Assembly (NCBI GenBank): GCA_026395915.1
Contig: JAPLXU010000014.1
Location: forward strand, 45,596 to 80,600
DNA length: 35,005 nucleotides
DNA from: Candidatus Nomurabacteria bacterium
Lineage (GTDB): Bacteria > Patescibacteriota > Minisyncoccia > Phycocordibacterales > UBA9973
Reading direction: 5' to 3'
A program made the translations under genes and the position numbers. The stretch's first letter is position 1. Each line of letters starts with the position of its first letter. This document shows positions 1 to 35,005 of the stretch, piece after piece. The notes under the pieces were generated by a model that did not search any database, had not been told where the DNA came from, and saw nothing but the letters and a program-made list of their open reading frames with translations.

Positions 1-16
1 ATAAAATGTTTTCATT

Positions 17-1351
17 ATGAAAAATCGAGTATATATAAAAGATTTGAAGGATAATGTGGGGAAAGAAGTCACTATTGCCGGATGGGTGGATGTAAGGCGC
101 GATCAGGGGAAAATGGTTTTTTTTGACATGCGCGATATGACTGGCAAGACGCAGTGCGTGGCGTTGCCGAGCCGAATAGAGGTGATAGAAAAAGGAAAAG
201 AAATCAGACCGGAATGGGTTTTGAAAATTACTGGCATAGTCAATAAACGCCCGGCGAAAAATGTGAAAGCTGGAGTCTTAAACGGCGACGTGGAGCTAGA
301 AGTGACTATGATTGAAGTTTTATCTAAAGCAATGGACTTGCCTTTCGAGTTAAATGAATCTGTGAATCTCGATACTCATCTCGATAATCTTCCATACACA
401 GTGCGTTCAGAAAGATCAAAAGATATTTTTACTATGCAATCAACTATTCTTGAAGCATATCGTTCTTCATTGAGATCTCAAGGATTTACGGAGTTTATGT
501 CTCCTGGGATTGTGGGTGGAGATGCTGAAGGTGGAGCAGCTGTTTTTAAAGTAGATTATTTTAAAGATCACAAAGCTTACTTGGCAACAAGTCCCCAATT
601 TTATAAACAAATAATGGTGGGGGCATTTGAACGTGCATGTACTATTGCCAAAGTTTTTCGCGCGGAAAAGAGCGCAACGACTAGACATTTGAGCGAAATA
701 ACTCAGATGGATTTTGAAATGGGTTTTATCGAAAACGAGCGAGATGTTATGAAAGTTCTAGAAAATACGATTCGTAATACAGTAAAGAAGGTTGGTGAAT
801 TACATGAGGATATATTTATTCGCTTTAATACAACTGTTCCAGAAATTCCGACCGAAATTCCAGTATTTACTTTGGCTGAAGCGCAAGCCCTTATCGCCAA
901 AGAATTTAATCGCAAAATTGAAGATATAAATGATATGTCTCCTGAAGATGAGCGTCAGATTTGCGAATATGCAAAGAAAAATCTTAAATCTGATTTTGTG
1001 TTCATCACGAGATTTCCAACAAAGAAGCGAGCTTTTTATACCTTTGAGGAACCAAGCGAAGCGCCGTATTCGCGCGGTTTTGATTTATTGTTTAGAGGTT
1101 TGGAAATAAATAGCGGCTCTCAACGAATTCATAATTATGATATTCTTGTTGCAAAAATAAAAGAAAGAGGAATGGATCCGAATAAGTTTACTTATTATCT
1201 ACAAACATTCAAGTGCGGTATGCCACCTCATGGGGGATCATCTACTGGTTTGGAACGTTTTACTGCGCGAATGCTTGAACTTCAAAACGTCAAAGAAGCG
1301 ACAGCTTTTCCTCGAGATATGACTCGCATAGACACTAGACTTTCAGAATAA
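17..1351 (+). CDS. aspS: Aspartyl-tRNA synthetase, archaeal/eukaryal-type (class IIb)
   Basis: Charges tRNA with aspartate in the cytoplasm. The N-terminal OB-fold anticodon-binding domain spans about residues 1-105 (GWVDVRRDQGKMVFFDMRD). The class II catalytic core follows: SPQFYKQ near 192, motif 2 FRAE..TTRHLSE at 214-227 and motif 3 GGSSTGLERF at 406-415, ending in FPRDMTRID. At 444 aa it is much shorter than the usual ~590-aa bacterial AspRS and has no room for the GAD insertion domain, so it is the archaeal-type form. The SPQFYKQ and FPRD motifs favour AspRS over AsnRS. Archaeal-type enzymes are often non-discriminating (also charging tRNA-Asn for amidation), but that cannot be decided here. 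A TAAAAT box at 2-7 ends 9 nt before the ATG. Confidence 0.88.
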   Translation: MKNRVYIKDLKDNVGKEVTIAGWVDVRRDQGKMVFFDMRDMTGKTQCVALPSRIEVIEKGKEIRPEWVLKITGIVNKRPAKNVKAGVLNGDVELEVTMIEVLSKAMDLPFELNESVNLDTHLDNLPYTVRSERSKDIFTMQSTILEAYRSSLRSQGFTEFMSPGIVGGDAEGGAAVFKVDYFKDHKAYLATSPQFYKQIMVGAFERACTIAKVFRAEKSATTRHLSEITQMDFEMGFIENERDVMKVLENTIRNTVKKVGELHEDIFIRFNTTVPEIPTEIPVFTLAEAQALIAKEFNRKIEDINDMSPEDERQICEYAKKNLKSDFVFITRFPTKKRAFYTFEEPSEAPYSRGFDLLFRGLEINSGSQRIHNYDILVAKIKERGMDPNKFTYYLQTFKCGMPPHGGSSTGLERFTARMLELQNVKEATAFPRDMTRIDTRLSE

Positions 1352-1357
1352 ATTTTC

Positions 1358-2599
1358 TTACTCGCTAAATGATTGAGACAAGTCTTTTTTTATCTGTTCG
1401 CTTAATTTTTCTACGCTCTTGAATTTTTTTGGAAAACGCAGATATCTTTCTGTGACGACCTCAATGTCTTTGCCATAAAGATTCCCGTTAAATTCCAAAA
1501 CGTGAACCTCGAGACAGTCTCTGTTCGTGAGAGAATTGATTCCGTGATACATTAGCCCGGAATAAAATTCTCCGTTCAAATCAACCTTGCATGAATAGAG
1601 TCCTTTTGGAAGATCTTTTGCCAGATTGATATCAAGATTTGCTGTTCTTGCGCCGACTTTTTCCCCGTTATTATTTCCAACTAAAACTTTTCCGTTGATA
1701 GTGTACGTCTTGTTCAAACGAGTAGCTAAAGTTACCGCAATAAATAAGAGAACGGCGCCGGCGATTTGAGTTGTTGAAAGTACGTTGTGGTTGAATACAT
1801 AATCAAAAATAACGGCAGAAAACGGCCATGCCAGTTCACATAAAGTCGCGAGTGAAGCAGGAATTTTTTTTAAACCGTAATAATAGAGATACATGGCGAC
1901 AGCTCCGGAAGTGAAAACTATAATCGCCAAAGTTCTCCAGACATCGATGCTGACCGATGGCAATGTCGAGAAATATTTTATGGCAGGAATCATCAGAATA
2001 ATTACGGTGAAGCCGAATCGAAGCGCAGCGAGAAGTCCATAATTTATATTTTTAAGCGAATATTTTCCAAACGTGGTTGACGAGCCCCAAGAAAAAGCTG
2101 CCAATAATGAAAAAACTGCCATCATGACTGTAGCGCTACCGAAATTTATCGAGCTTGGGTCTTTGAACGTAACGAAGTATCCGCCAACTAGCGCCAAAAG
2201 CGCGTAGAGATAAAACTTGGCAGGAAAGCGTTCTCTCAAAATAATCGCTGACAATAAAATGGCGAAAATTGGTTGGAACTTTTGCAAAAGGACAACCACC
2301 GAGACATCCACGAAGCCGGTCAAAAATAAAGCCTTTGTGAAAAAAATAGTGCCGAGCGCGCCACCGAACAAAGCCACCCAAAAGATAGCTGACCATTGTT
2401 TTTTTGTGATCTTTTTCAATTCTGATTTATAGATAAACAAAAACGGCAGAAGAATTATGAGCCCCAGACTGTGCTCCAAGAATACTACAAAGGTGGGCGC
2501 GACAGATGACAAGCGTGGACGCAGAAAAATCCCATCTAAGCTCCAAAGCAATGCCGCTACTATGACTGCTCCCGCACCAATAAAAATTTTGTTTTTCAT
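1358..2599 (-). CDS. EamA/DMT-family transporter fused to a riboflavin kinase domain
   Basis: A 413-aa fusion. Residues 1-293 are about ten hydrophobic helices in two halves, typical of an EamA drug/metabolite transporter (opening GAGAVIVAALLWSLDGIFLR; second half from about 155). Residues 298-411 match the riboflavin kinase domain normally found at the C-terminus of RibF: GKVLVGNNNGEKVGARTANL (PTAN motif with Pro replaced by Arg, Thr319 and Asn321 kept), PKGLYSCKV, then LEVHVLEFNGNLYGKDI carrying the expected catalytic Glu364, then RFPKKFKSVEKLSEQIKKD. The FMN adenylyltransferase half of RibF is absent. Some DMT transporters (RibN) carry riboflavin, so uptake coupled to phosphorylation to FMN is a reasonable inference; the substrate is not shown. 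The last helix runs straight into the kinase domain. It lies 45 nt downstream of prs on the same strand and may be read through. Confidence 0.85.
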   Translation of the reverse strand: MKNKIFIGAGAVIVAALLWSLDGIFLRPRLSSVAPTFVVFLEHSLGLIILLPFLFIYKSELKKITKKQWSAIFWVALFGGALGTIFFTKALFLTGFVDVSVVVLLQKFQPIFAILLSAIILRERFPAKFYLYALLALVGGYFVTFKDPSSINFGSATVMMAVFSLLAAFSWGSSTTFGKYSLKNINYGLLAALRFGFTVIILMIPAIKYFSTLPSVSIDVWRTLAIIVFTSGAVAMYLYYYGLKKIPASLATLCELAWPFSAVIFDYVFNHNVLSTTQIAGAVLLFIAVTLATRLNKTYTINGKVLVGNNNGEKVGARTANLDINLAKDLPKGLYSCKVDLNGEFYSGLMYHGINSLTNRDCLEVHVLEFNGNLYGKDIEVVTERYLRFPKKFKSVEKLSEQIKKDLSQSFSE

Positions 2600-2644
2600 T
2601 AAAATATCAAGTATTACTTGTTAAGCTTTTATTGTATACCATTT

Positions 2645-3514
2645 TCAGTTTTTGGGTAGTTTGATGATCTCTATGTCGCTGTTTTCGCTTTGGATGATAG
2701 CATTTGTGACAAAAATTTTTTCGCAAGAGGCTTTTAATATTTTTTCTGCAATTTTTTCTCCGGCAAACACTCCATGAGTCGCGCCGACAATTATTTTTTT
2801 TGCGCCACGAGATTTCAAGTGTTCTATTGCTCGGATGATAGTGCCACCAGTTGAAATGATGTCGTCTAAAATGCAAACATTTTTATTCTCTACGTCCACT
2901 TCTCCTTCTATTTTATGAATATCCGCATGGATGCCAGTTTTTTCTCCAGTGGCTTTGCTTTCGTGACGGACTTTTGTGAGCGAATGACACTCGCATCCTT
3001 GCGCATTTTCGATAAAATACGAAGAGCCTTCGTCTGGAGATATGACTACGAATTTTTCTTTGTCAAAATATTTTTTAGCGTAAGAAAAAAGTTGTTTGCC
3101 TGCTGATCTGTTTTCTATTTGCAAACCATTTCTCTCGAAATTGCCCGGCTTTGGCAAGAAATGGCAATCGTAAGTGATAAGTTTCTTGACCCCAAATGAT
3201 TTTAAAATTCCGCAAAGCACGTCCGCGCTGACCGCTTCTCCTTTTTTATTTTCTCTGTCTTGGCGGGCGTAAGGGAGATAGGGGACAAAAAGTTCAATAT
3301 GTTTGGATTCTTTTTTAACGCGGGACAATACAAGCAAAAGTTCAAAGATTCTTTTGTCTGGCTCGGGATAAAGTCTGTGGTATATAGTGATTTTTTCATT
3401 TTTAAAAGTTTCAGTTTTAGGTATTTGAACGTATGATTCGGCGTCGGGAAAATGTTTTATGACCACATTTGATCTCCCAAAATCAGCACAGTAAGGAGTA
3501 ATTAATTTTTTCAT
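2645..3514 (-). CDS. prs: Ribose-phosphate pyrophosphokinase (PRPP synthetase)
   Basis: Makes PRPP from ribose 5-phosphate and ATP for nucleotide, histidine and NAD synthesis. The 289-aa protein shows the two phosphoribosyltransferase-like halves: an N-terminal half with FPDAESYVQIP, VPYLPYARQDRENKKGEAVS and YDCHF, and a C-terminal half with the PRPP loop LDDIISTGGTI. It is shorter and more divergent than the usual ~310-aa enzymes. A longer frame opens at 3547, but a TACAAT -10 box (3521-3526) with a TTGTGT -35 at 17-bp spacing ends exactly 6 nt before the ATG at 3514, so that start is chosen and a leaderless message predicted. It stands beside hisG, whose substrate is PRPP, though a strong hairpin separates them. 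Confidence 0.87.
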   Translation of the reverse strand: MKKLITPYCADFGRSNVVIKHFPDAESYVQIPKTETFKNEKITIYHRLYPEPDKRIFELLLVLSRVKKESKHIELFVPYLPYARQDRENKKGEAVSADVLCGILKSFGVKKLITYDCHFLPKPGNFERNGLQIENRSAGKQLFSYAKKYFDKEKFVVISPDEGSSYFIENAQGCECHSLTKVRHESKATGEKTGIHADIHKIEGEVDVENKNVCILDDIISTGGTIIRAIEHLKSRGAKKIIVGATHGVFAGEKIAEKILKASCEKIFVTNAIIQSENSDIEIIKLPKN

Positions 3515-3520
3515 GTGGTC

Positions 3521-3549
3521 ATTGTATAAAAAAAAATTAAAATACACAA
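3521..3549 (-). promoter_or_regulatory. prs promoter, leaderless type
   Basis: On the minus strand TTGTGT (3544-3549), a 17-bp spacer and TACAAT (3521-3526). The -10 ends 6 nt before the prs ATG, so transcription should start at or next to the start codon. Confidence 0.6.
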
Positions 3550-3553
3550 ATTA

Positions 3554-3585
3554 AAACAGGCGGTTCGTTTACGAACCGCCTGTTT
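3554..3585 (-). terminator. Hairpin terminator after hisG
   Basis: A perfect 14-bp stem (AAACAGGCGGTTCG and its complement) with a 4-nt loop. On the minus strand it is followed by a short T-rich stretch, so it should end the hisG transcript before prs. It abuts the prs -35 region. Confidence 0.7.
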
Positions 3586-3637
3586 GTGCGTTTGGCAAGA
3601 ACGCGATGTTAGGCCTTGTTTATTTCTTTCATGAGGT

Positions 3638-4585
3638 TTACCAACTCTTGATGACTTTCGAGATTGGCATTTCGACTAAGTCTTCTGCTCCACTTGTGAG
3701 TAATGCAGGAATTAATGTGTTGAGCTCTTCTTTGAATATCACTGCCCCAACTGAGAAATAATTTCCACCGGAAAGTGGTGTGATCGTAGGAGTCTTGAGC
3801 GCGGGAAGTTGTTGTAGGAGTTTGTCTTTGTCTTGTGTTGTCACATTCATAACCAAGAACACTTGCTCACGCGCAGCCAATGTTCCCAGAAGAAGATGTT
3901 TTAGCGCAACAACAGACTTTTTCTTGGCATGATCTGATGTTTTGGTTCCGGAACGGCACCAGATTTCTTGATTCGTAATGAGGCAAGTATACGATTCAAG
4001 GAAGGTATGAATTGTTTTCAATCCATTTGCGACAAGACTCGCTCCTGTATCAGTGAGACACACGCCATACTTATAATCGCGTGGAATGTGCGCTTCCGTG
4101 CCTCCGTAAGAGAATTCAATTTTGACATCAATGTTGCGATCTCTGAAACTAGACTTGGTCAAAGATGGATACTCGCTCAGGATAGATGGATATTCATCCA
4201 GGATGGATGAACGTTCGACATCCTCAATTCTTTTTGCATGATTGGATTGAGAAGTAACCAATACCACTTTTGCCTTTCCAGAGGAGTTCCCGCGTCCGTA
4301 TGGTAATTCCGCAATCACACAATTATGTGCCGAACTTTCGAACTGACAGTCCAGTCCACAAATTCCTATGTCATATGTGCCGTTTTCAACCAAACGAGGA
4401 ATATGTTGCGGTCGCATGAAGGTGACCTCTGAGAAAAGCTGATCCTCAATGCGAGCATTATGCTTGCGAGGGTCTTTGAATATCCTGAGATTTGCCTGTT
4501 CAAACAGGCGCATTGTTCCTTCTTCCAGGCTACCGTTCGGCAGTGCAATTCTAAGTCCAACCGATTTTTTGTTTTGTTTTTTCAT
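3638..4585 (-). CDS. hisG: ATP phosphoribosyltransferase, long form
   Basis: Catalyses the first step of histidine synthesis, condensing ATP with PRPP. The 315-aa protein opens with LRIALPNGSLEEGTMRLFEQA. It then has RPQHIPRLVENGTYDIGICG, the PRPP-binding region GVCLTDTGASLVANGL, and a C-terminal ~75-aa regulatory (histidine-binding, long-form) domain containing TPTITPLSGGNYFSVGAVI. Residues around 129-142 carry a 7-aa tandem duplication (SILDEYP, SILSEYP) from a 21-bp DNA repeat. No other his gene lies in the window, so it is either a lone enzyme or the rest of the pathway is elsewhere. The upstream neighbour is a TrpR/YerC-type regulator; members of that family are linked to his gene control in Firmicutes. 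A weak promoter (TTGGCT, 18 bp, GATAGT) can be read about 20-50 nt upstream, which would give a short leader. Confidence 0.9.
   Translation of the reverse strand: MKKQNKKSVGLRIALPNGSLEEGTMRLFEQANLRIFKDPRKHNARIEDQLFSEVTFMRPQHIPRLVENGTYDIGICGLDCQFESSAHNCVIAELPYGRGNSSGKAKVVLVTSQSNHAKRIEDVERSSILDEYPSILSEYPSLTKSSFRDRNIDVKIEFSYGGTEAHIPRDYKYGVCLTDTGASLVANGLKTIHTFLESYTCLITNQEIWCRSGTKTSDHAKKKSVVALKHLLLGTLAAREQVFLVMNVTTQDKDKLLQQLPALKTPTITPLSGGNYFSVGAVIFKEELNTLIPALLTSGAEDLVEMPISKVIKSW
4163..4204 (-). repeat. 21-bp tandem duplication inside hisG
   Basis: Two adjacent 21-nt units (AGATGGATACTCGCTCAGGAT and a copy with four changes) keep the frame and encode SILDEYP-SILSEYP on the minus strand, in the region between the two halves of the HisG catalytic core. 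Confidence 0.7.
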
Positions 4586-4682
4586 ATTTTGTTTTCAAAT
4601 AACTATCACACTCTGTGTGGCGAGTAGCCAAGCGTTTTCGGGTAACGACCGCCTACGCATAAAGCTTCGACGGCCAACGCAA

Positions 4683-4712
4683 AACCCCCTTCCTAAAACT
4701 TAGGAAGGGGTT
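4683..4712 (-). terminator. Hairpin between the regulator gene and hisG
   Basis: AACCCCTTCCTAA pairs with TTAGGAAGGGG(G)TT around a 4-nt loop. On the minus strand the stem is followed by TTTTG, so it may terminate or attenuate the regulator transcript before hisG. A similar hairpin lies inside the 3' end of the regulator gene (4745-4769), suggesting both belong to one palindromic repeat family. Confidence 0.5.
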
Positions 4713-4727
4713 AGTTTCGAAAAAATT

Positions 4728-5123
4728 TTACGAATTCAAATGCAACCCTTTCCCAAGTTTGGAAGGGGTATGATGGCTTGAAAGACGAGATAAGACTAAG
4801 CGATATCCACCGAGTGAGCTTTTGAGCCATTTTGAAATTCTAGCAATGGTCGTCGAAGAAAGACCGGTACGTTCCATAATGACATTGTATTGCGCGTCTT
4901 TTGAGAGGAGGAAAGCAGCTTCGAGGCGATTTGCAAATTCCTTAATTTCTTTTTCGGTCATAAGGTCGCGCAGAAAACGCTTGGCTTCATTTTCATTTTT
5001 GAGAGCCAGAATAGCTTCAATCAATTGATTGTTTTTCTTCTCGTTCCAGTCAACCCTCCCTCCGATTTGCATAATCTCTCTGACTGTTTTTATTGATGTT
5101 TTATCATTCATTCCTTTGCTCAT
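4728..5123 (-). CDS. TrpR/YerC-like transcriptional regulator
   Basis: A 131-aa DNA-binding protein of the TrpR superfamily, YerC/YecD branch. The core ALKNENEAKRFLRDLMTEKE, then IKEFANRLEAAFLLSKDAQY, then the helix-turn-helix MERTGLSSTTIARISKWLK, matches this fold. YerC-type proteins are predicted histidine or tryptophan repressors in Firmicutes; here hisG lies directly downstream. The frame also opens with GTG at 5132, but the ATG at 5123 is preferred because a TTGACT-17-TAAAGT promoter ends 7 nt before it. That promoter is covered by two 18-bp palindromic sites, pointing to autoregulation. The last ~14 residues (HTPSKLGKGLHLNS) are encoded by a palindromic hairpin and look like an acquired tail. 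Confidence 0.8.
   Translation of the reverse strand: MSKGMNDKTSIKTVREIMQIGGRVDWNEKKNNQLIEAILALKNENEAKRFLRDLMTEKEIKEFANRLEAAFLLSKDAQYNVIMERTGLSSTTIARISKWLKSSLGGYRLVLSRLSSHHTPSKLGKGLHLNS
4745..4769. repeat. Palindromic hairpin in the 3' coding end of the regulator
   Basis: CCCTTTCC and GGAAGGGG arms separated by a short loop. It supplies the final codons (about TPSKLGKG) of the YerC-like protein, beyond the normal family fold. Confidence 0.5.
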
Positions 5124-5130
5124 ACAATCC

Positions 5131-5166
5131 ACTTTAGCAAACTAAAGTACTTTAGTCAAGTAAAGT
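5131..5166 (-). promoter_or_regulatory. Promoter overlapped by tandem 18-bp operators
   Basis: Two abutting 18-bp inverted repeats, ACTTTAGCAAACTAAAGT (5131-5148) and ACTTTAGTCAAGTAAAGT (5149-5166). Their junction is itself a perfect 16-bp palindrome. On the minus strand TTGACT (5154-5159) and TAAAGT (5131-5136) are 17 bp apart, so a protein bound here would cover both promoter boxes. Side-by-side palindromes of this length resemble TrpR operators, so self-repression by the neighbouring regulator is inferred. Confidence 0.75.
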
Positions 5167-5264
5167 GAAGGGTGAAATGGGGATAACTAAATATCAGAAT
5201 GTTTTGATGACACCAGAATGTTTTGGTGATAAACGGGCAATAGAACAAGTTTGTAATAGTTTGT

Positions 5265-5270
5265 TATAAT
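5265..5270 (+). promoter_or_regulatory. pgl -10 box (extended, leaderless)
   Basis: TGT followed by TATAAT, ending 6 nt before the pgl ATG. No convincing -35 is seen, as expected for an extended -10 promoter. Confidence 0.6.
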
Positions 5271-5276
5271 CAGTCT

Positions 5277-5936
5277 ATGAGTTTTGTTATAAAAACCACA
5301 ACGAAGGCAGAGGATCCGGTGAATTTTATTGCGTCCTCTATTTTGAATCAACTAAAGTCTGGCAAGACTGTTTTGTTTTTTGTTACTGGTGGTTCGTCTA
5401 TAGCTGTGGCTGTGAGAGTTTCAGTACTATTGAAGGATCATGATTTGGTAAACTTGACCATTATGATGACCGATGAGAGATATGGCGAGCCTAATCATGT
5501 CGATTCGAACTGGCATCAAATGTTTGAAAAAGGTTTTAACCTTTCCCGAGCCAAACTCATTCCTATTTTGACTGGAGATGATTTTGAAACGACGGTGGAA
5601 AAATTTAATGAAGATCTCGCCTATGAGTTTAACGTAGCTCAATACACCATCGGTTTATTTGGAGTAGGCAAGGATGGACACACGGCGGGCATACTTCCTC
5701 TTAGCGTGGCAGTGGAGTCGAAAGATTTAGCTTGTGGGTACACCACGCCGGAGTTTTCCCGCATCACAATTACTCCGGAGTTAATAAAAAATCTAGATGA
5801 AGCTGTGGTGTTTATGCAAGGCGAAGAAAAATGGAGTATGGTGCGAGATTTAGTAGAAAAGAAAATTGATATAAAAAAACAACCGGCTCAAATATTAAAA
5901 AAGGTCCCATTATTAACTTTATTTTCTGATTATTAA
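5277..5936 (+). CDS. pgl: 6-phosphogluconolactonase
   Basis: Hydrolyses 6-phosphogluconolactone, step two of the oxidative pentose phosphate pathway. The 219-aa protein is of the Pgl/NagB fold: VLFFVTGGSS near 31-40, MMTDERYGEPNHVDSNW near 62-78, and the signature GLFGVGKDGHTAGILP near 126-141 with the active-site DGHTA. Length matches DevB-type Pgl. gnd follows after 5 nt and zwf is third in the set. Predicted leaderless start at 5277. Confidence 0.92.
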   Translation: MSFVIKTTTKAEDPVNFIASSILNQLKSGKTVLFFVTGGSSIAVAVRVSVLLKDHDLVNLTIMMTDERYGEPNHVDSNWHQMFEKGFNLSRAKLIPILTGDDFETTVEKFNEDLAYEFNVAQYTIGLFGVGKDGHTAGILPLSVAVESKDLACGYTTPEFSRITITPELIKNLDEAVVFMQGEEKWSMVRDLVEKKIDIKKQPAQILKKVPLLTLFSDY

Positions 5937-5941
5937 AAAAT

Positions 5942-6847
5942 ATGAAAATAGCAGTTGTAGGTTTGGGTAGGATGGGTAAACAGATTGCGAGAAAGCTTCA
6001 CGAAGATGGGCATATTGTGATTGCTTATAACAGAAGCAGAGATTCGATTGATGAAATGAAATCTTTGGGTATGACTTCGGCTTATTCGAGGGAAGAGGTC
6101 GTGGCTTTGTTTGGCAAAGAGAGGATAATCATTTGGATGATGGTGCCGGCTGATGCCATAGATCAAGAATTAAAAGAATGGTTAAAGTTGGTGAAAAAGG
6201 ATAGCATTTTGATTGATGGTGGCAATTCTGATTTTCGTCTTACAAAAAAGAGGGCTTTGAAAGTTCTTAAAAGCGGTTCCACTTTGATTGATGTCGGGAC
6301 TAGCGGAGGAATCTGGGGTTACAAGAACGGTTTTTCCATGATGGCGGGAGGAGATAAAAAATCATTTGCAAAAATTGAACCGATTTTGAAAACTTTAGCG
6401 AAACCAGAAGGAGCATATTTTCATTTTGGCGAAAGCGGGGCGGGGCATTATGTAAAAATGACACACAATGCTATTGAATACGGCATGATGGAGTCCTTGG
6501 CCGAGGGATACCGATTGTTAAAAGAGGGGCCGTATAAAAATATTAATTTGGGTAAAGCTGGTGACGTCTGGCAACATCATAGCGTGGTAACTTCTTGGTT
6601 GAATGAACTCACGCGTGACGCTTTAGTGGAAAATCCTACATTGAAAGGAATAGAGGGATTTGTGGCGGAGTCAGGTGAAGCGAGGTGGGCGTTGGAAACC
6701 GCAAAAAAATTAAAAATAGAAACGCCTGCGATCAGCGTGGCGTTTGATGTGCGACTGGCTTCACAAAAAGGCAAGGTGAATTTTGCCACAAAACTTTTGG
6801 CCGCCATGCGAAATGGTTTTGGCGGTCATAAAATTAATAAAAATTAA
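5942..6847 (+). CDS. gnd: 6-phosphogluconate dehydrogenase, short (YqeC/GndA) form
   Basis: Oxidatively decarboxylates 6-phosphogluconate to ribulose 5-phosphate. At 301 aa it is the short bacterial form rather than the ~470-aa one. Visible are the dinucleotide-binding GLGRMGKQIAR (residues 7-17), IDGGNSDF, the substrate loop DVGTSGGIWG, and the catalytic segment GAGHYVKMTHNAIEYGMM with its Lys and Asn. It lies 5 nt after pgl, so is co-transcribed. The gene is followed by a long hairpin element before zwf. Confidence 0.93.
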   Translation: MKIAVVGLGRMGKQIARKLHEDGHIVIAYNRSRDSIDEMKSLGMTSAYSREEVVALFGKERIIIWMMVPADAIDQELKEWLKLVKKDSILIDGGNSDFRLTKKRALKVLKSGSTLIDVGTSGGIWGYKNGFSMMAGGDKKSFAKIEPILKTLAKPEGAYFHFGESGAGHYVKMTHNAIEYGMMESLAEGYRLLKEGPYKNINLGKAGDVWQHHSVVTSWLNELTRDALVENPTLKGIEGFVAESGEARWALETAKKLKIETPAISVAFDVRLASQKGKVNFATKLLAAMRNGFGGHKINKN

Positions 6848-6850
6848 AAA

Positions 6851-6946
6851 ATTAAATCACAAAATTATATTTTTGCGAGGTCCTCGGTTCTCCGGGGCCC
6901 CTCGCCCCGGCCAGACCATCGCAAAAACATAATTTTGTGATTTAAT
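6851..6946. repeat. GC-rich core in 28-bp locus-specific inverted arms
   Basis: Arms 6851-6878 and 6919-6946 are inverted copies matching at 27 of 28 positions, AT-rich, starting ATTAAATCACAAAATTAT. Between them lies a 39-nt GC-rich core (6879-6917). The same core, inverted, occurs at 14663-14701 with two changes that form a compensatory C-G to T-A swap in the core stem, while the arms there are different. The whole element fills the gnd-zwf gap. It could act as a terminator or processing hairpin. Confidence 0.85.
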
Positions 6947-6955
6947 AGAAACAAT

Positions 6956-8020
6956 ATGAAAAATAACAAACCAACTTACATAATTTTCGGCGCGTCTGGC
7001 GATTTGTCTAGACGTTATTTGATGCCGGCCACGAGACGCCTAAAAGATTTAGGTAAGATTGGCGATGTCATTCATATTTCTCGCAAAGATTACGGCAACT
7101 TAAAAAATATAATTTCAAATGACGGCGAAAAAATAATACATCTAGCTGTCCCGCCGGAAGCTGTGCCTGATGTTGTGAAAATAATTAGTGACAATTTAGA
7201 TAAAAAAAACATAAAAATTATTCTTGAAAAACCTTTCGGTAGCGACCTGAAATCCGCGCAAAATTTGATAAAACACATTGATAAATATTTTTCCGAAGAC
7301 CAAATTTATAGAGTGGATCATTATTTAGCTAAACAATCTATGCAAAAAATAGTGCAGGAAAAATGGCAAAGAGAAAATGTTTCCACTGTAGAAATAATCG
7401 CTAGCGAAAAAATAGATATCGAAGGGCGGGTTAATTTTTATGAGCAAACTGGTGCGTTAAAAGATTTTATGCAAAGTCATTTGTTGGAAATGCTCGCTGT
7501 CGTTTTAGCTCAATCATTTGAAAATACTCGCCGACACAACGCGCTCAAGAATCTGGAAATCGTTTGTGATGTTAAAAGCCATGAATGTGTAAAGAGGGGT
7601 CAATATGAAGGATATCGCAGAGAAGTGAATAATAAGACGAGCATGACGGAAACATTTGTCTCGATCAATCTGGTTTCCAATGATCCGATCTGGCGCGGAG
7701 TGGCTATAAATCTCACAACTGGCAAAGCTCTAGATAAAAAACTGACGCAAATAAAAATAAAATACAAAAATGGTTCTGAGAAAATTTTTAAAATTGAACA
7801 CGAAAAAGACGCCTACGAAAGAGTTATAGAAGCTACAATCAGAGGGGATCATGATTTGTTTATTTCGAGTGGTGAAGTGCTCGATAGTTGGAGGATTTTG
7901 GACTCGATACAAGAGACGTGGAAAAATTCTAAAGATGATTTAGTGATTTACAAAAAGGAGAGCAGTGTCGAACTCGTACAACTCGCAAGAACTGTTCTTG
8001 CGAAGGGGCTATCTTTATAA
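6956..8020 (+). CDS. zwf: Glucose-6-phosphate dehydrogenase, compact form
   Basis: First enzyme of the oxidative pentose phosphate pathway (glucose 6-phosphate to 6-phosphogluconolactone, making NADPH). Visible are the N-terminal nucleotide loop FGASGDLSRR (residues 12-21), EKPFGSDL near 92-99, the active-site RVDHYLAKQ (family RIDHYLGKE) and FYEQTGALKDFMQSHLLEMLA, which holds the presumed catalytic His. At 354 aa it is about 130 residues shorter than typical Zwf. The losses fall between the Rossmann loop and EKPFG and in the C-terminal domain, so oligomerisation may differ. With pgl and gnd it makes a full pathway. Confidence 0.9.
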   Translation: MKNNKPTYIIFGASGDLSRRYLMPATRRLKDLGKIGDVIHISRKDYGNLKNIISNDGEKIIHLAVPPEAVPDVVKIISDNLDKKNIKIILEKPFGSDLKSAQNLIKHIDKYFSEDQIYRVDHYLAKQSMQKIVQEKWQRENVSTVEIIASEKIDIEGRVNFYEQTGALKDFMQSHLLEMLAVVLAQSFENTRRHNALKNLEIVCDVKSHECVKRGQYEGYRREVNNKTSMTETFVSINLVSNDPIWRGVAINLTTGKALDKKLTQIKIKYKNGSEKIFKIEHEKDAYERVIEATIRGDHDLFISSGEVLDSWRILDSIQETWKNSKDDLVIYKKESSVELVQLARTVLAKGLSL

Positions 8021-8047
8021 TTAAAATTAAGTAAAAAACAAAGTTCG

Positions 8048-8090
8048 CTATAAAGATGCTATAGCATAATTATAGTAAATAAATTTTTTT
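8048..8090 (+). terminator. Terminator after zwf
   Basis: The hairpin CTATAA-ag-ATGCTA/TAGCAT-aa-TTATAG is followed by a run of seven T. It closes the pgl-gnd-zwf unit. Confidence 0.6.
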
Positions 8091-8159
8091 GAATGTGGAT
8101 GTAAGAAATGAGTGAATATAAACGTCATTCTTAATGAAGTTTTAATTAAGGCAAAAGCC

Positions 8160-8188
8160 TTGACTTTATGGCACGGTTGTGCTATTCT
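8160..8188 (+). promoter_or_regulatory. Strong promoter of the GC-rich locus
   Basis: TTGACT (8160-8165), a 17-bp spacer and TATTCT (8183-8188). Transcription from about 8195 would give a leader of ~115 nt before the first ORF, unlike the leaderless genes around it. Confidence 0.65.
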
Positions 8189-8196
8189 AGAAGACA

Positions 8197-8295
8197 GTTC
8201 CTCGAAAATTGAATAAATGTAACAAAAACAAGGCCTAACTAGCTTTTCCGCGAGTAGCGGATGGGCAAAAGAAGGCTGTTTCGAGGACAGTACAA
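8197..8295 (+). other. Structured 5' leader, function unknown
   Basis: The leader can fold with closing arms CCTCGAAA (about 8208-8215) and TTTCGAGG (about 8279-8286). An inner stem is CTTTT-CCGC, loop GAGTA, GCGG, then AAAAG. It does not match any riboswitch I recognise. It could be a regulatory or stabilising leader for the two genes that follow. Confidence 0.4.
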
Positions 8296-8309
8296 CAAAA
8301 AAAAAGATC

Positions 8310-8555
8310 ATGAAGAGAATTATTGCGGTGTTGGGTGTGTTTGGTTTTTTTGGCCTCTTTTTAGCTTTGGTTATGGGATGGAGGCCAGGTGGCCCCAATG
8401 TGGACGAGCCTGTTCTGAAAAGAACAACAACCTTTACGCCCAGAACCAATCAGACAACAAGCGCCGTTGACCCGCGGACAACTGCGGAGCTCAAGAAGGC
8501 AGGATTTACCGGCGGATTCTCCACTATTACAGTGGGCAGTACGAACCGGAAGTAA
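8310..8555 (+). CDS. Small single-pass membrane or secreted protein, unknown
   Basis: An 81-aa ORF beginning MKRIIAVLGVFGFFGLFLAL, a hydrophobic segment at residues 4-22 after a basic start (membrane anchor or uncleaved signal). A polar, Thr/Arg-rich tail follows with no cysteines. I recognise no family. Its base composition is richer in GC than the neighbouring metabolic genes and it shares the strong upstream promoter with the following secreted protein, 40 nt downstream, so the two probably form one transferred unit. Confidence 0.5.
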   Translation: MKRIIAVLGVFGFFGLFLALVMGWRPGGPNVDEPVLKRTTTFTPRTNQTTSAVDPRTTAELKKAGFTGGFSTITVGSTNRK

Positions 8556-8595
8556 CAAACAACAGAAACAACCAAAGAAAAATAAACAGAAAGAT

Positions 8596-9783
8596 ATGAA
8601 GTCAACATTGAAAATCATCGTCGCTGTCATGCTGACGGCACTCACCCTCAACATCAACGCTCAGGTTGTGGTGTCATCCGGAGGCGGAGGAAGCTCTGTC
8701 GCCTATGCCACTTCACTGATCACGAACAGCGCGGCCTGGTCGGTCGCCCTGCTGGACAAGAGGGCGGATTACTACACGGGCGATTTCTATGCGTACGATA
8801 CGGCATGGAACCGCATCACCTTTGGGGAGTTCACAATGAAGCCCTGCGCCGGCGGCGTATTCATGATTACTCGTTTCCTCGTGGGAGGCACCAACGAGAT
8901 CTTCATTGATCCCAAGAAACCACTGCCCGGGTTTCCCAGCATTGGTAAGACGTGTTACTACTTCAGCGTCTATGTCAATGGATGGGTACAGATGTCCAAC
9001 GACAAAGGTCAGAACACTCGGTACGGGAATTTTGAAGCTTTCAACTTCAAGCCTGGCGACGCAGTCAACATTAAGGTTCACCCTCAGGGGGACCGGTTGC
9101 TACTTAGCGTTGCTGGCACCTTAGAGGGAAACCCGGATGACATGATCATCAGGATCGGGGATTACAGCGGGTGCTATGATCCCTATTTGTCCAGCGCACT
9201 CGGCCAGAACATCTTTAGCGTCTGGGCCGATCCGATTCAAGTCCCACTCGGCAGTGTTTGGGATTGCATCATTACCGATCAATCGACAGGGCGGATGACT
9301 ACGGTTCGGGTCACAGTTGGATCCGGCATCACGCCTGCTGTCAATACTGGCGTGTCAGGTGTCGAAGTCTCGAATGACGGTGGCGTCAAGGAGGTTTTTT
9401 TCGCGAGTGATAATTCTACCTACCTGCCAGATCAGACATACGATTCGGTTTCGCCTTGGGCGGATTGGACGGCTCCAGTCAAATACTTCAACGTCACCGT
9501 CAGCAATGGCGATGGGTTGAATGTCGAAACTGGAGGCTTGGCCGCGTTCAGAATCTACGGATTCAAGGACGGCATCTTAACAGACCTCACAGATCTCACT
9601 CCGCATTCCTCGAGATTTGTCAACGAGGTTTATGGCCGTACTGGCTACACAGCCTATCAGATCATCGTGACAAGGATTGGGGGGAGCGAAAGCACCTTTG
9701 ATCTCTCGATCTGGAAGTACAGCAATTACGGCGGCGGTGGGTTTAGTCCCATTACAGGAGAGCCGATTCCAGTGGGGAATTAA
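8596..9783 (+). CDS. Secreted beta-rich protein of unknown function
   Basis: A 395-aa protein. MKSTLKIIVAVMLTALTLNI followed by NAQ is a clear signal peptide, probably cut after residue 22 or 23. The mature part starts with a Ser/Gly stretch (VVSSGGGGSS) and is rich in alternating hydrophobic/polar strands, aromatics and Gly, with a few Cys (CAGG, KTCYYF, SGCYD, WDCI), suggesting exported beta-sandwich domains with possible disulfides. No family or catalytic motif is recognised. Base composition differs strongly from its neighbours: codons ending in G or C dominate. A longer frame opens at 8467, but the ATG at 8596 gives the signal peptide. Recent horizontal acquisition is likely. A terminator follows at 9879. 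Confidence 0.7.
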   Translation: MKSTLKIIVAVMLTALTLNINAQVVVSSGGGGSSVAYATSLITNSAAWSVALLDKRADYYTGDFYAYDTAWNRITFGEFTMKPCAGGVFMITRFLVGGTNEIFIDPKKPLPGFPSIGKTCYYFSVYVNGWVQMSNDKGQNTRYGNFEAFNFKPGDAVNIKVHPQGDRLLLSVAGTLEGNPDDMIIRIGDYSGCYDPYLSSALGQNIFSVWADPIQVPLGSVWDCIITDQSTGRMTTVRVTVGSGITPAVNTGVSGVEVSNDGGVKEVFFASDNSTYLPDQTYDSVSPWADWTAPVKYFNVTVSNGDGLNVETGGLAAFRIYGFKDGILTDLTDLTPHSSRFVNEVYGRTGYTAYQIIVTRIGGSESTFDLSIWKYSNYGGGGFSPITGEPIPVGN

Positions 9784-9878
9784 ATTTCTCCCTGCGCCGT
9801 AACGCATTGTTCTTTTACATCGATTTGAGTTTACGGACTCGAATCCGCATTTCCATGCGAAAATTGGATACGATTTAG

Positions 9879-9914
9879 GAGCCGGTATGCGAAAGCTGCC
9901 GGTTCTTTTATTTT
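9879..9914 (+). terminator. Terminator of the secreted-protein gene
   Basis: The stem GAGCCGG (9879-9885) pairs with CCGGTTC (9899-9905), followed by TTTTATTTT. Confidence 0.7.
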
Positions 9915-9965
9915 CCAAATTTTTTTTATTGCGTTAAATTTTTAATATGTTATGCTTTCAAATGT

Positions 9966-10045
9966 AGTTTCTCGTTTAGCGAAATCGAGTTCTACGTTTA
10001 TAAGTAGTTTTTGCCCGATTTTGTAAAACGGGAGAAGTAAAGAAA
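9966..10045 (+). promoter_or_regulatory. RRM gene leader with a hairpin touching the ribosome site
   Basis: Two hairpins can be drawn: GTAG..CTCG-TTT/AAA-CGAG..CTAC, then CCCG-a-TTTT-gt-AAAA-CGGG. The second includes the G-run that begins the Shine-Dalgarno-like GGGAGAAG about 10 nt before the ATG, so it could hide the ribosome site (thermosensor or autoregulation). The leader is notable because many other genes here appear leaderless. Confidence 0.45.
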
Positions 10046-10366
10046 ATGGCTACAAAGCTATATGTAGGGGGACTCCCTTACAGCACACAAGAAGGCGCTC
10101 TCAAAGAGCTCTTCGCGCAGGCTGGAAACGTTGTTTCCGCTGTGATTATTATGGACAAGATGTCTGGTCGTTCAAAAGGTTTTGGATTCGTAGAAATGTC
10201 ATCGCAAGATGAGGCTGCAAAAGCTATCTCAATGTTCAACGATCAAGAATTCGAAGGACGCAAACTTACTGTCAACGAAGCTCGTCCAATGGAAGCTCGC
10301 CCACCACGAAGTGGAGGCAATGACCGAGGAGGTTATGGGGGAGGAAGCGGACGAAGAGAATACTAA
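10046..10366 (+). CDS. RNA-binding protein with one RRM and a glycine-rich tail
   Basis: A 106-aa single-RRM protein of the cyanobacterial Rbp type. RNP2 is KLYVGGLPY (residues 4-12) and RNP1 is KGFGFVEM (about 44-51); the C-terminus is an Arg/Gly tail (GGNDRGGYGGGSGRREY). Such proteins bind RNA, often as cold-stress chaperones. It has a structured leader with a Shine-Dalgarno-like GGGAGAAG and is followed directly by a strong terminator, so it is a single-gene unit. Confidence 0.92.
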   Translation: MATKLYVGGLPYSTQEGALKELFAQAGNVVSAVIIMDKMSGRSKGFGFVEMSSQDEAAKAISMFNDQEFEGRKLTVNEARPMEARPPRSGGNDRGGYGGGSGRREY

Positions 10367-10391
10367 TTTAAATTTAGATCTCAGATTAAAC

Positions 10392-10420
10392 AAAAAACCA
10401 CCTTGGGTGGTTTTTTGTTT
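10392..10420 (+). terminator. Terminator after the RRM gene
   Basis: An 11-bp perfect stem AAAAAACCACC/GGTGGTTTTTT with a TTG loop, giving a T tail. Confidence 0.85.
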
Positions 10421-10425
10421 GCTGA

Positions 10426-10502
10426 ACCTCATCCCCCGCCTTCCCCTGAAAGGGGAAGGGGCTAATTCCTCCTCTCCTTTCAGGAGAGGATTGTGGTGAG
10501 GT
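10426..10502. repeat. Intergenic palindromic repeat, ACCTCA...TGAGGT family, copy 1
   Basis: Ends ACCTCA (10426-10431) and TGAGGT (10497-10502) enclose two GC-rich hairpins, CCTTCCCCT/AGGGGAAGG and CCTCTCCT/AGGAGAGG. A second copy with the same ends and one hairpin is at 27086-27143. Confidence 0.75.
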
Positions 10503-10551
10503 GTGTTTGCTGAAATTGTTTTTTTCTGTTATATTTTTTAAGAGATTTTAA

Positions 10552-10623
10552 GAGCGTGTAGTTCAGTGGTAGAACGCTGTCCTGATAAGACAGAGGTCGA
10601 AGGTCCGATTCCTTCCACGCTCA
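10552..10623 (+). tRNA. tRNA-Ile (anticodon GAT)
   Basis: A full cloverleaf: acceptor GAGCGTG/CACGCTC, D stem GTTC/GAAC with loop AGTGGTA, anticodon stem CTGTC/GACAG with loop CTGATAA (anticodon GAT at 10584-10586), 5-nt variable loop, T stem GAAGG/CCTTC. The discriminator is A; CCA is not encoded. The T loop is TCCGATT, with C where the nearly universal T55 is expected, while the partner GG in the D loop is kept. Confidence 0.9.
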
Positions 10624-10642
10624 CTTGATTTAATTTTTGTGA

Positions 10643-10648
10643 TATAAT
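10643..10648 (+). promoter_or_regulatory. Receiver-gene -10 box (extended, leaderless)
   Basis: TGA followed by TATAAT, ending 6 nt before the ATG at 10655. Confidence 0.6.
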
Positions 10649-10654
10649 AAAAAT

Positions 10655-11113
10655 ATGGAAACATCACCATCATCACCAACTCAGTCGCCTCCACAATCGG
10701 TGCCAGAACGGGAGCAAAATGAAAAATTTAAATTAAATATTTTAGTGGCAGATGATGAAAGAGGCTTTCACGATCCTTTGAAAATGGTTCTTGAAAATGA
10801 AGGTCATAAAGTTACGGTTGTTGAGAATGGGGATCTCTTAATAAAAGAACTTGAAAAACCTGGCGCTAATTTTAATCTTGTAATTGCGGATAATGGTATG
10901 CCAGAAAAGAAAGGGATAGATGCGCTTCGAGAAATTCGTAGTAGTGGAAAACTATTTAATGATATTCCTGTCGTCGTATTTACTGGTGATAATAACGATG
11001 ATGGAAAAATTCAGAAAGATGTCGAAGCTTTAGGCGCCGTATATGTTGCTAAACCTTTTTTTGCAAATTTATTTAAAGCGGTTGAGAAAATAATGGAAGA
11101 GAAGAAGAAATAA
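10655..11113 (+). CDS. Stand-alone response regulator receiver domain
   Basis: A 152-aa cytoplasmic signalling protein: an N-terminal Ser/Pro/Gln-rich ~25-aa linker, then one CheY-like receiver with the acidic pair in LVADDE (Asp33/34), phosphoacceptor Asp79 in VIADNGMPEKKG, the Thr of VVVFTGD and the Lys of YVAKPF. There is no output domain, so it works through protein contacts or a phosphorelay; no histidine kinase is adjacent. It starts just downstream of tRNA-Ile from its own leaderless promoter. Confidence 0.9.
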   Translation: METSPSSPTQSPPQSVPEREQNEKFKLNILVADDERGFHDPLKMVLENEGHKVTVVENGDLLIKELEKPGANFNLVIADNGMPEKKGIDALREIRSSGKLFNDIPVVVFTGDNNDDGKIQKDVEALGAVYVAKPFFANLFKAVEKIMEEKKK

Positions 11114-11153
11114 TTTTTACTTGACAAATCTCTGCTTTTTTATAGTGTGAAGT

Positions 11154-11195
11154 ATGGAGTGCGCGCAGTTTAACAAATACGCACAAAAAAATTGA
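11154..11195 (+). CDS. Possible 13-codon leader peptide
   Basis: MECAQFNKYAQKN ends with TGA two bases before the ATG at 11198. A TATAGT box (11141-11146) ends 7 nt before its ATG, the leaderless spacing seen elsewhere, though the upstream TTGACA is only 14 bp away. Translation could be coupled to the next gene. No homology is expected at this length. Confidence 0.3.
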   Translation: MECAQFNKYAQKN

Positions 11196-11197
11196 AA

Positions 11198-11785
11198 ATG
11201 AGAATGTTCCCGGAATATCTTCGCCCCGGCGCGAAAGGGTCGGCGGTGTTGCTTCTCAAGCTGTTGTTTATGGCTATGGGAATCAGGTGCAGTTTCGTCG
11301 TCAATGATGAATACGACGACCAATTGCTGCATATCATCAAGGGGTTCCAAGCTTTGGTTGGAATCTCACAGGATGGGTCGTTTGGTCCTGTGACGAAAAC
11401 GGAGTTCCAGCATGTCACCAGAATAAACCTGGATGATATCGAGCTCGGACCTCTCACATTAACGAAGCTCTTGAAGCTTCTGTTCTTGGCGGGAAGAACA
11501 AATCCAAATATCGTTGTTAACGACGAGCACGATTGCCAGTTGTCATATGCGATCCAAGGATTCCAGGAAGCGAATGGAATTTCTGAAGATGGATTTGGTC
11601 CTAGGACGAGGTGTGTCTTCTTTCAAGATACTGGCATTAATCTTGATAAGATAGATCTCAGTTCCTTTGGAGTCGAGACGAAAGAAGCGGAAGCGCTTTT
11701 TATCTTACCTTCTCCTAGGCGTGGTCATGTCATGAAAGTGCCAAGGCTTATATTGATTGGTATGTCTAATAGCATGTGCCGTTAA
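11198..11785 (+). CDS. Protein with two peptidoglycan-binding-like repeats
   Basis: A 195-aa protein with two tandem copies of a PG_binding_1-like helical repeat. Copy 1 has LRPGAKGSAVLLLKLLF then IIKGFQALVGISQDGSFGPV; copy 2 has LTLTKLLKLLFLAG then AIQGFQEANGISEDGFGPRT. Both keep the family pattern (leading GxxG or LxxL, FQ, then DG-FGP-T). No catalytic domain or signal peptide is present, so wall attachment would need export by another route, or the repeats serve another role. The frame also opens with TTG at 11192; ATG at 11198 or 11204 is more likely. Composition is slightly richer in GC than the neighbours. Confidence 0.6.
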   Translation: MRMFPEYLRPGAKGSAVLLLKLLFMAMGIRCSFVVNDEYDDQLLHIIKGFQALVGISQDGSFGPVTKTEFQHVTRINLDDIELGPLTLTKLLKLLFLAGRTNPNIVVNDEHDCQLSYAIQGFQEANGISEDGFGPRTRCVFFQDTGINLDKIDLSSFGVETKEAEALFILPSPRRGHVMKVPRLILIGMSNSMCR

Positions 11786-11865
11786 TCACTAAACTAAACC
11801 GAGTCGAGGACACGGCCTCACTCAAAACAATTTTTGTTCTTTCGAATTATCTTTCATCATCTGGT

Positions 11866-11903
11866 CCCATTGCGCAATTCGGCGCCATGGGGCTTTTTCG
11901 TTT
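11866..11903 (+). terminator. Terminator after the repeat protein gene
   Basis: CCCAT-t-GCGC, a 6-nt loop, GCGC-c-ATGGG, then GCTTTTTCGTTTTT. Confidence 0.75.
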
Positions 11904-11909
11904 TTATAT

Positions 11910-11937
11910 TTGCTTGATTCTAAAAATTTGGTAAAAT
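11910..11937 (+). promoter_or_regulatory. Leaderless promoter of the coiled-coil gene
   Basis: TTGCTT (11910-11915), a 16-bp spacer and extended TGG-TAAAAT (box 11932-11937), ending 6 nt before the GTG start. Confidence 0.6.
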
Positions 11938-11943
11938 AGAATT

Positions 11944-12225
11944 GTGAAAAAGGCGATTAAAAAAACAATCGGAAAATATGTTACTGAAAATACTTTTGAA
12001 AAGCATATGGGAAATATTGCAAATTCTTTTGCGCGGGTGGATGCGTCTTTAGAAACTCATGAAAAAGTTTTGCAAGAGATTCTTAAAGAAATTAAAGCCA
12101 TCCATGAAGATAATAAATATTTCAGGGAAAGCATTTTAAGTTTGAATACTGACGGAATATCCTGTGATAAAAAAATTAATAATTTGACTGTTCGTGTAGA
12201 AAAGCTGGAGTTGGAATCAAAATGA
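11944..12225 (+). CDS. Small coiled-coil protein, unknown
   Basis: A 93-aa, highly charged, helical protein with heptad-like spacing from about residue 20 to the end (SFARVDASLETHEKVLQEIL, then INNLTVRVEKLELE). It has a GTG start, backed by the leaderless promoter spacing. Its stop overlaps the next ATG by 4 nt (ATGA), so the two proteins are translationally coupled and may work together at the membrane. Family unknown. Confidence 0.65.
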   Translation: MKKAIKKTIGKYVTENTFEKHMGNIANSFARVDASLETHEKVLQEILKEIKAIHEDNKYFRESILSLNTDGISCDKKINNLTVRVEKLELESK

Positions 12226-12473
12226 AAACAATCAAAATAATCATATCAACCATCATAATAATAATTGGAACACCGTTTTACATATACGCTTTAACCAAAG
12301 CTATACCAGCTACTATTGATCTCTTTCAATCTCCTAATATCGGTTATATGCCATTGTTCTTTTTTATCGCAATTCCTCAAATTGTATTTACGTTATCTCC
12401 GATATTAATTTTGATTGTTCTATCGCTCAAGATTAGGTCTCATCTTTTAAAAAAGAAATATGGTTCTGTATAA
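12222..12473 (+). CDS. Small two-helix membrane protein, unknown
   Basis: An 83-aa protein with two hydrophobic segments, about residues 4-25 (IKIIISTIIIIIGTPFYIYA) and 44-70 (PLFFFIAIPQIVFTLSPILI onward), and a basic C-terminus (KIRSHLLKKKYGSV). Coupled by an ATGA overlap to the coiled-coil protein before it. A holin-like pair can be imagined, but nothing in the sequence proves it. Confidence 0.6.
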   Translation: MKTIKIIISTIIIIIGTPFYIYALTKAIPATIDLFQSPNIGYMPLFFFIAIPQIVFTLSPILILIVLSLKIRSHLLKKKYGSV

Positions 12474-12557
12474 TTTAACTTATATCTAACTTTTTTTTAC
12501 TTTTTGTGGATTACTTATACGTAGGCGTGTTTGGATAACGCAAAAATGCACTTTCGC

Positions 12558-12586
12558 TTGACAGGATAAGTTTAAAATGTTAACAT
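12558..12586 (+). promoter_or_regulatory. Promoter of the 163-aa orphan gene
   Basis: Consensus TTGACA (12558-12563), a 17-bp spacer and TAACAT (12581-12586). The predicted leader is about 12 nt. Confidence 0.55.
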
Positions 12587-12604
12587 CAGAAAAAACCTGT
12601 TCTT

Positions 12605-13096
12605 ATGACAACGACAACTTTTGACTTTAGCGTCCGTCCTCCGCTTTCGCTTGAGGAGGAAAGCGCGACACTCCTTGATTGGCCAACTGGTGAAAGGGAA
12701 GTGAAAATTTGGATTGAACAAGGAGAGCTTTTTGTGCAAGGGAAAAGGATCGTTCCGTACATGCCTGCTTTTCAAGCGGAATGTCCGAACGATGTCGATC
12801 TTCGACAGGCAGTCTCCTTGCTGAAAGGTCTTCCTTTGGTTCATCCAATGCTAGCGCAAGTCCTTAACGATCATCCGGACTTAATTCCGGGTTCGCTCTC
12901 GCACTTTCTTAGTTGTGATTATACAACATCGAGCGGTGGAATTATCTTTCCAAGTGCTTCAGTAACAACTTGGACAGGGAAAAAAGCACTTTTATCCTTG
13001 TTCACAGTAGGAGGGACCCCTTATTTCAGTTACCCGATTTTAGATCGGCTTCCACATAGGAGGTCGTATCTGATTGAAATTGGACAGGGGAGCTAA
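12605..13096 (+). CDS. Orphan protein, unknown
   Basis: A 163-aa soluble protein with no signal peptide. A mixed N-terminal part (MTTTTFDFSVRPPLSLEEE, then a strand VKIWIEQGELFVQGK) precedes a C-terminal Ser/Thr/Gly-rich stretch (TTSSGGIIFPSASVTTW) and PHRRSYLIEIGQG. I recognise no family. It has its own promoter and a terminator immediately after, so it is monocistronic. Codon use is richer in GC than the ATP synthase genes, as in the other orphans of this zone. Confidence 0.55.
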   Translation: MTTTTFDFSVRPPLSLEEESATLLDWPTGEREVKIWIEQGELFVQGKRIVPYMPAFQAECPNDVDLRQAVSLLKGLPLVHPMLAQVLNDHPDLIPGSLSHFLSCDYTTSSGGIIFPSASVTTWTGKKALLSLFTVGGTPYFSYPILDRLPHRRSYLIEIGQGS

Positions 13097-13121
13097 AACA
13101 ACTTTTAACAATCTTCCAATC

Positions 13122-13160
13122 GGGACCATTCGGCTTTGCCAGTGTCCCTTTTGCTTTTTA
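13122..13160 (+). terminator. Terminator before the ATP synthase operon
   Basis: GGGAC (13122-13126) pairs with GTCCC (13144-13148) around an inner GGC-TTT-GCC, followed by TTTTGCTTTTTATTT. The T tract runs up to the -35 box of the next promoter. Confidence 0.6.
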
Positions 13161-13161
13161 T

Positions 13162-13190
13162 TTGCATCCTGTTCATTTTTACCCTATAGT
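13162..13190 (+). promoter_or_regulatory. ATP synthase operon promoter
   Basis: TTGCAT (13162-13167), a 17-bp spacer and TATAGT (13185-13190). The -10 ends 6 nt before the ATG of the first gene, so the operon message should begin at that start codon. Confidence 0.7.
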
Positions 13191-13196
13191 ATATGT

Positions 13197-13443
13197 ATGG
13201 ACTGGAAACCAGTGATAGTTTTTTATGCTAAGACGACTTCGTGGATAATTTTTCCCTTGGTTTTAGGTCTGATTTTAGGAAGATACGTCGGAAATTCGAC
13301 TGGCAGTCAGGCTTTATTTTTTGGAATCATCATGGTCGGTTTTGGCATCACTTGTTTCGGAATTTATCGCGAAATCAAGGAATATAAAAAAAGTTTAGAA
13401 AAAGACCCGCCTTCGCAAGAGGCTACAGACGGGCAAAGAAAAA

Positions 13444-13457
<14 letters not shown>
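13197..13457 (+). CDS. atpZ: ATP synthase accessory membrane protein, AtpZ/AtpI-like
   Basis: An 86-aa protein with two membrane helices (about residues 11-28 and 38-56) and a short polar tail (REIKEYKKSLEK), the pattern of AtpZ/AtpI proteins encoded first in many atp operons, where they aid assembly of the c-ring or act in ion transport. A longer frame opens at 13074, but the promoter spacing and the sequence MDWKPVIVFYAKTT support 13197. The last ~17 residues (DPPSQEATDGQRKNGNK) come largely from a palindromic insert at 13406-13434. The 3' end overlaps atpB by 14 nt. Confidence 0.75.
13406..13434. repeat. Palindromic insert in the atpZ 3' end
   Basis: CCCG..CGGG outer arms with an inner CC..GG stem (CCCGCCTTCGCAAGAGG, then CTACAGACGGGC). 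It encodes about PPSQEATDG in an extra polar tail after the AtpZ fold. Confidence 0.6.
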
Positions 13458-14633
<1,176 letters not shown>

Positions 14634-14636
14634 AAA

Positions 14637-14727
14637 AATAAATAGTTTTAATTTTTTAGAATGGTCTGGCTGGGGCGAGGGGCCCCAGAGAACCGAGGAC
14701 CTTATAAAAAATTGAAAACTGTTTATT
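14637..14727. repeat. GC-rich core in locus-specific inverted arms, atpE-atpF gap
   Basis: The 39-nt core at 14663-14701 is the inverted equivalent of 6879-6917, with a compensatory pair change (positions 9 and 25 of the core). The arms, about 25 nt (14637-14662 and 14702-14727), are inverted copies of each other with about three differences, and are unrelated to the arms at 6851-6946. Confidence 0.8.
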
Positions 14728-14738
14728 TTTTGAAAATT

Positions 14739-15200
14739 ATGAATGAATTTATAGCGACATTTCATATAGATTGGAAATTGATGATCGCCCAATTGATAAA
14801 TTTTGGGATTGTTTTTTTGGCGTTCTACTTGCTTGCGGCAAAACCTTTAAGCAAGCTCATGAAAGAAAGAGGGGAAACAATATCGAAAGGCATAGATGAC
14901 GCGAAAATCAACGCCGAAGTTCTTGAAAAAACCAGCAAGGAATATGAAGCTGTTCTGTCAAAAGCTCGCATTGAAGCAAATAAGATTTTTCAAGACGGCA
15001 AAAAAGAAGCCGAAACAAAAAAAACGGCAATGCTTGAAGAAGCGAAAAAAGAAATGAAGACAATGATCGAAAACGGCAAAAAAAGTCTTGAGATCGAAAA
15101 AGTGAAAATGGTGGAAGAAGCGAAGAAAGAAATTGTTTCTTTAGCGATGAAAGCGACAGAAAAATTAATGGGGAGCAAACAGGACTTGAACAATTTATAA
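14739..15200 (+). CDS. atpF: F1Fo ATP synthase subunit b
   Basis: The 153-aa peripheral stalk subunit. One membrane helix (about 18-38, LMIAQLINFGIVFLAFYLLA) is followed by a long Lys/Glu/Ala-rich helix that dimerises and reaches the delta subunit. The upstream frame runs through the repeat element from 14661, but the family N-terminus begins at MNEFIATFHIDWKLM (14739). atpH follows after a 49-nt gap holding a perfect inverted repeat. Confidence 0.93.
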   Translation: MNEFIATFHIDWKLMIAQLINFGIVFLAFYLLAAKPLSKLMKERGETISKGIDDAKINAEVLEKTSKEYEAVLSKARIEANKIFQDGKKEAETKKTAMLEEAKKEMKTMIENGKKSLEIEKVKMVEEAKKEIVSLAMKATEKLMGSKQDLNNL

Positions 15201-15238
15201 GAACGGTTCTTAAGAGAGTTTCCCCAAGAACCGTTCTT
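15199..15238. repeat. Inverted repeat between atpF and atpH
   Basis: AAGAACGGTTCTT (15199-15211) and AAGAACCGTTCTT (15226-15238) are perfect 13-bp complements around a 14-nt loop; the left arm begins within the atpF stop codon. It may be a processing or partial termination hairpin. Confidence 0.75.
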
Positions 15239-15249
15239 GAAAACAAATT

Positions 15250-15678
15250 ATGACGATAATATCAAACAATGACATAGCTCGCGCGGTTTACCTTGTTTTA
15301 AAAGGTAGCGACTTGGAGGTCTTGCCTCCACTTGGAGGCAAGACCTCCAAGTATAGTAAAGTTGTCAGATTTTTGTTTAAAAAGAGACTTTTGTCAAAAA
15401 CTTCAGAAATTCTTTCACGATTGGGAAAAATAATAAATGAGGAAGAAGGCAGGACGGTAGCGAGAGTATCGAGTGCGGAAAAACTTGACCAGCAAAATAA
15501 AATAAAACTTGAGCATTTTTTAAAAAAACGGTATTCGGCGAAAGAAGTTGTTCTTTCTGAAAATTTAGATAAAAAATTATTAGGCGGACTAAAAATAGAA
15601 GCGAACAACGAAGTCATCGATTTATCAGTCAAAAATAAAATCGAAAAATTACAAGAATATTTAACAAAATCAGCATGA
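15250..15678 (+). CDS. atpH: F1Fo ATP synthase subunit delta (divergent)
   Basis: A 142-aa protein in the atpH position between atpF and atpA. It is shorter and more divergent than the usual ~180-aa delta: N-terminal helices ([11 protein letters not shown]), a C-terminal region with [20 protein letters not shown] (the usual delta pattern of a strand after DxxLLGG), then [17 protein letters not shown]. Residues 21-34 are encoded by a perfect 42-bp palindrome inserted without breaking the frame. Its stop overlaps the atpA start by 4 nt. Confidence 0.88.
15311..15352. repeat. Perfect 42-bp palindrome inside atpH
   Basis: Two 20-nt arms (left arm ACTTGGAGGTCTTGCCTCCA) are exact complements around a 2-nt centre. 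Its length is 14 codons and it encodes about [14 protein letters not shown] between two segments that look like one continuous delta helix region. Confidence 0.9.
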
Positions 15679-17177
15679 GTAGCAACACAATAATAGAAAA
15701 TTTAAAAAAGGAGATAGATAATTTTTCACTTCAGCTCAAAGTCGAGAAAGTCGGCCAAGTGCTGGAAGTTTTTGACGGCATCGCGAAAGTTTCCGGTCTT
15801 TCCGACATTAAATCATCCGAGATGGTGACTTTTCCGAACGGCGAAATCGGTGTTGCTCTCAATTTGGAAGAAGATGCGGTTGGAATAATTATTTTGGGAG
15901 ATTTTTCAAAAATTAAAGAAGGAGATGAAGTTAAATCTACCGGAAGAATTTTGGAAATTCCGGTTGCCGATAATATTTTAGGGCGAGTTGTCAATGCGGT
16001 TGGTGTTCCTATTGATGGGAAAGGGGCTCTGAAGACCGGGAAAACTTATCCAATAGAAAAAGTGGCTCCTGGTGTTATCACACGTCTCAGCGTTTCGGAA
16101 CCGGTGGCGACTGGCATAAAAGTTATCGATGCCATTATTCCTATTGGTCGCGGTCAACGCGAACTCATCATCGGTGACAGACAGACAGGAAAGACGGCTA
16201 TCGTTATCGACACTATTTTAAATCAAAAAGGCCAAAATATGATTTGCGTTTATGTTTCTATCGGTCAAAAGGATTCCAAGCTCCGCAAACTGGGAGCGCG
16301 GTTGGAAGCTGGAGGCGCCATGGCCTATACGGTCATTGTTTCTGCCGGAGCGTCAGAAGCGGCGTCTATGTCTTATATCGCGCCGTATGCCGGAGTTGCT
16401 ATCGCCGAATATTTTATGGATCAAGGCAAAGACGTTCTCATTATTTATGATGATCTTTCGAAACACGCTGTCGCTTATCGCGAAATTTCTCTACTTCTTC
16501 GTCGTCCACCGGGCCGTGAAGCGTATCCGGGAGACGTTTTTTATTTGCACTCAAGACTTCTCGAAAGAGCTTGCCGAAGAAATGCAAAATATGGAGGAGG
16601 TTCTATCACCGCGCTACCTATCATCGAGACGCAAGCAGGAGACGTGTCCGCGTATATTCCAACCAACGTTATTTCTATCACTGATGGGCAAATTTTCCTA
16701 GAGACTGATCTTTTTTATAAAGGAATTCGTCCAGCTGTCAACGTCGGCTTGTCGGTTTCTCGCGTCGGTTCAACCGCTCAAATCAAAGCTATGAAAAAAG
16801 TCGCGGGAACGCTGAAGCTCGATCTCGCGCAATTCCGCGAACTTGAAGCCTTCGCTCAATTCGGTTCTGACTTGGATGAAAGCACAAAGAAACAACTCGA
16901 ACGTGGCAAGCGCGCTGTGGAAGTTTTGAAACAACCGCAATATTCTCCAGTAAAAATCGAGTATCAGATTGTTGTTCTCTACGCTCTTACAAAAGGTTTT
17001 ATGGATGATGTTGCGATAGACAAAATAAAAGAATTTGAGACTGGACTTGTCGAATACAGTGAACGCCACGCAAAAGTTTTCTTTAAGGAAATCAAAGAAA
17101 GCAAAATGTGGACCGACAAAGGCGAAGAAGAATTAAAAAAAGTTATCGCGGATTTTAAAAGCAGTTTTGTGAAATAA
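15675..17177 (+). CDS. atpA: F1Fo ATP synthase subunit alpha
   Basis: A 500-aa non-catalytic nucleotide-binding F1 subunit. Walker A GDRQTGKT at 167-174, the Walker B region [12 protein letters not shown] near 250-261, and the ATPase signature [20 protein letters not shown] near 280-299. Full length, with no insert. Translationally coupled to atpH (ATGA overlap). Downstream, the operon is interrupted by two unrelated genes before atpG. Confidence 0.97.
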
Positions 17178-17181
17178 ATTT

Positions 17182-17679
17182 ATGTTTAGTTTATTTAAGA
17201 AAAAAAATAAGTATCAAGATTTGAGTAAAACCGTTGTTGCTGTTGGTCAATTTCTTATTGAAGACACTGGTTCAGATATGCCGACACCTTTAAAGGAATT
17301 TCTTGATCCTAAGAAACTTGATTTTTCATTAGAAAGTTTAAAATTAGTTGATTCTTATTTAGATGAAGTAAGAAAGCAAGAAAAGGATTTAAGTGAAGAC
17401 AAGCTTATCAAAATAGTCCTGAGATGTGGTGCTTATTGTGGAGAAGTCATAAGAAAAAATTCCAAGAAAAATAGATACTGGATAAATTATGATCATGCGA
17501 TTGTCATTGATCCTTTAGTAAAATCTTTTGAAAAATCCGTTTATACTTTTTATATACTTTTTGCAGAACCTAGGGATTTTGTTTTTCCTTTGGCAAAGGT
17601 TGGGAAATATATTGAAAATGGTTCAGAGGACAGTTTATATTTCTTAGCAATTAGTATTTTATCATCTGATAATAAATAA
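17182..17679 (+). CDS. Unknown protein inserted in the ATP synthase operon
   Basis: A 165-aa soluble protein starting 4 nt after atpA. It is helical at first (LESLKLVDSYLDEVRKQEKD), then has a central motif IVLRCGAYCGEVIRKN followed by YWINYDHAIVIDPL, a layout reminiscent of small DUF3806-type proteins (GAYxGE...W), though that match is tentative. C-terminal residues are DFVFPLAKVGKYIENGSEDS. It is not an ATP synthase subunit. Base composition is more AT-rich than the flanking atpA. It stands 3 nt before a Bro-N gene, so both probably arrived together. Confidence 0.6.
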   Translation: MFSLFKKKNKYQDLSKTVVAVGQFLIEDTGSDMPTPLKEFLDPKKLDFSLESLKLVDSYLDEVRKQEKDLSEDKLIKIVLRCGAYCGEVIRKNSKKNRYWINYDHAIVIDPLVKSFEKSVYTFYILFAEPRDFVFPLAKVGKYIENGSEDSLYFLAISILSSDNK

Positions 17680-17682
17680 TTT

Positions 17683-18519
17683 ATGACAGGAGCAAAGGTA
17701 ACAAATAAAAATATTAAACTATTCGAAGGAAACAAAGTCCGTCGAGTTTGGCATGATGACAAATGGTTTTTTGTTATTGAAGATATTGTGCTTACTCTCA
17801 TTGATTCAAGTGATGTGAAGCAGTATATACAAAGAATGAAACAACGCGATTTAGAGCTTGGTCAAGGGTGGGTACAAATTGTACATATCCTAGACATATC
17901 AACAAAAGGTGGCATACAAAAAATGAATTGTGCTGATTTGGAAGGCATTTTTCGCATTATTCAGTCTATTCCATCCCCCAAAGCAGAACCTTTCAAGCAG
18001 TGGCTAGCAAAAGTAGGTAAAGAAAGAGTTGACGAAATCCAAAATCCAGAACTCGCAATGGAGAGAATGAAAAGTTTATATGAACAAAAAGGTTATCCCG
18101 AAGAATGGATAGCAAAAAGAATGCGCGGTATTGCTGTCCGTAATACTTTGACTGACGAATGGAACAAGCGAGGTCTCAAAAAGGGAGTTGAATACGCGAT
18201 TTTGACCAACGAAATAATGCAGGGAACTTTCGATATGAAAGTAGATGATTATAAAAAACATAAAAATCTTTCCGTTCAACATAATTTGCGAGATCATATG
18301 GGAGACATAGAGCTTATATTGACAATGCTTGCCGAGGCGACAACAACCAAGCTTTCTGTCGATCGTGATTCTTTGGGTTTTAATAAATTATATGGTGATG
18401 CGAAAGAAGGAGGAGAGATAGTCGGCAAGACACGCAAAGAAATAGAAAGTCGTTCCGGTAAAAAAATTCTAACAGGTAATAATTTTTTAAGCATTAAAAA
18501 TAGAAAGAAATTAAAATAA
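17683..18519 (+). CDS. Bro-N domain protein, phage antirepressor-like
   Basis: A 278-aa protein. Residues 1-110 are a Bro-N domain (IKLFEGNKVRRVWHDDKWFF, then VIEDIVLTLIDSSDVKQYIQ, then GIFRIIQSIPSPKAEPFKQW), the DNA-binding module of phage antirepressors. The C-terminal part (AKRMRGIAVRNTLTDEWNKR, then VEYAILTNEIMQGTFDMKV) resembles DinD/antirepressor-type proteins that often follow Bro-N. Known relatives act in phage lysogeny control or damage responses; the role here is unknown. Its place between atpA and atpG is unusual and points to a mobile origin, though no integrase or repeat boundary is visible. Confidence 0.82.
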   Translation: MTGAKVTNKNIKLFEGNKVRRVWHDDKWFFVIEDIVLTLIDSSDVKQYIQRMKQRDLELGQGWVQIVHILDISTKGGIQKMNCADLEGIFRIIQSIPSPKAEPFKQWLAKVGKERVDEIQNPELAMERMKSLYEQKGYPEEWIAKRMRGIAVRNTLTDEWNKRGLKKGVEYAILTNEIMQGTFDMKVDDYKKHKNLSVQHNLRDHMGDIELILTMLAEATTTKLSVDRDSLGFNKLYGDAKEGGEIVGKTRKEIESRSGKKILTGNNFLSIKNRKKLK

Positions 18520-18530
18520 AAAAGTGTTAG

Positions 18531-18536
18531 TATAAT
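18531..18536 (+). promoter_or_regulatory. Possible internal promoter before atpG
   Basis: TATAAT ends 3 nt before the atpG ATG. No -35 is evident. It could restore transcription of atpGDC after the inserted genes, but the spacing is tighter than at other leaderless starts. Confidence 0.4.
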
Positions 18537-18539
18537 TTT

Positions 18540-19463
18540 ATGGCAGGTACCAAAGAAATCAAAAGACGAATAAAGAGCGTAAAGAACACGAAAAAGATCA
18601 CCAAAGCGATGGAACTCGTTTCGGCTTCAAAAATGAAACGCGCGGTGGCTTCGACGCTCGCTTCGCGATTGTATTCCGAATATTCTTGGGAGATTCTGAC
18701 TTCAGTTGCCAAAAATGTTGAAGAACTTGACCATCCGCTTTTTAATGAAAGAAACAAAAAAAACATCACCGGAAAAATTTTATTGATTTTGATCACTTCA
18801 AATCGTGGTTTGTGCGGAGCATACAACGCGCAAGTCGTCAAAAAAACTATTTCGTTGTTAAAAAATCAAAATGTGAAAATCGATGTCGTGACAATCGGCA
18901 AGAAAGGAGACGTCGCGATGCGCAGACTCGGCGTGAAAGTTATAGCTACTTTTGCAGAATTGAGCGATCGCATTTTTTTGTCCGAAATTATTCCTATTTC
19001 GAAACTGGCGATGGACGAATATATCGCTCTCCACTATGATAAAGTGTTGGTAGCGTACACAGATTTTATCTCAGCGCTCACACAGAGGGCGAACGTCAAA
19101 CAAATATTACCTGTTTCCAAAACAGATTTGAAAGAGCTCATCGAGTCAATGGAAAAAATCGAGCATGAGAAAAAAGTGGAGGACGGTCCTTCGCAAGACA
19201 GAAAAGTGAATTATTTGTTTGAAGGAGACAAAATTAAATTGATCAGTTCGCTCGCAGAAAAATTGACCAGAATGCAAATATACCAGATGCTTCTTGAGTC
19301 AAACGCTTCGGAGCAGTCGTCCCGAATGGTTGCCATGAAAAACGCTTCGGACGCCTCAGGAGAAATGATCGACGACTTGACTCTGGCATTCAACAAAGCG
19401 AGACAGGCGAACATTACCAGAGAGATATCAGAAATCAGCGCCGGAATGGCATCAGTAAGTTGA
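18540..19463 (+). CDS. atpG: F1Fo ATP synthase subunit gamma
   Basis: The 307-aa central stalk rotor. The N-terminal helix KEIKRRIKSVKNTKKITKAM and the C-terminal helix with ASEQSSRMVAMKNASDASGE, then MIDDLTLAFNKARQANITRE, are both typical, with a Rossmann-like middle (GKILLILITSNRGLCGAYNA). Slightly longer than E. coli gamma, with extra residues near 205-230. It resumes the standard order after the two inserted genes. Confidence 0.95.
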   Translation: MAGTKEIKRRIKSVKNTKKITKAMELVSASKMKRAVASTLASRLYSEYSWEILTSVAKNVEELDHPLFNERNKKNITGKILLILITSNRGLCGAYNAQVVKKTISLLKNQNVKIDVVTIGKKGDVAMRRLGVKVIATFAELSDRIFLSEIIPISKLAMDEYIALHYDKVLVAYTDFISALTQRANVKQILPVSKTDLKELIESMEKIEHEKKVEDGPSQDRKVNYLFEGDKIKLISSLAEKLTRMQIYQMLLESNASEQSSRMVAMKNASDASGEMIDDLTLAFNKARQANITREISEISAGMASVS

Positions 19464-19508
19464 AAGTAAAAAGTTATAAAGTTTATAAAGTAAAAAATTA
19501 TTAATTAA

Positions 19509-20891
<1,383 letters not shown>

Positions 20892-20900
20892 TTTAATGAT

Positions 20901-21058
20901 CTTTGAAAAATCAAATAGTTTCTCTCGAAAAGCAATCTATCTGGCGAAGCTTCGCCAGCGAACTGCTCGTCGCTCAAGAAAATAATAAATGGAATACCAT
21001 TTTTATTTTCTAAGCTCCTGTGCAAGGCTTTTCAAAAGAAATATTTTATTTTTCAAAG
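20901..21058. repeat. Long folded element between atpD and atpC
   Basis: The outer arms (about 20901-20933 and 21026-21058) are imperfect inverted copies, with CTTTGAAAAAT perfect at the ends and GAAAAGC/GCTTTTC inside. Within are a perfect 18-bp palindrome CTGGCGAAGCTTCGCCAG (20941-20958) and a second AT-rich hairpin (AAAATAATAAATGG, loop, CCATTTTTATTTT). No ORF is present. It resembles a small MITE-like element or a structured operon spacer. Confidence 0.7.
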
Positions 21059-21067
21059 TAACCATAT

Positions 21068-21583
21068 ATGTCAAAACAATTAAAATTAAAAATAGTCACG
21101 CCGGAACGCCTTGTCTTGGAAGAAATGGTTGACCAAGTGACCTTACCGACCTCGGAAGGCGAGATAACTATTCTGCCGGAACATATTCCGCTCATTTCTG
21201 GTCTTGCGTCGGGAGACGTGGTTGCTGTTGTGAATGGCGAGCATGTGCCGATGGCTGTCGTGGGTGGATTTGTGGAAGTAAGACAAGGCGAAAACAAAAC
21301 TACCGAAGTGGCTATCTTGGCTGACTTTGCCGAAACTATTGGCGAGCTTACAGAAGAAAAAATAATTCAGGCCAAAGCTCGCGCGGAAGAATTAAAAAAG
21401 CAAATGCCTGCCCGCAATGCTACGCCCGCCAGAAACGCTGTATCTACTGCGGGCTGGCAAAACGTTGCAGGCGGGGAAAATAAGGATCATGTTGACTTTG
21501 AGCATTTTGAGGCCGAACTCGAACGCTCGCTCACTCGCGTAAAAATAGCCGACAAATGGCGAACGAGAAAGTATAGGAAATAA
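21068..21583 (+). CDS. atpC: F1Fo ATP synthase subunit epsilon
   Basis: A 171-aa F1 regulatory subunit. The N-terminal beta-sandwich is clear (LKIVTPERLVLEEMVDQVTL, then PTSEGEITILPEHIPLISGL) and the C-terminal helices are present (EEKIIQAKARAEELKKQ, then FEAELERSLTRVKIADKWRT). Between the helices, residues ~114-137 (PARNATPARNAVSTAGWQNV and AGG) are encoded by nested palindromic inserts, making the protein longer than the usual ~135 aa. rsmI follows after 2 nt. Confidence 0.93.
   Translation: MSKQLKLKIVTPERLVLEEMVDQVTLPTSEGEITILPEHIPLISGLASGDVVAVVNGEHVPMAVVGGFVEVRQGENKTTEVAILADFAETIGELTEEKIIQAKARAEELKKQMPARNATPARNAVSTAGWQNVAGGENKDHVDFEHFEAELERSLTRVKIADKWRTRKYRK
21407..21476. repeat. Nested palindromic elements inside atpC
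   Basis: The outer part has the ends of the 37-nt element (CCTGCCCGCAATGCT... and ...TTGCAGGCGGGG). Inside lies a second palindrome, GCCCGCCAG...CTGCGGGCTGGC. The frame stays open and the outer part is read in the same frame as in atpB and holB. Confidence 0.8.
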
Positions 21584-21585
21584 TT

Positions 21586-22287
21586 ATGTCAAAATTTTAC
21601 GTTGTGGCGACGCCGATCGGGAATATGGGAGACATTACACTCCGAGCTATTGAGACTTTGAAAAGTGTTGATTTGATATTGTGCGAAGACACTCGCGAGA
21701 CGCACAAAATTTTAGAAAAATACGCCATAAACAAGCCGACGATGAGCTACCCATCCGACGATATAGTCGGAAAAGACTCCAGACAGAGCAAGCTTGCGAA
21801 AATTATTACATTGCTGGAAGAGGGGAAAAATCTCGCATTAGTTTCCGACGCTGGCACGCCAACGATATCCGACCCGGGTGCTATGCTTGTTTCAAAAATA
21901 AAAGAAAATTTTTTGGATAGTGTCCAAGTCATCCCCATCCCAGGCCCTTCGGCCGTCATCACCGCTTTGTCTGCTTCTGGTCTGCCGACCCACGAATTTA
22001 CTTTTCTCGGTTTCTTGCCACACAAAAAGGGGAGGGAGACATTATTCAAAGAAATCGCCGAGGCGAAAAGGACAATGGTGTTCTACGAATCTCCGCATCG
22101 AATTTTAAAAACTTTAGAATCGCTTGTGAAATTTTGTCCCAAAGAGAATCAGAAAAAAGTCTGCGTGGCGAGGGAATTAACAAAAATTTATGAAGAATTT
22201 AAAACCGGAAGTCCGGCTGAAGTTTTGGAATATTATAATAAAAATCCTGATAAACAAAGAGGTGAATTTACGGTGATTGTCGCGTGA
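21586..22287 (+). CDS. rsmI: 16S rRNA C1402 ribose 2'-O-methyltransferase
   Basis: A 233-aa SAM-dependent methyltransferase of the tetrapyrrole-methylase fold. The start FYVVATPIGNMGDITLRAIE is diagnostic, followed by CEDTRETHKIL, ALVSDAGTPTISDPG, IPGPSAVITALSASGLPT and FYESPHRI. It methylates C1402 at the decoding site. It is about 50 residues shorter than E. coli RsmI at the C-terminus. It follows atpC by 2 nt and ends at a bidirectional hairpin. Confidence 0.95.
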   Translation: MSKFYVVATPIGNMGDITLRAIETLKSVDLILCEDTRETHKILEKYAINKPTMSYPSDDIVGKDSRQSKLAKIITLLEEGKNLALVSDAGTPTISDPGAMLVSKIKENFLDSVQVIPIPGPSAVITALSASGLPTHEFTFLGFLPHKKGRETLFKEIAEAKRTMVFYESPHRILKTLESLVKFCPKENQKKVCVARELTKIYEEFKTGSPAEVLEYYNKNPDKQRGEFTVIVA

Positions 22288-22309
22288 AAGTTTGTATAAA
22301 AATAGCGTG

Positions 22310-22334
22310 GGGCGGTCTAGAACATAGACCGCCC
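22310..22334. terminator. Bidirectional terminator hairpin
   Basis: GGGCGGTCTA and TAGACCGCCC arms, perfect 10 bp, 5-nt loop, between convergent rsmI and the minus-strand orphan. On the minus strand CTATTTTTA follows shortly after. Confidence 0.7.
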
Positions 22335-22354
22335 TTCATGCATCGATTAAAACC

Positions 22355-22636
22355 TTACGCTACTGGCCCTATGCGAGCAATTTCCTCTCGTGAGTGCTCG
22401 CATGCCTGCCAGTACCAAACCGTTGGAAACCAACAACATTCGTCAGAATAATCCTCTTTAGGAGAAATGACATCAGTTGTCGGTTCTTTCTTTATAAGAG
22501 TCTGCCTAAGAGCAGAGGCTGTCGGCTCTGGCAGTGGTTCTGTGCCCAAAGCTTCGCCAAACTCCCACCTAGCTGCGATCCAAGCTCTCTCGAAAGCTTT
22601 CCTCGAATGGTAATCGTTCACGTCAAAACTTGTCAT
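22355..22636 (-). CDS. Small orphan protein, unknown
   Basis: A 93-aa soluble protein rich in Trp, Glu and Ala (AFERAWIAARWEFGEALGTE near 14-33; CCWFPTVWYWQACEHSREEI near 67-86). I recognise no family. It has a clear promoter (TTGCAA, 17 bp, TATAGT at 22666-22694) with a ~25-nt leader, and a terminator hairpin after its stop. Base composition is richer in GC than the neighbours, like the other orphans of this window. Confidence 0.55.
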   Translation of the reverse strand: MTSFDVNDYHSRKAFERAWIAARWEFGEALGTEPLPEPTASALRQTLIKKEPTTDVISPKEDYSDECCWFPTVWYWQACEHSREEIARIGPVA

Positions 22637-22665
22637 ATTTATTCAAATTTACAGGTTCAAAAAAT

Positions 22666-22694
22666 ACTATACCCCATCTGAAAATTTTTTGCAA
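22666..22694 (-). promoter_or_regulatory. Promoter of the 93-aa orphan
   Basis: Minus strand: TTGCAA (22689-22694), exactly 17 bp, TATAGT (22666-22671). Confidence 0.65.
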
Positions 22695-22698
22695 CAAG

Positions 22699-23043
22699 TT
22701 ATTTCAACTTGTGTTTTAGGCAAGTGATTATTGACCAATCGAATTTTCCTTTTTCCGCTAGATATTTCATCTTGTCGAGCGCCCAGATGGCGTCGTCGAG
22801 GACTTCGTTGCACGCCGTGTACAGCATTTTTGCCTCCTTCGCCAATTTATTATACGCATAACGGCCAGTGTAAAATTCTTTCGGCATTTTTTCCCAGCCA
22901 TTCATTTTGTAATAGCAATTCACAATTTCATGGACAGGATTGACGGCTTGCTTGTGTTTCTTTAAGTTTTCAAAATATCCCTTGAACGGATTTTCTAATT
23001 CATCTTTCTCTTCTTTTTTGTCTTTTTCTTTTGTAGGGCTCAT
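22699..23043 (-). CDS. Hypothetical protein divergent from mreB
   Basis: A 114-aa soluble protein with a charged Lys/Glu N-terminus (MSPTKEKDKKEEKDELE) followed by a helical region (INCYYKMNGWEKMPKEFY-like segment at about 42-59, then AYNKLAKEAKMLYTACNEVL). No family recognised. Its ATG lies 6 nt after an extended TGC-TAAAAT box (23050-23055), back to back with the mreB promoter in a 36-bp gap, so the two genes may be controlled together. Confidence 0.6.
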   Translation of the reverse strand: MSPTKEKDKKEEKDELENPFKGYFENLKKHKQAVNPVHEIVNCYYKMNGWEKMPKEFYTGRYAYNKLAKEAKMLYTACNEVLDDAIWALDKMKYLAEKGKFDWSIITCLKHKLK

Positions 23044-23049
23044 CCTTTT

Positions 23050-23073
23050 ATTTTAGCATAAATATGATATATT
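23050..23073. promoter_or_regulatory. Divergent leaderless promoter pair (orphan / mreB)
   Basis: Minus-strand TAAAAT (23050-23055, extended by TGC) ends 6 nt before the orphan ATG. Plus-strand TATATT (23068-23073, extended by TGA) ends 6 nt before the mreB ATG at 23080. Confidence 0.65.
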
Positions 23074-23079
23074 GACGTG

Positions 23080-24093
23080 ATGGGTATTTTCACGAAAAAA
23101 CTAGGCATAGATTTGGGGACGGCAAATACTTTGGTGTTTCTGCCGGGCAAAGGAATAATTTTAAACGAACCTTCCGTGGTGGCTGTTTCCGAGCAAGATA
23201 ACAAAATTTTAGCTATCGGTTTTGAAGCCAAAGACATGATCGGCAAAACTCCGGAATCCATCATTACTTATTGCCCGATGAAAGACGGAGTGATCGCGGA
23301 CTATCGGGTGACGGAAGCTATGTTGCGTTATTTTATAAACAAAGCGATGGGGAAATTTAATTTCTTCAAGCCCGACGTGATGGTTTCGGTTCCGGCTGGA
23401 GTCACGAGCACGGAAAGGCGAGCTGTGATAGAAGCGGCTATTCGCGCCGGCGCAAAGAACGCTTATGTCGTGAAGGAGCCCATCTTGGCGGCTATTGGCG
23501 CTGGTATTCCGATTTATGAATCAAAAGGTCACATGGTGGTGGATATCGGCGGAGGCACGACGGACGTTGCAGTTATTTCGCTCGGCGGAATCGTGGCTTC
23601 CACATCCGTAAAATGCGCGGGAAATAAAATTGACCAGGCGATAGCTGATTACATCAAAAAAACCTTCAATCTTGCAATTGGCGACAGGACTGCCGAAGAA
23701 GTGAAAATAAAAATCGGCGCAGCTGTGCTTCTCGAAGAAGAACTTTCGGTAACGATCAAAGGCAGGGACTTCATCCAAGGCTTGCCGAGATCTGCGCGTG
23801 TGGGAACGAATGAAATAGTTCGCGCGATAGACGGAGAATTGAAACAAATAATAAAAGCGATCAAAGATGTCTTGCAAGAAACTCCGCCGGAACTCGCTTC
23901 GGACATCATAGATCAAGGCATCATAATGACCGGAGGGTCGTCACAATTGCGAAATTTCACAGATTTGGTTTACCGCAAGACAGGAGTGAAAGCGACTTTG
24001 GCAGAAGATCCGCTCTTTTGTGTAGCGAAAGGCACAGGCATAGCGCTGGAACATTTGGATGTGTACAAAAAGGCAGTTTTAAGCAAGAAATAA
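23080..24093 (+). CDS. mreB: Rod shape-determining protein MreB
   Basis: A 337-aa actin-like filament protein guiding wall growth on the inner membrane face. Phosphate-1 loop GIDLGTANTLVF (residues ~9-20), adenosine loop and connecting motifs VSVPAGVTSTERRAV, KEPILAAIGAG, VVDIGGGTTDVAVISLGG and MTGGSSQLRNF. Full length. A GTG at 23077 is also in frame, but promoter spacing supports the ATG at 23080. It overlaps holB by one base (TAATG). MreC, MreD and RodA are not in the window. Confidence 0.96.
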   Translation: MGIFTKKLGIDLGTANTLVFLPGKGIILNEPSVVAVSEQDNKILAIGFEAKDMIGKTPESIITYCPMKDGVIADYRVTEAMLRYFINKAMGKFNFFKPDVMVSVPAGVTSTERRAVIEAAIRAGAKNAYVVKEPILAAIGAGIPIYESKGHMVVDIGGGTTDVAVISLGGIVASTSVKCAGNKIDQAIADYIKKTFNLAIGDRTAEEVKIKIGAAVLLEEELSVTIKGRDFIQGLPRSARVGTNEIVRAIDGELKQIIKAIKDVLQETPPELASDIIDQGIIMTGGSSQLRNFTDLVYRKTGVKATLAEDPLFCVAKGTGIALEHLDVYKKAVLSKK

Positions 24094-24896
24094 TGAATAT
24101 TTCGAAGCATTTAGATAAAAATAATTTACATCATGCGTACTTGATAGAAGGGGATCGGAACGAAGTCGTGCCGGAGATTTTGAGTTTTTGCGAGAGTTTG
24201 GATATCAAGACTTCTGGTAATCCAGATTTTTGTCATATCGTGATCGATAATTTCAAAATTGACGAAGCGTTTGATTTGCGCGCGATGTCTTCTGATAAAG
24301 GATTTTCTTCATCAAAAAAAATATTTCTGATTTGCGTTAACAGTTTTTCTCTTGATGCGGAAAATGTTTTGTTGAAGATGTTTGAAGAGCCGATAGAAAA
24401 TACGCATTTTTTTCTTGTGGTTCCAGATGTTAATTCTCTTTTGAAAACTCTTGTTTCTAGATTTTATTTTATTTCTGCAAGGCAACCTGCCCGTAATGCT
24501 TCGCATAGCGATGCAGGCGGGGACATAGTTAGAGATACAGAAGATGCAGAAAAATTTATTGCTATGCCTTTACAAAAGAGGATTGATTTTTTGAAAGAAT
24601 TTCTGGCTGGACCGGAAGAAGAGGATGAGGAGGGAAATGAAATTGCTGTTTTAGATTCTACTCGTTCAAAAGCCTTGAAATTTCTAAACGCACTGGAAAT
24701 TGTACTACATAGCAAATTTGCAAAGAATTTCTCCGGCTTGACCCTTCCCGGAGTACCGGGTGGGACCCACACCGTTCAAAATCCTTTGCAAATTTGCTTG
24801 CAACATTTTTTCAAAGTTCGTAAGTTTCTCCGCATGCCTGGGTCTTCAGCAAAAACCTTGATGGAATCCGTGGCAATATTGATTCCAAATTTGTGA
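24093..24896 (+). CDS. holB: DNA polymerase III delta-prime-like subunit
   Basis: A 267-aa clamp-loader-type protein. Start LHHAYLIEGDRNEVVPEI corresponds to the HAYLF..G region of HolB without a Walker A loop; then DEAFDLRAMSSDKGFSSSKK, VNSFSLDAENVLLKMFEEPI and THFFLVVPDVNSLLKTLVSR follow the family pattern (NALLKxLEEP; SRC-like). The start overlaps the mreB stop. Two palindromic inserts stay in frame: residues 132-143 (PARNASHSDAGG) and about 207-235 (FAKNFSGLTLPGVPGGTHTV). The C-terminal RKFLRMPGSSAKTLMESVAI is a usual ending for these proteins. Confidence 0.82.
   Translation: MNISKHLDKNNLHHAYLIEGDRNEVVPEILSFCESLDIKTSGNPDFCHIVIDNFKIDEAFDLRAMSSDKGFSSSKKIFLICVNSFSLDAENVLLKMFEEPIENTHFFLVVPDVNSLLKTLVSRFYFISARQPARNASHSDAGGDIVRDTEDAEKFIAMPLQKRIDFLKEFLAGPEEEDEEGNEIAVLDSTRSKALKFLNALEIVLHSKFAKNFSGLTLPGVPGGTHTVQNPLQICLQHFFKVRKFLRMPGSSAKTLMESVAILIPNL
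24486..24522. repeat. 37-nt in-gene palindromic element, copy in holB
   Basis: Identical to the atpB copy at 35 of 37 positions (changes CGC to CGT and AGT to AGC, both silent) and read in the same frame as PARNASHSDAGG. It falls just after the conserved SRFYFISAR segment. Confidence 0.87.
24711..24798. repeat. GC-rich core in inverted arms, in frame inside holB
   Basis: The arms AGCAAATTTGCAAAGAATTT (24711-24730) and its complement at 24779-24798 match at 19 of 20 positions. The 48-nt core contains CCC-tt-CCCGG-agta-CCGGG-t-GGG. This is the same plan as the intergenic elements at 6851 and 14637, but inside a gene and without breaking the frame. Confidence 0.75.
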
Positions 24897-24979
24897 TATA
24901 ATAGACGAAACAAAAGAGGCTAAAACTTTTCGGTATCGTGCCGAAATGGTCAATGGTTTCTTGAAAGAAAGCTGTTCTT
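24897..24979 (+). promoter_or_regulatory. Extended -10 promoter and ~70-nt leader
   Basis: TGA-TATAAT (box 24897-24902) begins right at the holB stop. The leader contains a hairpin TTTCGG/CCGAAA and ends CTGTTCTT before the ATG. No ribosome-binding sequence is evident. Confidence 0.5.
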
Positions 24980-25321
24980 ATGAAGATATTTAGAATCTGC
25001 ATTCCGCGAGTGGTCCGACAAAAAAACGGGTTTGTTGGAATGCCTGAAATGCTCGATACGCTACGACGCAGCGCTCGAAGGTTAGTTGCATGTCATCCTA
25101 ACGAATACGCTCTAATCCATCAACAAGAAATTGTTGGAGTCGCTTCCTTCAAAGATGGTGTCAATGAAGGTTACCGGCGCTTTGGGTTGGAGCCGTTTCT
25201 TGTGCAATCGGTCCAAGAAGTGGTCAAGCCAGTGAGGGTAAAAACTTGGCGAGATCTTGTGTCTATTGTTGGGGACTTTTTCTGTGGGAATCTTTTTGTT
25301 ACTTTTCGTCCTCAGCTTTAG
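24980..25321 (+). CDS. Small protein, possibly DUF5678-like
   Basis: A 113-aa protein with a basic N-terminus (MKIFRICIPRVVRQKN). Its central segment NEYALIHQQEIVGVASFKDG, then VNEGYRRFGLEPFLVQSV, is reminiscent of the short DUF5678 fold (a strand pair carrying a 'given value' loop, then helix and strand). The match is weak. It has its own extended -10 promoter with a structured leader and a strong terminator after it, so it is monocistronic. Confidence 0.5.
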   Translation: MKIFRICIPRVVRQKNGFVGMPEMLDTLRRSARRLVACHPNEYALIHQQEIVGVASFKDGVNEGYRRFGLEPFLVQSVQEVVKPVRVKTWRDLVSIVGDFFCGNLFVTFRPQL

Positions 25322-25347
25322 AACTCCAAACTCGAGGAAACAACTCA

Positions 25348-25390
25348 GAACCTAACATGAGGGGGACCTCGGTTAGGTTCTTCTCATTTT
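25348..25390 (+). terminator. Terminator before frr
   Basis: GAACCTAAC (25348-25356) pairs with GTTAGGTTC (25372-25380), with an inner GAGG/CCTC stem, followed by TTCTCATTTT. Confidence 0.8.
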
Positions 25391-25417
25391 TACACACTTT
25401 TTTATTTGTGATACAAT
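25389..25417 (+). promoter_or_regulatory. frr promoter, leaderless type
   Basis: TTTACA (25389-25394), a 17-bp spacer and extended TGA-TACAAT (box 25412-25417), ending 6 nt before the ATG. The -35 overlaps the terminator T tract of the previous gene. Confidence 0.65.
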
Positions 25418-25423
25418 ACAAAT

Positions 25424-25975
25424 ATGCAATACAATTTTTCAAATTTTAAGACGGAGCTTAAAAAGGTAGGTGATTTTTTGAGTAAGGAGTATGGCCAACT
25501 AAATATTGGACGTGCTTCGCCTATGATTTTGGACGGTGTTTCTGTCGAGTCTTATGGTTCACGCGTTCCTATGAAAAATGTCGCCTCCGTCACCATCGAA
25601 GATCCGAAAACTCTACGCATAGCTCCTTGGGATAAAAGTCAAATCAAGGAAATCGAAAAGGCAATAGCCGCCGCCAATCTCGGACTTTCTGTTGCGACTG
25701 ATGACCTCGGCATTAGAGTTGTTTTTCCTCAATTAACTGCCGAGACGAGACAATCTCTCGTAAAAGTTTTGAAAGAAAAATTGGAAGAACAGAGGATCAC
25801 AGTGCGTCGTGAACGCGAACGCATTTGGAAGGATGTGGAAGCAAAAGAAAAAGACGGAAAATTAACTGAAGACGAAAAATTTAAAGCTAAAGATGAGTTG
25901 CAAAAAATCATTGATGAAGTCAATAGGAATCTAGAGGCAAGTTTCGAGAAAAAACAGAAGGAAGTGATGGGATAA
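25424..25975 (+). CDS. frr: Ribosome recycling factor
   Basis: A 183-aa RRF that splits the post-termination ribosome together with EF-G. Family features: LNIGRASPMILDGVSVESYG near 25-44, SRVPMKNVASVTIEDPKTL, a hinge, and a long helical arm with RRERERIWKDVEAKEKDGKL. The length is normal. rseP follows after 7 nt. Confidence 0.96.
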   Translation: MQYNFSNFKTELKKVGDFLSKEYGQLNIGRASPMILDGVSVESYGSRVPMKNVASVTIEDPKTLRIAPWDKSQIKEIEKAIAAANLGLSVATDDLGIRVVFPQLTAETRQSLVKVLKEKLEEQRITVRRERERIWKDVEAKEKDGKLTEDEKFKAKDELQKIIDEVNRNLEASFEKKQKEVMG

Positions 25976-25982
25976 GATCGTT

Positions 25983-27086
25983 ATGAGTATCATTATTTTT
26001 ATCATAATTTTGCTTGTGCTTGTGCTCGTCCATGAGTTTGGACATTTTTTTACCGCGAAAAGGTTTGGCATTCGAGTTGATGAATTCGGTTTCGGTTTTC
26101 CTCCAAAATTATTTGGCAAAAAATATGGGGAAACGGAATACAGCCTAAATCTTTTGCCGATAGGGGGCTTTGTGAAAATTTTCGGCGAAAATCCGGATGA
26201 AGAAAACACAAATGGGCCGGATGCGAGCAGGAGCTTTGTCAACAAACCAAAATGGCAACAAGCTATCGTTTTGTTTGCCGGAGTCTTCGCGAATTTTCTT
26301 TTGGCTTGGCTTTTATTTTCTATCGGTTTTATGTCTGGACTTCCGACATCAGTCGGCAGTGAACCCGCAGGTTATAAATTGAACAATGTAAATTTGACTG
26401 TAGTTTCAGTTTCTCCAAAATCTCCAGCCGAAGTAGCAGGTCTCAAATCCGGTGACAAAATAATGAGTATAAAAAGTGACAATGATTCTGTTTCTGATAT
26501 AAATCCGGATACATTAAAATCTTTCATTTTATCTCATGGTGATAAAAAAATCGATGTCGGCTATATTCGTGGGCAAAACAATGAAGTTCATTCTGTCATC
26601 ATTACTCCAACTATAAACAAGACAGACAATCAGCCTGAAATTGGTATTTCGATGGACATGATCGGCACTGCTAAATTGCCCTTTTTTATGGCTTTAAAGG
26701 AGGGAATGACATTGACGTGGTTTGTCGCAAAAAGCACAGTTATAGGGCTTTATACGCTTATTATAGGGGGTATACATGGGAAAACTGACTTGCTTGCCTC
26801 GGTTACTGGCCCCGTCGGAATGGTGGGTATTGTGGGTGACGCTTTTCAATTCGGTTTCGTTTATCTTCTTTCCTTCGCCGCGCTTATTTCCGTCAATCTT
26901 GCAATCATAAATCTACTTCCATTTCCGGCTCTCGACGGCGGACGGCTCTTCTTTCTACTTATTGAAAAAATAAAAGGCTCGCGTCTGAATCCAAAGTTTG
27001 CCAATTGGGCGAACATGATCGGTTTCGGCATTTTGATATTGCTCATGGTTGTTGTGACTTTTCACGATATAGTGAAATTATTTTGA
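25983..27086 (+). CDS. rseP: Site-2 membrane metalloprotease, RseP/RasP family
   Basis: A 367-aa intramembrane zinc protease that cuts membrane anchors such as anti-sigma factors. The zinc site HEFGH at residues 17-21 lies in the first helix, and the second ligand region NLLPFPALDGGRLFFL is near 298-313. One PDZ domain sits at about 130-215 (VVSVSPKSPAEVAGLKSGDK); E. coli RseP has two. Other helices are at about 95-118 and 335-360. Paired with frr. Confidence 0.94.
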   Translation: MSIIIFIIILLVLVLVHEFGHFFTAKRFGIRVDEFGFGFPPKLFGKKYGETEYSLNLLPIGGFVKIFGENPDEENTNGPDASRSFVNKPKWQQAIVLFAGVFANFLLAWLLFSIGFMSGLPTSVGSEPAGYKLNNVNLTVVSVSPKSPAEVAGLKSGDKIMSIKSDNDSVSDINPDTLKSFILSHGDKKIDVGYIRGQNNEVHSVIITPTINKTDNQPEIGISMDMIGTAKLPFFMALKEGMTLTWFVAKSTVIGLYTLIIGGIHGKTDLLASVTGPVGMVGIVGDAFQFGFVYLLSFAALISVNLAIINLLPFPALDGGRLFFLLIEKIKGSRLNPKFANWANMIGFGILILLMVVVTFHDIVKLF

Positions 27087-27143
27087 CCTCACCCCCAGCC
27101 CCTCTCCTTGACAAGGAGAGGGTGGCCGAAGGTCGGGTGAGGT
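27086..27143. repeat. Intergenic palindromic repeat, ACCTCA...TGAGGT family, copy 2
   Basis: The ends ACCTCACCC (27086-27094) and GGGTGAGGT (27135-27143) are complementary. Inside is CCCTCTCCTT/AAGGAGAGGG. It shares its ends with the element at 10426-10502. It lies directly at the rseP stop codon, 6 nt before the next gene. Confidence 0.75.
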
Positions 27144-27149
27144 GAATTT

Positions 27150-28862
27150 ATGGAATATAAATCACAAAATATAATATGTCAGAATTGTAAGAAAGATTTC
27201 ACGATAGAGCCGGATGATTTTGGATTTTATGAAAAAATAAAAGTTCCGCCACCGACTTTTTGTCCGGAATGTAGATTGGTTCGACGTTTGATGTGGCGTA
27301 ATGAACATTCGCTTTTTCGCCGTCCAAATAGCGCACCGGGCGAATCAAGTACACATATTTCCATTTATCATCCTGACGCAAAAATAATTTCGTACGACAA
27401 AGAGATGTGGTGGGGCGACAAGTGGGATCCGTGCGATTATGGAACTGATTATGATTTCTCTCGTCCGTTTTTTGAACAATTTAAGGAACTTTTAAAACGA
27501 GTGCCACACTTAACATTATCCGATTCAAAATCTGTCAATGCTAGATTCTGTAATGTTACAGTGGAGATGAAAAATTGTTATCTTATCAGCGCAGGCTGGG
27601 CTAGTGAAGATTCGATGTATTGTAACAAAATTGAAAAATGTAAATTTACTCATGATTCTTATATTTGTTTTAGTATAGAATTAGGATATGAAAATATTTA
27701 TTGTAAAAATTCAAGCCGATTGTTTTTCTCTAGAGAAAGTGAAGGTTGTTTAGATTCATATTTTTTGTACGATTGCAGAAATTGTTCTAACTGTATCCTG
27801 TGTACAAATTCGAGAAACAAAAGTTACTGTATAGAAAATGTTCAGTATACAAGAGAAGAATACTTAAAAAAGAAAGATGAACTTGCTCTAAATACTTGTC
27901 TTGGTGTTGAAAAAGCAAAAATAAAATTTGAAAAATTATGGCAGGAAGCTTTTCATAAACATTTAAAGCTTATTAATACAAATAATGTAGTAGGCGATCA
28001 TGTATCTAATTCAAGAGATTGTTTTTACGTGTTTGATATTAATGGCGAAGCTGAAAATTCCAAGTACGCAAATTGGGGCATACAAGGACTTAAAGATTCC
28101 TATGATGTTGGTCCAGGTTGTGGAAGTTCAGAATTGACATATGAAAGCGTAAGTATAGGAGTATCTAGTAATAGATGTTTTTTTAATGCGACAACATGGT
28201 ATTCCTCCAATGTTTTTTATAGTTTTATGATGAACAATTGTCATTATTGTTTCGGTTGCGCGGAGATGAATGGAAAACAATATTGTATTTTTAATAAACA
28301 ATATACTAAAGAGGAATATGAAACGTTGGTACCAAAAATTATTAAGCAGATGAAAGAGATGCCATACATAGACAAGAAAGGTAATTCATACGGCTTCGGC
28401 GAGTTTTTTCCTCCTGAAATTTCGCCTTTCGCTTATAACGAAACCGTGGCACAGGATTATTTTCCGATAAATGAAAAAGTAGCTGAAGCAAAAGGCTATC
28501 TCTGGAGGGAATATGTTCCGAACGCTTATAAAACCACAATCAAAGGTAAAGATTTGCCTCAAACTATCGCCGAAGTGGATGATTCGATACTCGACGAAGT
28601 CATCGAGTGCGAAATTACTAAAAAGCCTTTTAAAATTCTCGAGCAAGAATTAAGTTTTTACAAAAGGCTCGACTTGCCTCTGCCTTCGATTCATCCGGAC
28701 GAGAGACACAACAGGCGTTTGAAATTGCGCAACCCGATGATTTTGCGAAAGAGAATGTGTTTCTTTGGAGACAAAGAAGTTTTTACGACTTACTTGCCGG
28801 AATCGGAAGGCGGTCCGAAAAAAGTAGTTTGCACAGAGCATTACAATCAAGAGATTTACTAA
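27150..28862 (+). CDS. Large cysteine-rich zinc-ribbon protein, unknown function
   Basis: A 570-aa soluble protein. Residues 10-41 form a Cys4 zinc ribbon (C10xxC13 and C38PEC41), followed by RLVRRLMWRNEHSLFRR. The middle (about 115-400) has a cysteine every 5-20 residues with repeated patterns, including two related segments YCIENVQYTREEYLKK and YCIFNKQYTKEEYETL. The region from Cys487 repeats the N-terminal domain (CEITKKPF, FYKRLDLPLPSIHPDERHNR) with the same 28-residue spacing, but the ligands have become C..T and H..E. A last CFFGDKEVFTTY...VVCTEH ribbon-like unit ends the protein. I associate proteins with this N-terminus with Parcubacteria; no function is known to me. Confidence 0.75.
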   Translation: MEYKSQNIICQNCKKDFTIEPDDFGFYEKIKVPPPTFCPECRLVRRLMWRNEHSLFRRPNSAPGESSTHISIYHPDAKIISYDKEMWWGDKWDPCDYGTDYDFSRPFFEQFKELLKRVPHLTLSDSKSVNARFCNVTVEMKNCYLISAGWASEDSMYCNKIEKCKFTHDSYICFSIELGYENIYCKNSSRLFFSRESEGCLDSYFLYDCRNCSNCILCTNSRNKSYCIENVQYTREEYLKKKDELALNTCLGVEKAKIKFEKLWQEAFHKHLKLINTNNVVGDHVSNSRDCFYVFDINGEAENSKYANWGIQGLKDSYDVGPGCGSSELTYESVSIGVSSNRCFFNATTWYSSNVFYSFMMNNCHYCFGCAEMNGKQYCIFNKQYTKEEYETLVPKIIKQMKEMPYIDKKGNSYGFGEFFPPEISPFAYNETVAQDYFPINEKVAEAKGYLWREYVPNAYKTTIKGKDLPQTIAEVDDSILDEVIECEITKKPFKILEQELSFYKRLDLPLPSIHPDERHNRRLKLRNPMILRKRMCFFGDKEVFTTYLPESEGGPKKVVCTEHYNQEIY

Positions 28863-28894
28863 AAAATATAATTTTGAAAAAAAACAAAATAGAG

Positions 28895-28900
28895 TATACT
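28895..28900 (+). promoter_or_regulatory. ddl -10 box, leaderless
   Basis: TATACT ends 6 nt before the ATG at 28907. A TTGAAA lies 15 bp upstream (28874-28879). Confidence 0.55.
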
Positions 28901-28906
28901 ATCCAA

Positions 28907-29878
28907 ATGGCAAAGAAAAAGATCAAAGTGGGGGTGCTTTTTGGCGGTAAGTCAGCTGAACATGAGGTTTCAATAAATTCAGCAAATAATGTCATCAAGG
29001 CGCTCGATGAAACAAAATATCAAATAACTCCAATAAAAATAAGCAAAAATGGTAAATTTAAATTTGAAGTTCTAAAGAATTTTGATGTTATTTTTCCAGT
29101 CTTGCACGGGCCGTTCGGCGAAGATGGCAGTATGCAGGGACTCTTGAAACTTGCTGGAGTGCCTTATGTCGGCGCGGGGGTTTTGGGTTCGGCAGTTGGG
29201 ATGGATAAAGACATAATGAAAAAACTTTTGAGAGAAGCAGGAATTCCGATTGGGGAATTTTTGACTTTACGCTCTGTAAAAGAAATGTCGTTTGGTGAAG
29301 TTAAAAGAAAAATTGGCTTACCGTTATTTATAAAGCCGGCGAATCTTGGTTCTTCAGTCGGTATCAGCAAAGTAAAAAATGAAAGTGAATGGAATACTGC
29401 TCTTGAAAACGCTTTCCAGTATGATTCTAAAGTTGTTGTCGAGGAATACATCAAAGGCAGGGAAATCGAATGCGCGGTGTTGGGCAACGAAAATCCTGTC
29501 GCTTCTATCCCCGGCGAAGTGATCGTGAACAGCGAATTTTATTCTTACGAAGCGAAATATATAGATGAAAATGGCGCATCTGTGCAAATTCCAGCTAAAC
29601 TTCCAGACGATACTGTAAAAAAAATCAAAGAGCTCGCAGTGAAAACTTTTAAGACGCTCAATTGCGAAGGTTTGGGTCGGGTGGATTTTTTCTTGAAAGA
29701 AAATGGCGAGATTTTTGTAAACGAAATAAATACCTTGCCGGGATTTACCAACATAAGCATGTACCCGAAATTATGGGAGGCGAGCGGTTTGCCTGTATCA
29801 AAACTCATAGACAAATTGATAGAGCTTGCCATGGAACGATTCGAGAAAGAACAAAAATTAAAAACTACCGTCGCCTGA
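28907..29878 (+). CDS. ddl: D-alanine--D-alanine ligase
   Basis: Joins two D-alanines for the peptidoglycan stem peptide. The 323-aa ATP-grasp enzyme shows GVLFGGKSAEHEVS near 9-22, FPVLHGPFGEDGSMQGLLKL, the ATP-grasp segment GLPLFIKPANLGSSVGI, EEYIKGREIECAVLG, the substrate-side Tyr in FYSYEAKY, and the Mg-binding end FVNEINTLPGFT. The frame extends upstream to 28757, overlapping the previous gene, but MAKKKIKVGVLFGG at 28907 is the family N-terminus and fits the promoter. alr and murI follow. Confidence 0.95.
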   Translation: MAKKKIKVGVLFGGKSAEHEVSINSANNVIKALDETKYQITPIKISKNGKFKFEVLKNFDVIFPVLHGPFGEDGSMQGLLKLAGVPYVGAGVLGSAVGMDKDIMKKLLREAGIPIGEFLTLRSVKEMSFGEVKRKIGLPLFIKPANLGSSVGISKVKNESEWNTALENAFQYDSKVVVEEYIKGREIECAVLGNENPVASIPGEVIVNSEFYSYEAKYIDENGASVQIPAKLPDDTVKKIKELAVKTFKTLNCEGLGRVDFFLKENGEIFVNEINTLPGFTNISMYPKLWEASGLPVSKLIDKLIELAMERFEKEQKLKTTVA

Positions 29879-29885
29879 AGATATC

Positions 29886-31022
29886 GTGAAAAACAATTTC
29901 CCTCTTTCTTATATCGAACTTTCTAAAAAAAATTTGATTCATAATATCAAGCAGTTTCGAAGTTTGGCAAAAAAGGGGACGAAGTTTTCTGTGGCTATCA
30001 AAGGCAATGCTTATGGTCATGGGCAGAATGAGATCGCAAAAATTCTTGAACCTTATGTGGATTATTTTCAAGTGAATAGTGTGGAGGAACTCGAGTTGTT
30101 GCGAAAGGTGAGTAAGAAGAAAGTTCTTCTTTTGGGATATGTTCAGAAAAGTGATATGAAAAAAGCTATGCAACTCGGATGCATTCTATCTGTATTTTCG
30201 TTAGAACAATTAAAACATATTTCAGCCATGGCTGAAATATGTAAAATGGTTCAGGAAGTCCATATACCTGTCGATGCATATTTAGGAAGGGAAGGATTTT
30301 TGATAAATGAATTGTCTGATTTGTTTAAAGAAATTAAAAAGTACAGGAATGTTAATTTTTCTGGTCTTTATGCGCATTTTGCTAATATCGAAGACACTCG
30401 CGATTTTTCTCACGCGCAAAAACAGATTGGAGAATACGAAAAAGCTTTGAAAATAGCCGGTGATTTTGGTTTTGAAAAGTTGGAGACCCATATTTCTGCT
30501 ACGTCTGGTCTCCTAGTATATGAAAAAAATCTTGGCATAAATTCTCTCATACGTTTGGGTATTGGAGTTTACGGCATGTGGCCGTCGGAACATATTAAAA
30601 AAATGTATGAAAATAAAATAAAGCTCAAACCCATGTTGTCGTGGAAAACAAAAATAGCTCAAGTAAAAACTTTGCCTAAAGGAAGTACGATTGGTTACGG
30701 ATTGACTTATAAGACAAAAGAAGAGACAAAAATCGCGATTATTCCACAGGGCTATGCCGACGGTTTTGTTAGAGATTTTTCAAATAGAGGGGAAGTATTG
30801 ATAGATGGCACAAGATGCAAGGTTCTCGGTAGGGTGTCGATGAATATGTTTGCAGTTGGTTTGAGTCATCTGCCTAAAGTGAAAATCGAAGACGAAGTTA
30901 TAATTTTGGGACAGCAGGGCAAGGAGGAAATAACAGCAGAAGAAATGGCTAGTTTGGCTGATACTATCAATTATGAAATAACTACCCGCATTAGTTCTTT
31001 ATTGCCAAGAATAATTAATTAA
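29886..31022 (+). CDS. alr: Alanine racemase (divergent active-site loop)
   Basis: PLP-dependent L/D-alanine racemase feeding Ddl. In the 378-aa protein, PLP Lys39 is in AIKGNAYGHG, catalytic Tyr271 in TIGYGLTY, and GRVSMNM is present. The loop normally reading (H)LKVDTGMxRLG is HIPVDAYLGREGF here (126-138). The Lys that is carbamylated in classical Alr is Pro128 and TGM is AYL, so substrate range or mechanism details may differ. A perfect 28-bp palindrome lies just before this loop (codons ~111-119). GTG start, 7 nt after ddl; murI starts 4 nt later. Confidence 0.88.
   Translation: MKNNFPLSYIELSKKNLIHNIKQFRSLAKKGTKFSVAIKGNAYGHGQNEIAKILEPYVDYFQVNSVEELELLRKVSKKKVLLLGYVQKSDMKKAMQLGCILSVFSLEQLKHISAMAEICKMVQEVHIPVDAYLGREGFLINELSDLFKEIKKYRNVNFSGLYAHFANIEDTRDFSHAQKQIGEYEKALKIAGDFGFEKLETHISATSGLLVYEKNLGINSLIRLGIGVYGMWPSEHIKKMYENKIKLKPMLSWKTKIAQVKTLPKGSTIGYGLTYKTKEETKIAIIPQGYADGFVRDFSNRGEVLIDGTRCKVLGRVSMNMFAVGLSHLPKVKIEDEVIILGQQGKEEITAEEMASLADTINYEITTRISSLLPRIIN
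30215..30242. repeat. Perfect 28-bp palindrome inside alr
   Basis: The half-site ACATATTTCAGCCA is followed by its exact complement. It encodes about HISAMAEIC and leaves the frame open. Such a perfect palindrome is not expected by chance in 35 kb. Confidence 0.85.
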
Positions 31023-31026
31023 TCAA

Positions 31027-31830
31027 ATGAAAAACAACAAAAAAAATAATCAGCCGATCGGAGTTTTTGATTCGGGAGTAGGGGGGCTCTCTGTGTTGAA
31101 AGAATTAGAGCATTTATTGCCGAACGAAGATTTCATATTTTTGGCTGACCAGCTCTATCTTCCTTACGGCGAAAAGAATAAAAAAGAACTTATTTCGCGT
31201 GTTTCAAAAATCACTGATTATTTTATTCACCAGCACAATATCAAAATGATGATTATGGCGTGCAATACCGCCACTTCAAATACAATAGATGATTTGCGAA
31301 AAAAATATTCTTTTCCAATCGTTGGCACTATCCCTGCCGTGAAAGTGGCTGCCGAGAAAACAAAAACAGGAACAATTGCTGTTATTTCGACTGTAGCAAC
31401 TTCGAAAAGTCAGGCTTTAAAAAAACTTATCAACAACTATTGTCAGAGCATGCATGTATTGAATATCGGCTGTAAAAATCTTGTTGAGATGGTGGAGCGG
31501 GGTCTGCCTTCTGTCGTAGATAAATTACTTTTAGAATATTTAGAGCCAGTAGTGGATTCCAATGCGGATTATCTTGTTTTAGGTTGCACTCATTATCCTT
31601 TTCTTAAAAAAAATATCAAAAAAATCGTTGGTCGAAAGGTTAAATTCTTGGATAGCGGAAAGGCTATTGCCAAACGCGCTAGATTCTTGCTGGTGACAAA
31701 CTCTATGGTAAATAATCAAAAGAAACATGGTAAAACTTCATATTTTACAACTCTCGACCCGTCAAAATTTTCAAAAACAGCCAATCTTTTATTAAAGAGT
31801 AAAATCATAGCGAAAAAGGCAAAGGTTTAA
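31027..31830 (+). CDS. murI: Glutamate racemase
   Basis: Makes D-glutamate for peptidoglycan. In the 267-aa cofactor-independent racemase, the N-terminal GVFDSGVGGLSVL gives Asp15/Ser16; the two catalytic cysteines are Cys79 in MACNTAT and Cys186 in LGCTHYP. Third gene of ddl-alr-murI, with 4-nt spacing, so the D-amino-acid supply for wall synthesis is co-expressed. Confidence 0.95.
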   Translation: MKNNKKNNQPIGVFDSGVGGLSVLKELEHLLPNEDFIFLADQLYLPYGEKNKKELISRVSKITDYFIHQHNIKMMIMACNTATSNTIDDLRKKYSFPIVGTIPAVKVAAEKTKTGTIAVISTVATSKSQALKKLINNYCQSMHVLNIGCKNLVEMVERGLPSVVDKLLLEYLEPVVDSNADYLVLGCTHYPFLKKNIKKIVGRKVKFLDSGKAIAKRARFLLVTNSMVNNQKKHGKTSYFTTLDPSKFSKTANLLLKSKIIAKKAKV

Positions 31831-31837
31831 AGTATTA

Positions 31838-31866
31838 TTGCTTTTTATTAACTTTTATACTATTCT
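31838..31866 (+). promoter_or_regulatory. rpmG promoter, leaderless type
   Basis: TTGCTT (31838-31843), a 17-bp spacer and TATTCT (31861-31866), ending 6 nt before the ATG at 31873. Confidence 0.6.
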
Positions 31867-31872
31867 ATATAT

Positions 31873-32031
31873 ATGTCACAAGATAGACTTATAAAACTTG
31901 CCTGCGGGACTTGCAAACGCGTAAATTACTGGTCCAGCAAAAATAAGAAACTCGTTACTAAAAAAATCGAGCTCAAAAAGTATTGCAAATGGTGCCGAAA
32001 GCAGACCAAGCATAAAGAGGTGAAAAAATAA
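31873..32031 (+). CDS. rpmG: 50S ribosomal protein L33
   Basis: A 52-aa zinc-ribbon L33. It reads MSQDRLIKLACGTCKRVNYW, then SSKNKKLVTKKIELKKYCKW, then CRKQTKHKEVKK, with the ligand pairs CxxC (CGTC) and CxxC (CKWC), the zinc-binding form. Basic and of normal length. Own leaderless promoter; a weak hairpin (CAAGC/GCTTG) follows its stop. Confidence 0.93.
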   Translation: MSQDRLIKLACGTCKRVNYWSSKNKKLVTKKIELKKYCKWCRKQTKHKEVKK

Positions 32032-32071
32032 CTCAAGCTTTTCTAGCGCTTGTTATTAAAAATGTAGTTGA

Positions 32072-32077
32072 TATAAT
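32072..32077 (+). promoter_or_regulatory. Promoter of the two-component cluster
   Basis: An extended TGA-TATAAT box about 48 nt before the ATG of the 91-aa gene. The leader of ~40 nt contains no clear structure. Confidence 0.5.
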
Positions 32078-32125
32078 AATCTTATTAAAAAGATAAGGTC
32101 GATTTAGTGTGCTATTTTTAAAAAT

Positions 32126-32401
32126 ATGGAATTAGAAAATATTGAAAAATACAAAGCGTTACTTTCTGAAATAATTGCAAAACAGTCTATTATATTAGGA
32201 CCAGAAATTTCTGTGCTAAAAGCAAGAAATGTTCCGGGATTAACGATCAATGATGCGGGTACGGTTACAGATATCAAAGGAGACGGGAATGCCGCATTGC
32301 AACAGCTAGTAAACGCTTATGTTGAGTTGTCGGGCATGATTGTCAAAAATGCTCTAGGTTCAATCTTTGAAAAATATCCGGGAATTAATAGGGTCGAATA
32401 G
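32126..32401 (+). CDS. Small protein of a two-component operon, unknown
   Basis: A 91-aa soluble, helical protein: LENIEKYKALLSEIIAKQSI, then ILGPEISVLKARNVPGLTIN, a short turn (DIKGDGNAALQQLV) and a final helix. It starts the operon, 8 nt before the histidine kinase gene. It could be a sensor partner or regulator of the kinase; no known family is recognised. Confidence 0.6.
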   Translation: MELENIEKYKALLSEIIAKQSIILGPEISVLKARNVPGLTINDAGTVTDIKGDGNAALQQLVNAYVELSGMIVKNALGSIFEKYPGINRVE

Positions 32402-32409
32402 GAGATTTC

Positions 32410-34188
32410 ATGAATATATTTCTTGTAATAACTGGAACAGTTGTCTTTATCGCAATTCTTGTGGTAGGTTTTTTGTTTTTAAAAAATAAAAAACTGGCAA
32501 AAAATATTCTAGATAAGGAAAACGAAATCATTGGCAAAGAAAAAGAAATGAATAGCAAAATGTATGAGTTGGCTATTCTGAAAGAGTTGGGAGATAGGGT
32601 TGGTTATTCTCTCGATGTTCATCAAATCATCGATGTTATCACTGGTTCACTTCATCAATTCATAGATTACAGCGCGGTTTCCTATATGATAATTGATCCA
32701 GAAAAAATCTTATTCAAGATTCATCTGGAAAAATCAGTGCATCGGGGTTTTATTGATGACATCAGAGATCGAATGTTAAAATCGCTTTCTGCTTTGCTCG
32801 ATCGTGAATTCAAAAATACCCAAGTAGAAGAACTTATCTCAGGGGCCATTTTGATAGAAGCGGTCCAAGAACCTGTCAAATCATTTTTCAACATCCCGCT
32901 CGTCATTGCCGGCAAGGTTGTCGGAGTTTTGACTGTAGCTGACACTCGAGCTGGTCTGTATAAAGAAGAGCAGATGACTATCTTGTATAAAATTACCAAT
33001 CAAGCCTCTCAAGCAGTCACAAGATTGCAAGAAGTTGTCACTACAGAACAAGGAAAATTGAACGCCATGGTTGAGAGTATGACTGATGGTATTTTTATGA
33101 CGGATTTAGATTATCGCATTTTGGTTATTAATCCTGCGGCAAAAAAAGCTATCAAGGTCTCCGATGAAAAAGAAGTTACAATTTTTGATTTTATCGATAA
33201 TCTTGGCGGTAAATTTGATATTAGGGGTCGACTAGAAGAAAGTGTTAAGTTAAAAAAAGAATACATCTCCGAGAGGATTTTGTTAGGGGAGAGGTTTTTT
33301 CAAATTTTTGTTTCTCCAGTCAAGAATCTTTCAATTTTAGGTCAAGAGACTGTGCATGGTGGGGTGGTAATTTTTCATGATGTTACTTCTGAAGTCGAAG
33401 TGGAAACCTTGCGTAAAGATTTTACTTCTATGCTAGTTCATGAATTACGTTCACCTTTGGATGGAATAAAAAAAATCAGTGAAGTTTTGAAAAACAAAAA
33501 GATTGTGTTAGATGATAAAGGTCATGACGAGTATATTGAGCTCATTTATAAAAATTCCTCGACCATGCTCGATCTTGTTAATGATATTTTAGATGTGGCA
33601 AAAATAGAATCAGGTAAATTTTCAATTAAAAAACAAGAAGGAAATATTGTGAATGTTATTAGAGATAGAGTTGATTTTTATTCAATTTTTGCTAAAAGTT
33701 CAAGTGTTTCTTTGAAATCATCTTTTGGAGTAAATGTTCCGGAAAAAGTGATGTTTGATCAAGAGGGCATAGAACACGTTTTGAATAATTTAATATCAAA
33801 TGCAATTAAATACACAAATGAAAAAGGAGAAGTGCAAGTCGTGACATTTTTCCATCAAGGTGGAGGCAATATTGAAGAAGAGGCAAAAGTGGCGGGTTAT
33901 CCATTGGTCAATCTCTTTCCAGCTAAAGTTACAGGGGACGAAAAAAATTCTTGTTTGGTTGTTATGGTTGTTGATAATGGTATAGGTATTGAGGAAGAAA
34001 GTCTTGGTACTATTTTTAGTAAATTCAGACAGCTAGATACCAAACACGCTGTCCCAAAGAAGCAAAAAGGCACAGGCCTAGGGTTGGTTATAGCTAAAGG
34101 CATAATCGAAGAACACAATGGACATATTGGCGTAGCATCCAAAATTGGTGTTGGTAGTACTTTCTTTTTCACTCTTCCACTGGTATAA
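32410..34188 (+). CDS. Membrane-anchored sensor histidine kinase (GAF-PAS-HisKA-HATPase)
   Basis: A 592-aa kinase: one N-terminal helix (about 4-25), a short coiled coil (30-58), a GAF-like domain (60-205), a PAS-like domain (215-330; MVESMTDGIFMTDLDYRILV), HisKA with phospho-accepting His344 in MLVHELRSPLDGIKK, and a HATPase with the N box (NNLISNAIKYT, 459-469), G1 VDNGIGI (521-527) and G2 GTGLGLVIAKG (554-564). A ~30-residue insertion (about 482-512) interrupts the ATPase domain. No extracellular loop is present, so it senses something inside the cell or at the membrane. A GGAG ribosome site lies 8 nt before the ATG. The likely partner is the receiver protein downstream. Confidence 0.93.
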   Translation: MNIFLVITGTVVFIAILVVGFLFLKNKKLAKNILDKENEIIGKEKEMNSKMYELAILKELGDRVGYSLDVHQIIDVITGSLHQFIDYSAVSYMIIDPEKILFKIHLEKSVHRGFIDDIRDRMLKSLSALLDREFKNTQVEELISGAILIEAVQEPVKSFFNIPLVIAGKVVGVLTVADTRAGLYKEEQMTILYKITNQASQAVTRLQEVVTTEQGKLNAMVESMTDGIFMTDLDYRILVINPAAKKAIKVSDEKEVTIFDFIDNLGGKFDIRGRLEESVKLKKEYISERILLGERFFQIFVSPVKNLSILGQETVHGGVVIFHDVTSEVEVETLRKDFTSMLVHELRSPLDGIKKISEVLKNKKIVLDDKGHDEYIELIYKNSSTMLDLVNDILDVAKIESGKFSIKKQEGNIVNVIRDRVDFYSIFAKSSSVSLKSSFGVNVPEKVMFDQEGIEHVLNNLISNAIKYTNEKGEVQVVTFFHQGGGNIEEEAKVAGYPLVNLFPAKVTGDEKNSCLVVMVVDNGIGIEEESLGTIFSKFRQLDTKHAVPKKQKGTGLGLVIAKGIIEEHNGHIGVASKIGVGSTFFFTLPLV

Positions 34189-34229
34189 TCAAATAGTTCT
34201 TTATTAATAATTAACTGATCTTAAATGAT

Positions 34230-34610
34230 ATGAAAAAAATATTGATTATTGACGACGACGATGTTTTTGTAAAAACTCTCACAGATTCTCTTCCTAAAGA
34301 AAAATATGCGGTTGTTCGTGCGTACAATGGCGAAGAAGGCTTAGAAAAAATTGAAAAAGAAAAACCTGATCTGATGATTCTTGATTTGATTATGCCAAAA
34401 ATGGGAGGGTTGGATTTTCTGAAGGCTCTTAAAAAGAAACAAGGACCACAAAATATTCCAATTCTAATTTCTTCCCAACTTTCGAAAATGAAAGATATCA
34501 GTGAAGGTGTCGTGCTCGGTATGGGAGTGGGAGTCAAAGGATATGTCGTTAAGGCATCAGAAAGCATGGATATGATAATAAAGACGATAGATCGAACCAT
34601 AGGAGCTTAA
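34230..34610 (+). CDS. Receiver-only response regulator
   Basis: A 126-aa CheY-like receiver: acidic cluster IIDDDD near 6-11, phosphoacceptor Asp in MILDLIMPKMGG near 53, Ser of ILISSQ and Lys of GYVVKASESM. No output domain. It follows the kinase by 41 nt; an extended TGG-TATAAT (34184-34189) at the kinase stop could give it an extra promoter. Confidence 0.92.
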   Translation: MKKILIIDDDDVFVKTLTDSLPKEKYAVVRAYNGEEGLEKIEKEKPDLMILDLIMPKMGGLDFLKALKKKQGPQNIPILISSQLSKMKDISEGVVLGMGVGVKGYVVKASESMDMIIKTIDRTIGA

Positions 34611-34644
34611 TCTCGTTTTCCTTTTAATTTTTCGCTTATTTTGC

Positions 34645-34650
34645 TATAAT
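34645..34650 (+). promoter_or_regulatory. tRNA-Trp -10 box
   Basis: An extended TGC-TATAAT box, 23 nt before the mature tRNA 5' end. Confidence 0.55.
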
Positions 34651-34673
34651 CCACAAGCAACAAATGTTGCCGT

Positions 34674-34744
34674 GGGTCCATAGTTCAGAGGTAGAATAAT
34701 CGTCTCCAAAACGATTGACCTAGGTTCGATTCCTAGTGGGCCCG
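34674..34744 (+). tRNA. tRNA-Trp (anticodon CCA)
   Basis: A full cloverleaf: acceptor GGGTCCA/TGGGCCC with one T-G wobble, D stem GTTC/GAAT, anticodon stem ATCGT/ACGAT with loop CTCCAAA (anticodon CCA at 34706-34708), T arm CTAGG-TTCGATT-CCTAG, discriminator G. CCA is not encoded. Confidence 0.93.
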
Positions 34745-34778
34745 CCTTCGTCAAGCATAGCTTTAGTGATTTTAATAT

Positions 34779-34898
34779 ATGGAAAAAAATTACAAATATC
34801 TCGGTGCCATTAGTGTTTTCTTTGTCTCAGTTTTATTGATTTCGAATGTTGCTTCGTCAAAAATAGGCATAAGGTACATTTTCCGTGGCTTAAATTGA
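34779..34898 (+). pseudogene. N-terminal remnant of a YhhQ/VUT-type queuosine-precursor transporter
   Basis: A 39-codon ORF, MEKNYKYLGAISVFFVSVLL then ISNVASSKIGIRYIFRGLN and stop. The first ~28 residues match the start of the YhhQ family (NYKYL, FV.VLLISN..ASK), which should continue for about 200 more residues. Here the match ends abruptly and unrelated sequence follows, so this is probably a decayed or truncated gene. The rest of the window, to 35005, shows no supported gene. Confidence 0.5.
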
Positions 34899-35005
34899 CC
34901 ATTCCAACATTGTGGTATATGGCTAAAAGTGCTAACTTTTAACTATGAATTTAAAAAAACAACAAAATATGCAGTAAATGCGGTTCAAGTGAAGTAATTA
35001 AAAGA

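Follow-up and report, generated by a model that had tools for sequence, protein, structure and literature searches.

A transporter of the EamA family fused to riboflavin kinase in Candidatus Nomurabacteria, a probable riboflavin uptake-and-trap protein

The window, by which we mean the whole stretch of 35,005 nucleotides analysed, comes from contig JAPLXU010000014.1 of a Candidatus Nomurabacteria bacterium (GenBank assembly GCA_026395915.1). Near its start, an aspS-like gene converges with an open frame that joins an EamA (DMT) transporter to riboflavin kinase (RFK). The features of the locus, with the evidence for each in brackets, are:

17-1351, plus strand: aspS-like gene, convergent neighbour of the fusion (ORF call; conserved anchor in the genus)
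1358-2599, minus strand: whole fusion gene, 413 residues, EamA (DMT) transporter plus riboflavin kinase (open frame, Pfam, AlphaFold2 model)
1718-2599, minus strand: EamA transporter part, residues 1-294, ten transmembrane helices (Pfam, AlphaFold2 model, loop charges, structure comparison)
2168-2581, minus strand: first EamA repeat (profile match G000:C6:47763-48176)
1721-2119, minus strand: second EamA repeat (profile match G000:C6:47316-47714)
1361-1714, minus strand: riboflavin kinase domain, residues 296-413 (Pfam, solved-structure relatives, structure comparison)
1637-1645, minus strand: T319-A-N321, nucleotide/metal motif (T and N invariant in 13 fusions)
1508-1510, minus strand: E364, proposed catalytic base (invariant in 13 fusions; equivalent to E268, PMC2573891)

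Farther into the window, a hisG-like gene (3638-4585) has prs on one side and a YerC/TrpR-like gene on the other, and no further histidine gene was recognised in its vicinity; at L033 and L113 a hisG-like gene likewise lies between YerC and the fusion. A GC-rich dispersed repeat of 36 bases (CCTGCCCGYAATGCTTCGCATAGYGATGCAGGCGGG) is present at 14284-14319 and 24486-24521, and also near murB (G000:C5:9793-9817). It is in frame within an atpB-like ORF and within the ORF at 24018-24896, adding 12 residues to each protein, and a related stretch is found in the ORF at 21068-21583. The genome holds ten copies of its 25-base core at up to three mismatches, and the reversed control none.

Pfam searches of the 413-residue protein identified two stretches of EamA (PF00892; E 2.2e-37) and, at residues 296-409, Flavokinase (PF01687; E 3e-25, 89.3 bits against a cut-off of 19.6). 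The latter match spans positions 2-119 of the 124-position profile, that is, the full domain. The FAD_syn domain (PF06574), which together with PF01687 makes up the bifunctional RibF, was absent from the fusion. Among the solved structures related in sequence to the C-terminal part are those of Thermotoga RibF and human riboflavin kinase. The fusion thus has the kinase domain at its C terminus, as RibF does, with the same fold and the same essential T, N and E residues, whereas the N-terminal FMN adenylyltransferase half of RibF is replaced by a ten-helix transporter. Because that half is missing, FAD synthesis must fall to another protein. The frames of most riboflavin kinases sampled in the phylum are too short to hold an FAD-synthetase half, so its absence is not special to the fusion. 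RFK is joined in the phylum to other partners as well, namely 5-formyltetrahydrofolate cyclo-ligase, riboflavin synthase, O-antigen ligase (Wzy_C) and NUDIX (L148:3997-4851, L149:4492-5373, L147:3763-4878, L155:3487-4473, L151:3232-4872 and L154:3973-4872).

The AlphaFold2 model of the fusion, for which a 61-sequence alignment served as input, had a pLDDT of 93.6 and a pTM of 0.88. It contains ten transmembrane helices, the last at residues 276-294, and the RFK barrel starts at residue 300. When the model was compared with solved structures, residues 2-297 matched DMT transporters with Z of 20-30 over 250-291 residues, and residues 293-413 matched the riboflavin kinases 1q9s (Z 15.7, rmsd 1.9 over 121 residues) and 5a8a (Z 15.3, rmsd 2.0 over 117 residues). 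These results bear out the initial annotation, which had described an EamA transporter running straight into a complete riboflavin kinase without the FAD-synthetase half and had proposed comparing the C-terminal domain with RibF; both the Pfam score and the match to 1q9s confirm that this domain is a riboflavin kinase. The lysine and arginine residues of the EamA part number 12 in the predicted inside loops versus 2 in the outside loops. This placement of the positive residues argues for an N-in/C-in topology, and the kinase domain is accordingly predicted by the model to be cytoplasmic.

The source genome (0.81 Mb, 95.7% complete) has the window fusion as its sole RFK. Neither lumazine synthase (RibH) nor riboflavin synthase (RibE) was found in this approximately 96% complete genome; the search for riboflavin synthesis covered these two enzymes. 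A full RibF FAD_syn domain was likewise not found in the genome, which gave only a partial match, to a separate nucleotidyltransferase of 143 residues. The genome encodes MurB and a Pyr_redox_2 flavoprotein and therefore needs flavins. Judging from this gene content, the source bacterium is apparently unable to make vitamin B2. The loss of riboflavin synthesis genes had been anticipated in the initial annotation, and a separate full ribF alongside riboflavin biosynthesis, which was named there as speaking against the proposal, did not turn up. Besides the fusion, the genome encodes at least two other EamA proteins, each about 300 residues long. In the window and in 14 related loci, Rfam models matched tRNAs only, and no FMN riboswitch was found.

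Residues T319, N321 and E364 are invariant across all 13 distinct fusion sequences. The FAD synthetase (FADS) of Corynebacterium ammoniagenes requires their equivalents, T208, N210 and E268, for its kinase activity (PMC2573891). One departure from the usual pattern is that the proline of PTAN, the form seen in most RFKs, gives way to R or K in the main fusion clade (R in the window protein). One could take this as a sign that the RFK domain has lost catalysis and instead senses flavin or regulates the transporter. However, a fusion of independent origin (G396) retains the proline (FPTLN), the three residues named above do not vary, and the domain is the only RFK in a genome that contains flavoenzymes. 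We consider a dead kinase very improbable, and the domain is presumably active.

The two genes are separate in related genomes, as might be expected if the frame were a product of misassembly or of a frameshift that joined them. Recurrence already refutes this explanation, to which we give practically no credence. Our survey of Patescibacteria for the architecture, suggested in the initial annotation, yielded 13 distinct fusion sequences from separate assemblies. The main fusion recurs in independent assemblies of Nomurabacteria, Magasanikbacteria and other Patescibacteria at 62-87% identity, and a second one, that of G396, was found in a distant family. The fusions occupy two separate places in the RFK tree, and the EamA tree agrees. 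In addition, dN/dS was approximately 0.04-0.17 in both halves of the fusion, as estimated only where pS was unsaturated; these low values indicate that both halves are under purifying selection, and the protein is modelled as a single confident fold. These results demonstrate that the EamA-RFK fusion is real, is selected and was formed at least twice.

Within the genus, the position beside aspS is held by RFK-ribE-ribH(-ribA), by RFK-EamA or by the convergent EamA-RFK fusion, and these arrangements replace one another. In the RFK tree, the fused RFK clade falls outside the clade of the genus's own RFKs and is common to Magasanikbacteria, which suggests horizontal entry of the fusion into the genus. 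The fusion may then have taken over the aspS locus after its transfer.

We examined the pairing of EamA and RFK in relation to riboflavin synthesis in two samples. In the family sample of 99 genomes, RFK was present in 38. EamA was fused or immediately adjacent to RFK in 27/27 of the RFK-positive genomes lacking RibH, whereas it was directly adjacent in 0/11 of those with RibH, in two of which EamA follows ribH (Fisher 8e-10, shared ancestry being ignored). In the phylum sample, EamA lay beside RFK in 23/44 RibH-negative versus 1/56 (~2%) RibH-positive genomes (Fisher 1e-9, again ignoring shared ancestry), and the pairing spans 10 families; the adjacency was not found in the other 21/44 RibH-negative genomes. 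Either gene may come first in the pair, which draws on several lineages of RFK and of EamA; on the RFK tree, the EamA-adjacency label has to change many times. EamA is not strictly tied to the loss of synthesis, given that the phylum genome G224 has RibH plus an RFK-adjacent EamA and that EamA follows ribH in the biosynthesis operon of G067, G096 and G114. As a separate observation, 61/99 genomes of the family (f1) are without any RFK, some of them highly complete (e.g. G028, G054 and G073).

We infer that riboflavin is the substrate of the EamA part, with strong though indirect support, because EamA pairs nearly exclusively with RFK where riboflavin synthesis has been lost; for the same reason, import is favoured over export. 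One could envision, alternatively, that EamA carries an unrelated metabolite and that its link to the kinase arose by chance or serves to anchor the kinase at the membrane. The EamA family is diverse in its substrates, which we counted against the riboflavin assignment, and the closest unfused EamA relatives (approximately 45% identity in Marinimicrobia and 42% in Fusobacterium) do not lie beside recognisable flavin genes. The neighbours of such relatives in Marinimicrobia, Bacteroidota and Fusobacterium were considered as a clue to the substrate and rejected, as they comprise an MFS gene and unrelated genes, none recognisable as a flavin gene. Nevertheless, it is hard to account for two independent fusions, and for an adjacency that recurs with either gene first and across several lineages of EamA, unless the two proteins share a pathway, and adjacency is rare where RibH is present. 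We therefore regard an unrelated substrate as improbable.

A further scenario is that the EamA part exports a flavin, either FMN or riboflavin, with the kinase producing what is exported. Export is common among EamA/DMT proteins, and the top Foldseek match was 5i20 (YddG, an exporter); the position of EamA after ribH in the three biosynthesis operons would also fit. On the other hand, the RFK-adjacent EamA occurs almost only in genomes without RibH (27/27 in the family and 23/24 in the phylum), and such genomes have no surplus flavin to give away. Moreover, LicB, a DMT protein encoded in one operon with the kinase of its substrate, is an importer. Flavin export, too, seems to us a poor prospect.

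The LicB/LicA pair of Streptococcus pneumoniae consists of a DMT choline importer and a choline kinase from a single operon, so that the imported nutrient is phosphorylated in the cytoplasm (PMC4364537). The EamA part matched the LicB structure 7b0k with Z 24.9 and an rmsd of 3.6 over 250 residues. LicB and LicA differ from the fusion in being two separate proteins that handle another nutrient, and the kinase fold is unrelated. Another related system is RibN, also an EamA/DMT protein. RibN is a characterised bacterial riboflavin transporter (PMC4418817), and its function is the one proposed for the fusion, but it is without a kinase domain; furthermore, an FMN riboswitch is known from RibN genes (PMC4418817), as a frequent but not defining feature of such importers, and none was found at the fusion locus.

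Transporter and kinase have also been joined in a different way. In three genomes of the patescibacterial family f43, an ABC-transporter ATPase is fused to RFK (L150:3676-4854, L152:234-1517 and L153:3592-4863). These fusions adjoin an ABC permease, and an NMT1/THI5-type binding protein is also encoded at L150 and L152. According to the RFK tree, their origin is separate from that of the EamA-RFK fusions. Their make-up is like that of RibXY, an ABC-type riboflavin importer shown by complementation (PMC4418817) that differs in transporter class from the EamA part of the window fusion. Because the RibXY-type family includes transporters of other substrates, the ABC-ATPase-RFK fusions are a supportive and independent parallel to the EamA-RFK protein, not proof of its function.

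If the fusion yields FMN, then the question is which protein makes FAD. A candidate is encoded elsewhere in the source genome:

G000:C15, L077:5141-5572, minus strand: RibL-like nucleotidyltransferase, 143 residues (matches CTP_transf_like and, weakly, FAD_syn)

An HxGH motif is present in this protein, whose closest relative of solved structure is the archaeal protein 3glv (E 3e-22). It resembles RibL, the archaeal FAD synthase, in the motif and in the relation to 3glv, and it is a candidate located outside the fusion. Stand-alone FAD synthases of the nucleotidyltransferase superfamily have been described (PMC11423594). The genes for EamA, RFK and the nucleotidyltransferase stand side by side at L180, L185, L188 and L190; in family f65 the nucleotidyltransferase adjoins EamA-RFK in several genomes, and it is near RFK in other genomes. 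In the genus it is present in 22/23 genomes with RFK versus 3/9 without; elsewhere the association is looser. The idea that it strictly marks RFK holds for the genus but was rejected for other genera, where many RFK-negative genomes carry it. The FAD_syn matches in the family were rejected as well; each is weak and incomplete, and that of the source genome is this small nucleotidyltransferase. The 143-residue protein is likely a RibL-type FAD synthase.

We think it quite likely that the fusion is a riboflavin importer and an FMN-forming kinase in one protein. Riboflavin would enter through the ten-helix EamA part and would be phosphorylated with ATP by the cytoplasmic C-terminal RFK, giving FMN. 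Because FMN is charged, it should not exit by the same route; it would be retained inside, in an uptake-and-trap manner, and either used directly or made into FAD. The latter step would probably be carried out by the separate RibL-like nucleotidyltransferase, supplying MurB and the Pyr_redox_2 flavoprotein. A stricter form of coupling is that the protein is a group translocator, in which the kinase, tethered by a linker of approximately 5 residues where the EamA pore opens into the cytoplasm, is handed riboflavin by the transporter itself and releases only FMN, so that phosphorylation drives net uptake. We consider this form unlikely, if less so than the alternatives weighed above. Uptake followed by trapping remains our preferred reading, and EamA-RFK, whether fused or neighbouring, is very probably the vitamin B2 scavenging route of these bacteria.

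All the parts of the fusion come from known families, and the coupling of a DMT importer to a kinase is already known for two proteins, LicB and LicA. For a single EamA-RFK protein, no description was found in the literature searched, subscription journals being largely outside the search, in agreement with the view in the initial annotation that no protein of this form had been described. Nelson and Stegen (2015) reported of the Parcubacterial genomes in their study that these seemed to lack riboflavin synthesis, ribKL/ribF and a riboflavin transporter, and that the same bacteria kept the FAD-dependent MurB and TrxB (PMC4508563). EamA-RFK, often accompanied by the RibL-like nucleotidyltransferase, offers a testable flavin supply for many lineages, in which riboflavin would be imported and converted to FMN and then to FAD. 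The module would resolve the Parcubacterial flavin puzzle for many lineages, though not for the RFK-less genomes of the family. The fusion itself provides a single-protein transporter-kinase for the study of coupled uptake. Finally, EamA-RFK predicts a concrete vitamin requirement, which could help to cultivate these uncultured bacteria.

Follow-up and report, generated by a model that had tools for sequence, protein, structure and literature searches.

What is a Bro-N gene doing between atpA and atpG, inside the ATP synthase operon of a Candidatus Nomurabacteria bacterium, and how did it come to lie there? The window (the whole stretch of 35,005 nucleotides analyzed here) belongs to an 812 kb draft genome that is 95.7% complete. 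On its + strand the order is atpA, ORF165, Bro-N, atpG, with gaps of 4 nt between the atpA stop and ORF165 and of 3 nt between ORF165 and Bro-N. A preliminary description of this DNA had reported a 165-aa open reading frame and a Bro-N gene in the same direction, 3-4 nt apart; both were found at exactly those coordinates, and Pfam agrees for atpA, Bro-N, and atpG. The features are as follows:

15675..17177, +, atpA (F1 alpha), the upstream flank of the insertion; Pfam ATP-synt_ab, 281 bits
17182..17679, +, ORF165, the cargo gene; 28.5% GC, no Pfam family
17683..18519, +, the Bro-N protein, 278 aa; Pfam Bro-N 42.1 bits, PADLOC PDC-S13 350.5 bits, model pLDDT 89, DdrC-like fold
17683..17697, +, the first five Bro-N codons (MTGAK), which probably stem from the atpG start (MAGTK)
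17785..17946, +, segment V, codons 35-88, exchangeable; predicted recognition helix and beta wing
17809..17850, +, predicted recognition helix, codons 43-56, whose residues track the palindrome
17864..17892, no strand, intragenic palindrome; core GTACAA[A]TTGTAC at 17872-17884, 10 of 14 mirror positions complementary
18520..18539, +, spacer before atpG, with TATAAT at 18531-18536
18540..19463, +, atpG (F1 gamma), the downstream flank; Pfam ATP-synt, 279 bits

As had been expected, atpA and atpG are adjacent in most genomes of the family (median gap 15 nt), and the interruption of this essential operon is real, sense-oriented, and low in GC (36% for Bro-N and less still for ORF165, against 43% for atpA). 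Read-through into the downstream atp genes, as implied by the proposed co-expression, is plausible because the insertion is sense-oriented and, in the window, holds no terminator-like site; together with the short gaps, these features suggest that ORF165 and Bro-N are co-transcribed with the atp genes. ORF165 itself is nearly an orphan: a single, distant relative (34-38% identity, adjoining ychF) occurs among 297 genomes of the order, searches of Pfam, PHROG, PADLOC, and NCBIfam gave no match, no PDB match was convincing, and the fold prediction failed (pLDDT 40). The TATAAT before atpG had been read as a possible repair of transcription, that is, a repaired promoter. The repeated promoter-like start signal of the window is TGNTATAAT followed after 6 nt by ATG (seven occurrences when one mismatch is allowed, 0.8 expected), and since the hexamer before atpG has a spacing of 3 nt and no TG, this role is doubtful. 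The spacer in another atp-site genome, G109, is similar, which suggests that the TATAAT spacer arrived with the Bro-N gene. Elsewhere in the window, at 5277, 10655, and 25424, TGNTATAAT stands exactly 6 nt 5' of an ATG, an arrangement that suggests leaderless mRNAs.

The Bro-N protein exceeds the Pfam gathering cut-off for PF02498 (25.6 bits), and its match to PDC-S13, a candidate-defense profile, spans residues 8-275. For the DinD equivalog NF008573 the score is 23.7 bits, where the cut-off is 242, and the protein is therefore assigned to a sister subfamily of DinD. Relatives are found in Patescibacteria, Bacteroidota, DPANN, and other archaea, the nearest named ones being in Candidatus Nomurabacteria MAGs, and several adjoin type I restriction-modification (R-M) genes (HsdM, HsdS, HsdR). 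Judged by these matches, the protein is a member of a cellular Bro-N/DinD family. Its predicted model aligns over the whole chain with the structure of DdrC (Foldseek E 6.5e-6; VIA-align Z 15.1 over 214 residues, Z 7.3 for the N-domain alone), at 8-10% identity in the structural alignment; other solved structures had Z below 8 and were set aside as evidence. We take the product to be a DNA-binding protein with a DdrC-like fold, probably a dimer. The literature searched contained nothing on Bro-N in connection with Patescibacteria and nothing on PDC-S13. On the Arcobacter cloacae plasmid pACLO (L258), a Bro-N gene with a perfect palindrome of 14-bp arms lies between cas4 and cas1b in a type I-B CRISPR operon.

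The insertion had also been called rare. Most atpA-atpG junctions are indeed empty, as insertions (at least 300 nt) were present in 6 of the 68 family genomes surveyed, but insertion recurs in this genus, both here and at rpoB-rpoC, where 7 of 50 junctions are filled. The controls were three neighboring junctions of the atp operon, with insertions in 0 of 36 cases for atpF-atpH and atpH-atpA and in 2 of about 50 for atpG-atpD. One atpG-atpD junction (L117) contains an ORF of 241 aa whose match to Peptidase_M78 (IrrE-like) is weak and falls short of the Pfam cut-off. Bro-N/DinD and toxin-antitoxin genes are abundant in the atpA-atpG and rpoB-rpoC insertions. Orthologous Bro-N genes (76-77% identity) occupy the atpA-atpG site in two genomes of the same genus, accompanied by HicB and HicA in G098 and by a 105-aa ORF in G109 in place of the ORF165 of the window genome, and the remaining inserts at this junction contain a gene resembling VRR-NUC, with a score below the cut-off, and two uncharacterized genes. 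At rpoB-rpoC, the window genome carries its second Bro-N gene; three genomes carry PemK/MazF-like genes with membrane or lipoprotein genes; one insert comprises a lipoprotein gene, RelB, and YafQ; and DinD with a PsbP-like gene occurs in G098 and, in reversed order, in G116 (L244 and L245; the DinD proteins are 93% identical). A third common site lies between two transketolase subunit genes, with Bro-N in L032 and a shortened DinD in G098 (L239, 2740-3285). Sense ORFs cover 84-99% of the ten inserts checked, and antisense ORFs are all 99 aa or shorter.

The recurrence at rpoB-rpoC and atpA-atpG was seen in this genus only: among 46 Bro-N-holding genomes of other families, none had Bro-N at either junction. 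The ORF165 and Bro-N pair, which if shared with distant lineages would have been an old and stable feature of the site, did not occur in them, the one other ORF165 in the order being that beside ychF. Two genomes of another family have Bro-N shortly downstream of rpoC (G405, C4:17577-17858; G382, C2:56725-56955). This is thus a genus in which defense-like and toxin-antitoxin genes repeatedly settle within rpoBC and the atp operon.

On the tree of atpA and atpG, the three genomes with Bro-N at the atp site are scattered among relatives with empty sites, a distribution that takes three gains, or one gain and 14 losses; a single old insertion was rejected on this count. Homologous replacement of the atp region may also have served as a route of descent, since the C-terminal parts of the three Bro-N proteins are mutually closest relatives. 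The Bro-N proteins at the atp site begin in an AtpG-like manner: MTGAKV in the window, MAGTKEK in G098, and MASTKEK in G109. In G109, the opening 18 nt of the Bro-N gene match the atpG start of the clade-mate G127 exactly, and the same holds for the G098 gene and atpG of G101; the relative in L032, at another site, begins MKKKET and matches the atpG start at only 8-9 of 19 positions. In G098, an imperfect direct repeat of the atpG start (31 nt, 81%) stands at both ends of the insert. From the AtpG-like starts, the 18-nt identities, and this end repeat, the insertion probably captured the start of atpG, and in G109 the captured start apparently has the form found in that genome's clade. No recombinase was found among the inserted ORFs, and no inverted repeat at the two ends of the window insert, so that in these respects it does not look like a transposon or integron cassette. 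On our reading, Bro-N came in by horizontal transfer, with a cargo gene, and settled in sense orientation at the atpG start. Short GC-rich palindromic elements were noted at the atpG 5' end of the atpA-atpG junction in L117, L129, L136, L155, and L157; in L155 the element directly follows ATGGCAGGTACCAAAG and atpG apparently restarts downstream, and a similar GC-rich repeat precedes atpH in the window (about 15205-15245).

Within the Bro-N gene, one segment has a history of its own. Beyond residue 92, the three proteins from the atp site share 86-95% identity, but in residues 35-92 they share 31-42%; at the DNA level, the window and G098 genes share 20-50% in the segment and about 76-93% in its flanks. 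The reverse is seen between L015 and L096, where V is 70-96% identical and much of the remainder 53-76%. Among 64 homologs, V falls into discrete types that show little association with the remainder of the protein (correlation 0.19), and the trees of V and of the rest conflict (AU p 7e-13 and 1e-29). Forcing V onto the trees of the C-terminal part costs 1720-1914 lnL units, against 116-479 for the three C-terminal segments of equal size that served as controls, placed on each other's trees, and 2321 for a random-label tree. Residues 35-88, the predicted helix and wing, are thereby shown to be swapped as a cassette, independently of other parts of the protein. Outside V, selection is strongly purifying (pN/pS 0.04-0.15).

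The same cassette contains a palindrome, at codons ∼61-71, which varies in sequence from gene to gene yet remains self-complementary, with 6-17 bp per arm and a length of up to 35 bp. One example among the V types reads AGTTGTCGACAA-t-TTGTCGACAACT; others are AAGTGGGGTACAA-t-TTGTACCCCACTT in the Bro-N of G109, AGTTGTACGA-gaaaa-TCGTACAACT in that of G098, and GGTGACAA-a-TTGTCACC in the rpo-site gene of the window genome. The window's own copy at the atp site is among the weaker ones, with six perfect pairs about its central base. The mean of the best inverted-repeat score is 9.1 at this position and 4.3-5.1 elsewhere in the same genes. In set A3, 85% of cells pair (59.2 ± 1.2 in shuffled data), and the covariation score is 0.642 against 0.200 shuffled (0 of 500 reach it), falling to 0.10-0.20 when the partner is slid by 1-3 columns; the A3 centers were picked to maximize symmetry, so that these counts lean toward pairing. 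Three tests are free of that bias. When only the inner CAANTTG was used to place the center, complementarity between mirror bases at distances of 4-14 nt was 51-100%, and shuffling gave 24-65%; a null with the same maximization gives 7.39, compared with the 11.66 of 14 observed; and synonymous-codon shuffles give 8.12, with 58 of 64 genes above their own 95th percentile. An independent set of 41 genes from viral contigs behaves likewise (11.61 against 8.23; 37 of 41 above the 95th percentile). In the DinD subfamily, where the palindrome takes its own version, encoding HF...KMV, 16 of 17 genes were positive. Named plasmid copies have a palindrome in two of three cases, and the Chlorohelix Bro-N is without one. 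These results show symmetry beyond the coding demands of the protein, maintained with compensatory change. Each palindrome core occurs, as an exact copy, only once in the window genome, in its own gene, so that no other regulated target is visible there.

The palindrome also corresponds to the helix encoded upstream of it. Residues 46-55, which lie outside the palindromic codons, correlate with the palindrome DNA (r 0.78), and residues 11-25 and 86 onward do so at about zero. In the viral genes, nearest-neighbor prediction from helix residues 43-56 recovers half-sites at 0.79 identity, compared with 0.44-0.50 from other segments and 0.45 at random. Individual residues follow individual bases: before YWxDLK, K occurs with TCCGA in 14 of 14 genes and R with TACGA in 8 of 9 (K/R to C/A), and before Y[ILV]K, Q accompanies GTAC (12 of 12), D accompanies GGAC (10 of 10), and G accompanies GGGC (6 of 8), that is, Q/D/G to TA/GA/GG. 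Such matches would be expected of a recognition helix that reads the site. Linkage alone could produce the overall correlation, because helix and palindrome travel in one exchanged cassette, and a small number of ancestral events may lie behind the residue-base matches.

We consider it fairly probable, on the evidence of the sequences, that the locus is explained by a cellular Bro-N/DinD gene, horizontally acquired, whose V cassette holds a palindrome that is the putative site of its own product. Bro-N, as a dimer, would bind the palindrome in its own gene; a single piece of DNA would then encode both specificity and target, and swapping V would therefore swap both. The bound protein may form an autoregulatory roadblock or a sensor site, and would serve a damage response or defense. 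If so, the co-varying palindrome and helix would provide a candidate target for each family member, and a readable protein-DNA code, and would show how one recombination step can give a gene both a new DNA specificity and a new target.

Other accounts of the palindrome are possible. It might be a recombination or cruciform site, where breakage or extrusion of the DNA sets off gene conversion among members of the family; the exchanged segment would be centered on the palindrome because conversion begins there, and the tract (codons 35-88) is in fact roughly so centered, with DNA identity falling sharply from 80-93% in the flanks to 20-50% inside it. The exchange between L015 and L096 would fit as well. 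Such a site does not predict, however, any link between specific bases and helix residues encoded outside the palindrome, and it leaves unexplained why arms that differ between types are nonetheless complementary; we regard it as unlikely, though worth serious consideration. A hairpin in the Bro-N mRNA that controls its translation or decay has a low probability: the palindrome lies on the coding strand and its arms could fold as RNA, but G-T mismatches (the G-U type) are no commoner than A-C (19 and 16, both below expectation), which favors double-stranded DNA over RNA, and the matching of helix to palindrome would go unexplained.

The gene itself could be read differently. The preliminary description took the insertion to be of phage type, and a prophage remnant that brought in an orphan together with an antirepressor gene of a phage would account for the Bro-N domain, for weak PHROG anti-repressor matches to the N-terminal part, and for the relatives on some viral contigs. 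That view did not hold up, and we give it very little credence: the surroundings are atp genes with no phage genes among them, the family is mainly cellular with relatives beside R-M genes, and only 4 of 50,697 phage records, all unannotated fecal contigs, contain a relative. PHROG anti-repressor models reach at most 34 bits, against 266 for a family of unknown function and 350 for the PADLOC candidate-defense profile. A phage antirepressor (Ant) was rejected for want of both a phage or prophage context and a C-terminal ANT/KilAC domain, for which Pfam gave no match at E up to 1. Ordinary neutral gain in a compact genome, with no special link between protein and operon, has a slim chance of being right, as does misassembly. 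Other types of gene are also present in these junctions, but the 119 family genomes yield 44 Bro-N matches, of which 6 fall in two junctions where ∼0.12 would be expected from random placement over ∼750 junctions (P 3e-9; a post hoc test, the junctions having been picked after they were seen), and the purifying selection outside V likewise speaks against neutrality. Misassembly is not supported, since three genomes share the orthologous Bro-N and differ in its companions. If Bro-N does bind its own palindrome, the bound protein might further block the polymerase and so make the essential genes downstream of it responsive to damage or infection. Bound Bro-N/DinD would stop read-through into atpG-atpD-atpC, or rpoC, and a change of binding upon damage or phage infection would throttle ATP synthase or RNA polymerase. 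A single gene would then act as a switch for dormancy or abortive infection, with specificity cassette and target in the same DNA, and Bro-N/DinD would be parked between essential genes because the bound protein blocks read-through. We hold this extension to be quite unlikely.

Bro-N genes are widespread, and DinD is a damage-induced protein of E. coli without a clear role. DinD (DNA damage-inducible protein D) shares the superfamily of the window protein, with a Bro-N N-domain and a helical C-part (the DinD of G116 scores 314 bits to NF008573 and 331 bits to PDC-S13), and dinD of E. coli K-12 has an intragenic palindrome of the same kind, TGACCATTTCGAGGA-ga-TCCTCGATATGGTCA, of which no description was found in the literature searched. 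DdrC of Deinococcus radiodurans resembles the window protein in fold over its full length but hardly in sequence; it is DNA-damage-induced, occurs as monomer and dimer in solution, and binds DNA without sequence specificity (PMC5436757). The PDC-S13 profile matches both the window protein and the G116 DinD, and several relatives are embedded in type I R-M operons, whereas the genes described here sit in atp, rpo, and transketolase operons. We know of no defense test of PDC-S13. In HsdS, target-recognition domains are shuffled, and specificity segments are swapped between conserved flanks as in Bro-N, although the HsdS target does not lie within the exchanged codons. The lac O2 site in lacZ is an intragenic autoregulatory operator, a palindromic protein site within coding sequence such as is proposed here; the putative Bro-N site differs in that it occupies codons of its reader's own recognition segment, and co-varies with that segment.
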